DNA of 45,482 bases from an uncultured Alphaproteobacteria bacterium (lineage in GTDB: Bacteria > Pseudomonadota > Alphaproteobacteria > RF32 > CAG-239). Under the pieces are notes generated by a model. The model had not been told where the DNA came from, ran no database searches, and saw only the letters and a list, made by a program, of their open reading frames with translations. This document shows, piece by piece, positions 1 to 45,482 of the stretch; positions within the stretch are counted from its first letter, which is position 1; each line of letters starts with the position of its first letter. The translations under genes were made by a program, and so were the position numbers. Location of the stretch: the NCBI GenBank assembly GCA_900540425.1, contig UQFU01000006.1, positions 1 to 45,482 of the forward strand. Reading direction: 5' to 3'.

Positions 1-1
1 T

Positions 2-952
2 GCCCGGGAAGTCAGCGTCGACAAAGATACGGTTTCCGGACATTGGGAAATGGCCGGGCTGCCTAATTTGCAAGGCTGGGGGCATTTTCCGCCGCAGTAT
101 CCTTCTTTTCCGGCAGAGTTGACCAATGCGTTGGTTAATGAGGCCGGGCTGGCAGGAATTTTGGGTAACAAGGCGGCTTCGGGCACAGTCATTATTCAGG
201 AACTCGGCGAAGAACATATCCGCAGCGGCAAACCGATTTGTTATACCTCTGCCGACAGCTGTTTTCAGATTGCCGCCCATGAAAAATATTTTGGGTTGGA
301 GCGGCTTTATGACGTTTGCGAAACGGCTTATCGTTTGGTGCAGCCATATCATATCGGGAGAATTATTGCTCGGCCGTTTGTCGGAGAGAAGACCGGGGAA
401 TTTGTCCGTACCGCCAACCGTCGCGATTATGCCGCGCAGCCGTTTGGCGAAACGCTGCTGGACAGGCTTAAGGTTGCCGGACATGAGGTGATTGCCGTCG
501 GGGCGATTAATGATATTTATGCGCATCGCGGCATTACCAAAGGCGTTCGCGCCGCGGGGCTTGAGGCTTTGTGGGACGCAACGCTGCGGGAGATGAAGAC
601 GGCTCCGTCCGGAAGCCTGGTTTTTACCAATTTTGAGGATTTTGACATGTTGTACGGTCATCGCCGCGATGTAAAAGGCTATGCCCGGGCATTGGAATAT
701 TTTGACCGTCGGCTGCCGGAAATTTTGCCCTTTTTGCAAGATGACGATTTGGTGTTTATTACGGCGGATCACGGCAATGACCCGACTTACGGCGGAACCG
801 ACCATACCCGTGAGCAGGTGCCGGTATTGATGTTTGGCCGCAAAGCGGCGGCGGAAGACATCGGCCAGCGGGACACATATGCCGATATCGGGCAGACGAT
901 TGCCGCCTATTTGGAAATTCGGCCGCTTGATTACGGAGTATCGTTTTTATGA
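2..952 (+). CDS. deoB: Phosphopentomutase (5' end outside window)
   Basis: Phosphopentomutase interconverts ribose/deoxyribose 1- and 5-phosphates and links nucleoside breakdown to the pentose phosphate pathway; it is cytoplasmic and manganese dependent. The reading frame is open to the left edge, so the first roughly 90-100 residues of a protein of about 400 aa are missing. The visible part starts with the KDTVSGHWEMAG stretch typical of DeoB and continues to the alkaline-phosphatase-superfamily metal motif TADHGND and the DHTREQVPVLMFG segment near the C-terminus. FEDFDMLYGHRRD in the middle is also characteristic. Its stop codon overlaps the start of pgeF (ATGA), so the two are probably translationally coupled. 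Identification is confident from the motifs. Confidence 0.95.
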   Translation, partial: AREVSVDKDTVSGHWEMAGLPNLQGWGHFPPQYPSFPAELTNALVNEAGLAGILGNKAASGTVIIQELGEEHIRSGKPICYTSADSCFQIAAHEKYFGLERLYDVCETAYRLVQPYHIGRIIARPFVGEKTGEFVRTANRRDYAAQPFGETLLDRLKVAGHEVIAVGAINDIYAHRGITKGVRAAGLEALWDATLREMKTAPSGSLVFTNFEDFDMLYGHRRDVKGYARALEYFDRRLPEILPFLQDDDLVFITADHGNDPTYGGTDHTREQVPVLMFGRKAAAEDIGQRDTYADIGQTIAAYLEIRPLDYGVSFL

Positions 953-1710
953 GTTACCGGGCTTCAAATCTGCCGGCGGACAAGCATGTTTTTTTGGGAC
1001 GGCGCGGCGGTGTTTCGGAAGGAAAATATGCCAGCCTGAATGTTCGGGACCGTAGTTCGGACGATCCGCGGGCAGTAGCCGAAAATCGGAGAATCGCAGT
1101 CGGAAAGCTGGGAATGAATCCCCTGCAGCTGGTTATGCTGCGGCAAGTGTCGGCAACGGATGCGGTTTTGGTTGAACAGGCTTCACAAGGCGTTGTTGAA
1201 GCTGACGGCATGGTCTGCAAGGTGCCGGGGCTGGTTTTGGGGATTGGGACCGCCGATTGTCTGCCGGTGCTGCTGGCGGATTATGAACACGGCGTTATCG
1301 GGGCGGCGCATGCCGGCTGGCGCGGGGCCGTTCGCGGCGTGGTTGAAAATACGCTTAAGCTGATGTTGGCGCAGGGGGCGGTTCTTGAAGAAATTTCGGC
1401 GGCTTTGGGGCCGTGTATTCAGCAGTCTTCTTTTGAAGTCGGCGCCGACGTTCGTGACGAATGTACGGCAGTATTACCGGCTTATGCGGCGTTTTTTGCT
1501 CCCGGAAAAGATGCCGGCCATTTTCAATTTGATTTGGAGGGGCTGGTTCGCCGCCGTTTGGAACAATTTGGCGTTCGCAATGTTACCGCATCGGGGATCG
1601 ATACTTATGCCGATGAGGAAAATTATTTCAGTTTCCGCCGGGATACCCACAAGGGGCTGACCGGCTCCGGCAGCGATTTTGGCGGGCATGTGTCGTTGAT
1701 AACGTTATAA
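949..1710 (+). CDS. pgeF: PgeF/YfiH (LACC1-family) protein
   Basis: Member of the YfiH/PgeF/LACC1 family, zinc enzymes described as multi-copper-like polyphenol oxidases, purine nucleoside phosphorylases or peptidoglycan editing factors. The 253 aa length is normal. Family motifs seen are GIGTADCLPVLL (Cys104), HAGWRG (His121) and GPCIQQSSFEVG. The usual first zinc ligand in the QVHG motif is not seen: the equivalent stretch reads RQVSATD at about residues 66-71, with Ser in place of His. The ATG overlaps the deoB stop by 4 nt, which fits a nucleoside-metabolism operon. The activity is inferred from the family; the Ser substitution makes the catalytic status uncertain. Confidence 0.9.
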   Translation: MSYRASNLPADKHVFLGRRGGVSEGKYASLNVRDRSSDDPRAVAENRRIAVGKLGMNPLQLVMLRQVSATDAVLVEQASQGVVEADGMVCKVPGLVLGIGTADCLPVLLADYEHGVIGAAHAGWRGAVRGVVENTLKLMLAQGAVLEEISAALGPCIQQSSFEVGADVRDECTAVLPAYAAFFAPGKDAGHFQFDLEGLVRRRLEQFGVRNVTASGIDTYADEENYFSFRRDTHKGLTGSGSDFGGHVSLITL

Positions 1711-1776
1711 TTTTCTTTATTTTTGGAAATTTTTGGTGTATAACTGTACCCAGGATTAACAATTAGCAGAGTTTTA

Positions 1777-2907
1777 ATGTCACCGTTAGGCAAATTTACG
1801 CTGGCTGTTTTGGGTTTGCGCCTGGCCGGAGCAAACGGTTTTTTGTGGGGAATGCTTTTGGGGCATCTCTTCATTGACAATACCGGGGTTATTCATAAAA
1901 TCGAATCGGCGGTTTCGCAGGTGGATGACAATATCCGCCTGATGCTGCCGTATAATGTTTCGCGTTATTATAACCGGATTGAGGGAAATTTCTGGGGCAA
2001 AATCTGGGGGGCGGCGCTGGGAAGCGTTTTGTTCGGTTTTTACGGTTTTTTGAGCTTGTTTGTCATCGGGCATTTTGTTTTTGATACGCCGCGGTCGGTT
2101 CATGCCAATGCTTTTCGGAGTTCTGTCGACCGGTTGTTTAACCGCCATATCGGCAAAATTTTCGGAGGGGTTGCCGGTTTTTCCTGTGGAAGCAATGTAT
2201 TGGTTTTTGCCGGTGTTATTCTCGGCTTTTTCTTTGATATCCGAGGCCTTTGGAAGCAGATGCTGCGTTTTCCGAAGCCGGTGATGCCGGTATTTTTCTT
2301 CGGAGGCAACACCTATCTGAAAGCGGTTGCCGGTTTGGCTGCCAAAATAGCCAAGGCGGACGGTGTCGTCAGCGTCAGCGAGATTAAGTTGTTTAAGAAT
2401 ATTTTTAAAATTGACGAGAAGGCCAATCGGGAGATTTCCAAAGTTTTTAACAAAGCCAAAGTTTCGGTTGAGGGGTATGAGCGTTTTGCCCGGGAGCTGG
2501 GCAAGGTAACGGCGGGAAATTTGGATAGAAAAGAAAAAATTATGGAAGGCCTGTTTAAAATTGCCTGGGTGGACGGACAAATCAGCGATTTTGAACGCGA
2601 AACTTTGGGAAAAATTGCCGAGTTGATCGGGTTGCCGGAAGGGAACTTCAGGGTAATTGCGGAGCAGTTTGAACCTAAGCGCGCGGAGCAGGCGACGGTT
2701 TGCGATTTTTATGATATTTTGGGCGTTATGCATGGAGCCAGCGACAGCGAAATAAAAAAACGCTGGCGGGAACTGATTAACGAATATCATCCTGACCGGG
2801 TACAGGCCAGCGGCTGCACGCCGGCCGAGGTTGAGGCATCGACTTTGAAGATGGCGGAAATCAACGCGGCTTACGAGGCTTTGCTCAAATCGCGCCGGGC
2901 GGCCTGA
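1777..2907 (+). CDS. DjlA-like TerB/J-domain membrane protein
   Basis: A 376 aa protein with an N-terminal membrane region (hydrophobic stretches near residues 5-30, 85-105 and 140-165), a TerB-like helical domain (about 185-300, with the paired ADGVVS and VDGQIS acidic segments) and a C-terminal J domain. The J domain starts at DFYDILGV and has the DnaK-stimulating HPD tripeptide at residues 338-340. This order resembles DjlA, an inner-membrane DnaK co-chaperone of envelope stress pathways. The start is the ATG in the gap after pgeF, with a weak purine-rich upstream stretch. Only 20 nt separate it from the radical SAM gene, so co-transcription is likely. DjlA orthology is probable but not certain, because the N-terminal region is larger than in E. 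coli. Confidence 0.8.
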   Translation: MSPLGKFTLAVLGLRLAGANGFLWGMLLGHLFIDNTGVIHKIESAVSQVDDNIRLMLPYNVSRYYNRIEGNFWGKIWGAALGSVLFGFYGFLSLFVIGHFVFDTPRSVHANAFRSSVDRLFNRHIGKIFGGVAGFSCGSNVLVFAGVILGFFFDIRGLWKQMLRFPKPVMPVFFFGGNTYLKAVAGLAAKIAKADGVVSVSEIKLFKNIFKIDEKANREISKVFNKAKVSVEGYERFARELGKVTAGNLDRKEKIMEGLFKIAWVDGQISDFERETLGKIAELIGLPEGNFRVIAEQFEPKRAEQATVCDFYDILGVMHGASDSEIKKRWRELINEYHPDRVQASGCTPAEVEASTLKMAEINAAYEALLKSRRAA

Positions 2908-2927
2908 GCAGCCGGAGGCGATGTCTG

Positions 2928-4370
2928 ATGAAAATTGTCCTTGCCACCATTAATGCCCGGTATTCCCATACATCATTTGGTTTGCGCTATCTTAAAGCCA
3001 ATTTGCATGAGTTTGAGAATGAGACGGAAATTTGTGAGTTCAGTTTGGACGAATCCGTTCAGGAAATTGCCGAGAAGATTATTGTCCGCCAGCCCGATAT
3101 TGTCGGTTTTGGCTGCTATATCTGGAACATTGAGGCTGTTCTCCGGGCGGCGGAAATTGTGCGGGCGATTCTGCCGCAGACGCTGATTGTTCTGGGTGGG
3201 CCGGAGGTGTCGTATGAGAACGACGTTTTTTTGCCTTATTGCGATTATTTAATTGAAGGCGAGGGGGAGCTGGCCTGGTATGAGCTGGCAAAAGCCCGGT
3301 CTGACGGCCGGCTTCCGGAGGGAAGAATCATCCGCCGCCCGGTTTGCGATCTGAGCCAAATCAGAATGCCTTATTACCTTTACAGCGATGAAGATATTGC
3401 CAACCGGCTGATTTATGTGGAAGCGACCCGGGGGTGCCCGTTTGGCTGTGAGTTTTGCCTTTCTTCGCTCTCCAAAGGGGTTCGCGAATTTGACCTTGAT
3501 GTTTTTTTGCGGGAGATGAAGATTCTGCTTGAACGGGGCGTGCGCCAGTTTAAGTTTGTGGATCGCACTTTTAATCTGAAGATAGAAAATATCCGCAGAA
3601 TTCTTGATTTCTTCAAAACCAACTGGCGGGACGGGCTGTATTTGCATTTTGAGATTTTCCCGGATCGGCTGAGCGGGGAAATGTTGGAAGAAATCAGGCG
3701 TTTTCCGGACGGGGGACTGCATCTGGAGGCCGGGGTGCAGAGTTTTTATCAGCCTTCTCTCAAAGCAGTTTCACGACGGCAGGACGAACAAAAGACCTTG
3801 GATAATCTGCGCTTTATCAGAGAACAGACCGGGGCGGAAATCCATGCCGATTTGGTGGCGGGACTGCCGTATTCGACTTATGACACTTTCAGCCGGGATT
3901 TTGATAAGCTGATGGCGGTGCGGCCGCAGGAATTGCAGCTGGGGATTTTGAAACGCCTGCGCGGAGCGCCGATTGACCGCCATTCGCAGGTTTGCGCGAT
4001 GGTTTATTCCAAATATCCGCCGTATGAGATTATGCAGAACAAGGACATGAGTTATGCCGAGTTGCAGCGGATTAAACGAATTGCCCGTTATTTGGATATT
4101 TTTTACAATTCGGGAAATTTCCCCCATACGGTTGAACTGTTGCTGGGGGCGCAGGCTTCTTGTTTTGCGGCGATGGATGATTTTAGCCGTTTTATCTGGG
4201 AAAATTATCAGCAGACGCATAAAATTTCCATAGGGCGGCAGACGCGGATTTTGTTTGAATATTTGCAAAAATATTATCCTTTGCAAGAAATTGCGACAGC
4301 GTTGCTGGCTGACTATGACGGCAAGGGGCGCAAGGACAATGTTTGTTATCTACGGGAGATTTTGAAATGA
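2928..4370 (+). CDS. B12-binding-domain radical SAM protein (DUF4080 type)
   Basis: A 480 aa cytoplasmic protein with an N-terminal cobalamin-binding-like Rossmann domain (about residues 1-135, including the IVLGGPEVSYE segment), a radical SAM domain with the 4Fe-4S motif Cys170-x3-Cys174-x2-Cys177 (CPFGCEFC), and a C-terminal extension resembling DUF4080. Radical SAM enzymes cleave S-adenosylmethionine to start radical chemistry; B12-binding members often methylate or rearrange unreactive carbons. The substrate cannot be read from the sequence. A GGAG ribosome site lies upstream of the ATG. The final codons overlap the start of the downstream amidase (ATGA), so the two are coupled. No B12 histidine motif was confirmed, so B12 use is inferred from the family. 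Confidence 0.85.
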   Translation: MKIVLATINARYSHTSFGLRYLKANLHEFENETEICEFSLDESVQEIAEKIIVRQPDIVGFGCYIWNIEAVLRAAEIVRAILPQTLIVLGGPEVSYENDVFLPYCDYLIEGEGELAWYELAKARSDGRLPEGRIIRRPVCDLSQIRMPYYLYSDEDIANRLIYVEATRGCPFGCEFCLSSLSKGVREFDLDVFLREMKILLERGVRQFKFVDRTFNLKIENIRRILDFFKTNWRDGLYLHFEIFPDRLSGEMLEEIRRFPDGGLHLEAGVQSFYQPSLKAVSRRQDEQKTLDNLRFIREQTGAEIHADLVAGLPYSTYDTFSRDFDKLMAVRPQELQLGILKRLRGAPIDRHSQVCAMVYSKYPPYEIMQNKDMSYAELQRIKRIARYLDIFYNSGNFPHTVELLLGAQASCFAAMDDFSRFIWENYQQTHKISIGRQTRILFEYLQKYYPLQEIATALLADYDGKGRKDNVCYLREILK

Positions 4371-5146
4371 AACAACGGTTGCTGCCGCATTACGGCGAAC
4401 GGACAATACCGGTGGAAATGGCGGTTATACATTGTAGCGCGTTTCCGTTGGAAAAATGTGTGGAAATTTGGGATGAATATAAGGTTAGTCCGCATTATGC
4501 CATTGATGAAAATGGTGAAATTATTCAGCTGGTGGATGAAAACCAAAAGGCGTATCATGCCGGAAAAGGCTTTTGGCGCGGGCGGCGAGGCGATATGAAC
4601 GAAGGTTCAATAGGGGTAGAGCTGGTTAATATGTCTTTGGGGCAGGAACCGGGAAGTTATCCTTCCGCTCAAATTGCAGCCTTGACGATCCTTTTGCAAA
4701 AGTTAATCAAAAAATATGGAATTTCGGCTCAAAATATTGTCGGGCATTCGGATATTGCGCCTCTGCGAAAAGCTGACCCGGGGGCTGCTTTTCCATGGGA
4801 GAAACTGGCGCAAAATGGAATTGGAATCAGCTATGAAATGGTTGTCGAATCCTATGAAAAAGAGTGTAGCGTGAAAAAGTTGCTATCGACAATCGGCTAT
4901 GATACGCAGGATGAAGAAACGCTGATTGCGTCCGCTTATGCTTTTCGGCGGCATTTTTTGCCGGATGAGGTGAAAATTGATTCGGATATTCCGCATTTGC
5001 TAAACAATGTTTATCCGTCCGGAGATGAAAGTCTGTTGCAAGGCGAAAGATTTATCAGTGCATTGCAGAATATCAGCCAAGTTTGTAGACGTTTAAAAAG
5101 CTGCTCCGAGCAGAAATATGTCGATGTTATTCAGCGGGCAAGGTGA
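4367..5146 (+). CDS. N-acetylmuramoyl-L-alanine amidase (Amidase_2 family)
   Basis: A 259 aa amidase of the AmpD/AmiD type, which cleaves the bond between N-acetylmuramic acid and L-alanine in cell wall fragments. It shows the family pattern IHCSA near the N-terminus (first zinc His), PHYAIDENG, AYHAGKG, NEGSIGVELVN, and GHSDIAPLRKADPG with the later zinc His and Asp. There is no signal peptide, so a cytoplasmic recycling role like AmpD is possible. The ATG at 4367 overlaps the preceding stop codon; a longer in-frame start at 4343 would intrude into the radical SAM gene and has no better ribosome site. The C-terminal roughly 100 residues after the amidase fold are not recognised. The 3' end overlaps the convergent CNNM gene by 20 nt. 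Confidence 0.88.
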   Translation: MKQRLLPHYGERTIPVEMAVIHCSAFPLEKCVEIWDEYKVSPHYAIDENGEIIQLVDENQKAYHAGKGFWRGRRGDMNEGSIGVELVNMSLGQEPGSYPSAQIAALTILLQKLIKKYGISAQNIVGHSDIAPLRKADPGAAFPWEKLAQNGIGISYEMVVESYEKECSVKKLLSTIGYDTQDEETLIASAYAFRRHFLPDEVKIDSDIPHLLNNVYPSGDESLLQGERFISALQNISQVCRRLKSCSEQKYVDVIQRAR

Positions 5147-6164
5147 TGCCTTTTTGTTCTTTTTTCTTTTTCCACTTAAGTTTGGCATAGAGGCGCATAT
5201 CGGCAATCTGGTCGGTTTCGTCGACAATTTCTTTGCCTAAAATCGTTTCGATGATGTCTTCAAGCGTAACAATGCCGACCCAGTTTTCAAACTGGTCGAT
5301 CACCAAGGCCATGTGGTTGTGGTCGTCAATCATGGCCGAGAGCACGTTTTCCAGCCGGCCTTCGGAGGAGAAACTGCGCATGCTGCGGGCATAGTCTTCA
5401 ACCTTGTCGCTGCCTTTGGCTTTCAAAATGCTGGATTTATGGATATAGCCCAAAAACTGCTGTTCGGATTCATCAATGATCGGAAAGCGCGAAAACGGCG
5501 AAGCTGCAGTAATTTTTTCAAATTCTTTTATGGTTGTGCGCGGTTTTGTCGTAACGACCACCGTGCGCGGGGTCATTACGTCTTTGACTTCTATTTCTTG
5601 AAGGTTGATGATGTTATTGATAACGCGGTATTTGCCTTCGTCAATGACTTTTTCTTCGCGTCCTATTTTGGCGAGGGCTTTGATTTCGTCTTTGATGTTG
5701 GAGGCATCGCTGTCGTCGCTGAACATTCCCATAATAAAGTCGGAAATGTACAAAAACGGCTTTAGGATAACAATCATGGCTTGCAGGGTGACGCACATGA
5801 AAGGCACCAGTTTTTTCCAGTATTTTGCGCCGATGGTTTTGGGCAGGATTTCTGACAGGACTAAAATGGCGAGAGTCATGATTCCTGATGCCAGCCCCAG
5901 ATAGGCCTGGCCGTACAGGGCTGCAACCTGGGCTCCGACCCCGGCGGCTCCGACAGTATGGGCAATGGTATTAAGCGTCAGGATTGCGGCAAGAGGCGTG
6001 TCAATATTTTGTTTGAGTTCCGAAACCTTTTTGTACCATTTGGGGCTTTTTTCTTCCAACTGGGCGATATAACTCGGGGTGATTGACAGCAGGGCGGCCT
6101 CCATGACTGAACATAAAAATGAAATGCCGATGGCCGTGGCGGCAAAAAATATTAACAAAAACAT
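5127..6164 (-). CDS. CNNM/CorC-type transporter-associated protein (DUF21 + CBS pair)
   Basis: A 345 aa membrane protein of the hemolysin C/CorC/CNNM superfamily, linked to magnesium or cobalt efflux. The N-terminal DUF21 domain has about four hydrophobic segments (roughly residues 1-22, 58-80, 85-108 and 116-140) and the SEILPKTIG motif. A CBS pair follows, opened by VKDVMTPRTVV (about residue 200) and continuing through FSRFPIIDE and GIVTLEDIIETILGKEIVDE, which are hallmark strings. The C-terminal transporter-associated CorC_HlyC domain seems absent or reduced to a basic tail. It converges on the amidase gene with a 20 nt overlap and has no obvious terminator. Confidence 0.88.
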   Translation of the reverse strand: MFLLIFFAATAIGISFLCSVMEAALLSITPSYIAQLEEKSPKWYKKVSELKQNIDTPLAAILTLNTIAHTVGAAGVGAQVAALYGQAYLGLASGIMTLAILVLSEILPKTIGAKYWKKLVPFMCVTLQAMIVILKPFLYISDFIMGMFSDDSDASNIKDEIKALAKIGREEKVIDEGKYRVINNIINLQEIEVKDVMTPRTVVVTTKPRTTIKEFEKITAASPFSRFPIIDESEQQFLGYIHKSSILKAKGSDKVEDYARSMRSFSSEGRLENVLSAMIDDHNHMALVIDQFENWVGIVTLEDIIETILGKEIVDETDQIADMRLYAKLKWKKKKEQKGITLPAE

Positions 6165-6359
6165 AGCAGGTAATTTTTTATCCCGTATTATTAGACCAGC
6201 ATTAAGTATATCAAAAAATTTATAAAAAATAAAGAATATTTGTATATAATAAATACAATGTCGGATATCAGAAAAAACTACTATACAATCCGGAAGCCGG
6301 GTGTTATTTTACACAAATTGTGAAATTGAATCGAAGAATTTTGATGGGGAAAAAAGAAA

Positions 6360-7358
6360 ATGGAACCTTTGGTCAGTATTGTTATTCCGGTGTATAATGT
6401 TGAAAATTTTGTAAAAGACACGCTTTCCAGCGTTTGTAATCAGACTTATAAAAATATTGAAATTATCTGCGTTGACGACGGTTCGACCGACAATTCGCTT
6501 TCGGTTTTGAACTTCTACTCGGAAAAAGACAAACGCATTAAGGTTCTGAGCCAGTCCAATTCGGGGGTCAGCGCCGCGCGCAACAACGGAATCAGGGCTG
6601 CCGAGGGCGAATATATCTGTTTTTTGGACAGCGATGATTTTATGCATCCGCAGAATGTTGAATTGCAAGTCAAGGCAATAACGGACAGCGGCGCCGACAT
6701 TGTTTATTGCCGTTTCAAGAATGTGCCCGAAGATGCCGGGCCGGGCAGTTTTAAGAATTTGAAAGCGGCGGATTTCAAGCTTTCCAACACGCCGTTGGCC
6801 GATTTTATTTTTAAGCGCGGGCGCATTGATTCTTCTTCCTGCAACAAGCTTTACAAGCGCCGCCTGGTTCAGGATAATCCTTTTAAGCTTGGCGTTTCGC
6901 GCGGGGAAGACGAAATTTTTGTGCTTAATCTGCTGAGCAAAGTCAAACGGATTGCCGCCAATCCCCAAACATTGGTTTTTTTCCGCAATCGGGGCGGTTC
7001 ACTGACCAAGCAGAATATTTCGGAGGCATATCTGTTTGACCATTATCTGTCGTTTATTTCGATGTCGGAAATTCTGCTGCGGCCGGAATCCCTGCAGCAG
7101 GCCGGCCTGAGCCGCGAACAGGTAAAAAAATATATTGCCAAGAAGATTTATAAACGGTTTGTGGTTCATGTTCTTAAGAAAAACAACGATCCGGCTGCGA
7201 CCAACCGTTTGGTCAGCATGGCAGCGGATTATTTGAACAAATTGGCAAACAGCAGAGTTCTGGAGCCGTCGTATCTGCCGTTGACGCGCCGGGTGATGCT
7301 CAAGCTGTTTATGCAGAAAAAAGCTTTGGGCCTGACGGCTCTGTGCTGCAAGCTTTGA
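6360..7358 (+). CDS. Family 2 glycosyltransferase
   Basis: A 332 aa GT-A fold glycosyltransferase. The N-terminus carries VSIVIPVYNVENFV, the nucleotide-sugar motif ICVDDGSTDNS (about residues 36-47) and the metal-binding FLDSDDF at about residues 89-95; these are GT2 landmarks. It probably transfers a sugar to a surface polysaccharide or lipooligosaccharide on the cytoplasmic side of the inner membrane; donor and acceptor cannot be assigned. The ATG follows a GGGGAAAAAAGAAA stretch that can act as ribosome site. Ten bases separate it from the GT10 gene, with which it is probably co-transcribed. Confidence 0.9.
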   Translation: MEPLVSIVIPVYNVENFVKDTLSSVCNQTYKNIEIICVDDGSTDNSLSVLNFYSEKDKRIKVLSQSNSGVSAARNNGIRAAEGEYICFLDSDDFMHPQNVELQVKAITDSGADIVYCRFKNVPEDAGPGSFKNLKAADFKLSNTPLADFIFKRGRIDSSSCNKLYKRRLVQDNPFKLGVSRGEDEIFVLNLLSKVKRIAANPQTLVFFRNRGGSLTKQNISEAYLFDHYLSFISMSEILLRPESLQQAGLSREQVKKYIAKKIYKRFVVHVLKKNNDPAATNRLVSMAADYLNKLANSRVLEPSYLPLTRRVMLKLFMQKKALGLTALCCKL

Positions 7359-7368
7359 GGAAAAGAAA

Positions 7369-8286
7369 ATGGGACTGTTACGCAAGTTTATCCGCGCCAA
7401 AAATGCCTATTGCGGACATTATATAAACGGTATCAAGCATTATAACTGGCACAGCGACGACAGCAGCTGGCTCGGCGATTTTATCCGGGCGAGGTTTGCG
7501 CAAGAAGACTGGAAGAAGCTTAGCGTGGTTTCGGTTTTCGGTTCCCCCCGGACTTTTTGTTTCCATAAGAAAGAAAACAAAATCTTTTTTACCGGCGAGA
7601 ATCCGGACAGGTATCCCAATTACAAAAACCATGCCTTGCCGCATGTGAAGGTTTCCATGGGTTTTGATTATCTTGACGCGCCGAATTATTTGCGTTTTCC
7701 GCTGTGGATTCATTATCTGTTCAAACCCGAGAGCGATTATGCCGCCATTTGCCGGCGGGTGGAGGAGCTGAATGCCTTTCATCCGGCCAAGACGGATTTT
7801 TGTTCGCTGATTTGCCGGCATGGCGGCGATGACAATTTGCGGGGAATTATGTATGAGCAGATTTCTGAAATTGCCCCGGTGATGTGTGCCGGAAAGTTTA
7901 TGCATAACGATGACCGGCTGTGGAAAGACTTTGGCAACAGCAAGCAGGCGTATTTGGAAAATTTTAAATTTTCAATCTGTCCGGAAAATTCCAATCGTAC
8001 CGGTTATGTGACGGAAAAGCTGTTTGAGGCTTTTCGGGCGGGGACGGTTCCGATTTATTGGGGATCGGACAATAATCCGGAGCCGGGGCTGATTAATGAA
8101 AAAGCGGTGATTTTTTGGAATAACGGCGGCGACAATTCGGCCGCTTTAGAAAAAATACGCGAGCTTGCCCGTTCCGAAAAAGCCTATGCCGATTTTGCGG
8201 CCCGGCCCCGGTTTACGCCGGCACTGGCAGCATACGTCTGGGAGCGGTATCAGGAGCTGGAAAAGCGTATCCGCGACTGTCTTTAA
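7369..8286 (+). CDS. Family 10 glycosyltransferase (alpha-1,3-fucosyltransferase-like)
   Basis: A 305 aa protein with the GT10 signature at about residues 198-232: FKFSICPENS, GYVTEKLFEAF and GTVPIYWGS. GT10 enzymes transfer fucose from GDP-fucose to N-acetylglucosamine or glucose, producing Lewis-type epitopes in some host-associated bacteria. The length fits the compact bacterial forms. It sits just downstream of the GT2 gene, with AGGAAAAG as ribosome site before the ATG, so the pair likely decorates a surface glycan. No GDP-fucose synthesis genes are visible in the window, so the donor must be made from elsewhere. Family assignment is firm; the linkage is inferred. Confidence 0.9.
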   Translation: MGLLRKFIRAKNAYCGHYINGIKHYNWHSDDSSWLGDFIRARFAQEDWKKLSVVSVFGSPRTFCFHKKENKIFFTGENPDRYPNYKNHALPHVKVSMGFDYLDAPNYLRFPLWIHYLFKPESDYAAICRRVEELNAFHPAKTDFCSLICRHGGDDNLRGIMYEQISEIAPVMCAGKFMHNDDRLWKDFGNSKQAYLENFKFSICPENSNRTGYVTEKLFEAFRAGTVPIYWGSDNNPEPGLINEKAVIFWNNGGDNSAALEKIRELARSEKAYADFAARPRFTPALAAYVWERYQELEKRIRDCL

Positions 8287-8365
8287 AAATAAATCTATGG
8301 TTAGACTGGACAAAGCCGAATTTGTGATTAGATAACCTGCGTCAATTAACAAGGGGTATCTGAAA

Positions 8366-9421
8366 GTGAATATTCGCACCAGAAATCGCATTGCTCATTC
8401 GCTGACGGCGCGCCAGTTGCGGCGGCTTTTGCAAAATCCGCTGGCGGGCCGGGAGCTGGAACTGGATAACCTGCGTCAGCGGACGGTCCGTTTTTGCGCC
8501 TATTCTTATTCGCCGAGGGTGGATATGAATTTGGCGGAGGTTCGGCGGGTGGTGATAGAGGAAGGCTGCAATCTGGTGATTGATCTGCGGGATAATCCGT
8601 ATGTTCGGACTTTGGTGGTGAAGGATAATTTTATCGGGCGGATAAACCTGTCGCGCAGCAGCATTACGAAAATCCGTATCGGTTCAAACTGCCGCTGCGA
8701 TTTGATTATCCATGACAGCCGTGAGTGTTTTAAACTGGCGGCGGCCGATGTTTTCAGCGGCCGTTTGGATATTGAAAATTCTTGTTTCCATCACCTGACG
8801 TTTGGGTATTATTGTTATGCGGATTTGCGCTTGCAGGATAATTGCGGCCGAAAAAAGATACGGCTGGGCGATGCTTTTCGGGGCAGTCTGGAAGCCTATG
8901 GTTTGGAAGTTCCTGAGATTTCCGCCGGAAACGACTGCCGCGGAAAAATCATATTGAAGCCGGGGGCGGCCGAAAAAGGCGTCCGCCGCCTGGCTGCCGG
9001 AGACGATTTTAAGGGGCTGGTCGATGCTTCATATTATCCGCATTTGGCCTGGGCCGAGTTTGGGCGGCGAGCTGCCGGAAAAATGAATTTTCAGGGCTGT
9101 CCGGGGCTGCGGGTCTTGAAGTTTGAGCGCGGGTTCAAGGGAGTTGCCGATTTGAGTGATTCCGGTATTGAATATATCCGGGCTTTGGAGGAGGCAGCGG
9201 GGAGTTTTATTGTGGTTAACTGCGAGCGTCTGCTGCAGTTGAAGCTTCCGTCTGACCGCAAGGCGATTGTTACCTCGGATCGGTATCCGCTTCAGGTTCG
9301 GCCGAGGGCGAATTGCCTGTATTATCTTTTTAGTTCCCGGGAACCGCCGCTGCGGTATCATACGCCGTTTTATGTCTGGTGGATAAGAGGAATCGGGCGC
9401 TATCTGAAAAGGCAGTTCTAG
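8366..9421 (+). CDS. Unrecognised protein with repeated beta-strand-like segments
   Basis: A 351 aa protein starting at a GTG with an AAGGGG ribosome site 10 nt upstream. I do not recognise a family. The middle (about 50-280) consists of short, alternating hydrophobic/charged segments with repeating patterns such as VVIEEGCNLVIDL, VVKDNFIGRINLS, IRIGSNCRCDLII and LAAGDDFKGLVD, recurring about every 22-24 residues. This suggests a beta-helix or leucine-rich-like solenoid. Cysteine content is high for a bacterial cytoplasmic protein. There is no signal peptide. The C-terminus ends in an aromatic/basic tail (VWWIRGIGRYLKRQF) that could touch a membrane. Placement after the glycosyltransferases suggests a role in the surface-glycan cluster. 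Its 3' end overlaps the convergent gene by 4 nt. Confidence 0.75.
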   Translation: MNIRTRNRIAHSLTARQLRRLLQNPLAGRELELDNLRQRTVRFCAYSYSPRVDMNLAEVRRVVIEEGCNLVIDLRDNPYVRTLVVKDNFIGRINLSRSSITKIRIGSNCRCDLIIHDSRECFKLAAADVFSGRLDIENSCFHHLTFGYYCYADLRLQDNCGRKKIRLGDAFRGSLEAYGLEVPEISAGNDCRGKIILKPGAAEKGVRRLAAGDDFKGLVDASYYPHLAWAEFGRRAAGKMNFQGCPGLRVLKFERGFKGVADLSDSGIEYIRALEEAAGSFIVVNCERLLQLKLPSDRKAIVTSDRYPLQVRPRANCLYYLFSSREPPLRYHTPFYVWWIRGIGRYLKRQF

Positions 9422-10098
9422 TGTTTGAAAAACAGAGAGAGCCGGGCTATCAGCCGGAACAGCGGCTGCAGGAGCCGGGGGGCTTTCCCGGCGGCGCCGA
9501 AGCGGACGGAGATGCGGGGAAGCCCGCAGTCGATGGCCACGCTCATGCGGTGGTGCCCCTGGTCGACGGTGTCCTGAACACCGAAGCTGCGACAGAGCAT
9601 AATTTCAATCGGAAAACGGTCGTCAAAGCCTTTTTCTTTCATGCTGTTATAAAGCTCTTCATAAAGCCGGCTGCGCATGTTTTCGGCAAGCCGGTTTTTC
9701 TTTTTGGTGAAAGTGTAGGCGTTTTCGCGAGTACGGAAACTGCGTTCGATTTTGAGCCGCCGGATGTCAAAAGGGTCGGTATGATAGATATTGGGAGAAA
9801 AAGATTTGTGTTTGTAGCGCAACGAGCGAATCAGCGGTGACAGAAAATCAAATTTACCGGTACGGGGTTCAAAGGCGATGCGAACCGGAATAAAGCTTTG
9901 TTTTTCGGCAATGGCGCGTTCGGCGGCTTCTCTTCCTTTGAGCAGGGTATCGGAAAGCTGTTTTTTTTCGTCTCCGATGAGAATCACCACGTCGTCATGC
10001 AGGTGCGAATCTTTTTTTTCGGCCGGCGCGTCCGGCAAAACCAGCAGATCTTCCGGAGCCAGGCGGTAGATTTCCGATGACAAGCAAACATTATACAT
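9418..10098 (-). CDS. Hypothetical protein with a ParB-like GHHR segment
   Basis: A 226 aa protein of unknown function. The only suggestive motif is VDQGHHRMSVAIDCGL near residues 175-195, which resembles the ParB/sulfiredoxin-type (D/Q)GHHR nucleotide-binding turn; the rest is not recognisable. The N-terminal half is acidic and polar and contains DDVVILIGDEKKQL; the middle is rich in Arg/Lys. No signal peptide or membrane segment is seen. The start ATG is followed by YNVCLSSEIYRL, and an AAAAGGAGAAA ribosome site lies upstream on the minus strand. It converges on the 351 aa gene with a 4 nt overlap. A kinase-like or ParB-like role would be a guess. Confidence 0.7.
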   Translation of the reverse strand: MYNVCLSSEIYRLAPEDLLVLPDAPAEKKDSHLHDDVVILIGDEKKQLSDTLLKGREAAERAIAEKQSFIPVRIAFEPRTGKFDFLSPLIRSLRYKHKSFSPNIYHTDPFDIRRLKIERSFRTRENAYTFTKKKNRLAENMRSRLYEELYNSMKEKGFDDRFPIEIMLCRSFGVQDTVDQGHHRMSVAIDCGLPRISVRFGAAGKAPRLLQPLFRLIARLSLFFKH

Positions 10099-10247
10099 TA
10101 ATTATTTCTCCTTTTCCAGTAAATACTACAAAATCTCGGGCTTGGCAAACAAAATTTTGTAACAAAACTGTCATAATTGTTGAGAAGCGCATAAAAATAT
10201 GGTATGATAAGTTATTAGCTGAATAAAAGATAGTGAGGAGTCCGGCA

Positions 10248-10775
10248 ATGACTGAGAGTAGCTTCAAAACTATCGGAACTACATTTGTTGAAGATATTTC
10301 GACAGCAAAAAATAGTGACGAATTATTTAGAATATTAAAGGACACCTGTTGTATTACGCTTAAGCCGGAGGCGGTGGCCGAGAAAGTGGCGCATTTGGAT
10401 TTGCCGACGGCGGCGATTGAGTTCAAAGCGACTTTGGCGCGACTGCAGATTGCGGAGCGTAACCGGGTGATTAATAAGCAGTTGTCCCAAATGAAGGACA
10501 AGGAAACCATGCGGGGGTATCTGAAGCGGTATTTGAAACAGGAGCGGGAAATTCCCCAGGTGGCGAATTATACTTATATTGCCATGCATACTTACATGAA
10601 GAAAAAATTCGGTACTGCCGAGGAGTTTAAGCAAGGACTGCATGAACATCTGGTTGCTCCGGTCATGCAAAATCAGGAAGGGCGCCTGAACGGAGAAAAT
10701 GATAATAAGATAATGCCAAATGACGCGCTTTTGCAAAAGAAAATGCAGGAACGCCGGATTTCGGGATTGTTCTAA
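10248..10775 (+). CDS. Hypothetical helical protein
   Basis: A 175 aa protein with no recognised domain. It is rich in Lys, Glu and Gln and is predicted by eye to be mainly helical (for example AIEFKATLARLQIAERNRV and the basic MRGYLKRYLKQER stretch). It has no signal peptide or membrane segment. The ATG at 10248 is chosen because GTGAGGAG immediately upstream is its ribosome site; a longer in-frame GTG start would lie inside that site. It stands alone between two convergent genes and is followed by a strong bidirectional terminator. Confidence 0.75.
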   Translation: MTESSFKTIGTTFVEDISTAKNSDELFRILKDTCCITLKPEAVAEKVAHLDLPTAAIEFKATLARLQIAERNRVINKQLSQMKDKETMRGYLKRYLKQEREIPQVANYTYIAMHTYMKKKFGTAEEFKQGLHEHLVAPVMQNQEGRLNGENDNKIMPNDALLQKKMQERRISGLF

Positions 10776-10794
10776 AGGGGAAAACTTATAAAAA

Positions 10795-10820
10795 AATGCC
10801 GGTCAACCGGCATTTTTTTT
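10795..10820. terminator. Bidirectional intrinsic terminator
   Basis: A perfect inverted repeat ATGCCGGT / ACCGGCAT with a 2 nt loop is flanked by an A run on the left and a T run on the right. It can terminate both the 175 aa gene (plus strand) and ruvX (minus strand), which converge here. Confidence 0.9.
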
Positions 10821-11286
10821 ATTGTCTGCCGGCGAATTTCAGGGCGTCAAGAAAACCCTGCAAGATATATGAAGCCGCCGAAGCGTCAAGAACGTTTTTT
10901 CTTTTTTTGCGGGACATATCGACTTCTTTGATAAGAAAATTTTCAACGGCGCGGCTGGACAGGCGTTCGTCCCAAAAGGCGCAGGGCAGACCGGTTTCGG
11001 CAGCCAGACGGCCGGCAAATTTGCGGACGGCGGCGGCGGTTTTGCCTTCGGTTCCGTCCATTTGCAACGGCAGGCCGAAGACCATGCCGCCAACCTCTTT
11101 TTCGGCAATAATCTTTTTGATGGACCGGAAATCTTCGGCATGGCTGCGACGTTGGATAATCCCATAGGAAGTGGCAACGGTCAGGAGCAGGTCGCTGACG
11201 GCAACGCCGAGACGTTTTTCGCCATAGTCAAAGCCAATAACGGCCTTGTAGGCCGGAAGCTGTTGTTTAAACTCTTTAATATCCAT
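10819..11286 (-). CDS. ruvX: Putative pre-16S rRNA nuclease / Holliday junction resolvase RuvX (YqgF)
   Basis: A 155 aa RNase H-fold protein. It shows the family landmarks VIGFDYGEKRLGVAVSD (catalytic Asp20), VFGLPLQMDGTEG, FWDERLSS (catalytic Glu) and VLDASAASYILQGFLD (third acidic residue). YqgF/RuvX matures the 5' end of 16S rRNA in E. coli and has been proposed as an alternative Holliday junction resolvase. The start at 11286 gives the usual length; a longer frame to 11340 would run through the promoter-like TATAAT of the divergent tolB and is not credible. The gene is divergent from tolB, sharing an 83 nt intergenic region. Confidence 0.92.
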   Translation of the reverse strand: MDIKEFKQQLPAYKAVIGFDYGEKRLGVAVSDLLLTVATSYGIIQRRSHAEDFRSIKKIIAEKEVGGMVFGLPLQMDGTEGKTAAAVRKFAGRLAAETGLPCAFWDERLSSRAVENFLIKEVDMSRKKRKNVLDASAASYILQGFLDALKFAGRQ

Positions 11287-11301
11287 GTATGAACTTTTCG
11301 C

Positions 11302-11330
11302 TAATTGATTTTTAATAATCTTAGTATAAT
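11302..11330 (+). promoter_or_regulatory. Probable tolB promoter
   Basis: A consensus -10 box TATAAT lies at 11325-11330, with a weak -35 candidate TAATTG at 11302-11307 and 17 nt between. It sits 39 nt before the tolB start in the ruvX-tolB divergent region. The -35 match is poor. Confidence 0.5.
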
Positions 11331-11369
11331 ATATTGCCAATTAAAAGCTTTTTTTGTGGGGTTATCAAA

Positions 11370-12683
11370 ATGAAATTGAAGTATTATCTGGCGCTGGTAT
11401 TGATGCTGCTGGCGACGCCGGCGAAGGCGGAACTGGAAATCAACGTTGCAGGCGCGATGCGCGATCCGATGCCGCTGGCAATGCCCGAGATGATTCACGA
11501 CGGCTTTTTTGTCGGGCAATATGCCGATAAAATCCGCAAAGTCGTGGTGGCCGATTTGGAACGTTCGGGGTTGTTTAAGGTTTTGCCGCAAAACAGCTAT
11601 ATTCAGGAATTTACTTCAATGGATCAGGAGCCGGCCTTTGTAGATTGGCGGGCGATTAATGCCCATGCGCTGGTTCAGAGTTCGGTTCGGGAACTGGACG
11701 ACAAAAACCTTCGGGTCGAGTTTCGGTTGTGGGACGTGCCGGCCGAGAGCCAGATGAAAGGGCAGTCGTTTACAACGACCAAGAGCAACTGGCGCCGGGT
11801 GGCACATGTGATTGCCGATGCCATTTATGAACGTTTGACCGGCGAAAAGGGGTATTTTGACACGCGGGTGGTTTATGTTTCGGAGACCGGACCGGCAACC
11901 CGCCGCGTCAAACGGCTGGCGATTATGGATCAGGACGGCGAGAATCATAAGTTTCTGACCTCCGGTGCGGCGATGGCGCTGACACCCCGGTTTTCGCCCA
12001 ATTTGCAGAAGATTACTTATATGTCCTATTCCGGCGGGGTTCCGAAAGTGTATATTTTGGATATTGAAAACGGTCGCCAGCAGCTGATTGGCAATTTTCC
12101 GGGCATGACTTTTGCGCCGCGGTTTTCTCCCGACAGCAACAAGCTTCTGTTGAGTTATGCTTCCGGCGGACAGACCAATATTTTTGAAATGGATTTACGT
12201 GGCGGGCGCAGCAAGCAGCTGACTTCCGGCGGGTCTATCAATACGTCTCCAAGCTATTCTCCCGACGGTTCTAAGATAGTGTTTAACTCCGACCGCGGAG
12301 GCAATCAACAGCTTTATATTATGAACGCTGACGGTTCCGATGTTCATCGCATCAGTTTTAATCCCGGGCGCTATGCAACGCCGGTATGGTCTCCGCGCGG
12401 CGACTATATTGCTTTTACAAAAATGGTTAACGGGCAGTTCTGTATCGGAGTGATGTATCCGGAACCGATTGACGGTATTGATGGCGAGCGCATTCTTTCC
12501 TGCGGTTATCTTAAGGAAGGGCCGACCTGGTCTCCGAACGGCCGTGTCCTGATGTTCTTTGCCCAGGATCGGGCCGGCGGTCCGGTTCGATTGCAAAGCA
12601 TTGATTTGACCGGGCATAATGAACGTTTGGTAGTAACGCCGTCAGACGGGTCTGACCCAGCATGGTCTCCTTTGCTGCCTTAA
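11370..12683 (+). CDS. tolB: Tol-Pal system beta-propeller protein TolB
   Basis: A 437 aa periplasmic protein of the Tol-Pal envelope system, which supports outer membrane integrity and constriction during division. The first 20 residues form a Sec signal peptide (Lys-rich start, hydrophobic core, TPAKA before the cut and ELEINV after). The N-terminal domain is followed from about residue 190 by PD40/WD40-like propeller repeats with recurring [20 protein letters not shown] and WSPNGRVL strings. The start at 11370 is set by the signal peptide; an in-frame start further upstream would spoil it. No pal, tolA or ybgF follows, so the Tol cluster is split in this genome. The usual downstream space is taken by repeats and a retroelement. 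Confidence 0.95.
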
Positions 12684-12808
12684 CTTTGGGGATATTGCAT
12701 AAAGTTTCCCCCTTGGGCGCAACAGCGGCATTAATCAATAACTGTTCCTTCCTTAGGTGCGGCAGCGGTTATCAAGGGGTCTTCGAGTTTTTCTTGTTTC
12801 CTTTTGTA

Positions 12809-12881
12809 ATTCCGGGCTTGACCCGGAATCCAGGCGGCTAAGGAATCAATATTGACCTGGACTCCGGCTCGGAGGCCGGAG
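12809..12881. repeat. Palindromic intergenic element
   Basis: Two perfect short palindromes are nested in a larger one. ATTCCGGG pairs with CCCGGAAT at 12809-12829, and CTCCGGC pairs with GCCGGAG at 12862-12881. Between them GGAATCCAGG at 12825-12834 pairs with CCTGGACTCC at 12857-12866 with one mismatch. The 'CCGGGCTTGACCCGG' style matches palindromic repeats scattered through many alphaproteobacterial genomes. Confidence 0.75.
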
Positions 12882-13022
12882 TGACAGGTAAAGAAAAAGG
12901 TCAGAGTGACAGATAAAAAACAGGCCGGAGTGACAGATAAAAAACAGGCCGGGGTGACAGAAGAGAAAAAATGTTGCGGTATGACAGGAAGAGAGAAAAC
13001 GCTGTGCTGTGACAGGAAGGAG
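12876..13022. repeat. Degenerate tandem array with TGACAG core
   Basis: Six copies of TGACAG at 12882, 12907, 12931, 12955, 12982 and 13010 are spaced 24-28 nt. The middle copies share CCGGAGTGACAGATAAAAAA almost exactly and the outer ones decay. The array appears to have grown from the right arm of the adjacent palindromic element, whose end is the same GCCGGAGTGACAG. Confidence 0.8.
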
Positions 13023-13039
13023 TAAAAATTTTACAATAT

Positions 13040-13115
13040 TTTGCAATCTAAAGTTAAAAAAAAATATTTTTGCTAATATATTGTTAATAACTTTAAGTTA
13101 CTATTTGCAATCTAA
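13040..13115 (+). repeat. Direct repeat pair upstream of avd
   Basis: The 12-mer TTTGCAATCTAA occurs at 13040-13051 and again at 13104-13115, each followed by a purine and GT. The pair is 64 nt apart in AT-rich DNA about 90 nt upstream of avd. It could be a regulator binding site; no function is shown by the sequence alone. Confidence 0.5.
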
Positions 13116-13205
13116 GGTGGATATATTACAAATGTATTTGCCGATGGCACGAAATTATTAAGTACAGGCCAGGTCGGTTGGTGATATAATTTAGTGAGGT
13201 GAGTT

Positions 13206-13613
13206 GTGGCTCTTTATAGCGAATTGCCGGTATACCGGGACAGTTACCGCCTATTGATGGAAATTTACAAGGTGACTAACACGTTTTCCCGCGAATACAA
13301 GTTCAGTCTGGGGCAGGATATGCGACGCGACACTTTGTCGCTGTTTCGGAATTTGTACCGGGCCAATAAGAATAAAGACAAAACAGCTCATTTGGAGGCT
13401 TTTTTAGATGATTTTGAGCTGCTCAGGCTGGAAATCCGCGTTTGTTTGGATTTGAAGCTCTTATCTTTTAAGAAAATGGCCGAGATTGCGCTGATTACCG
13501 ACAGTATCAGCAAACAAGTAACAGCTTGGAAAAACAGAACAAAAGATAAGGATAAAGATAAGTTTAAAAATAAGAATTGCCAGAACCTGGCGGATTATGG
13601 TCTGACAGGGTGA
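13206..13613 (+). CDS. avd: Avd-family DGR accessory variability determinant
   Basis: A 135 aa small four-helix protein matching the Avd family of diversity-generating retroelements: LPVYRDSYRLLMEIYKVT at the start, then FSREYKFSLGQDMRRDTL, IYRANKNKDK-like polar loop and ISKQVTAW near residue 105. Avd is a basic, barrel-forming protein that binds the DGR reverse transcriptase and the template RNA and is needed for cDNA synthesis in the Bordetella phage system. The GTG start follows GAGG at a 6 nt spacing. The last 25-30 residues after ISKQVTAWKNR are unusual: a Lys/Asp run and then NCQNLADYGLTG, whose DNA is the first copy of the downstream repeat. Identity is strongly supported by the reverse transcriptase downstream. 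Confidence 0.93.
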   Translation: MALYSELPVYRDSYRLLMEIYKVTNTFSREYKFSLGQDMRRDTLSLFRNLYRANKNKDKTAHLEAFLDDFELLRLEIRVCLDLKLLSFKKMAEIALITDSISKQVTAWKNRTKDKDKDKFKNKNCQNLADYGLTG

Positions 13614-13640
13614 GCATGTTTTATTTTCAAAAGGGCTGCC

Positions 13641-13827
13641 GACAGCCGGGCGCAGGAAACTCGTCCGGGTGTTAAGCCAAAGAAACGGGCAGCTGATATT
13701 GTGTGTTTGGTCTTCGTCCGAGTACACGAACAACAACGCGTGGAACGTGAACGCCAATAACGGCAATGTGAACAACAACAACAATAAGAACAACAACAAT
13801 GGTTACGTCAGGTGTGTCCTCGCTTTT
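13641..13827 (+). repeat. DGR array unit 1 (hairpin + core)
   Basis: Hairpin 13641-13673 with GAAA loop at 13656-13659; core 13708-13827. The core reads WSSSEYTNNNAWNVNANNG, then a long Asn run and GYVRCVLAF, with 17 Asn codons, 13 of them AAC. It is the longest core and belongs to the 'TACGTCAGG' 3' class. A stop codon follows shortly (NKI, then TAA). Confidence 0.85.
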
Positions 13828-13908
13828 GGAAATAAGATATAATTTTGCCGGAATCCTTCAGGTTACGGCCTGTTGGAGCGAGCATGCTTTATTTTAAAAA
13901 GGGCTGCC

Positions 13909-14085
13909 GACAGCCGGTGCAGGAAACTCGTCCGGGTGTTAAGCAAAAACCGGCAGCTGATATTGTGTGCTTGGTCTTCGTCCGAGAACAACAACAACAA
14001 CGCGTGGATCGTGAACGCCAATGACGGCAATGTGAACAACAACAATAAGAACAACAACAATTACGTCAGGTGTGTCCTCGCTTTT
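13909..14085 (+). repeat. DGR array unit 2 (hairpin + core)
   Basis: Hairpin 13909-13940; core 13972-14085. The segment after WSSSE is five successive AAC codons, where most other units have TAT AGC AAC AAC AAC; 16 Asn codons in total. 'TACGTCAGG' 3' class. Confidence 0.85.
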
Positions 14086-14175
14086 TGGAATAAGGCAATA
14101 ATTCAAAATATTTGCCGGAATTCAACAGATTACGGTTTGTTGGAGTGTGCAGGTTTTATCTTAAAAAGGGCTGTC

Positions 14176-14358
14176 GACAGCCGGGTGCAGGAAACTCGTC
14201 CGGGTGTTAAGCAAAAAAACGGGCAGCTGATATTGTGCGCTTGGTCTTCGTCCGAGTATAGCAGCAACAACGCGTGGGAAGTGAACGCCAATAACGGCAA
14301 TGTGAACAACAACAATAAGAACAACAACAACAAATACGTCAGGTGTGTCCTCGCTTTT
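14176..14358 (+). repeat. DGR array unit 3 (hairpin + core)
   Basis: Hairpin 14176-14208; core 14242-14358. The preceding GGCTGTCGACAGCC is a perfect 14 nt palindrome. The core reads WSSSEYSSNNAWEVNANNG, an Asn run, and KYVRCVLAF. 'TACGTCAGG' 3' class. Confidence 0.85.
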
Positions 14359-14452
14359 TGGGATAAGACCAATATGTCTGTCTTTATCTTGCCGGAACTT
14401 GCCGGATTACGGTCTGGCAGGGTGAGCATATTTTATTTTCAAAAGGGCTGCC

Positions 14453-14634
14453 GACAGCCGGGTGAGGAAACTCGTCCGGGTGTTAAGCCAAAACAGGCAG
14501 CTGATATTGTGCGCTTGGTCTTCGTCCGAGTATAGCAACAACAACGCGTGGAACGTGAACGGCAGTAATGGTTGGTTGAACAATGGCAACAATAAGGCTA
14601 ATAACGCCTTTTACGTTCGGTGTGTCCTAGCTTT
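14453..14634 (+). repeat. DGR array unit 4 (hairpin + core)
   Basis: Hairpin 14453-14484 with a clean GAG-GAAA-CTC apex; core 14516-14634. The central part departs from the pure Asn run (NGSNGWLNNGNNKANNAF). It is the first unit of the 'TACGTTCGG' 3' class, shared by units 4-7. Confidence 0.85.
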
Positions 14635-14716
14635 GGGAAATAAGATATAATTTTGCCGGAATCTTTCAGGTTACGGCCTGTTGGAGTGAGCATATTTTAC
14701 TTTCAAAAGGGCTGTC

Positions 14717-14897
14717 GACAGCCGGGTGCAGGAAACTCGTCCGGGTGTTAAGCAAAAACCGGCAGCTGGTATGGTGCGCTTGGTCTTCGTCCGAGTATAG
14801 CAACAACAACGCGTGGAACGTGAACGCCAGCAACGGCGGTGTGAACAACAACGATAAGGCTTGGAACAACAATTACGTTCGGTGTGTCCTAGCTTTT
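14717..14897 (+). repeat. DGR array unit 5 (hairpin + core)
   Basis: Hairpin 14717-14749; core 14781-14897. The core reads WSSSEYSNNNAWNVNASNGG, VNNNDKAWNNN and YVRCVLAF. 'TACGTTCGG' 3' class. Confidence 0.85.
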
Positions 14898-14995
14898 GGG
14901 GGTAAAATTATATGGCGGTCAGCAAGCTGTTTTGCCGGAACCAGGCAGATTATGGTCTGTCAGGGTGTGCATGTTTTGTTTTCAAAAGGGTTGCC

Positions 14996-15178
14996 GACAA
15001 TAAAGGTGAGGAAACTCGTTTTATTGTTAAACCAAAACCGGCAGCTGATATTGTGTGTTTGGTCTTCGTCCGAGTATGACTACCGTTATGCGTGGAATGC
15101 GAACGCCAATAACGGCGGTGTGAACTGGGAGAACAGTAAGAATGGTAAACCATATTACGTTCGGTGTGTCCTAGCTTT
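14996..15178 (+). repeat. DGR array unit 6 (covariant hairpin + least A-rich core)
   Basis: Hairpin 14996-15028 has different arms from units 1-5, ACAATAAA and TTTATTGT, which pair perfectly around the same GAG-GAAA-CTC apex. The core 15060-15178 is the most divergent: the AGC AAC AAC AAC block is replaced by GAC TAC CGT TAT, and later codons read NWENSKNGKPY. Changes include adenine and other positions, so it looks either like a formerly mutagenised copy or a template for a different target. Confidence 0.85.
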
Positions 15179-15266
15179 GGGAAACAAGATAAAAAAATAT
15201 TTTTGCCGGAACTTGCCGGATTACGGTTTGGCAGGGTGTGCATGCTTTATTTTAAAAAGGGCTGCC

Positions 15267-15443
15267 GACAACCGGAGGGGCGGAAACGTTTGCGGTTGTT
15301 AAGTCAAATACGGGCAGCTGATATGGTGCGCTTGGTCTTCGTCCGAGTATAGCAACAACAACGCGTGGAACGTGAACGCCAACGGCGGTGTGAACAACAA
15401 CAATAAGGGTAACGCCTTTTACGTTCGGTGTGTCCTAGCTTTT
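15267..15443 (+). repeat. DGR array unit 7 (covariant hairpin + core next to RT)
   Basis: Hairpin 15267-15300 has arms ACAACCG and CGGTTGT, again differing on both sides while keeping pairing, with a GAAA loop. The core 15333-15443 is the shortest (NANGGVNNNNKGNAF). Only 25 nt separate the core end from the reverse transcriptase start, the usual place of a DGR template repeat. Confidence 0.87.
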
Positions 15444-15468
15444 TGGAATAAGGCAATTAACAGGGTAG

Positions 15469-16749
15469 ATGAATATGCAGATGGAACTCTTTGATTTTAA
15501 ATCCTATAATCCGGTACGGCTCGAAGAGCTGTTTGCCGCTTATTATGACTGTCGGCAGAACAAGCGCAAGACTTTTAATGCCCTGGAATTTGAGGGGGAT
15601 TATGAGGCAAAGCTGGTGGATTTGTGGCGCGAGATCAATGCCGGGACTTATTATCCCGGCCGTTCCATTGCTTTTATTGTTGACAAGCCGGTCAAGCGCG
15701 AGATTTTTGCCGCCGATTTTCGCGACCGGATTGTGCATCATTTGGTGATTAATAAACTGATGCCTTTGTTTGAGGCTTTGTTTATTACTGACAGTTACAG
15801 CTGCCGCGAAGGAAAGGGCAGTCAATACGGGATTAACCGGGTGGCGGAATTTGTCCGCGAATGTTCTGAAGATTATACCAAAGACTGTTATATTCTAAAG
15901 ATGGACATTCAATCCTTTTTTATGAGCATTGACAAGCGTATTCTGGCCAAGAGGCTGCACCGTTTTATCAATAAATATTATCATGCCGTGGACAAGGAGA
16001 TAATCCTGCGGCTGGTGGAGATTATCGTTTATCATTGTCCGCAGCTCAACTGTCTGGTTAAGGGAAAAAAGTCAAACTGGGACGGGCTTCCCCACTCCAA
16101 GAGTTTGTTTTATGCAGGAAAATACCGCGGGTTGCCGATTGGGAACTTGTCTTCGCAGGTGTTTGCCAATTTCTATATGGACGCGTTTGACAAGTTTGTG
16201 AAAAATGTGTTGAAAGTCAAGTACTATGGCCGATATGTCGATGATTTTGTGATTGTGCATGAGGACAAGGAATTTTTGGTACGGATTCAGGAAAAAATGC
16301 GCAATTTTATGCAGAAGGAGCTTCATTTGCGCTTGCATCCCAAAAAAATTTATTTGCAGCACTTTTCAAAAGGCGTTAAATTTATCGGCGCCGTCGTCAA
16401 GCCGGGGCGCATTTATATCGGAAACCGCACCAAAGGGAACTTATATCAAAAATTGCGCGAGTATAATCTGATGGCGAAGAACAATCCGAATTATGCCGAG
16501 CATGCGGAGCATTTTGTGGCAAGTATCAATTCTTATTTGGGGTTTATGATTCATTACAGCAGTTATAAGATCCGCCACAAGATGATTTGGGGGATGGTGG
16601 CGCCCGAGTGGTGGAAGCTGGTTTATACTTACGGCGCGGTTAACAAGCTGGTGCTCAAAAAAGATTATACTTCCAATGTGAAGTATCTGAAAAAAGTTCG
16701 CCATACGCCGCCGATTGACCATATTGACGAGGCGGAACCGTTATTTTAG
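15469..16749 (+). CDS. DGR reverse transcriptase
   Basis: A 426 aa reverse transcriptase. Palm motifs are KMDIQSFFMSID with the first catalytic Asp, LPIGNLSSQ with IGNLSSQ at residues 224-230, and YVDDF at 256-260. The (I/V/L)GxxxSQ form replaces the QGxxxSP of retroviral and group II intron enzymes and is typical of DGR reverse transcriptases, which misincorporate opposite template adenines. There is no maturase, RNase H or endonuclease domain, and the length fits the family. RDRIVHHLV near residue 87 is also family-like. Either ATG at 15469 or the one two codons later could start translation; AGGG lies upstream. It is the last gene of the cassette (avd, template array, RT) and is followed by a strong terminator. 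Confidence 0.97.
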   Translation: MNMQMELFDFKSYNPVRLEELFAAYYDCRQNKRKTFNALEFEGDYEAKLVDLWREINAGTYYPGRSIAFIVDKPVKREIFAADFRDRIVHHLVINKLMPLFEALFITDSYSCREGKGSQYGINRVAEFVRECSEDYTKDCYILKMDIQSFFMSIDKRILAKRLHRFINKYYHAVDKEIILRLVEIIVYHCPQLNCLVKGKKSNWDGLPHSKSLFYAGKYRGLPIGNLSSQVFANFYMDAFDKFVKNVLKVKYYGRYVDDFVIVHEDKEFLVRIQEKMRNFMQKELHLRLHPKKIYLQHFSKGVKFIGAVVKPGRIYIGNRTKGNLYQKLREYNLMAKNNPNYAEHAEHFVASINSYLGFMIHYSSYKIRHKMIWGMVAPEWWKLVYTYGAVNKLVLKKDYTSNVKYLKKVRHTPPIDHIDEAEPLF

Positions 16750-16757
16750 TTCGAAAA

Positions 16758-16797
16758 AAACGGAACAGCCGGCGTGGATGTTCCGTTGGCTTTTTTC
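16758..16797. terminator. Bidirectional terminator after the DGR
   Basis: ACGGAACA pairs with TGTTCCGT; an A run precedes the stem and TTTTTT follows. It can end the reverse transcriptase transcript and, on the other strand, the lipoprotein transcript. Confidence 0.85.
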
Positions 16798-16804
16798 AAA
16801 ATTT

Positions 16805-16996
16805 TTATTTGAGGTGAATTTGGGTGGTGGTGCAGTTGTCGTTAGAAACCGTTCCCATAAACGCGTTCATGTGGACCTGGCATTTTTCAATGGTCAGGCC
16901 GTCGCGGCCGTCTGAAGAGATTGATGTTACAAACGGTCCGGCATTGGTGCAGGCGCCGAGAGCCAGCAGGGCGGCGAGAAGCAGATATTTTTTCAT
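16805..16996 (-). CDS. Small lipoprotein
   Basis: A 63 aa precursor with a classic lipoprotein signal: MKKYLLLAALLALGAC, lipobox LGAC with Cys16 as the lipidated residue. The mature part of about 48 aa contains two more cysteines (IEKCQV and SNDNCTT), which may form a disulfide, and resembles short alphaproteobacterial envelope lipoproteins of unknown role. A GGAGGAAAA ribosome site lies directly upstream. It stands alone between the DGR and recA. Confidence 0.8.
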   Translation of the reverse strand: MKKYLLLAALLALGACTNAGPFVTSISSDGRDGLTIEKCQVHMNAFMGTVSNDNCTTTQIHLK

Positions 16997-17072
16997 TTTT
17001 CCTCCAAGATGTTAGTTCGCAATTAATGTGTCATGAAATGTAAAATATATCAAGTTATTTTGTGCGAGAAGC

Positions 17073-17102
17073 AAAAAAAAGCCGGGAATTCCCGGCTTTT
17101 TT
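17073..17102. terminator. Bidirectional terminator downstream of recA
   Basis: A perfect GC-rich palindrome GCCGGGAATTCCCGGC sits between an A8 run and a T6 run, just after the recA stop on the minus strand. Confidence 0.95.
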
Positions 17103-17118
17103 GCCTTATGAGCGCCGC

Positions 17119-18147
17119 TTATTCTTCGGAAGCGGGCAAATCTTCGCCGGTTAATTCTGTGGTCAGGTGTCCGGCGTCAGCACGAATCTTGTTTTCAATT
17201 TCCTGGGCGATTTCCGGATGTTCTCTTAGGAAAATTTTGGCGTTTTCACGTCCCTGGCCGAGTTTTTCGCCGTTGTAGGAGAACCAGGCGCCGGCTTTTT
17301 CGACAAATCCGGCTTTCATGCCGAGGTCGATTAACTCGCCGGTTTTGGAAATGCCTTCGCCGTACATGATGTCAAAGTCAACGGTTTTGAACGGAGGTGC
17401 GACTTTGTTTTTGACAATCTTAACGCGGGTTTGGCTGCCGATGATGTCTTCTTTGTCTTTGATTTTGCCGATGCTGCGGATATCAATGCGCACCGAGGCG
17501 TAAAACTTCAGGGCGTTGCCGCCGGTGGTGGTTTCGGGATTGCCGAACATAACGCCGATTTTCATGCGAATCTGGTTGATAAAGATAACCAGCGTATTAG
17601 AGCGGGAAACCGTGGCGGTCAGTTTGCGGAGCGCCTGGCTCATCAGGCGGGCGTGCAAGCCCATGTGCTGGTCGCCCATTTCTCCTTCCAGTTCGGCTTT
17701 GGGGACAAGCGCGGCAACCGAATCGACAACCAGGACGTCGATAGCGCCGGAGCGGACCAGCGTATCGGTAATTTCGAGCGCCTGTTCGCCGGCATCGGGT
17801 TGGGAAATCAGCAGATTTTCAAGGTCAACGCCGATTTTTTTGGCATAAGCGGGGTCAAGGGCATGTTCGGCGTCAACAAAGGCGCAGGTGCCGCCCTTTT
17901 TTTGCGCCTGTGCAATAACGCTCAAGGCCAGCGTGGTTTTACCGGAGCTTTCCGGGCCGTAAATTTCGACAATCCGGCCGCGCGGCATGCCGCCGATGCC
18001 AAGCGCAATGTCGATGCCGATGGAGCCGGTGGAAATAGCTTCGATATCCGCAACGGAATTGTTTTGTCCGAGGCGCATGATCGAACCTTTGCCGAAAGCT
18101 TTTTCGATTTGGCTCAGGGCCGCGTCAAGTGCTTTATCTTTATCCAT
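17119..18147 (-). CDS. recA: Recombinase RecA
   Basis: A 342 aa RecA, the DNA strand-exchange and SOS coprotease ATPase. Walker [10 protein letters not shown] is at residues 64-72, and other hallmarks are [13 protein letters not shown], the Walker B-like [25 protein letters not shown], and the L2 region [23 protein letters not shown]. The length is normal and the acidic C-terminal tail (DLPASEE) is present. No clear alphaproteobacterial SOS box (GTTC-N7-GTTC or GAAC-N7-GAAC) was found in the upstream 90 nt, so SOS control is not evident. A strong terminator follows. Confidence 0.98.
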
Positions 18148-18234
18148 AGTTCAGTCTTTCATTCTAGAGGTTTATTCTGCTGGTATTAAAACGCAGATTT
18201 CGTTAATTTACAATTAATATTTTTACTTGTCAGA

Positions 18235-19122
18235 CTATTTTTGTTCTGATTTTGTTTCTATGCGGCTGGCGCGGCGCGTTCTCAGGTATTCGTCTGTGGC
18301 CGCGGTAACGACGGCGCCGAAGATGACAACCGCCCAGACCAGGTACATCCAGACCAGGAATATCGGCAGGGCGGCGAGGGCTCCGTACAACGTTTTATAG
18401 GTGGCGTTGCTCAGAATCAGCAAGCCGAAAATTTTGCGGATAATCCAAAACAGGCAGACGGCCGTAGCAGCGCCGAAAGCCGCATGGCTGATGCGGACCT
18501 TGCGGTTGGGAACCAGCACATATATCATAATCAGGATAATAAAGTTCAACAGGCTCGGCAGAGCATAGGTAATGGACGGGTGCGTGGTTTGCGACATAAA
18601 GTTTTGCAGCGTATAGATATAGCCGCGGAGCGACAAAGCGGCGCCCATCAGCAGCGGCCCCAGCGTGATGACTGTCCAATATAGGGTGATTTTGGTGGCA
18701 ATTCGCCGGGGTTTATGGACTTTGAAAATAAAGTTAAAACTGTTTTCGATAGTGGAAAGCAGCAAAATGGCGGTTACGGCCAGGCCGACGACGCCGACGG
18801 TGGTCAATTTGGCCGTGGCGTTGATGAACTGGTCAAAATAACTGCTGATTTCTTCTCCGATGGAAGGGATAAAGTTTTTCAGCAAAACTTCCTGGAGCTG
18901 TTCGCGGACGTCGGCAAACACCGGAAACGCCGAAAATATGGCCAGGGCTATTGCCAAAAGCGGCACCAAGGCGATCAGGGACGTATAGCTCAGGGAAGAC
19001 GAAACGCGGAGAATTGTGTCATTGCGGGCGCGCTGGGCAAGAAATACCAAAAAATCCCGGCTTTCGGCGGCGGCTTTCTTTAGGCAGGCGGCGGTTTTGC
19101 TTTTAATATTTGTTAATTTCAT
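18235..19122 (-). CDS. YihY/BrkB-family membrane protein
   Basis: A 295 aa inner-membrane protein of the YihY (formerly 'RNase BN', BrkB) family. It has the family pattern LRVSSSLSYTSLIALVPLLAI and about six membrane segments, ending in AALPIFLVWMYLVWAVVIFGA, a highly conserved family string. Function is unknown; transport of lipids or small molecules has been proposed. The start at 19122 (MKLTNIKSK) gives the normal N-terminus; a longer frame extends into the fabI upstream region and reads through AT-rich DNA. It is divergent from fabI. Confidence 0.88.
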   Translation of the reverse strand: MKLTNIKSKTAACLKKAAAESRDFLVFLAQRARNDTILRVSSSLSYTSLIALVPLLAIALAIFSAFPVFADVREQLQEVLLKNFIPSIGEEISSYFDQFINATAKLTTVGVVGLAVTAILLLSTIENSFNFIFKVHKPRRIATKITLYWTVITLGPLLMGAALSLRGYIYTLQNFMSQTTHPSITYALPSLLNFIILIMIYVLVPNRKVRISHAAFGAATAVCLFWIIRKIFGLLILSNATYKTLYGALAALPIFLVWMYLVWAVVIFGAVVTAATDEYLRTRRASRIETKSEQK

Positions 19123-19228
19123 ACCAGTCCGTGAAAAAAATAGTTTACAAAGGCCAATTATTTTTATATTAAATTGGATAATTAATTTTAATATAGTTAA
19201 TTTTTTTAATAAAGCAAAGGAAAATATT

Positions 19229-20056
19229 ATGACGACATCTGCACCGTTAATGGCTGGCAAAAAAGGTCTTATTATGGGACTTGCCAATGACAAGTCTATT
19301 GCTTGGGGAATTGCACAGGCTCTGAATGCTCAGGGCGCGCAGCTGGCGATTTCTTATCAGAACGAAGCTTTGGAGAAAAGAGTTCAGCCTTTGGCTGCCC
19401 AGCTTGACAAAGAAGCTTTGCTGCTCAAATGTGACGTCAGCGACAGTGCCAGTGTTGAACAATGCTTTAAGGAACTTGGCGAAAAGTGGGGGAAAATTGA
19501 CTTTTTGGTTCATGCCATTGCCTTTTCCGACAAGAACCAGCTTAAAGGGCGTACGATTGATACGACCCGCGATAATTTTGCCATGACAATGGAAATTTCC
19601 TGTTTCTCTTTCCTTGAGGCCTGCAAATTTGCTTCGCCGATTATGAATGAAGGCGGCGCCATTGTAACTTTGACTTATATGGGGTCGGAACGCGTTTTGC
19701 CGAATTATAATATTATGGGTGTTGCCAAGGCCGCATTGGAGGCTTCGGTTCGTTATGCTGCTACCGACATGGGGGCTCAGGGAGTTCGGGTTAACGCTAT
19801 TTCCGCCGGTCCGATTAAGACTTTGGCCGCTTCCGGCATTGGCGATTTTCGCAAGATTTTGCACTGGAATGAGCTGAACGCTCCTTTGCAGCGCAATGTC
19901 ACTCAAGAAGAAGTCGGCATGGCCGCCCTCGGTCTGCTTTCAGCCTGCGGCACCGGCATTACCGGCGAGGTTATCCATGTTGACTGCGGCTATCATACGG
20001 TTGGTATGCTGAATTTGGAGAATGCGGCTAAGACGGCTGCGATGCTCACCGAATAA
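19229..20056 (+). CDS. fabI: Enoyl-[acyl-carrier-protein] reductase FabI
   Basis: A 275 aa short-chain dehydrogenase of type II fatty acid synthesis, reducing enoyl-ACP with NAD(P)H. Key features are GKKGLIMGLANDKSIAWGIA for the divergent Rossmann nucleotide site, LTYMGSERVLPNYNIMGVAKAALEAS containing the catalytic Tyr160 and Lys167, and ISAGPIKTLAASGI. The start at 19229 has an AAAGG ribosome site 8 nt upstream; the upstream in-frame extension overlaps the divergent yihY and is rejected. It appears to be a single-gene unit ending before a GC-rich hairpin. Confidence 0.96.
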   Translation: MTTSAPLMAGKKGLIMGLANDKSIAWGIAQALNAQGAQLAISYQNEALEKRVQPLAAQLDKEALLLKCDVSDSASVEQCFKELGEKWGKIDFLVHAIAFSDKNQLKGRTIDTTRDNFAMTMEISCFSFLEACKFASPIMNEGGAIVTLTYMGSERVLPNYNIMGVAKAALEASVRYAATDMGAQGVRVNAISAGPIKTLAASGIGDFRKILHWNELNAPLQRNVTQEEVGMAALGLLSACGTGITGEVIHVDCGYHTVGMLNLENAAKTAAMLTE

Positions 20057-20073
20057 AAAAGTTCGTATAACGG

Positions 20074-20115
20074 TTTATTAGAGCGACTTTAGCGGAGCTC
20101 GAAAAATTCAGGTAT
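20074..20115 (+). repeat. Copy of a dispersed intergenic repeat
   Basis: TTATTAGAGC followed by GGAGCTCGAAAAATTCAGGTA closely matches the sequence starting at 23880 after gatC (TTATTAGAGC, then GGGTCTCGAAAAATTCATGTA). Both follow a stop codon directly. Confidence 0.7.
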
Positions 20116-20125
20116 TTAATGGAAC

Positions 20126-20150
20126 GAAGCCCTGTATCAAACAGGGCTTC
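20126..20150. terminator. Hairpin between fabI and HTH gene
   Basis: GAAGCCCTGT pairs perfectly with ACAGGGCTTC around a 5 nt loop. The trailing T tract is weak on both strands, but position between convergent genes supports a terminator role. Confidence 0.7.
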
Positions 20151-20153
20151 TGG

Positions 20154-20387
20154 TTATTTCCGGTCAACGAGTTCGATTTTGATGTCTTTGTTGTACAAAA
20201 TAAGCATTTTTCTTATTAGGCTGAAATATGTGTATTTGCCAAGTTCGGTGCGGTCGATAATTCCGGGATTTTTTCTTAGCCTGATGGCGGCCTGTTTTTG
20301 CGAAATTCCCTGTTGCCAGCGAGCCAGCATCAGCTCATGCCCCAATGCCCGCCGCATAATGTCGATTTCAAAATCTTTTATAATCAT
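20154..20387 (-). CDS. Small XRE-like helix-turn-helix protein
   Basis: A 77 aa protein whose centre reads ELMLARWQQGISQKQAAIRL, RKNPGIIDRTELGKYTYF, the usual helix-turn-helix pattern of Cro/C1/XRE DNA-binding proteins. It has nothing beyond one DNA-binding domain. A GGAGC ribosome site lies 9 nt upstream on the minus strand. Upstream on the same strand are a terminator-like hairpin and a folded RNA-like segment, so expression may depend on readthrough or on a promoter between terminator and gene. No toxin partner is adjacent. The DNA target is unknown; autoregulation is only a guess. Confidence 0.75.
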   Translation of the reverse strand: MIIKDFEIDIMRRALGHELMLARWQQGISQKQAAIRLRKNPGIIDRTELGKYTYFSLIRKMLILYNKDIKIELVDRK

Positions 20388-20410
20388 TTTTTAGCTCCTG
20401 TTTATTTAAG

Positions 20411-20446
20411 TTAAACAAAACCGCCAATTCTAAAAAGAACGGCGGT
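20411..20446 (-). terminator. Intrinsic terminator upstream of HTH gene (minus strand)
   Basis: ACCGCC pairs with GGCGGT, with an inner TTC/GAA, and on the minus strand the stem is followed by TTTTGTTT. It lies between the folded RNA candidate (20451-20552) and the HTH gene. Confidence 0.75.
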
Positions 20447-20450
20447 GGAG

Positions 20451-20552
20451 CTCAAAAACTGTGTAGAAGCAGTCATCGTTATTCGTTACGCAAGCGTACT
20501 TATCTCCGATACTCCACCATAAGGTGGATAATCTCTACAAGATGTTTTTGAG
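20451..20552 (-). ncRNA. Candidate structured RNA or leader, identity unknown
   Basis: A long closing stem joins CTCAAAAAC (20451-20459) to GTTTTTGAG (20544-20552) and, after a small internal loop, TGTAGA (20462-20467) to TCTACA (20534-20539). Inside are a perfect hairpin TCCACC-ATAA-GGTGGA (20513-20528) and a small ACGC-AA-GCGT hairpin (20488-20497). A minus-strand terminator follows, so a short minus-strand transcript or an attenuated leader for the HTH gene is plausible. The fold is symmetric on both strands; the terminator sets the likely direction. It matches no RNA family I recognise. Confidence 0.5.
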
Positions 20553-20938
20553 ACACCACAGCTCATCTCTGAACTGCAAAAACAAGATTAATGCAAATAA
20601 GAGAAAATGCAAGGATTTTTTTGAGGTGTTTATGGCGTGCGCCTGCCGTGCAGGTCATCCTCGGCCTGAACCCGAAGGGCGAAGAATAGCCGGGTATCTA
20701 AAAACAAAGTAGCTCTATTATATTTGGATCCCCATGTTATTTCTTACTGCGTTCGGGCATAAGAATGGCGGCGGAGGGGGGATTACGTTTGGCTCTGAAG
20801 ATGAAGGGAAAGGAAGAAAAGCATAATTTCGGCGCGGTATTTTGCTGTTTTTTTGAAGTTTTAAGGCAAAATAATGCTGGATTCAGATGGTTTTTTGTGA
20901 TATTATGCAAAAAAATAAGGTAAAGCGGAGTGTGGGGG
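20553..20938. other. Intergenic stretch with decayed repeat remnants
   Basis: No gene is seen. Around 20650-20690 the sequence GTCATCCTCGGCCTGAACCC resembles a decayed copy of the CCTCGGGCTTGACCCGAGG palindromes of alphaproteobacteria. The remainder is unremarkable. Confidence 0.4.
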
Positions 20939-21541
20939 ATGAAAACTGAGCTTTACAATGAATATCAAAAATTAATCGCTGAAACGAATCAGTATCGTAA
21001 TAACGGCTCGCGTGTCAAAGACGTGAAAAAGCTGCGTTTTATGGCAGTTATGAAAGCGGCGGAACAGCCGGAAGCTTCCCCGTATAATCTCCGGGTGCTG
21101 GCAAATGAGAATTTTCGCAAATATGTGGTTGAGATTGTTTATATCGATGCGGTGTTGGATAAAAACCGCCAGCGTCGCGAAAGCCGGGAATTTTTTGAAC
21201 GGAATATTTATACCCGGGGAATGGAAATTTCTGCAGCGCCGATTTTGACGGATAATCTGGTACGGGCCTTAACGCCGGAAAAAATTAACAGTTACATGAC
21301 CAAGATTACCGGTTTTGCAACCGAAAAAGTTTATACCCGCGACATTATTGCCCAGACACGCCAAGAACGGGAACAACAGAAGGAGTTCGCGGGTAGGGCG
21401 GATCATGAGGCTTTGTTCCGGCAGGCTTTTGCCGCTTTTCAACAGGTTTATTCCGGGAGGCAGGAAAATGCGGCGGTTATGCATCGCGAGCGGGAGTTAG
21501 CCGAAGAGCGGCGTTATTATCTGCAAAGCCGGCAACGTTAG
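20939..21541 (+). CDS. Hypothetical charged helical protein
   Basis: A 200 aa protein with no recognised domain. It is rich in Arg, Glu and Gln, especially in the C-terminal third (ARQ-rich stretches near TRQEREQQKEF and HRERELAEERRYYLQSRQR), and looks fully helical, possibly coiled coil. No signal peptide or membrane segment is seen. The ATG at 20939 is chosen because GGAG sits 8-11 nt upstream; a GTG three codons earlier would overlap that site. A clear terminator follows, so it is probably monocistronic. Confidence 0.75.
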   Translation: MKTELYNEYQKLIAETNQYRNNGSRVKDVKKLRFMAVMKAAEQPEASPYNLRVLANENFRKYVVEIVYIDAVLDKNRQRRESREFFERNIYTRGMEISAAPILTDNLVRALTPEKINSYMTKITGFATEKVYTRDIIAQTRQEREQQKEFAGRADHEALFRQAFAAFQQVYSGRQENAAVMHRERELAEERRYYLQSRQR

Positions 21542-21557
21542 CGGGTTGTTTTTTATC

Positions 21558-21580
21558 AAGCGGCGCAGGCCGCTTTTTTG
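21558..21580 (+). terminator. Intrinsic terminator
   Basis: AAGCGGC pairs with GCCGCTT around a GCAG loop and is followed by TTTT, directly after the 200 aa gene. Confidence 0.88.
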
Positions 21581-21681
21581 TTGCAAATTATCGTTTTTCT
21601 AAAATAATTCTTGAGTTTTTGGGTGAAAATTATATATTAAATCCGTTGTTTTAAATGTGTTTTTAAAAAAAGAGCGTGGCA

Positions 21682-23496
21682 ATGGTTCAGTTTGATTCCC
21701 CTTTTCCAAAAACCCGGAAAAGTCTCCGAAAAGTCTTAAGTTTGCGAATTATGATGAAAGCTCTGTTAATTGCGCTGGCGATTTTTGGGGTATTGTTTAT
21801 ATTTGTTTTGGTTGGGCTGATCGGTTTGCTCGGAACTGAAACCAAGTTGACGCTTCCGGTTCCCGAAAAGGCGATTTTGACGGTTAATTTTGACAATCCG
21901 CTGCCGGAACGCCGCGGAGACGAGTGGTTGTATGGTTTTTCCGAACAACCGCAGCTGTCTTTTTATGAAACCGTTAAAGCTTTGAATGTGGCGGCGACAG
22001 ACGACAGGGTAAAGGCAATAGCTGCCGAAGTCAATGTTTCTTCTTTGGGGCTGGCGCAGATTGAAGAGTTGCGCGAAACGATCAAGTATTTTCGTTCCAA
22101 AGGCAAAAAAGCTTATGTTTATTCAACCGGAATGGGGAGTTTCGGCGGCGGTACGTCAGAGTATTATCTGGCGGCGGCTTTTGATGAAATTTGGATGCAG
22201 CCGAATACGGAAATCGGAATTACGGGTATCAGCATTGAAGTACCGTTTTTGCGCGATGTGCTGAATAAAATCGGGATAATGCCGGAGTTTTATGCCCGCC
22301 ACGAATATAAAAACGCTATGGCCAGCCTGTTGGACAGTAAACTTTCTCCTCAATACAAAAGCGAGATGACCAAGCTGGGCGGAACGATTTTTCTGAAGTT
22401 TATCAACGAAGTCAGCGCCGATCGCAAAATCGAAACCAAAAAAATGTTTGAACTGGTTGACAAGGCGCCAATCCGGGCCGAAGACGGGTTGGACAGCCGT
22501 TTGATTGACATTGTGGCTTTTAAAAATGACTTTATCGACGAACTGAAACAGCGCACTGGCGGGGCAGAGCTTTATCCTTTGGCTTCTTATGCCGCCGAAA
22601 TCAAAGATAACCGCGGCAAGCTGCCGGTAATTGCCTTTTTGGTTTTAGACGGCGAAATCGTGGAAGGCGATGTCGGACAGAATGTCTGGCAGCAGGGGGT
22701 TGTTTCTTCCCGGCAGACGGTCGAACAGCTTGAGGAAATTTCCCGGCTGCCCGATTTGCGGGGTTTGGTTTTGCGGATTAATTCCCCGGGCGGCAGCTAT
22801 ACGGCCTCTGCGGAAATTTGGAATGCCATCAATACTCTGAAAAAAAAGAAAGATATTCCGGTCGTGGTTACAATGGGCGATTATGCGGCTTCCGGCGGCT
22901 ATTTTGTGGCTTTGGCCGGGGATTATATTTTTGCCGAGCCGTTGACGGTAACGGGGTCTATCGGCGTGTTGGGCGGCAAAATGGTGCTTGAGCGGCTGTG
23001 GAAAAAGCTTGATGTGCATTGGGCCGGTTTGCAGTTTGGCGAAAATGCCGGCATTTTAAGCGGAAACCGCAAGTTCAGCCCATCGGAGAAAGCGGCTTTT
23101 AACCGTTCTTTGGACAATGTCTATCGCGATTTTACCGCACAGGTGGAAAAATCCCGCAAAATTCCGGCTCAGGATATGGATAAGCTTGCCCGCGGGCGGA
23201 TTTGGCAAGGGGCGTCGGCGGTTCAAAACCGTCTGGTTGACGAGACGGGGGGCATTGGTGCGGCATTTTTGAAAGTCCGGAAATTGTCAAAGCCAAGAAA
23301 AGGGCAGCGCTTTCGGATTGTTGAGTTTCCGCGGGCAAAAACTCTGCCGGAGAAAATCAGCGAGCTGATTAGCGGGGCGCCGCGGATTTCGGTTCAGAAG
23401 GTTATTGAGGACAGCGGTCTGCCTCTGCGGCAAATGAAGCTGTTGCAGCGTTTGCAATATGATGCGGTTTTGCCGCCGTTTGATATTGCGATGTAG
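21682..23496 (+). CDS. sppA: Signal peptide peptidase SppA, 67 kDa type
   Basis: A 604 aa inner-membrane serine protease that degrades released signal peptides. A single membrane anchor lies near residues 28-52. Two S49 domains follow, as in the long E. coli type. The dyad is seen: Lys210 in HEYKNAMAS from the N-terminal half and Ser404 in DYAASGGYFVALAGDYIFA from the C-terminal half, close to E. coli Lys209/Ser409. GSIGVLGG follows the serine. The ATG at 21682 is preferred over a GTG two codons earlier because of spacing to AGAG; both are possible. It precedes gatC by 78 nt. Confidence 0.94.
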   Translation: MVQFDSPFPKTRKSLRKVLSLRIMMKALLIALAIFGVLFIFVLVGLIGLLGTETKLTLPVPEKAILTVNFDNPLPERRGDEWLYGFSEQPQLSFYETVKALNVAATDDRVKAIAAEVNVSSLGLAQIEELRETIKYFRSKGKKAYVYSTGMGSFGGGTSEYYLAAAFDEIWMQPNTEIGITGISIEVPFLRDVLNKIGIMPEFYARHEYKNAMASLLDSKLSPQYKSEMTKLGGTIFLKFINEVSADRKIETKKMFELVDKAPIRAEDGLDSRLIDIVAFKNDFIDELKQRTGGAELYPLASYAAEIKDNRGKLPVIAFLVLDGEIVEGDVGQNVWQQGVVSSRQTVEQLEEISRLPDLRGLVLRINSPGGSYTASAEIWNAINTLKKKKDIPVVVTMGDYAASGGYFVALAGDYIFAEPLTVTGSIGVLGGKMVLERLWKKLDVHWAGLQFGENAGILSGNRKFSPSEKAAFNRSLDNVYRDFTAQVEKSRKIPAQDMDKLARGRIWQGASAVQNRLVDETGGIGAAFLKVRKLSKPRKGQRFRIVEFPRAKTLPEKISELISGAPRISVQKVIEDSGLPLRQMKLLQRLQYDAVLPPFDIAM

Positions 23497-23574
23497 ATAA
23501 CCGCTCAATCAAAGTTGATTTAATTGAGAAACGTTTTATTTTAGGACTAAACAAGGCAAAAATAGGAATAAAAA

Positions 23575-23862
23575 ATGGCTATAGATGCAGAAACCGTAAA
23601 AAAAGTGGCGTTCTTGTCACGTTTGCGGGTTGATGACGATAAGATTGAAGACACTAAAAACGAGTTTAACAAAATTCTGGCCTGGATTGGGGAGCTTAAC
23701 GAAGTTGATACGGACGGTACCGAGCCGTTGGTTTCTGTTAATCAGACCAATCTGGTCATGCGTGCGGACAGAGTGACGGAAGGCAATCAGCCCGAAGCGG
23801 TGCTGGCTAATGCGCCATTACAGGAGTATGGGTATTTTGCCGTTCCCAAAGTCATCGAGTAA
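23575..23862 (+). CDS. gatC: Asp-tRNA(Asn)/Glu-tRNA(Gln) amidotransferase subunit C
   Basis: A 95 aa GatC, the small subunit that holds GatA and GatB together in the tRNA-dependent amidotransferase. Family features are VKKVAFLSRLRVDDD at the start and ILAWIGELNEVDTDGTEPL in the centre, ending with EYGYFAVPKVIE. The enzyme makes Gln-tRNA and/or Asn-tRNA in organisms lacking the direct synthetases. gatA follows only after 324 nt occupied by repeats, so the gatCAB operon appears split by repeat insertion. Confidence 0.95.
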   Translation: MAIDAETVKKVAFLSRLRVDDDKIEDTKNEFNKILAWIGELNEVDTDGTEPLVSVNQTNLVMRADRVTEGNQPEAVLANAPLQEYGYFAVPKVIE

Positions 23863-24186
23863 AAACTTGTATTTTGGGTTATTAGAGCAGTTTTCGCGGG
23901 TCTCGAAAAATTCATGTAGGTTTTTCTACACTAAAATTTTTCCCGCCCTAAAAATTACTCTACTAATCTCACTATCCAAACTTTTCGGTAAAAGGTTGTG
24001 TGGCGGGCAATGCATACAGATTTTGCGAGTTGGCTGTTCCAGTCGTGTGGGTCTATCTACACCCAGTCGCCGCTACTCTTAAATCTTATTATTTGCCTCA
24101 CCTGCCGAACTTTTCGAGAAAATCGCGCTCCGTGGCAGATTAGTACAGGTTTCGCGGATATTGAATGAAAAATAATTGTTGAAAGT
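23863..24186. repeat. Intergenic repeat cluster between gatC and gatA
   Basis: This 324 nt gap holds no gene. It starts with the TTATTAGAGC/CTCGAAAAATTCA element also seen after fabI. Two diverged copies of a second element follow: one around 23935-24030 (CTCACTATCCAAACTTTTCG, then GGCGGGCAATGCATACAGAT) and one around 24078-24155 (TTATTTGCCTCACCTGCCGA, then TAGTACAGGTTT). The gatB-downstream copy near 27128-27270 has the same two blocks. An inverted pair GTGTGGGTCTA / TAGACCCACAC-like structure lies near 24045-24065 (TGTGGGTCTATCTACACCCA). The element looks like a non-coding mobile repeat family. Confidence 0.65.
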
Positions 24187-25662
24187 ATGAAAACAATGAC
24201 TGATTTAACCAAATTGACTATTTCTCAAGCCCGGGAAGGGTTGCAGAAAAAAGCATTTTCGGCCGGAGAATTGGTACGAGCCTATTTGTCGGAGATGGAA
24301 AAAAAGCGGAAGACAAACGCTTATGTTTTGGAAACACCGGAAGTTGCTTTGCAGCAGGCCGAAGTTTCGGATAAAAAATATGCAGCCGGGGCGGCAGGTG
24401 CGCTTGAGGGGATTCCGCTTGGCATTAAAGACCTGTTTTGTACCAAAGGCATTCGCACAACGGCTTGTTCTCATATTTTGGACGGTTTTGTTCCGCAATA
24501 TGAATCAACGGTTACGCAAAAGCTGCTTGATGCCGGCGTTGCTGTTTTGGGTAAGCTGAATATGGATGAGTTTGCCATGGGCGGCAGCAATGAAACCAGC
24601 TATTACGGTCCGGTTATCAATCCCTGGAAAGCCAAAGATTCTGCCGCAGATTTGGTTGCCGGCGGTTCTTCGGGCGGTTCGGCTGCGGCGGTTGCGGCCG
24701 GCATATGTGCCGCGGCGCCCGGTACCGATACCGGCGGTTCTATCCGCCAGCCTTCGGCTTTTTGCGGCGTAACCGGCATAAAACCGACGTATGGGCGCTG
24801 TTCGCGCTACGGTATTATTGCTTTTGCTTCGTCTTTGGATCAAGCGGGGCCGATTGCCAAAGACGTTCGCGACTGTGCGATTTTGTTAAAGACGATGTCG
24901 GGGCATGATGCCAAAGATTCTACTTCGGCGCAAGTTGATGTTCCCGATTTTGAAAAATTCCTCGGTCAAGACATTAAGGGAATGCGCATCGGCATTCCTA
25001 AAGAATATCGTGTGGAAGGGCTGAATAAGGAAGTTGAAAAATATTGGGACGAGGGAATTGCGATGCTGAAATCCCGCGGGGCCGAAATTGTTGAGATTTC
25101 GCTGCCGCATACCAAATATGCCCTGGCAACCTATTATATTATTGCTCCGGCGGAGGCTTCGGCCAATCTGGCGCGTTATGACGGTATCCGTTACGGCCTG
25201 CGGGTAAACGGCGAACATCTGGACAATTTGTATATCAATACCCGGAGCGAAGGTTTTGGCAAAGAAGTCAAGCGCCGGATTATGATGGGGACTTATGTTT
25301 TGTCTGCCGGTTATTATGACGCTTATTACCTCAAGGCTCAGAAAGTCCGCCGCAAAATTGTGGAAGATTTTAAGGCCGCTTTTGAAAAATGTGATGTTAT
25401 CCTGACGCCGACGGCGCCGACGCCGGCTTTTCCGATTGGGGATAAGTCAATGCAGGAAAACCCGATTACCATGTGGCTGAACGATGTCTTTACGGTTTCG
25501 GTCAGTTTGGCCGGTTTGCCGGCAATGAGTCTGCCGATTGGGTTAAGTTCGAACGGGCTGCCTTTGGGGTTGCAGGTTATCGGCCGGGCTTTTGAGGAGG
25601 GCGATGTTTTCAAAATTGCGTCAGCTTTGGAAAGCGATGCCAAATTTGAGGGGATAAAGTAA
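24187..25662 (+). CDS. gatA: Asp-tRNA(Asn)/Glu-tRNA(Gln) amidotransferase subunit A
   Basis: A 491 aa amidase-signature enzyme, the glutaminase subunit that releases ammonia for GatB. The Ser-cisSer-Lys triad is represented by Lys in [14 protein letters not shown] (residue 81), [14 protein letters not shown], and the [14 protein letters not shown] loop. A later conserved block is [18 protein letters not shown]. The start may be the ATG at 24187 or the one three codons later; neither has a strong ribosome site. It ends 1 nt before gatB, with which it is surely co-transcribed. Confidence 0.97.
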
Positions 25663-25663
25663 G

Positions 25664-27127
25664 ATGACGGCAATGATTATTGAAACCGAAAAAAACAAGT
25701 GGGAAGTTATCTGCGGTTTGGAAATCCACTGCCAGATTGTTTCTGATTCCAAAATGTTCAGCGGCGCTTCCACCGAATACGGCGCCGAGCCTAACCGCAA
25801 CGTTTCGTTTATTGACGCGGGGATGCCCGGAATGCTGCCGACGCTGAATGAGCAGTGTGTCCGTCAGGCAATTAAGACCGGTTTGGGGTTGAATGCCAAA
25901 ATTAATAAGTATTCCGAATTTTCACGCAAAAACTATTTTTATGCCGATTTGCCGCAAGGGTATCAGATTACTCAATTCCAATATCCGCTGGTTGGCGAGG
26001 GAAGCCTTGAGATTGAAACGGAAGACGGCAGCCGGCGGACAATCGGCATTGAGCGGATTCACATTGAACAAGATGCCGGGAAGTCTATTCATGATTTGGA
26101 TCCGAGCATGACTTTTGTTGATTTGAACCGGGCCGGGGTTGGGCTGATGGAGATTGTTACCAAGGCTGATTTCCGGTCGCCGGAAGAAGCCGGGGAGTTT
26201 TTGCGCAAGCTGCGTTCCATTGTCCGCTATCTCGGAACCTGTGACGGCAATATGGACGAAGGTTCGATGCGTTGCGATGTCAACGTGTCGGTTCGCAAAG
26301 TCGGCGAGAGCGGTTTTCGTCCGCGCAGCGAAATGAAAAACGTTAACTCGGTGCGGTTTGTGATGCAGGCGATTGAGAGTGAAGCCAGACGCCATGTGGA
26401 AGTCTATGAAAACGGCGGAAGCATTGAACAGGAGACACGCCAGTTTGACCCGGCGAGCGGAACGTCCAAGCTGATGCGCAAAAAAGAATTTGCCCATGAC
26501 TACCGTTATTTTCCGGAGCCGGATTTGCTGCCTCTGGTTTTGAGCGATGCGTATATTGAAGATTTGAAAAAAGAAATGGTGGAGCTTCCCGACGCCAAAA
26601 AGGCCCGTTTTGTCAACGAATTGGGAATTACGCCTTATGACGCCATGGTTTTGTGCGAAAATCGTGATGTGGCCGAATTTTTTGAAAAGGCTGCCGCCGG
26701 GCGCGATGCCAAAAAAGTGGCCAACTGGATGATGGGCGATTTCTTTGCCATGTTGAACAAAGACGGTTTGAGCATTCATGAGAGCCCGGTCAGCGCCGAG
26801 AATCTCGGAAAACTGGTTGATCTGATTACCGATGGCGTCATTAACGGCAAAACAGCCAAAGATGTTTTTGAGATAATGGCTGAAACCCGTGAGGCGCCGG
26901 ATAAGATTGTAGAAGAAAGAGGGCTGAAGCAAGTTACCGACACCGGGGCGATTGAGGCGATTATTGAGCAGATTATTGCCGAGAATCCTGCCAATGTTGA
27001 AGCATACCGCAACGGTAAGACCGGTCTGATGGGGTGGTTTGTCGGCCAGGTTATGAAGGCCAGCGGAGGAAAGGCTAATCCGGCTTCGGTCAACCAACTC
27101 TTAAAAGTTCGTCTAGAGGGCAACTAA
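25664..27127 (+). CDS. gatB: Asp-tRNA(Asn)/Glu-tRNA(Gln) amidotransferase subunit B
   Basis: A 487 aa GatB, which phosphorylates and amidates the misacylated tRNA. Signatures are [76 protein letters not shown], and the KNVNSVRFV kinase-domain strings. The C-terminal YqeY-like tRNA-binding domain is complete and ends [16 protein letters not shown]. The ATG sits 1 nt after the gatA stop, indicating translational coupling. A terminator follows after another repeat copy. Confidence 0.97.
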
Positions 27128-27275
27128 TACAGGTTTGTCGGGGGAAATTTTTGGTCACGTATTTCATATACGCTCAAAAAAATTTTCCCTCAAATCTTGT
27201 TATTTGCCTCACTATCCGAACTTTTACAAAAGCTCGTCTGGCGGGAAACTTATGCAGATATGGCCGGCAGCAGTT
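27128..27275. repeat. Intergenic repeat copy after gatB
   Basis: AATACAGGTTTGTCG, then TTATTTGCCTCACTATCCGA, ACTTTTACAAAAG, and TGGCGGGAAACTTATGCAGA repeat, in order, the blocks seen between gatC and gatA. The two copies flank the gatAB pair in the same orientation. Confidence 0.7.
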
Positions 27276-27313
27276 TTTTCAGACAGGTTGTGTAAGAACG
27301 GCAAGCCGTTGTG

Positions 27314-27340
27314 AAGCCTCCCGGGCGGAGGCTTTTCGTT
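27314..27340 (+). terminator. Terminator of gatCAB
   Basis: AAGCCTCC pairs perfectly with GGAGGCTT around a CGGGC loop, followed by TTCGTTT. Confidence 0.88.
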
Positions 27341-27413
27341 TGACTTTAAAAATATTGATGTTAAAGTTTGAGGCCAATTAGAAGATTATTGTTTAAATTA
27401 AAAATTTTTTATT

Positions 27414-28520
27414 ATGAATGAAAGAAAACTTAATTCTTTGATGGCGAAATCCTTGCGTTGCAAGCGGGATATTGCCGAAAAGCTGCAAATATGCAATTTG
27501 CCGGTTTTGAGTTATAGGGAAATTTTTCAGAGTGCCGTTTCTTTCTATGGCGAAGGCTGGGCGGGACGGATTCAATGGGAAATGTTCGGGTTTTTGAAAT
27601 ATTTTACGGCCGGTGAACAAAATACTCTGAAAAAGTATCCGCTTTTTTCGCATCTTCCTGATTTTATTCGGAATTACGAGTATCAGCTGAATGTTTGGAA
27701 AACGAATTACAATGTTTTTCGAGAAGGCGAACCATACTGCTGGGAGAGTTTTCCGCAGATCCTTTTTATATCCTGTTCTTGCGGGAAGCTTAAGGTTGTG
27801 GAGGTTCTGCTGCCGGACGAGATGCTGGCGGGAACAGAGATTCTTCTTGATAAGACAGCCGAGAGATTTTGGGTTTTGCGTTTTGTTTCGGAGGATTTTC
27901 GGGTTTCCAAAGAACAGAAGGCGCAGGTCATAAAATTAATTCAGATGACACCGGAACTCGCGGCGGGGATTGAGAAAAAAAGTCTTGAGTGGAAGGAAAT
28001 TCTGGGGTTGAACATTGAAGCTTATGAGAATATTCAGCTGCCCGGAGATTTAAAAGGAATCGGTTTGGCTGAAATGGTCAAAAATGTTTCTGCCGGGAAT
28101 TGGGCGAATATTCGTATTATCCTTGCGGAAAACAGCAGGTTGTTGCTGAACTGTTTGGAAATGACGGCGATTGACGAGCTGCCCGGGATACAGGATTTGA
28201 ACAGCGATGTTGCACAGGCTTTTAAGGAAATCCGGCGAAAGTATTCTTCAATGAAAGAATTTGCCAGTAAATGCGGAAGCGATGTCTGGTGGCTGGATGA
28301 GTTTAAGAATGTTGTGGTGCGTTTGGGTTCCGATTGGTGGGCTGAGGTTTATGTCAGGCATCCTTCGGCGACATTTGATTATCCGATACTCATGCGGAGC
28401 GGTTTTTTCTTTGTTCGGTTTGTTGCGGAATGGCCTTTCGCAGACTGGATGAATGAATTTTTGGAAAAAGAGGAAGAGGGTAAATTTTTTCTTTATTCTT
28501 TGGGAATTGCAAAATGTTAA
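27414..28520 (+). CDS. Hypothetical protein, no recognised family
   Basis: A 368 aa soluble-looking protein. No domain is recognised. It is rich in aromatic residues, notably Trp (WAGRIQW, WKTNYNVF, CWESF, VWWLDEF and SDWWAEVY), and has scattered cysteines including CSCGK near residue 125. The middle part (about 195-235) is helical and charged. There is no signal peptide or membrane segment. The ATG lies in AT-rich DNA with no good ribosome site. It stands alone between terminators; the base composition is similar to its neighbours but its weaker ribosome site and lack of family suggest a lineage-specific gene. Confidence 0.7.
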   Translation: MNERKLNSLMAKSLRCKRDIAEKLQICNLPVLSYREIFQSAVSFYGEGWAGRIQWEMFGFLKYFTAGEQNTLKKYPLFSHLPDFIRNYEYQLNVWKTNYNVFREGEPYCWESFPQILFISCSCGKLKVVEVLLPDEMLAGTEILLDKTAERFWVLRFVSEDFRVSKEQKAQVIKLIQMTPELAAGIEKKSLEWKEILGLNIEAYENIQLPGDLKGIGLAEMVKNVSAGNWANIRIILAENSRLLLNCLEMTAIDELPGIQDLNSDVAQAFKEIRRKYSSMKEFASKCGSDVWWLDEFKNVVVRLGSDWWAEVYVRHPSATFDYPILMRSGFFFVRFVAEWPFADWMNEFLEKEEEGKFFLYSLGIAKC

Positions 28521-28523
28521 AAC

Positions 28524-28549
28524 GGCGCCGGGATTCCGGCGCTTTTTTT
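28524..28549 (+). terminator. Intrinsic terminator
   Basis: GCGCCGG pairs with CCGGCGC around GATT, followed by T7, directly after the 368 aa gene. Confidence 0.93.
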
Positions 28550-28625
28550 GTGGGCAAGCCGAAAAAACATTGTGGCCGTTTGCAAAAAGTTTTATGCTCG
28601 GGGTGGATTTATTGAAAGGAAAATA

Positions 28626-29195
28626 ATGTCGGGAATTGAGGAATTTTTGGCAGATTATGTGCCATGGGACGAGTGTGAGAGGGCATATAAAGAATCGTTT
28701 GTACAGTTTTGGCAGGCTGTGGGCGATAAGATATATGAACGGGGGTGTTTGCCCGGCCATATTTCGGTTTCGGCCTTTGTGACGAATCAGGCGCATAATA
28801 AAGTGCTGATGGCTTATCATAAGATATTGGACCGTTGGGCATGGCTGGGCGGCCATGCCGACGGCGAATGCGAGCTTTTGCCGGTGGCAATTCGGGAAGT
28901 CCGAGAGGAAAGTTCTTTGTGCGATGTTCGTCCGGCAAGGGCGGAGCCGGTCAGTCTGGAGGTTTTATGGGTTCCGGAACATGTTAAACGCGGGCAATTC
29001 GTGTCGGCGCATTTGCATTATAACGTTACTTATTGGCTGGAAGCCGACGAGAAAGAACCGTTGCATAACAAGCCAGATGAGAATACGGCTGTAAAATGGA
29101 TTGGGTTTGATGAAATTTCCGATTATGTTCAAGATGAGGTTGATAATAAAATTTATCGGCGTATTATTAAGAAAATTCAAAGCATGAAGGGTTGA
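28626..29195 (+). CDS. Nudix hydrolase
   Basis: A 189 aa Nudix-superfamily hydrolase, cleaving nucleoside diphosphates linked to another group; the substrate is unknown. The Nudix box is at about residues 75-98: WLGGHADGE, then VAIREVREESSL, with the REVREE catalytic glutamates. Its GGHADG start matches a sub-group of Nudix enzymes rather than MutT itself. The ATG at 28626 has GAAAGGA as ribosome site 6 nt upstream; a longer in-frame start overlaps the terminator of the preceding gene. It is 2 nt from the ZIP transporter, so the two are co-transcribed. Confidence 0.9.
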   Translation: MSGIEEFLADYVPWDECERAYKESFVQFWQAVGDKIYERGCLPGHISVSAFVTNQAHNKVLMAYHKILDRWAWLGGHADGECELLPVAIREVREESSLCDVRPARAEPVSLEVLWVPEHVKRGQFVSAHLHYNVTYWLEADEKEPLHNKPDENTAVKWIGFDEISDYVQDEVDNKIYRRIIKKIQSMKG

Positions 29196-29197
29196 AA

Positions 29198-29971
29198 ATG
29201 GATAATATATTTGTACAGGGGATGCTGGCGGCGACGGTTGCCGGGTTGGTGACCGGTATCGGCGGGTTTATGATTTTTTTGAAAAAGCGGTATTCTCAAG
29301 ATAATATTAATTTTTTGCTGAATATTGCGGCCGGCGTTATGTTGGCAGCGGCTTTCTTTTCGTTGCTTTCTCCGGCGATGTCGCGGATTATCCGTTTTGA
29401 TCCGGATATTCATGTGGCGGCATTTTGGTACACAGGGGCGGTTTTTGCCGGGGTGGCGCTGGTTTGGATATTAAATGAGGTTTTGCCGCATGAGCACAAC
29501 AACATGGGGCATCATGGCATGAATTTCAGCCTTAAGACGGCTTGGCTGTTTATTATTGCAATTACGCTGCATAAAATTCCCGAAGGATTGGCGGTCGGAG
29601 TGGCCTATAGTGCAGAAGACTTTATGAATCCGGACAGTTTGGTTTTGGGGATTGCTTTGCATAATATTCCCGAGGGGCTGACGATTGCGATTTCTCTGGT
29701 GGCGGCCAAGTGTTCGCGCCTTAAGGCGGCGCTGACCGCGGCGGCAATCGGATTGGTGCAGCCTTTGGGGGCGGCTCTGGGGTTAGTGACAATGGGAATC
29801 AGCGAAAAGATTGTCCCTTTAGGAATGGCAATGGCCGGCGGAACGCTGCTGTTTGTTGTCATTAATGAGATACTGCCCGAGACATACGGGGTGAAGAAAA
29901 CCGAAAAGGCGTCTTTTGCATTGTTTTTGGGTTTTATCTGTATGACATATATGAATATTGTTTTGGATTAA
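29198..29971 (+). CDS. ZIP-family metal transporter (ZupT-like)
   Basis: A 257 aa inner-membrane transporter of the ZIP family, taking up zinc or other divalent metals. About eight hydrophobic segments are seen. The metal-site helices carry LHKIPEGLAVGVAYSAE and ALHNIPEGLTIAISL, diagnostic for the ZupT/GufA branch. A His-rich loop HEHNNMGHHGMN lies between early segments, as usual for these carriers. The ATG at 29198 follows AAGGG by 6 nt. It is coupled to the Nudix gene and ends at a hairpin. Confidence 0.92.
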   Translation: MDNIFVQGMLAATVAGLVTGIGGFMIFLKKRYSQDNINFLLNIAAGVMLAAAFFSLLSPAMSRIIRFDPDIHVAAFWYTGAVFAGVALVWILNEVLPHEHNNMGHHGMNFSLKTAWLFIIAITLHKIPEGLAVGVAYSAEDFMNPDSLVLGIALHNIPEGLTIAISLVAAKCSRLKAALTAAAIGLVQPLGAALGLVTMGISEKIVPLGMAMAGGTLLFVVINEILPETYGVKKTEKASFALFLGFICMTYMNIVLD

Positions 29972-29973
29972 AG

Positions 29974-30003
29974 AAAAAGCGTACTGAAAAGGTACGCTTC
30001 ATT
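29974..30003. terminator. Terminator between ZIP gene and lipoprotein gene
   Basis: AAGCGTAC pairs with GTACGCTT around a 7 nt loop. The A-rich left flank gives a good U tract on the minus strand, so it mainly serves the minus-strand lipoprotein gene and may also end the plus-strand pair. Confidence 0.8.
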
Positions 30004-30014
30004 TGTCGACAACA

Positions 30015-30317
30015 TTATTTCTTACTGCAAGAAAGCAGAAAAACAAAAATTGCCACGAGGCCGTTTTTGTCGGCAAAGAGCATCAGATTTTCCCTGTCTT
30101 GTCGCGTTTCGAGAGGGAGAAGAGAAGCGTTTTTGCCGTTTGGAACACCTGTTCGGGGTCGGATCCAGTCTTGTGGCGTAAAGCCTTCGCAGGAATCCGG
30201 AAGGTTGTATGCTGCGGCATTAAAAGACTGAACCGGTGTCTGGACGGTGGTTGTGCCAAGATAACTTGAGCAGGAAAATCCGGTTCCGGCCAAAAGTAAA
30301 AATAATAAAGTTTTCAT
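30015..30317 (-). CDS. Putative small lipoprotein
   Basis: A 100 aa protein starting MKTLLFLLLAGTGFSC, a short signal peptide ending in a possible lipobox (GFSC, a weak match) with Cys16. The mature region is Pro/Thr-rich with no known domain and ends in the hydrophobic stretch GLVAIFVFLLSCS, which could be a second membrane segment. Ribosome site and promoter are not clear. Function unknown. Confidence 0.6.
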   Translation of the reverse strand: MKTLLFLLLAGTGFSCSSYLGTTTVQTPVQSFNAAAYNLPDSCEGFTPQDWIRPRTGVPNGKNASLLPLETRQDRENLMLFADKNGLVAIFVFLLSCSKK

Positions 30318-30450
30318 AAAAAATAGTTTTGAAATTTATAATAATGTCTTCTGTTATCGGTGATAGCCGAAGAGTGGAAAAAGTCAAGCAACGGGGAAGG
30401 CCCGGGGGATAATTTTTTTGATAAAAAGGCCGATAATTTGAAAAAATATA

Positions 30451-30479
30451 TTGACGGAGGGGGAAAGATAATATACATA
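30451..30479 (+). promoter_or_regulatory. Probable tRNA-Ser promoter
   Basis: TTGACG at 30451-30456 and TACATA at 30474-30479, 17 nt apart, end 17 nt before the mature tRNA 5' end. Confidence 0.55.
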
Positions 30480-30496
30480 TAACTCCGTACTGCGAT

Positions 30497-30583
30497 GGAA
30501 AGTTGGCAGAGTGGTAATGCAGCGGATTGCTAATCCGTGAACGGGTTTCCGTTCCACAGGTTCGAGTCCTGTACTTTCCGCCA
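30497..30583 (+). tRNA. tRNA-Ser (GCU)
   Basis: An 87 nt class II tRNA with acceptor stem GGAAAGT/ACTTTCC, discriminator G and encoded CCA. The anticodon loop TTGCTAA gives anticodon GCT, reading AGC/AGU. The long variable arm (GAACGGG...CCGTTCC) and the T-arm GGTTCGAGTCC confirm serine identity. Confidence 0.97.
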
Positions 30584-30585
30584 TA

Positions 30586-30617
30586 TAACAAAACCCGGAT
30601 TTTTCCGGGTTTTGTTA
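30586..30617. terminator. Terminator after tRNA-Ser
   Basis: A perfect 14 bp stem TAACAAAACCCGGA / TCCGGGTTTTGTTA with a TTTT loop directly follows the tRNA. Confidence 0.85.
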
Positions 30618-30740
30618 TGTTTGGAGAAATTGAATATAAACGAACGGCCTGGACAGAGTCGGCGGTTGGCAACCTGCAGGTGCTTTGCGTGCAGGCAAAG
30701 TCTTTGCGGCGAGGGGAATTCTGTTTAACAGGCGAAACGA
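30618..30740. other. Non-coding stretch between tRNA-Ser and fusion gene
   Basis: I see no gene or clear regulatory element here. A short direct repeat GCAGGTGC/GCAGGCAA surrounds position 30680 but is too brief to interpret. Confidence 0.4.
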
Positions 30741-30769
30741 AAAAGAGCCTTCTCGGGAGAGAAGGCTTT
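30741..30769 (-). terminator. Terminator of the CoaD-like/HD gene
   Basis: AGCCTTCTC pairs perfectly with GAGAAGGCT around GGGA; on the minus strand it is followed by CTTTTTCG. Confidence 0.9.
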
Positions 30770-30780
30770 GGGTTTTGCCG

Positions 30781-32004
30781 TCAGGCAAATTTTTCTTGAA
30801 CCAGCCACCAGCCTAATTCGCGTTGAAGGTTGATGCGGGCATTTTCTTCCCGAAGCTTGTAGAAGTAATCCGTTTGATAAATTCGCGGCTGCTTCAACAA
30901 AGATTCAATAAAATCAATGCGTCCTTTTCGGAATTCGTCATCATTGAACTGCTTATATTCCCGGCGAATTTGCATGGCATAAGTGCCATAATTGTACATA
31001 TCTCCGAGGATGGCATAGTCGATGTCTGCAAATATCCGGGCTTCTTTTGAAGCAGTTTCGGGTCTTCTTTGTCCGATTATCAACTCCAGAAAGTCAAAGT
31101 TTGTTTTTTTATACTTGCTGCCGGCAATAAAATCGGCGCAGCTTTGGGCCGAAAGTATTTCGGCATTATTGTTCTTTGCTTCCGGTTCATAATTCTGGTA
31201 TTCATCATGAAAAAAGAATCCCAGCATCAGGTTTTGCCTGATTTCGGAATATCCGGGCAGATAGTTGTCTAGCAAGTTCAAACAATAGGCAATGTGAGAA
31301 AAATTGTGATATTTCCGGGATATGTATTTTTTAGCCAAACGGGAATATGTTTCTTCGCATTGCTTTTTTGCAAGACCTTTGTGGTATCCGAGTTCCATAA
31401 AAACCGGAGCCAGATATTTTTGCATCATGCGGTTATGCACGGACGGAGAAACCAGGTTTCCGGCGGCGATGAACTGGTTAATTCCGCAAAAGTCTTTGGC
31501 TGCGGAGGTTGACGTGAAAGTCAATTCGGCGCGCGGCAGCGGAATAGTCAGGTAGCATAAGCCGGCGGCGGCAGTTTCGTCAATCAGGCGGTTGGCGGCA
31601 GCCAAAGACATTTCGCTGTCGTGGTCGCCGGTGATTCGTTCACTGCGGACAAAATGGGTGGCATTGACTCTTTTAGCGGCAAGAACCGATGAAGCCGAAT
31701 ATGGGTAAATCTTTATACATCGGGGATTGGACTTATATTTGAGGACGGCATTTTTTTCGGCTGTCGAAAAAATTCGGCCGTTTATGCCGCGCATCTTGTA
31801 AGCTGTTATCCAATCTTGCAAAGCTTCCTCAATCATTTCTTGACTGTCAAAGGCTGAAAAGAGTTTAGTGTTTTCTTGTTTTTTCGGATTTTCGCCGATG
31901 CCGATGACCAGATTGTCAAAACCGTTAAGCAGTTCTGCCCAGATTGCCATATGGCCGTTGGTTGGAATTTCAAAACTTCCTGAAAAAAAAGCTGTTGTGT
32001 CCAT
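30781..32004 (-). CDS. Fusion of CoaD-like nucleotidyltransferase and HD-type phosphohydrolase
   Basis: A 407 aa two-domain protein. Residues 1-200 look like phosphopantetheine adenylyltransferase (CoaD): FFSGSFEIPTNGHMAIW with TNGH at 15-18 in place of the (T/H)xGH active-site motif, LVIGIGENPKK, and LTFTSTSAAKDF then LVSPSVHNRM, matching the ISSS...VP..V tail of CoaD. Residues 210-407 resemble the HD-like phosphohydrolase family with YHN..H: YHNFSHIAYCLNLL (His233, His237), FFFHDEYQ (His266, Asp267) and IFADIDYAILG. CoaD makes dephospho-CoA; the HD half might hydrolyse a nucleotide or phosphate ester. No frameshift separates the halves. It is monocistronic with its own terminator. Joint function is unknown. 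Confidence 0.85.
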   Translation of the reverse strand: MDTTAFFSGSFEIPTNGHMAIWAELLNGFDNLVIGIGENPKKQENTKLFSAFDSQEMIEEALQDWITAYKMRGINGRIFSTAEKNAVLKYKSNPRCIKIYPYSASSVLAAKRVNATHFVRSERITGDHDSEMSLAAANRLIDETAAAGLCYLTIPLPRAELTFTSTSAAKDFCGINQFIAAGNLVSPSVHNRMMQKYLAPVFMELGYHKGLAKKQCEETYSRLAKKYISRKYHNFSHIAYCLNLLDNYLPGYSEIRQNLMLGFFFHDEYQNYEPEAKNNNAEILSAQSCADFIAGSKYKKTNFDFLELIIGQRRPETASKEARIFADIDYAILGDMYNYGTYAMQIRREYKQFNDDEFRKGRIDFIESLLKQPRIYQTDYFYKLREENARINLQRELGWWLVQEKFA

Positions 32005-32080
32005 TTTTTTATTTTTTTAGTTAATAATAGGAATTAATTGTAATTTTTGAATTTTAGCCTACAAAATTTGTGTCAATTTG

Positions 32081-32464
32081 TCAATTATTTTCCTGAGGTT
32101 CAAAGTCCATGGCCAGCGAATTGATACAGAAACGTTCGCCGCTTGGCGTCGGTCCGTCTTTGAAAAGATGGCCGAGGTGGGATTCGCAGCGGGCGCAGAC
32201 GACTTCGGTACGACTGAGCCCATAACTGCGGTCAGGGCGGAATTTGACATGGTTGGGCAGAGCTTCGTCAAAGCTCGGCCAGCCACAGCCGCAGTCAAAT
32301 TTGTGTTCGGAGGCAAACAGCGGATTTCCGCAGCCGGCACAAACGTAGATGCCGTCTTCGTCGAATTCGGCGTATTTTCCGGAAAAGGCGGTTTCGGTTC
32401 CTTTTTCACGCAGAATACGGTATTGTTCAGGCGTTAGTTTTTTCTTCCATTCGTCTTCGGTCAT
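32081..32464 (-). CDS. msrB: Peptide-methionine (R)-S-oxide reductase
   Basis: A 127 aa MsrB, which reduces the R form of methionine sulfoxide. Zinc cysteines are Cys42/Cys45 (CAGC) and Cys90/Cys93 (CARC), and the catalytic Cys113 lies in RFCINSLAMDF. The GWPSFDEAL and HLGHLFKDGPTPSGERFCINS strings are diagnostic. It follows msrA by 3 nt, forming an oxidative-repair operon. No signal peptide, so it is cytoplasmic. Confidence 0.97.
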   Translation of the reverse strand: MTEDEWKKKLTPEQYRILREKGTETAFSGKYAEFDEDGIYVCAGCGNPLFASEHKFDCGCGWPSFDEALPNHVKFRPDRSYGLSRTEVVCARCESHLGHLFKDGPTPSGERFCINSLAMDFEPQENN

Positions 32465-32467
32465 GTT

Positions 32468-32941
32468 TTATCTCCCGCAAGATGTTTTTCCCTGTTTTTG
32501 CAGGTATTTTTGATGATATTCTTCTGCCGGCCAGAAGGTTCCGGCCGGAGCTATTTCGGTGACAACGGGGGCAGGGAAAGTTTTCTGCCTTTCCAGTTCG
32601 GCAATTTTGGCTTCGGCTTGTTGTTTTTGTTCCGGAGTCAGGTAAAAAATGGCGGAGCGGTATTGAGTGCCGATGTCCGGCCCTTGGCGATTTTGGGTTG
32701 TCGGATTGTGGATTTTGAAAAAAATGTCCAGCAATTCGGGGTAGCTGATTTTGTCAGTATCAAAGCTGACTTCGACCGCTTCGGCATGTCCGGTCTGTCC
32801 GGTTGAGACCTGGCGGTAACTGGGATTTTCTACGCTTCCTCCGACATATCCGGCTTCCGTGGACACAACGCCGGGAGTGTTGTCAAAAGCAAGCTGGACG
32901 CCCCAAAAGCATCCGGCTGCGAAAATAGCTTGTGCAATCAT
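32468..32941 (-). CDS. msrA: Peptide-methionine (S)-S-oxide reductase
   Basis: A 157 aa MsrA, which reduces the S form of methionine sulfoxide. The catalytic Cys11 is in AAGCFWGVQ; GVVSTEAGYVGG, YRQVSTGQTGHAEAVEVSFD and IGTQYRSAIFY are family landmarks. The C-terminus is short; the tail ends KTSCGR, with one Cys that may be a resolving cysteine. GAGGAGGA upstream is a good ribosome site. It is the first gene of the msrA-msrB operon. Confidence 0.97.
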   Translation of the reverse strand: MIAQAIFAAGCFWGVQLAFDNTPGVVSTEAGYVGGSVENPSYRQVSTGQTGHAEAVEVSFDTDKISYPELLDIFFKIHNPTTQNRQGPDIGTQYRSAIFYLTPEQKQQAEAKIAELERQKTFPAPVVTEIAPAGTFWPAEEYHQKYLQKQGKTSCGR

Positions 32942-33082
32942 TTTGTCCTCCTCTTAATCAGCGCTTATATAATCATTTTGCGGGCAAAGAAAACGAAAGC
33001 AGATAAAATTATTTAGCCTGGGCTTTAAGGAAGGTGCGGAGAGATTATATTGAGGAGGTGTTTTAGCAAGTTAAAGGAGACA

Positions 33083-34015
33083 ATGATGAAAACGGTAAAG
33101 CTTAATAACGATTATGAGATGCCGGTTATCGGCCTCGGAACCTGGCGGTCGCAGCCGGGAGAGGTCTATCAGGCGATCCGCTGGGCTATCAAGCTTGGCT
33201 ATCAGCTGATTGACTGTGCGCCGATTTACGGGAACGAGGCGGAAATCGGGCAGGCGATTCATGATGCCGTATCCGAAGGGGACATCAAACGCGAACAACT
33301 GTTTATTACCTCAAAATTATGGAATGACAGCCATGCTTCCGAAGATGTGATGCCGGCCTTGAAAAAAACATTGGAGGATTTGCAGCTTGAGTATTTGGAT
33401 TTGTATTTGATGCATTGGCCGGTTGCGCAGAAAAAAGGCGTGTCGATGCCTGCCAAGGACGCCGACATGATTTCTCTTGAGGAGATGCCTTTGGATTTGA
33501 CTTGGGTCGAAATGGAAAAAGCACAGCAACAGGGGTTGGTTCGTTCAATCGGCGTTTCTAATTTTGGTCCCCGAAAGCTGGCGGCACTTATTGAAAAGGC
33601 CGAAACAGTACCGGCGGTTAATCAGGTTGAGCATCATCCGTTGTTGCAGCAAAACGGGTTGATTGATTTTTGCCAGAAGAATGAGATTGCCCTGATGGCT
33701 TATTCGCCTCTCGGATCACAACATGATAACAGCGAAGCTGACGATTTGCTGAAAAATCAGGTGATTGCCGAAATTGCCGGCCGTCTGAAGGTTACGCCGG
33801 CGCAGGTCCTTTTGGCCTGGGCTTTGAATCGCGAAGCGATTGTAATTCCGAAGTCTATCCATTTTGAGCGGATACAGGAAAATTTTGACGCTCAAAGCGT
33901 TCAGCTTGATGATGCCGATATGGAAAAAATAGCTTCTTTGGATAAGGGACACCGTTTTGTGGACGGTTCCGCTTTTGCTTACGGCGATTATACTCCCGAA
34001 AATATTTTTGCTTAA
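33083..34015 (+). CDS. Aldo/keto reductase
   Basis: A 310 aa NADPH-dependent oxidoreductase of the aldo/keto reductase superfamily, reducing aldehydes or ketones. The catalytic tetrad is visible: Asp44 in IDCAPIYGNE, Tyr49, Lys78 in FITSKLW, and His111 in LYLMHWP. The GVSNFGPRKL and IVIPKSIHFERIQENF (cofactor-binding) blocks are normal. AAAGGAGA lies 3-6 nt from the tandem ATG codons; a start further upstream has no ribosome site. The substrate cannot be predicted. It ends at a hairpin before the CDGSH gene. Confidence 0.93.
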   Translation: MMKTVKLNNDYEMPVIGLGTWRSQPGEVYQAIRWAIKLGYQLIDCAPIYGNEAEIGQAIHDAVSEGDIKREQLFITSKLWNDSHASEDVMPALKKTLEDLQLEYLDLYLMHWPVAQKKGVSMPAKDADMISLEEMPLDLTWVEMEKAQQQGLVRSIGVSNFGPRKLAALIEKAETVPAVNQVEHHPLLQQNGLIDFCQKNEIALMAYSPLGSQHDNSEADDLLKNQVIAEIAGRLKVTPAQVLLAWALNREAIVIPKSIHFERIQENFDAQSVQLDDADMEKIASLDKGHRFVDGSAFAYGDYTPENIFA

Positions 34016-34025
34016 ACAGATGTGA

Positions 34026-34059
34026 AAAAACAGCCTCGGCCGGGATTGGGGCTGTTTTT
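34026..34059 (+). terminator. Intrinsic terminator after the aldo/keto reductase gene
   Basis: AAAACAGCC pairs with GGCTGTTTT around a GC-rich loop and ends in T5. Confidence 0.8.
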
Positions 34060-34083
34060 CTGTTGAAAAAGGGGTTTTTGGAA

Positions 34084-34785
34084 ATGCAGAATAAAGAAGA
34101 TGCTTATATTGAAGTTACGGAGCAGGGGCCGTATCTGGTTCATGGCAATATTGAGGTTTTTCAGGAAACAATGGTTCCTGATGCGGAAGGTGCGTCGTGG
34201 GATTATCAGAAGGGAGCCGTGAAACATTGCGACAAAGATCCGACGGCATTGTGCCGTTGCGGCGGATCGCATAATGCGCCGTGCTGTGACGGATCTCATG
34301 AAAAGTTTGACTGGGACGGGAAAGAAACAGCCGCGTTTGCTCCGATTGAAGATAATGCGGCGGCGATTGAGGGGCCGAACCTGACTTTGCTCGATAATGA
34401 AGAATATTGCGCTTATGCCCGCTTTTGCGATGCCAGGGGCAGAATTTGGAATCTGGTGCAGAACGGTGACGAGGAGAGCGATGAATTGGCAATCAGGGAG
34501 GCGTTTCATTGTCCGGCCGGGCGTCTGATGATGTATAATAATCTGAGCGGAGAGCGTTTGGAACCGGAGCTTGATCGGGAAATCGGAGCCTTGGAAGACC
34601 CGGCCCTGGGATGCAGCGGGCCGCTGTATGTCAAGGGCGGAATACGGATACAGAGCCAAAGCGGCAAAAGTTACCAGATACGTAATCGGCAGACTTTATG
34701 CCGCTGCGGACAATCCTCGAATAAGCCGTTTTGCGACGGGTCTCATGCAACTGTTCGTTATCAGGCTGATTTTAAACCGGATTAA
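34084..34785 (+). CDS. Double CDGSH iron-sulfur domain protein
   Basis: A 233 aa protein with two CDGSH-type Fe-S motifs. The first is Cys57-x-Cys59-x8-Cys68-x3-His72 (LCRCGGSHNAPCCDGSH); the second is near the C-terminus at Cys206, Cys208, Cys217 and His221 (LCRCGQSSNKPFCDGSH). Each can hold a 2Fe-2S cluster through three cysteines and one histidine, as in mitoNEET-type proteins. The region between contains a FHCPAGRLMMY string typical of bacterial CDGSH proteins with an intermediate domain. Electron transfer or iron-sulfur/redox sensing is likely. The ATG at 34084 has AAGGGG upstream. Its 3' end overlaps lpxK by 4 nt. Confidence 0.9.
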   Translation: MQNKEDAYIEVTEQGPYLVHGNIEVFQETMVPDAEGASWDYQKGAVKHCDKDPTALCRCGGSHNAPCCDGSHEKFDWDGKETAAFAPIEDNAAAIEGPNLTLLDNEEYCAYARFCDARGRIWNLVQNGDEESDELAIREAFHCPAGRLMMYNNLSGERLEPELDREIGALEDPALGCSGPLYVKGGIRIQSQSGKSYQIRNRQTLCRCGQSSNKPFCDGSHATVRYQADFKPD

Positions 34786-35732
34786 ATCCTTTTGAGAATA
34801 AAGTCGGCAAGAGCTTGGGGCTCGTCCCAACAGATGGCGATTTCCAGAACCTTGAAATGATTTTGAAGCTCGGACGGTATTTTTACAAAATCTTTGGAAG
34901 TTGTATAGATATCGGCACCGAGCTTTTCCGCTTCTCCAATCAGTTCGAAAAGCTCTTTTTCGGTATAATAGTGATGATCCGGAAAATCAAAAGTCTTAAG
35001 CAGGTTAAAGCCGGTTTCGCGCAAGGAGCGGTAAAATTTGGACGGGCGGCCAATTCCGGCAAAAGCGATGATATGCGGATTTTTAATGTTTAGCGGCACC
35101 GGTTTGACAGAAGCGGTGAAGCAGGGAACGTCTATTTTTTTGCGCAGGTCGAAACGGTCAGCTCCGATAATGATGGCGGCGTCGGCCCGTTTGAGCCCGG
35201 AAATCAGGTCTTCCCGAAGAGGGCCGGCCGGAATGCAGCGGCCGTTGCCGAGCCCGAAACTGCCGTCAAATACCAAAAAAGACAGGTCTTTGTACAATCC
35301 GGGATTCTGAAATCCGTCATCCATAATGATCAGTTCCGCACCGTTTTGCGAAGCGGTGAGAGCTCCTGCATAACGGTCGGGATTGACGACGACCGGCGCC
35401 TGCCTGGCAAGCAGCAGCGGCTCGTCTCCGCATTGGCGGGGAGTATGCTTTTGGGCATTGACGATAATGTTTTTTAGGGTTCCGCCGTAGCCTCTGGAAA
35501 CAAAAAAAGGTTTTTTTCCCTGTTGTTGCAACAAAGCGGCAACAGAAACGGCAACTGGGGTTTTTCCGGTGCCGCCGGCGGTGAGGTTACCGATGCAGAT
35601 AACCGGAATGTCTACTTTTTTTGACGGCTTGAATTTGAGGCGCAAACGGGTTGCGCAGTTATAAAGATGTCCGAGCGGCAACAATAAATCGGAAGTTATA
35701 TTTCTGTTTTTCCAATATCTTGGCGTTTTCAT
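34782..35732 (-). CDS. lpxK: Tetraacyldisaccharide 4'-kinase
   Basis: A 316 aa kinase that phosphorylates the 4' position of the lipid A disaccharide precursor at the inner membrane. The P-loop AGGTGKTP is at residues 52-59 after IPVICIGNLT; FVSRGYGG and IIMDDGFQNP follow, all conserved in LpxK. It is the last gene of a four-gene minus-strand operon with waaA, whose stop codon directly abuts the lpxK start codon. The N-terminal hydrophobic stretch TSDLLLPLGHLYN fits membrane association. Confidence 0.95.
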   Translation of the reverse strand: MKTPRYWKNRNITSDLLLPLGHLYNCATRLRLKFKPSKKVDIPVICIGNLTAGGTGKTPVAVSVAALLQQQGKKPFFVSRGYGGTLKNIIVNAQKHTPRQCGDEPLLLARQAPVVVNPDRYAGALTASQNGAELIIMDDGFQNPGLYKDLSFLVFDGSFGLGNGRCIPAGPLREDLISGLKRADAAIIIGADRFDLRKKIDVPCFTASVKPVPLNIKNPHIIAFAGIGRPSKFYRSLRETGFNLLKTFDFPDHHYYTEKELFELIGEAEKLGADIYTTSKDFVKIPSELQNHFKVLEIAICWDEPQALADFILKRI

Positions 35733-36992
35733 TTAAAGAAACCCTTTAACTTTATCGACAATCCCGTCAAGAACTTTTGCTTCGCCGGTTGCCCAGTTGT
35801 AGGCTAAGCTGCGTTTGGCTTCAAGCAGCTCTTTGTTGTCAAGAAGCAGGGCAACGGTTTCCTGGAGTTTTTCCGTATCGGAAATCTGAATGACGGCATC
35901 GGCTTTTTTGGCACGATTCATGGCATCGGTAAAGTTGTGCATATGCGGTCCGACGATGACGGCATCGCGAAAACGCGACGGTTCCATAAAATTCTGTCCG
36001 CCATGCGGAATCAACGATCCGCCGATAAAGACCAGCGGTGCCAGCGTGTACCAGATGCCAAGTTCGCCGATGGTGTCGGCAATATAGATGTCCGTGTCGG
36101 GAGTAATTTTTTCTCCGGCCGACCGCAGGGCGGTTTTGAGGCCGAGAAGATTGATGCTTTCCTGGATTTCCTGGCCGCGCTGCGGGTGGCGGGGGGCTAT
36201 CAGCGTAAGCAGACCTGGAAATTGTTTTTTTAGATTTTGGTGAATTCGGGCTATGCGGGTTTCTTCGTCATGATGCGTGGAACTGGCGACCCAGATGGGG
36301 CGTTCGCCGATTTGTATCCGGATTTCTTCAAGTTTGGCCGCGTCTACCGGCGGATTGATACCGGCGTATTTGATATTGCCGAGACAGAGGGAATCTTTGG
36401 CGCCCAATACCCGCAGACGGTAGGCGTCTTCCTCGGACTGTCCGAGGCAGAGCGTGAAAAAGCCGAGCAATTCTTTGCTGATGTAGTCAAATTGCTGCCA
36501 GCGTTTGAAACTTTTGTTGGATATGCGGCCGTTTACCAAAATCAGCGGAATATTGCGCTTTTTAATTCCGGAGAGCAGCGCCGGCCAGAATTCAGATTCA
36601 AACCACAAAACCAGATCCGGGTGCCAATGCTTGAGAAAACGTTTGACAAAGGCCGGATTGTCAATGGGGACATATTGGTGAAAGGCGCGTTCGGGCAGCC
36701 GGCGGCTCATCAGGTCGGCCGATGTGACTGTGCCGGTTGTTACCATGATTTGCAAATCGGGATAAAGCTCCAACAGGCGGTTAATCAGCGGCAGCATTGA
36801 AACCGACTCTCCGACCGACGCGCCGTGCATCCAGATTAGTTTTCCGTTTTCACGAGGTTTTTGCGGACGGCCGAGGCGTTCGTGGAAGCGGGCGACGTCC
36901 TCTTTGCCGTTTTCTTTGCGTTTGTTGATATAACGCTTGATGACCAAAGGGTACAGAATCCGAATCAGAGAATTGTAAATTTGGATAAACAT
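35733..36992 (-). CDS. waaA: 3-deoxy-D-manno-octulosonic acid (Kdo) transferase
   Basis: A 419 aa GT30 enzyme adding Kdo to lipid IVA. The N-terminal hydrophobic helix anchors it to the inner membrane. KLIWMHGASVGESVSM contains the catalytic Glu62; LWFESEFWPALL, LVNGRIS, ASSTHHDEE, and PLVFIGGSLIPHGGQN with MEPSRF are the expected GT30 strings. The ATG at 36992 has AAGGAG upstream; a longer frame to 37070 runs into the acyltransferase gene and is rejected. It lies 13 nt after that gene and directly abuts lpxK. Confidence 0.95.
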   Translation of the reverse strand: MFIQIYNSLIRILYPLVIKRYINKRKENGKEDVARFHERLGRPQKPRENGKLIWMHGASVGESVSMLPLINRLLELYPDLQIMVTTGTVTSADLMSRRLPERAFHQYVPIDNPAFVKRFLKHWHPDLVLWFESEFWPALLSGIKKRNIPLILVNGRISNKSFKRWQQFDYISKELLGFFTLCLGQSEEDAYRLRVLGAKDSLCLGNIKYAGINPPVDAAKLEEIRIQIGERPIWVASSTHHDEETRIARIHQNLKKQFPGLLTLIAPRHPQRGQEIQESINLLGLKTALRSAGEKITPDTDIYIADTIGELGIWYTLAPLVFIGGSLIPHGGQNFMEPSRFRDAVIVGPHMHNFTDAMNRAKKADAVIQISDTEKLQETVALLLDNKELLEAKRSLAYNWATGEAKVLDGIVDKVKGFL

Positions 36993-37005
36993 CAGGGGCG
37001 GCTCC

Positions 37006-37755
37006 TTATTTTTTATGGCGTTTGGATTTTGCTTCGGTCTGCGGTTCAATCCGGGGCAGGCCCATTTCACGGTCTGCCTGCCAGGTCAGGATATTGGCGA
37101 TTGTTTCCAGTTTCCGGCGGTATTGTTCCAGAGTTTGATCGTCAGCGTCCTGCGGAACGTAAAACGGTTCGGAAATATAGTAAATCCCTTCAGAAAACGG
37201 AACCGGAACCAGCATTTTGTCCCAGGCTTTGCTGATGATTTTGGCGCCCTTTTGGCTGTAGGTCATGACAAAAACCGGTTTTCCGGTCTTGGCGGCAAAA
37301 TAAACCGGGCTCATGCTCATTTTCATTCGCGGGCCGCGGGGGCCGTCGGGGATAATGGTGACGGAAGTGTTTTCCTGCAGGGTATGCATGATATTGACGG
37401 CAGCGCCTTTGGCATTGTTGTTGGAAGAGCCGCTGATAATGCCGATATTGAATTTTTCAAGAAATCCGGCAATCATTCTTCCGTCGTTGTGCAGAGAAAC
37501 CAATGCTTTCATCGGGCCTTGGGCATGCTCCATCAGCATCGGCATCATCGGAACCCGGTTGTGCCAGCCGATGAGAATAATGCTTTGGTCTTTTTTCCAG
37601 ATTTTAATCATGGTTTCAAGCCCGCAGATTTTCCAACGGCCGGTTTTCCAGACCAGACGGGCATAAGCATGGATTATTGTACTCATAAGCGCCATAAAGG
37701 GTTTGGATTTGGTAATTTTTTTGAGGCTGTGTTTAATGAATTTTGATTTTGCCAT
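37006..37755 (-). CDS. DUF374-type lysophospholipid acyltransferase
   Basis: A 249 aa acyltransferase-like protein with WHNR at residues 64-67, the local variant of the HX4D-type active site in DUF374, and the signature IIPDGPRGPRMKMS at 134-147. Such proteins are found next to waaA/lpxK in alphaproteobacteria and are thought to act on lipid A or phospholipids. The C-terminus is basic (AKSKRHKK). It is placed between fliN and waaA with gaps of 1 and 13 nt, so it is part of the operon. Confidence 0.9.
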   Translation of the reverse strand: MAKSKFIKHSLKKITKSKPFMALMSTIIHAYARLVWKTGRWKICGLETMIKIWKKDQSIILIGWHNRVPMMPMLMEHAQGPMKALVSLHNDGRMIAGFLEKFNIGIISGSSNNNAKGAAVNIMHTLQENTSVTIIPDGPRGPRMKMSMSPVYFAAKTGKPVFVMTYSQKGAKIISKAWDKMLVPVPFSEGIYYISEPFYVPQDADDQTLEQYRRKLETIANILTWQADREMGLPRIEPQTEAKSKRHKK

Positions 37756-37756
37756 A

Positions 37757-38017
37757 TCAGTCCGGTTTCTTTTTAATAACTTCAGTAACGGCGATGCCGA
37801 TTGAATCGTTTTCGGTAATTACCACTTCGCCGCGTCCGATCAGGACGTCATTGGCGTAGATGTCAACATAATCATTAATATCGCGGTCAAGCTCAACAAC
37901 GGCGCCGCGTCCGAGTTTGAGGAGCTGTTGCACGCGCAGGTCGGCAGTTCCGAGAGTAACCGAGAGGTCGACGGCGATTTCATTTCCGGAAACAGAAGTT
38001 TTTTTGTTGCTTATCAT
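37757..38017 (-). CDS. fliN: FliN-like SpoA-domain protein (flagellar motor switch)
   Basis: An 86 aa protein that is almost wholly a SpoA (surface presentation of antigens) domain: IAVDLSVTLGTADLRVQQLL, LGRGAVVELDRDIND, DIYANDVLIGRGEVV, similar to FliN of the flagellar C-ring. The ATG at 38017 follows GGAG by 11 nt; a TTG start further upstream would add 26 residues of unlikely sequence. Unusually, it leads the lipid A/Kdo operon, and no other flagellar gene is in the window. It might serve a flagellum encoded elsewhere, or have become detached. Confidence 0.85.
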   Translation of the reverse strand: MISNKKTSVSGNEIAVDLSVTLGTADLRVQQLLKLGRGAVVELDRDINDYVDIYANDVLIGRGEVVITENDSIGIAVTEVIKKKPD

Positions 38018-38197
38018 CTGCGAAATTTCTCCAGATACACTTAATTTGCAATTATCATATACGATATTTCCCGAGAAGCAAACGGATTTTATCAAGTTAT
38101 CAAATATTAAAAATATCGTTTTGCAGGGATTGTGGATTAAAAAGTTTAATCGTTGCCTCTAATATATATTTATGCCAAAAAAGTTTAGGTCTGCTTG

Positions 38198-38226
38198 TTG
38201 CAGATTGGCGCTGCCTTACTTATATA
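38198..38226 (+). promoter_or_regulatory. Probable lon promoter
   Basis: TTGCAG at 38198-38203 and TATATA at 38221-38226 with exactly 17 nt between; the start codon is 41 nt downstream. No clear heat-shock sigma-32 motif was identified. Confidence 0.5.
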
Positions 38227-38267
38227 TTATGATTATGTAACTGTTGAAGACGATAGGATGATGAAAT

Positions 38268-40631
38268 ATGGCTGAGAAGAAAGAAACATATCCGGTTTTG
38301 CCGCTGCGCGACATTGTGGTTTATCCGAAAATGGTCGTTCCGCTATTTGTGGGCCGCGAAAAGTCTATTCGTGCGTTGCAGGCAGGCGTGGACAGCGATA
38401 AAAACATCATTTTGGCAACACAAAAAGATCCCGGAATTGAAGATCCGACGGAAGATGACATTTATCATGTGGGAACGATCGGCACGGTTCTGCAGCTGCT
38501 GCGCCTGCCGGACGGAACGGTCAAAGTGTTAATTGAGGGGCTGGAGCGGGTTCGGATAGACAGCTTTGTTGAAAATGAAGAATTTTTAGAAGCCAATGCG
38601 ACTCTTCTGCCGGAAGTGGACAAGTCTTCGGATGTGGAGCTGGAAGCGCTGGTACGGGCGGTGTTGTCGCAGTTTGAGGAATATGTCAAACTATCCAAAA
38701 AGATTCCGCCGGAAGTGCTGGTTGCCGTTGATCAGATTGACGATTACAGCAAGCTGGCCGATACGATTGCCTCACATCTGACACTTAAAATTGCCGACAA
38801 GCAAGAATTGCTGGAAGGCGAGACCCTGAAAGACCGGTTTGAGAAAATTCTCGGTTTTATGGATGCGGAAGTTACGCTTTTGGAAGTGGAAAACAAAATT
38901 AAGTCGCGCGTCAAAAAGCAAATGGAGAAAAGTCAGAAAGAATATTATCTCAACGAGCAGATGAAAGCGATTCAGAAAGAACTCGGCGACGGCGACGAAG
39001 ATAATGAGATTGCCGAATACACAAAAAAAATTGAGAAAACCAAGCTTTCTAAAGAGGCTCGCGAGAAAGCCCTGTCTGAGGTTAAAAAGCTCAAGACCAT
39101 GAGCGCGATGTCAAGCGAGGCGACGGTAGTGCGCAACTATCTGGACTGGCTGTTGGATATTCCGTGGAAGAAGCGTTCCAAGGTTAATAAGGATTTGGCC
39201 AAGGCGCTGGCAATTTTGGAAAAAGATCACTACGGTCTGGAAAAAGTAAAGGAGCGCATTATTGAATATTTGGCCGTACAGTCGCGTGCGGACAAAGTCA
39301 AAGGCCCGATTTTGTGCCTGGTCGGCCCTCCGGGCGTGGGCAAGACTTCTCTCGGAAAATCAATAGCCCGGGCAACAGGGCGCAGTTTTGTGCGGGCTTC
39401 GCTCGGCGGTATGCGCGATGAGGCGGAAATCCGCGGCCACCGGCGGACGTATATAGGGTCAATGCCGGGGAAAATTATTAAAGGAATGAAAAAAGCTGCA
39501 ACTTCCAATCCGTTGTTTTTGCTTGATGAAATTGATAAATTGGGCAATGACTGGCGCGGGGATCCGAGTTCGGCTTTGCTGGAGGTTTTGGATCCGGAGC
39601 AGAATGCGGCGTTTAACGATCATTATCTGGAAGTTGACTATGATCTTTCGGACGTCATGTTTGTAACGACGGCAAATTCTTTGGATATGCCACGGCCGCT
39701 GCTTGACCGTATGGAGGTTATCCGTTTGTCGGGCTATACCGAGGACGAAAAGATTGAAATTGCCAAACGGCATTTGATTCCGAAGATTTTTGAAGAAAAT
39801 GCGGTTAAGGAAAAAGAGCTTGAAATTACCGACGATGCTATTCGCAGCATTATCCGTTATTATACCCGTGAGGCCGGGGTGCGCAATTTGGAGCGCGAAC
39901 TGGCGACGATTGCGCGTAAGGCGGTTAAGGAGATTTTGCTGAACAAGGAGAAAAAGGTTAAAGTTTCTGAAAAGAACATTGACAAGTATCTGGGCGTTAT
40001 CAAATACCGTTATGGCGAAGCGGAAGCCGAAGACCATATCGGGGTTACGACCGGTTTGGCCTGGACGGAAGTCGGCGGCGACATTTTGTTTATCGAGGCG
40101 GTCGATATGCCGGGCAAAGGCAAGATTACCCAGACCGGAAAGCTTGGCGACGTGATGAAAGAATCCATAGAAACGGCTTATTCGGTTGTGCGGTCGCATT
40201 CCGAACAGCTGGGGATTGATCCGGAGATTTTTGAAAAAACGGATATTCACGTCCATGTTCCCGAAGGGGCAACTCCGAAAGACGGCCCTTCGGCGGGTAT
40301 TGCCATGTATACGACGCTGGTTTCGGTTTTGACAAAGATTCCGGTACGCAAAGACGTGGCCATGACCGGAGAAATTACGTTACAGGGCAGGGTACTGCCA
40401 ATCGGCGGCCTGAAAGAAAAACTGCTTTCGGCGTTGCGCGGGGGGATTAAGACGGTGATTATTCCCAAAGACAATGAAAAAGATTTGGAAGAAATCCCCG
40501 ATAATGTCAAGGCCGGCATGAAGATTATTCCGGTGTCGGAGGTTCGGGAGGTTATTGACATCGCCTTAAACGGCAAGGTCAAGCCGCTTGAAAAAATCTG
40601 CCGCTGTGAAACGGTGAAGAAGAAAAAGTAA
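38268..40631 (+). CDS. lon: ATP-dependent Lon protease
   Basis: A 787 aa LonA protease degrading misfolded and regulatory proteins. The N-terminal substrate domain opens with YPVLPLRDIVVYPKMVVPLF. The AAA+ module has Walker A GPPGVGKTS at residues 353-361 and FLLDEIDKLG. The peptidase dyad is Ser675 (PKDGPSAGIA) and Lys718 (GGLKEKLL), with the normal 43-residue spacing. The length is within the usual range. It is followed by hup, a very common arrangement in alphaproteobacteria. Its own promoter and terminator are visible. Confidence 0.98.
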   Translation: MAEKKETYPVLPLRDIVVYPKMVVPLFVGREKSIRALQAGVDSDKNIILATQKDPGIEDPTEDDIYHVGTIGTVLQLLRLPDGTVKVLIEGLERVRIDSFVENEEFLEANATLLPEVDKSSDVELEALVRAVLSQFEEYVKLSKKIPPEVLVAVDQIDDYSKLADTIASHLTLKIADKQELLEGETLKDRFEKILGFMDAEVTLLEVENKIKSRVKKQMEKSQKEYYLNEQMKAIQKELGDGDEDNEIAEYTKKIEKTKLSKEAREKALSEVKKLKTMSAMSSEATVVRNYLDWLLDIPWKKRSKVNKDLAKALAILEKDHYGLEKVKERIIEYLAVQSRADKVKGPILCLVGPPGVGKTSLGKSIARATGRSFVRASLGGMRDEAEIRGHRRTYIGSMPGKIIKGMKKAATSNPLFLLDEIDKLGNDWRGDPSSALLEVLDPEQNAAFNDHYLEVDYDLSDVMFVTTANSLDMPRPLLDRMEVIRLSGYTEDEKIEIAKRHLIPKIFEENAVKEKELEITDDAIRSIIRYYTREAGVRNLERELATIARKAVKEILLNKEKKVKVSEKNIDKYLGVIKYRYGEAEAEDHIGVTTGLAWTEVGGDILFIEAVDMPGKGKITQTGKLGDVMKESIETAYSVVRSHSEQLGIDPEIFEKTDIHVHVPEGATPKDGPSAGIAMYTTLVSVLTKIPVRKDVAMTGEITLQGRVLPIGGLKEKLLSALRGGIKTVIIPKDNEKDLEEIPDNVKAGMKIIPVSEVREVIDIALNGKVKPLEKICRCETVKKKK

Positions 40632-40650
40632 TTTTTTCTGGTAAACAGAA

Positions 40651-40690
40651 AAACAGGTTTCCGGGTTGTGTCGGCGACCTGTTTTTTTTG
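40651..40690 (+). terminator. Terminator of lon
   Basis: AAACAGGT pairs with ACCTGTTT around a GC-rich loop and is followed by a T8 tract. Confidence 0.85.
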
Positions 40691-40858
40691 AGGTGTTTGT
40701 GTTTCCGAATCTTGGGGAAGAGCTTTAAGAATCGCTGTTTCCCTGCCTTAGAGGCCGGTGAGGGCGGCGGATTCTGGGGATAAGTCGCTTTTGGGGGCGG
40801 AAAAACGGTTTTTTTTATGAAAAAAGTGGATATTTTTCTTTATAACCGTTGATTTTAT

Positions 40859-40887
40859 TTGACTTTGCCGATTTTTGGCGGTTAAAT
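40859..40887 (+). promoter_or_regulatory. Probable hup promoter
   Basis: TTGACT at 40859-40864 and TTAAAT at 40882-40887 with a 17 nt spacer give a good sigma-70 match, leaving a leader of about 60 nt before the GTG start. Confidence 0.6.
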
Positions 40888-40953
40888 TTTCCTGTGAGGT
40901 TCGAAAGGGCTGTCACAGTGGTTTATAACTTATATTTAGAGGGAGTCCTCACA

Positions 40954-41226
40954 GTGAATAAAAATGAACTCATTTCTAGCATCGCTAGCGAAACCGGTCT
41001 GACAAAAACTGATTCAGCCAAGGCTGTTGATGCATTTGTAAACTCTATTTCCAGCGCTTTGAAATCCGGAGACGAAGTTCGTCTGGTTGGTTTTGGCACA
41101 TTTGCCATTACCCGTCGCGCTGCCACTACCGGCCGCAATCCTCGTAACGGCAAGCCGATTAACATTCCGGCCCGTAACCAGGCTAAATTCAAACCCGGTA
41201 AGGCTCTTCAAGACTCTGTAAACTAA
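40954..41226 (+). CDS. hup: HU family DNA-binding protein
   Basis: A 90 aa nucleoid protein of the HU type. It starts MNKNELISSIASETGLTKTD and contains the DNA-binding arm GFGTFAITRRAATTGRNPRN with the conserved GKPINIPA tip. Single-copy HU after lon is standard in alphaproteobacteria. The GTG start has GAGGGAG 8 nt upstream. Two tandem terminators follow. HU bends and compacts DNA and assists replication and recombination. Confidence 0.97.
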   Translation: MNKNELISSIASETGLTKTDSAKAVDAFVNSISSALKSGDEVRLVGFGTFAITRRAATTGRNPRNGKPINIPARNQAKFKPGKALQDSVN

Positions 41227-41234
41227 TATAAGTA

Positions 41235-41263
41235 AAGGATCGGTTTCGGCCGGTCCTTTTGTT
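41235..41263 (+). terminator. First terminator after hup
   Basis: A 9 bp stem AAGGATCGG / CCGGTCCTT (one G-T pair) is followed by TTGTTT. Confidence 0.85.
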
Positions 41264-41284
41264 TATAAGATGTTTTCAGACACC

Positions 41285-41312
41285 AAAGGCTCTGATTTTC
41301 GGAGCCTTTTTG
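41285..41312 (+). terminator. Second terminator after hup
   Basis: AAAGGCTC pairs perfectly with GAGCCTTT around a 9 nt loop and is followed by TTGTTT. Confidence 0.85.
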
Positions 41313-41612
41313 TTTACCTTTTGTTATTTTTTTTGATTTTCTCTTATTCTTTACGGAGGGAGCGCAGGCACGACCTGCACAGCAGGTGCGAAAAGTCTGT
41401 TGCTTTGGCTTGGGTGCCATGAATCTGCGTTGCTTACAATGTATACTATCTCGGCTTACGCTGCTGTCATCCTCATGACCGAATACAGTAAGGAACAGCA
41501 GGGGAGGGACCGTCGTATTGTGCCGTTGAGCGGAAAGCAATATGGTACTTATGGGGAGAGACGCCAATTTGTATTTGCATTATCGGGATGGTAATCGGCG
41601 GTAGGCAACAAA
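41313..41612. other. Non-coding stretch between hup and metG
   Basis: No credible gene is seen. The sequence around 41460-41495 (CTGTCATCCTCATGACCGAA) again resembles decayed alphaproteobacterial palindromic repeats. The rest is unassigned. Confidence 0.4.
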
Positions 41613-41645
41613 AAAATACCCGTTTTCTAAACGGGTATTTTTTTT
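41613..41645. terminator. Bidirectional terminator near metG
   Basis: ATACCCGTTT pairs with AAACGGGTAT around a TCT loop, with an A run before and a T run after. On the minus strand it follows metG. Confidence 0.93.
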
Positions 41646-41680
41646 GTTGTGTATGAAGCTGTTTGCTACATATTCAACAG

Positions 41681-43243
41681 TCAGGCGACAGATGCCAGCT
41701 CCTCGAGTTCTTTTTCGATATTAATCCGGGGGAAAAGCGGTGCGCCTTCGCCGACCGTCGTATCAGCCTTGAGGCCGCCGAATTGGTGGATACTCTCCCA
41801 AGAGGTTTCTTCTGCTTCGGCACCGATGCGTTTCCAGATTTCGGGCATAGTCTGCGGCATGAAAGGTTCAAGCATAATACTGCTGATGCGGATGCTTTCC
41901 AGCAGATTATACAAAACCGTAGCCAAGCGTGTTTTCTGGCTCTCGTCTTTGGCTAAGGCCCAGGGCGTTGTTTCGTCAATATATTTGTTGGCGCGCGAAA
42001 TCAGCTCAAAAATATCGGCCAAAGCATCGCTAAAATGTAGGCTGTCCATTTTTTGCTCAACGCTGGCGGGCAGGGAAGCTGCCAATTTGGCTAGTTCTTC
42101 ATCAACAGCAGCGGTTTCGCGTTCGGCCGGCAAGGTGCCGTTGAAATATTTTTTGACCATTGAAACGCTGCGGGAAACCAGATTGCCAAGGTTGTTGGCC
42201 AGGTCGGTGTTGATCCGCTGCAAAAATTGTTCGGCGACAAAGGTGCTGTCGCCGTTGAACGGCATTTCCCGCATGATTTCATAACGCAGGGCATCAACGC
42301 CGTAGCGTTCGCCCAGGACAAACGGGTCGACAACATTGCCGAGCGATTTGCTCATTTTTTTGTCCCCAAAAGTAATCCAGCCGTGGCCGTAAATCTTTTT
42401 GGGCAGGGGTAAGTCCAGAGCCATCAGGATTGCCGGCCAGATCAGGGCATGAAAACGGACAATTTCCTTGGCCATAACATGAACGTCCGCCGGCCAGTAT
42501 TTTTCAAAATCGCTATAAGTATCGTTATGGTAGCCGAGGGCGGAGATGTAGTTTGACAAAGCGTCAATCCAGACATAGACGACATGTTTGTCGTCAAAGC
42601 TGACGGGAACGCCCCATTTGAAACTGGTGCGGGAAACGCAAAGGTCTTCAAGCCCGGCTTTGATAAAGTTGTTGACCATTTCATTAACGCGGGTACGGGG
42701 TTCCAGGAAGCTTGAATTTTCGAGCAGGTTTTGCAGCTTGTCGGAGAAAGCCGAAAGTTTGAAGAAATAGGCCTCTTCTTTTGCTTCTACCACTTCGCGT
42801 CCGCAGTCGGGACATTTGCCGTCCACAAGTTGAGAATCGGTCCAGAAACTTTCACAGGGTTTGCAATATTTGCCGCTGTATTCGCCTTTGTAAATGTAGC
42901 CTTTATCGTACAAGGTTTTGAAGACGTCTTGCACGGTTTTGACATGATAGTCGTCGGTGGTGCGAACAAAACGGTCATAAGAAATGTTGATGTATTTCCA
43001 GAGTTTTTTGAATTCGGCGACCACACGGTCTGTATATTCCTGCGGGGTAAGGCCGGCAGCCTGGGCTTTGTCTTCGATTTTTTGGCCGTGCTCATCGGTT
43101 CCGGTCAGAAACAAGACATCAAAGCCTCTGGCGCGTTTGTAGCGGGCCATGGCATCGCAGGCGACGGTGGTGTAACAATGCCCGATATGCGGGGAGCCGG
43201 AGGGATAGTAAATCGGAGTGGTAATGTAAAACTTTTCTGACAT
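41681..43243 (-). CDS. metG: Methionyl-tRNA synthetase
   Basis: A 520 aa class I synthetase. The HIGH motif is at residues 19-22 (SGSPHIGHCY) and the KMSKS loop reads GDKKMSKSLGNV near residue 298. The zinc insertion is present: CKPCESFW and CPDCGREV (about 125-150) give four cysteines. The C-terminal oligomerisation/tRNA-binding extension of E. coli MetG is missing, as in many alphaproteobacteria. It is monocistronic; a terminator lies downstream. Confidence 0.97.
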   Translation of the reverse strand: MSEKFYITTPIYYPSGSPHIGHCYTTVACDAMARYKRARGFDVLFLTGTDEHGQKIEDKAQAAGLTPQEYTDRVVAEFKKLWKYINISYDRFVRTTDDYHVKTVQDVFKTLYDKGYIYKGEYSGKYCKPCESFWTDSQLVDGKCPDCGREVVEAKEEAYFFKLSAFSDKLQNLLENSSFLEPRTRVNEMVNNFIKAGLEDLCVSRTSFKWGVPVSFDDKHVVYVWIDALSNYISALGYHNDTYSDFEKYWPADVHVMAKEIVRFHALIWPAILMALDLPLPKKIYGHGWITFGDKKMSKSLGNVVDPFVLGERYGVDALRYEIMREMPFNGDSTFVAEQFLQRINTDLANNLGNLVSRSVSMVKKYFNGTLPAERETAAVDEELAKLAASLPASVEQKMDSLHFSDALADIFELISRANKYIDETTPWALAKDESQKTRLATVLYNLLESIRISSIMLEPFMPQTMPEIWKRIGAEAEETSWESIHQFGGLKADTTVGEGAPLFPRINIEKELEELASVA

Positions 43244-43386
43244 GGCATTTCTCTTGTTTGATTTATGATTACATTTGCTTTAGTTTTATTATTATTCTCC
43301 GTTTTTTGCAAGAGAAAAAGCGACAAGAGCTTTTGTCTTGTATTATTTGCAGAAATATGTTACTATAATAAAGGAGGAAATTTGTG

Positions 43387-44940
43387 ATGTTTCGGAAACA
43401 GCCGAAAATTGCCAGCATTGAGCAGGATATAGCGGCGATGTCTAAAGAGACGGGAACGGCGGTGTTTTCGTATGATGAGATTCATCATTCAAAAGTGGAC
43501 AACGAGCTGCATTATGATTATCAAAAAGTTATTGACGGGGTCAGCAAAGCGCAAAACATAACGGCAAACGAAGCCGAGGAAAGGCTGCTTGAGCGTGGGG
43601 TTTTGCGTCCAATGCCAAATGGAGAATATGTGGTCAATGTGGGTGGCGCCACAAGAGATGGCGGCGGGACAAATTATGGCGGCTTGGCGTTTTTTACTTT
43701 TTCAAAGGAAGATGCGCATAGCCAATATCACGAGATGGCTCACTCGTATCAAAAACAAGAAAATTTGTTTGATGAGGACAAGCTTGATAAGATGTATGCG
43801 ATATCCGAAAAAGGATTGGATGAGCGTGATAATAAATCGGATAAGCTTGCGGATAGGAACACTTATAAAAGCTATTTACGAGAAGTACACGCCGATGTTT
43901 TTGCGCAAACGGCGCTGATGCTGCGTGAAAAAAGCACGTTCGGTTTTGCCAAACAAGCGCTTTATGCGCAAAGTCACGGCGAAAGCCGAAATGCAGAAGG
44001 GGTGTTGGCAGGGGTTCTGGATGAAGGTTTGGGCGAGAAAGCGAAATTATATGCCTGCAAACCGGTTATACATGCGGCAATTAAGGAAGTGGCGGCTATT
44101 CGCAAAGCCGGCCAGCGCGCAGATTATTTTAATCCAGATGGAACCTTAAACGCCGAAAAAGTATCGGGGCTTTGTGAAAGGCTTGTGCTGGACAATGCAT
44201 ATTCTCCTCGGACGTATAAGGCGTTTGTTGATTATAATTTTAATGACACTCATGTTTCAGAAGAAAAAGATTGGAAAAAAGGAAGCCTTTGGGCTGTGAC
44301 GAAATTTTTGCCGGCATCGGGTTTTATGGCGCTGAACAATGGCGGAAAGATAATCCGAAAAAAAATGAGTAAGATAAGGCACAATATTTTGCGGCGTAAG
44401 GAAATTTCTTTGTTGAAAAAGATGTCAAAACAACCTCAAAAAAGTGATAATCCCAAAATTCAGGCTGCGAATGATTATACTTGTATTCAGGCAAAAATGC
44501 AGCTGGCAGCGGCAAATTCGGCGTACCGAAACGCTGATGTTATGGTGGCAGGAATGGTGGATTATATGCATAAGAACGAAACCTCATCCGCAGATTTGCA
44601 AGAAATGTCAGACGCTCTCAGGATGCGGGGAAATCAAAAGATTCTTACCGAGATTAATAAAATTGTTCAACAAAATAAAGGTAATCTGCATTTTCAAAAA
44701 ATTATGGATGTTCCGGCAAAATTTACCGAAATGCATGAAAAGACTTCTGATATGTCTGCAAAAGAGAAAAGCGTGTTTTTTCATAATTTGCGTATGGGAA
44801 ATAATATTTCTTTAGGCGAATCAGGCAAAGGTTTGACCGCGGCTCAATCAATGTCAAAAACATTGGCTCAAACAAATTCGCCGCAGCAATTAAATCTGGT
44901 GCGGATGAGAATGGCGAAAGGGGGAAGAGGAGGCGAATGA
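43387..44940 (+). CDS. Putative zincin-like metallopeptidase, family unknown
   Basis: A 517 aa protein with a zinc metallopeptidase-type HEXXH motif: YHEMAHSYQ, HEMAH at residues 115-119, and a possible third ligand Glu166 or His168 in LREVHADVFAQTALML about 47 residues later. This arrangement resembles the polyvalent/ImmA-like or gluzincin peptidase domains seen in mobile elements. The rest (about 180-517) is helical, Lys-rich and unrecognised; a short stretch at 310-320 is weakly hydrophobic. There is no signal peptide. AGGAGG is an excellent ribosome site, 9 nt before the ATG; a GTG one codon earlier is also possible. It is a lone gene between metG and tRNA-Val. Substrate unknown; effector or toxin roles are inference. 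Confidence 0.7.
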   Translation: MFRKQPKIASIEQDIAAMSKETGTAVFSYDEIHHSKVDNELHYDYQKVIDGVSKAQNITANEAEERLLERGVLRPMPNGEYVVNVGGATRDGGGTNYGGLAFFTFSKEDAHSQYHEMAHSYQKQENLFDEDKLDKMYAISEKGLDERDNKSDKLADRNTYKSYLREVHADVFAQTALMLREKSTFGFAKQALYAQSHGESRNAEGVLAGVLDEGLGEKAKLYACKPVIHAAIKEVAAIRKAGQRADYFNPDGTLNAEKVSGLCERLVLDNAYSPRTYKAFVDYNFNDTHVSEEKDWKKGSLWAVTKFLPASGFMALNNGGKIIRKKMSKIRHNILRRKEISLLKKMSKQPQKSDNPKIQAANDYTCIQAKMQLAAANSAYRNADVMVAGMVDYMHKNETSSADLQEMSDALRMRGNQKILTEINKIVQQNKGNLHFQKIMDVPAKFTEMHEKTSDMSAKEKSVFFHNLRMGNNISLGESGKGLTAAQSMSKTLAQTNSPQQLNLVRMRMAKGGRGGE

Positions 44941-44986
44941 ACTCCCTTCCTCGGGAGTTCTCACCTCTCAGCTTTAACACAAAAAA

Positions 44987-45012
44987 ACGACCGTAAAGGT
45001 CGTCTTTTGTTT
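44987..45012. terminator. Bidirectional terminator between zincin gene and tRNA-Val
   Basis: ACGACC pairs with GGTCGT around GTAAA, with an A7 run before and TTTTGTTTT after. An extra hairpin GAACTCCC/GGGAGTTC precedes it right after the zincin stop codon. Confidence 0.85.
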
Positions 45013-45016
45013 TAAT

Positions 45017-45092
45017 TGGTGGGCGCTGAGAGGTTCGAACTCCCGACCCTCTCGGTGTAAACGAGATGCTCTTCCAGCTGAGCTAAGCGCCC
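45017..45092 (-). tRNA. tRNA-Val (UAC)
   Basis: A 76 nt tRNA on the minus strand including encoded CCA, with acceptor GGGCGCT/AGCGCCC and discriminator A. The anticodon loop TTTACAC gives anticodon TAC (valine GUA/GUG). The T-arm GGTTCGAAC (complement strand) is standard. Confidence 0.97.
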
Positions 45093-45110
45093 ATCTTGCT
45101 TACATCGGTT

Positions 45111-45139
45111 TTTATACACTTGCGAAAATAAATAATCAA
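45111..45139 (-). promoter_or_regulatory. tRNA-Val promoter
   Basis: On the minus strand TTGATT (45134-45139) and TATAAA (45111-45116) lie exactly 17 nt apart, and the -10 box ends 18 nt upstream of the mature tRNA. Confidence 0.75.
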
Positions 45140-45205
45140 GAGTTTTTTTTAGTTTTTTTCAAACTTTTTTATTATTGCCGTTTTATTAAGGCGATAGCTT
45201 CTGTT

Positions 45206-45482
45206 TTATGATTTTTCCGTGGCATTTTGGGGGCGGTGTGGAGCCGGCCCTTGTTTGCTGACGAGGTAAATGCCGGCAATGACGGTCAAACCGCCGATAA
45301 TCTGTGACGGATATATTTGTTCTTTTAACACCGCATAAGCTTCTATGCCGCTGAACAAAGGCAGAAGGTAATAGATTATGCTGGTTTGGACGTTGCCGAT
45401 TTTGGACAGCGCCGTGTTCCAGGAAAGATATGCCAGTACAGAATTGAAAATTCCCAGATAACAGATGACGGCAAGATCCTCC
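45206..45482 (-). CDS. EamA/DMT-family transporter, C-terminal part
   Basis: The C-terminal 92 residues of a drug/metabolite transporter (EamA family); the rest lies beyond the right edge. Visible: YLGIFNSVLAYLSWNTALSK, then IYYLLPLFSGIEAYAVLKEQ and IIGGLTVIAGIYLV, three hydrophobic segments arranged as in the second EamA repeat, followed by a polar tail. Substrate is not predictable. It starts upstream of the window on the minus strand and ends 67 nt before the tRNA-Val promoter. Confidence 0.85.
   Translation of the reverse strand, partial: EDLAVICYLGIFNSVLAYLSWNTALSKIGNVQTSIIYYLLPLFSGIEAYAVLKEQIYPSQIIGGLTVIAGIYLVSKQGPAPHRPQNATEKS

Follow-up and report, generated by a model that had tools for sequence, protein, structure and literature searches.

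A tandem array of seven leader and template modules in a probable multi-template diversity-generating retroelement of an uncultured alphaproteobacterium

Introduction

Most descriptions of diversity-generating retroelements (DGRs) present a single fixed template that writes outwards; DGR reverse transcriptases (RTs) are recognizable by an IGxxxSQ motif and a YxDD box. Elements with two or more templates are already known. In the available text of the MetaCSST survey, 216 of 271 DGRs with multiple variable repeats (VRs) have one template repeat (TR) and 55 have more than one; the same text describes Stenotrophomonas SKA14, which has two TRs together with six VRs, DUF1566 genes containing five of these, and a six-TR case in P. 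costantinii that is called atypical and has few A-to-N changes (PMC6642488). A search of the literature for multiple or tandem template repeats, in which subscription papers were little covered, returned only a study of Treponema denticola. With the same coverage, a tandem array of leader-bearing templates was not found in the DGR literature, including the accessible portions of PMC8144416, PMC10907252, PMC3521204, and PMC8867640. Here, we analyze a 45,482-nucleotide stretch of DNA (the window) from an uncultured Alphaproteobacteria bacterium, in which seven such modules lie in tandem.

Results

The locus comprises an avd gene for a bAvd-like DGR accessory protein (13206-13613, + strand), a DGR-type RT gene (15469-16749, + strand), and, between them, seven tandem units, each composed of a covarying RNA leader followed by a template core. 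The Avd protein matches Pfam bAvd PF22296 above the family cut-off (E 3.8e-17) and the NCBIfam Avd model NF033474 below that model's cut-off (E 7.9e-15). The RT matches PF00078 (E 5.2e-19), carries IGNLSSQ and YVDDF in an alignment with 22 relatives, and by sequence is closest among solved structures to 8ub7_A (E 2.3e-36), which we take to be the BPP-1 enzyme. Its first ATG is at 15469, and most of the aligned relatives start at an ATG corresponding to 15475 here. The DGR features found in the window are an RT of the DGR kind, a template repeat adjoining it, and an Avd-type accessory protein. The Pfam matches and motifs, together with the register of the repeats (seven copies of a 190-nt and a 107-nt family, spaced at 264-279 nt), bear out a preliminary description of the locus as seven direct repeats flanked by an Avd-type gene and an RT.

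The repeating unit is the leader plus the core rather than the core alone. All seven units are on the + strand. Unit 1 (13586-13824) has its leader at 13586-13707, overlapping the end of avd, and a core of 39 codons at 13708-13824; in unit 2 (13854-14082), the leader spans 13854-13971 and the 37-codon core 13972-14082; in unit 3 (14121-14355), they span 14121-14241 and 14242-14355 (38 codons). Unit 4 (14398-14632; leader 14398-14515, core 14516-14632, 39 codons) contains a GSNGWL stretch, and unit 5 (14662-14894; leader 14662-14780, core 14781-14894, 38 codons) a KAW stretch. Unit 6 (14941-15176; leader 14941-15059, core 15060-15176, 39 codons) has 9 near-free codons, the fewest of the seven, and unit 7 (15212-15440; leader 15212-15332, core 15333-15440) has the shortest core, at 36 codons. 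The cores had been portrayed as AAC-rich and in frame; all seven are indeed in frame (WSSSE...YVRCVLA) at 36-39 codons, while adenine is most abundant in units 1-3, with 47-49% A in the core interior compared with 33-38% in units 4-7.

Across 30 leaders, 97.3% of 411 stem cells are paired, compared with 86.7% in shuffles and 15.5-49.4% with slid partners, and 9 of 14 pairs have changes on both sides; because the structure came from one of the scored sequences, the true pairing has an advantage over the slid versions, and the 5' hairpin, not scorable on the alignment used, was left out. The structured-leader model matches every window unit at 93.5-101.1 bits, as it should by construction, with the seven window leaders in its training set. 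It is clear from the covariation of the leader stems and the match of every unit to this model that the array is not due to chance. The conserved structure sits 5' of each core, and the window leaders are 70-93% identical to one another. Nothing in the window reached the Rfam gathering score except two tRNAs, and within the array the highest-scoring hit, to CrcZ, reached 14.5 bits where the cut-off is 95. A structured spacer of the BPP-1 type between template and RT was not found ahead of the RT reading frame, as the last core ends at 15440 and the RT starts at 15469, leaving 28 nt, which is too short for such a spacer. The conserved 5' leader, absent from Rfam, offers a handle on template recognition by this RT clade.

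A scan of the 45-kb window beyond the array gave no VR: over the 95-109 non-A positions covered by a core and its flanks, even the closest sites differed at 50 (+ strand) and 52 (- strand). The pattern TGGTCTTCGTCCGAG was present in 46 stretches of viral contigs, with one match each, which we took as chance without a control. Relatives of the window provide VRs that can be traced directly. In four of them (G001-G004), 39 of 46 scored VRs are traceable to a single unit: all 4 in G001, to three units; 8 of 12 in G002, divided 5 and 3 between two units; 12 of 15 in G003, to three units (1, 5, and 6 VRs); and all 15 in G004, divided 8 and 7 between two units. These VR counts are lower bounds, as sites were sought around Lcl_C matches and not every match was fetched; a tandem duplicate VR at G001:C24 was counted once. 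Tracing was less productive in G005, where only 3 leaders were found, 6 of 36 scored VRs trace to the array, and the other 30 match no unit there, and in G006 none of 7 scored VRs traces to its array. Sites missing the end pattern were dropped in all six genomes (2 of 6 in G001, 2 of 14 in G002, 1 of 16 in G003, 2 of 17 in G004, 8 of 44 in G005, and 7 of 14 in G006). The division of the G001-G004 VRs between units supports the earlier proposal of one DGR with several templates for different targets or target lengths, and the alternative picture raised alongside it, of cores with no match except at adenines and ordinary drift only, was not what we found in the relatives.

The changes that separate these VRs from their templates bear on whether reverse transcription is involved at all. 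Pooled over G001-G004, 613 of 1,455 template adenines are changed (42%), compared with 88 of 2,934 other bases (3.0%, a value partly capped by the tracing criterion); the tracing score favors mismatches at A, so that figures from gapped pairs lean that way. In seven ungapped VRs (in L203, L224, L051, L251, and L252, and two in L230), every difference from the unit falls on an adenine, as in an example with 18 of 41 adenines and 0 of 70 other bases changed. Pilin and vls systems vary by donation from silent cassettes through recombination, and the cores could in principle be such a store, donating by DNA recombination alone with no reverse transcription. Two observations are those expected from conversion: an exact identity between a unit and a VR in G001, and mosaics of two units, which fit better for 8 of the 46 VRs, compared with 0 of 240 simulated ones. 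However, the concentration of changes on template adenines, the adenine-only VRs, and the RT and Avd flanking the array all run counter to it, and a verbatim copy of a unit accounts for only 1 of the 46 scored VRs (L193:2854), the other traced VRs differing at adenines, which does not fit silent-cassette donation. We therefore regard a cassette store as highly improbable.

For the window's own units, VRs in database proteins of unplaced genomic source were judged by the codons that a unit leaves unexplained relative to the next-best unit, with no random control. Unit 5 accounts for all 38 codons in the VRs of P0136 and P0245, where the next-best unit leaves 3 unexplained; unit 4 leaves 1 of 39 in P0257, compared with 5; and unit 3 leaves none in P0153, compared with 4. 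The GSNGWL stretch of unit 4 recurs in the P0257 VR, and the KAW stretch of unit 5 in those of P0136, P0245, and P0154. The fits to units 4 and 5 back the view that window units supply distinct targets. Unit 2 lacks an equal-length rival, so its many VR matches discriminate poorly. Units 1 and 6 are the best unit for no database VR at one or fewer unexplained codons, and no database VR is fitted better by unit 7 than by unit 2 of the L047 array. With regard to the C-type-lectin-like variable domain of DGR targets, four targets were scanned, of which three match Lcl_C (PF07603) below the cut-off and one above, and five of six relatives have an Lcl_C match over the cut-off, array cores being among the matches.

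The preliminary description had also pointed to unit number in related genomes. Tandem templates, with 2-7 units, are found at 8 of 21 RT loci (the window and 20 of 80 relatives, namely the nearest alphaproteobacterial ones and L077), in a count that left out L050 and L073, in which the RT starts at the contig end; 37 relatives were looked at separately by motif alone. The RT clade, the leader, and tandem templates (2-7 units) are shared by Azospirillum sp. CAG:239 scaffold FR885508.1 (L052) and by metagenome-assembled genomes of uncultured Alphaproteobacteria or Pseudomonadota (L047, L048, L049, L051, L060, and L077), but unit number and cores differ. Tandem templates are thus a trait of the clade and not of this window alone.

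These comparisons also address whether only one or two units work, with the rest drifting or merely raising the amount of template RNA. The similarity of the window leaders, the lower adenine content of units 4-7, and the lack of database VRs fitted to units 1 and 6 would suit such a relic or dosage array. Against it, the VRs of relatives divide between units, and unit types recur across species: the nearest core to window unit 4 is L047 unit 3 and that to window unit 7 is L047 unit 2, and L048 unit 2 pairs with L049 unit 3. Unit 4 keeps its adenines relative to L047 unit 3 in the sister genome while other bases change (0 of 27 adenines and 14 of 54 other bases; p 0.002 for the adenine deficit, 0.057 with roles reversed). 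The corresponding figures for unit 7, 1 of 26 and 5 of 46, are not significant alone and leave that unit compatible with drift. A relic or dosage array is, on balance, an improbable account, though less so than a cassette store.

Discussion

The array, the unit-specific VRs of relatives, and the database VRs on units 3, 4, and 5 lead us to conclude that this is very probably a DGR with a tandem array of seven leader and template modules that serve genome-dispersed targets with Lcl_C domains. The RT and Avd would copy the templates into cDNA, with bases opposite adenines changed, steps modeled on the BPP-1 DGR as presented in the available text of PMC12875486. The cDNA copies would then replace the 3' ends of dispersed target genes encoding C-terminal Lcl_C (PF07603) domains. 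Each leader would recruit the RT, all seven window units probably work, and each would supply its own targets, core length, and fixed positions, while a single target could draw on two units. Tandem leader-bearing templates would thereby give one RT several diversity programs, differing in length and fixed positions, and allow mosaics.

A further process may be added to this explanation, in which units are also recipients of diversified sequence, by homing or by conversion from a VR, after which an A-poor unit rebroadcasts a fixed variant. L047 unit 1 differs from unit 2 at 13 of 26 adenines and 8 of 46 other bases (p 0.004), with no bias in the leaders. It is identical to a VR 20 kb away (G001:C22:2854) over 112 nt that include 20 adenines, the identity stopping at the template and VR boundaries, and a 31-mer of it (3 or fewer mismatches) occurs at only those two places in 152 genomes. 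The p of 0.004 is the smallest obtained over 31 tested units, so the bias of this unit would not stand alone. In the second array of G002, unit b differs from unit a at 11 of 27 adenines and 5 of 75 other bases (p 1.3e-4) and unit c at 15 of 27 and 6 of 75 (p 1.2e-6), again with unbiased leaders; with roles reversed, only 0 of 16 and 2 of 14 adenines differ, so the change is a loss of A. However, unit a was made the reference owing to its A-richness. Across the 10 units of the window and L047, core cells with an A consensus deviate in 65 of 356 cases compared with 78 of 783 elsewhere in the cores (47 of 323 and 154 of 967 in leaders), and, at the protein level only, eight VR peptides are common verbatim to proteins that are 62-80% identical elsewhere (most different pair for each).

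The identity between L047 unit 1 and its VR suggests that templates can be overwritten, and since some template copies in relatives carry the machine's own mutations, the template store may be rewritable. On the other hand, gene conversion of the ordinary kind, or a copy that escaped mutation, may account for the exact match; all the assemblies are draft metagenomes, copying could have run in either direction, and the A-changed units number only three, in two relatives. The window holds no clear case (lowest p 0.10, in unit 5). We consequently dropped the notion, suggested by the A-consensus counts above, that the window units as a whole are A-mutated copies of each other, and the claim is limited to L047 unit 1 and G002 units b and c. 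Unit 6, which had looked VR-like by eye, was likewise rejected, its changes not being A-biased (p 0.86). In the unit-by-unit test, the pooled A-bias ratio is 1.31 for the window with L047, 1.80 for L052, 1.09 for L077, and 0.30-0.51 for three other arrays; the result for L077 unit 2 lies at the border of significance (p 0.058). We hold such write-back to be possible but rather unlikely. Slightly more doubtful is the fuller idea that the array is a rewritable memory, with template units acting as homing recipients besides being donors. Sequences diversified in targets, and perhaps selected there, would return to a place behind a template leader, shed many adenines, and go out unchanged to several targets, the element alternating between search with A-rich units and storage in A-poor ones. 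Were diversified sequence really to overwrite units, it would give DGRs a heritable memory, and the origin of templates would be directly testable.

Whichever way templates arise, the preferred reading of a multi-template DGR places the window beside several described systems. The section of the MetaCSST survey on DGRs with several TRs contains no tandem modules of leader and TR, unlike the window (PMC6642488). The T. denticola DGRs resemble it in having several TR variants and, in some genomes, several targets, but there the variants lie between isolates, with several TRs in one person's metagenome, and the word tandem is absent from the available text (PMC4891356). Cyanobacterial DGRs have dispersed targets with VRs at their 3' ends, as here, although terms for several TRs are absent from the text available (PMC7517822). 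As far as its accessible text goes, the BPP-1 DGR has one TR and a structured TR-brt spacer that recruits bRT-Avd, where the window has seven units, a 5' leader for each, and 28 nt before the RT; the two share the order of avd, template, and RT, and probably also the changes opposite template adenines and target genes that carry the VR at their 3' end (PMC12875486).

The seven-unit locus and its relatives

The window is a segment of bacterial chromosome in which a diversity-generating retroelement (DGR) is flanked by tolB on its 5′ side and recA on its 3′ side. Between avd (13206–13613) and the reverse transcriptase (RT) gene (15469–16749) lie seven tandem units spaced 264–279 nt apart, each consisting of a leader of ~110–120 nt and an in-frame core of 36–39 codons (WSSSE...YVRCVLA), so that the seven tandem template cores of the preliminary description are borne out and each bears a leader. 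The possibility that they are an assembly echo of one unit was ruled out because the leaders are just 70–93% identical. Imperfect 24–28 nt tandem repeats (GGCCGGAGTGACAG...) occupy 12873–13015, between tolB and avd. The protein collection contains one entry identical to the RT and one at 96%, and the nearest RT in the genome collection (86%) is that of locus L047 in G001, a MAG of an uncultured Alphaproteobacterium.

Comparison of unit number across related genomes revealed tandem arrays of 2–7 units at 8 of 21 RT loci (the window and 20 of 80 relatives): seven units in the window and L077, four in L052, three each in L047, L049, and L060, and two each in L048 and L051. A single unit is present at eight loci (L053, L054, L056, L057, L058, L088, L091, and L122), and none was counted at five (L059, L061, L062, L055, and L126), the last two having 73 and 385 nt of sequence 5′ of the RT. 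On contig C26 of genome G082 (L516), two template units accompany genes that by eye resemble avd and tolB; the stretch has no RT, and the RT match of this genome sits on a different contig. Two database proteins (P0100 and P0109) carry the RT and the Lcl_C target domain (PF07603) within one chain.

Targets of the arrays

The preliminary description also proposed that the units of a multi-template DGR serve different targets. This holds in relatives, where 39 of 46 scored sites resembling variable repeats (VRs) trace to a particular unit (4/4 in G001, 8/12 in G002, 12/15 in G003, and 15/15 in G004; <12% mismatches at non-A bases and ≤15 gap positions), whereas the VR search of the 45-kb window found none. 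Pooled over these four genomes, VRs differ at 613 of 1455 template adenines versus 88 of 2934 other bases. The alignment score is lenient to A mismatches and the tracing criterion limits non-A mismatches, both favoring A bias; ungapped VRs therefore weigh most, and those of L203, L224, L230 (two), L051, L251, and L252 differ from their own unit at adenines only. The VRs of G004 divide between unit 1 (8) and unit 2 (7). In G005 and G006, few or no scored sites trace to the genome's own array (6/36 and 0/7, respectively), and therefore templates turn over or are located elsewhere. Beyond its array, the 1.6-Mb G005 genome has 44 VR-like sites, largely of an F-A-TSGSF-M type by eye, for which no matching template was found in that array. 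Matches to Lcl_C in six relatives number 12, 26, 26, 36, 8, and 3, array cores included, and the PF07603 cut-off was passed by one of four target proteins scanned.

Among database proteins, VR peptides were compared, at equal lengths only, with the codons reachable by adenine changes from each window unit (168 proteins listed among the top 120 of each search, of which 135 have a recognized VR; 61 distinct peptides). In this comparison, made at protein level by raw counts of unexplained codons, unit 5 leaves 0 for P0136 and P0245 (next-best unit, 3) and 1 for P0154, unit 4 leaves 1 for P0257 (next-best, 5), and unit 3 leaves 0 for P0153 (next-best, 4). The motif GSNGWL is peculiar to unit 4, the best fit of P0257. 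For P0122, unit 7 leaves 1 codon unexplained and L047 unit 2 leaves 0. Unit 2 accounts for many VRs, but no window unit of equal length competes; units 1 and 6 are the best unit for no VR at ≤1 unexplained codon among the listed proteins.

Conservation, combination, and possible rewriting of templates

Window unit 4 and L047 unit 3 differ at 0/27 adenines and 14/54 other bases (adenine deficit, p 0.002; roles reversed, 0.057), window unit 7 and L047 unit 2 at 1/26 and 5/46 (p 0.29), and the peptide of L048 unit 2 is identical to that of L049 unit 3. Unit types thus recur between species with adenines seldom changed, the templates being kept. Mosaics, with the 5′ part from one unit and the 3′ part from another, fit 8 of 46 VRs better (gain ≥6), although the fit of two of the eight (L196 and L206) stays poor. 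None of 240 VRs simulated from a single template reached this gain (maximum, 4.0). Two units can thus contribute to one VR in relatives.

Three units, all from relatives, carry the DGR's own A-directed signature; most units do not. Relative to unit 2, L047 unit 1 is changed at 13/26 adenines and 8/46 other bases (p 0.004, the lowest among 31 units tested), the two leaders differing without bias. Unit 1 matches the VR of a target gene ~20 kb away on the same contig without a single difference over 112 nt (20 adenines included). The identity ends at the limits of template–VR homology, and a search of 152 genomes found a 31-mer from it at two places only, the unit and this VR. The other two units belong to a second array in G002 (C132:3570–4262 and C43:1–365; L204 and L220), which has no adjacent RT and adjoins a target gene ending WSSTQ.... 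Compared with its A-rich unit a, unit b differs at 11/27 adenines and 5/75 other bases (p 1.3e-4) and unit c at 15/27 and 6/75 (p 1.2e-6), with no A bias in the leaders. In the reverse comparison, the differences fall on 0/16 adenines of b and 2/14 of c, and therefore b and c have lost adenines. Together, these signatures indicate that A-directed change reaches units still bearing template leaders and tails. The unit may itself be a homing target, or a VR may be copied back into it. Among database proteins (P0121 to P0288), eight VR peptides each recur unaltered in proteins otherwise 62–80% identical (most different pair for each), which agrees with rebroadcast, but gene-to-gene conversion would give the same pattern. 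The 3′ VR part alone is shared by P0149 with P0141 and by P0192 with P0184. The boldest reading that the data allow is that the array is a rewritable template store.

A conserved leader RNA

The leader is a conserved RNA. In a set of 30 leaders drawn from the window and its relatives, pairing within two nested stems is seen in 97.3% of 411 cells, compared with 86.7% for shuffles and 15.5–49.4% for slid partners, and 9 of 14 stem pairs have changes on both sides; 7 of 500 shuffles equaled one measure (further pair types), and none equaled the others. A covariance model trained on these same leaders recovers the seven window leaders by construction; beyond the training set, it matches the pre-RT stretch of L091, L122, and L088, among others. 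Within the family of G001, matches occur in 25 of 152 genomes. An Rfam search found no family close to the leader. Weaker matches precede Bacteroidetes DGR RTs (L093, L076, L072, L090, and L064; rough E 1.1e-7 to 2.8e-4), that at 1.1e-7 lying 5′ of the L093 RT, and suggest an older RNA family of the RT clade. Solitary leaders on G128:C72, G008:C3, and G008:C9 (L512–L514), with A-rich stretches downstream and no RT seen nearby, are either orphan templates or relics.

Comparison with known DGRs

The DGR of the window has a template array of seven modules, and in relatives arrays of this type serve dispersed targets. Our literature search, incomplete in coverage, found no tandem template arrays. 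In BPP-1, a structured spacer is placed 3′ of the template repeat (TR), between it and the RT (PMC12875486), whereas here the structured leader lies 5′ of each core, single-template relatives included, and the last core ends 28 nt before the RT. TR variants between and within samples are described in PMC4891356. According to PMC6642488, a single TR is present in 216 of the 271 DGRs with multiple VRs, and DGRs with more than one TR were already known; what differs in the window is that its seven TRs stand as tandem, leader-bearing modules.
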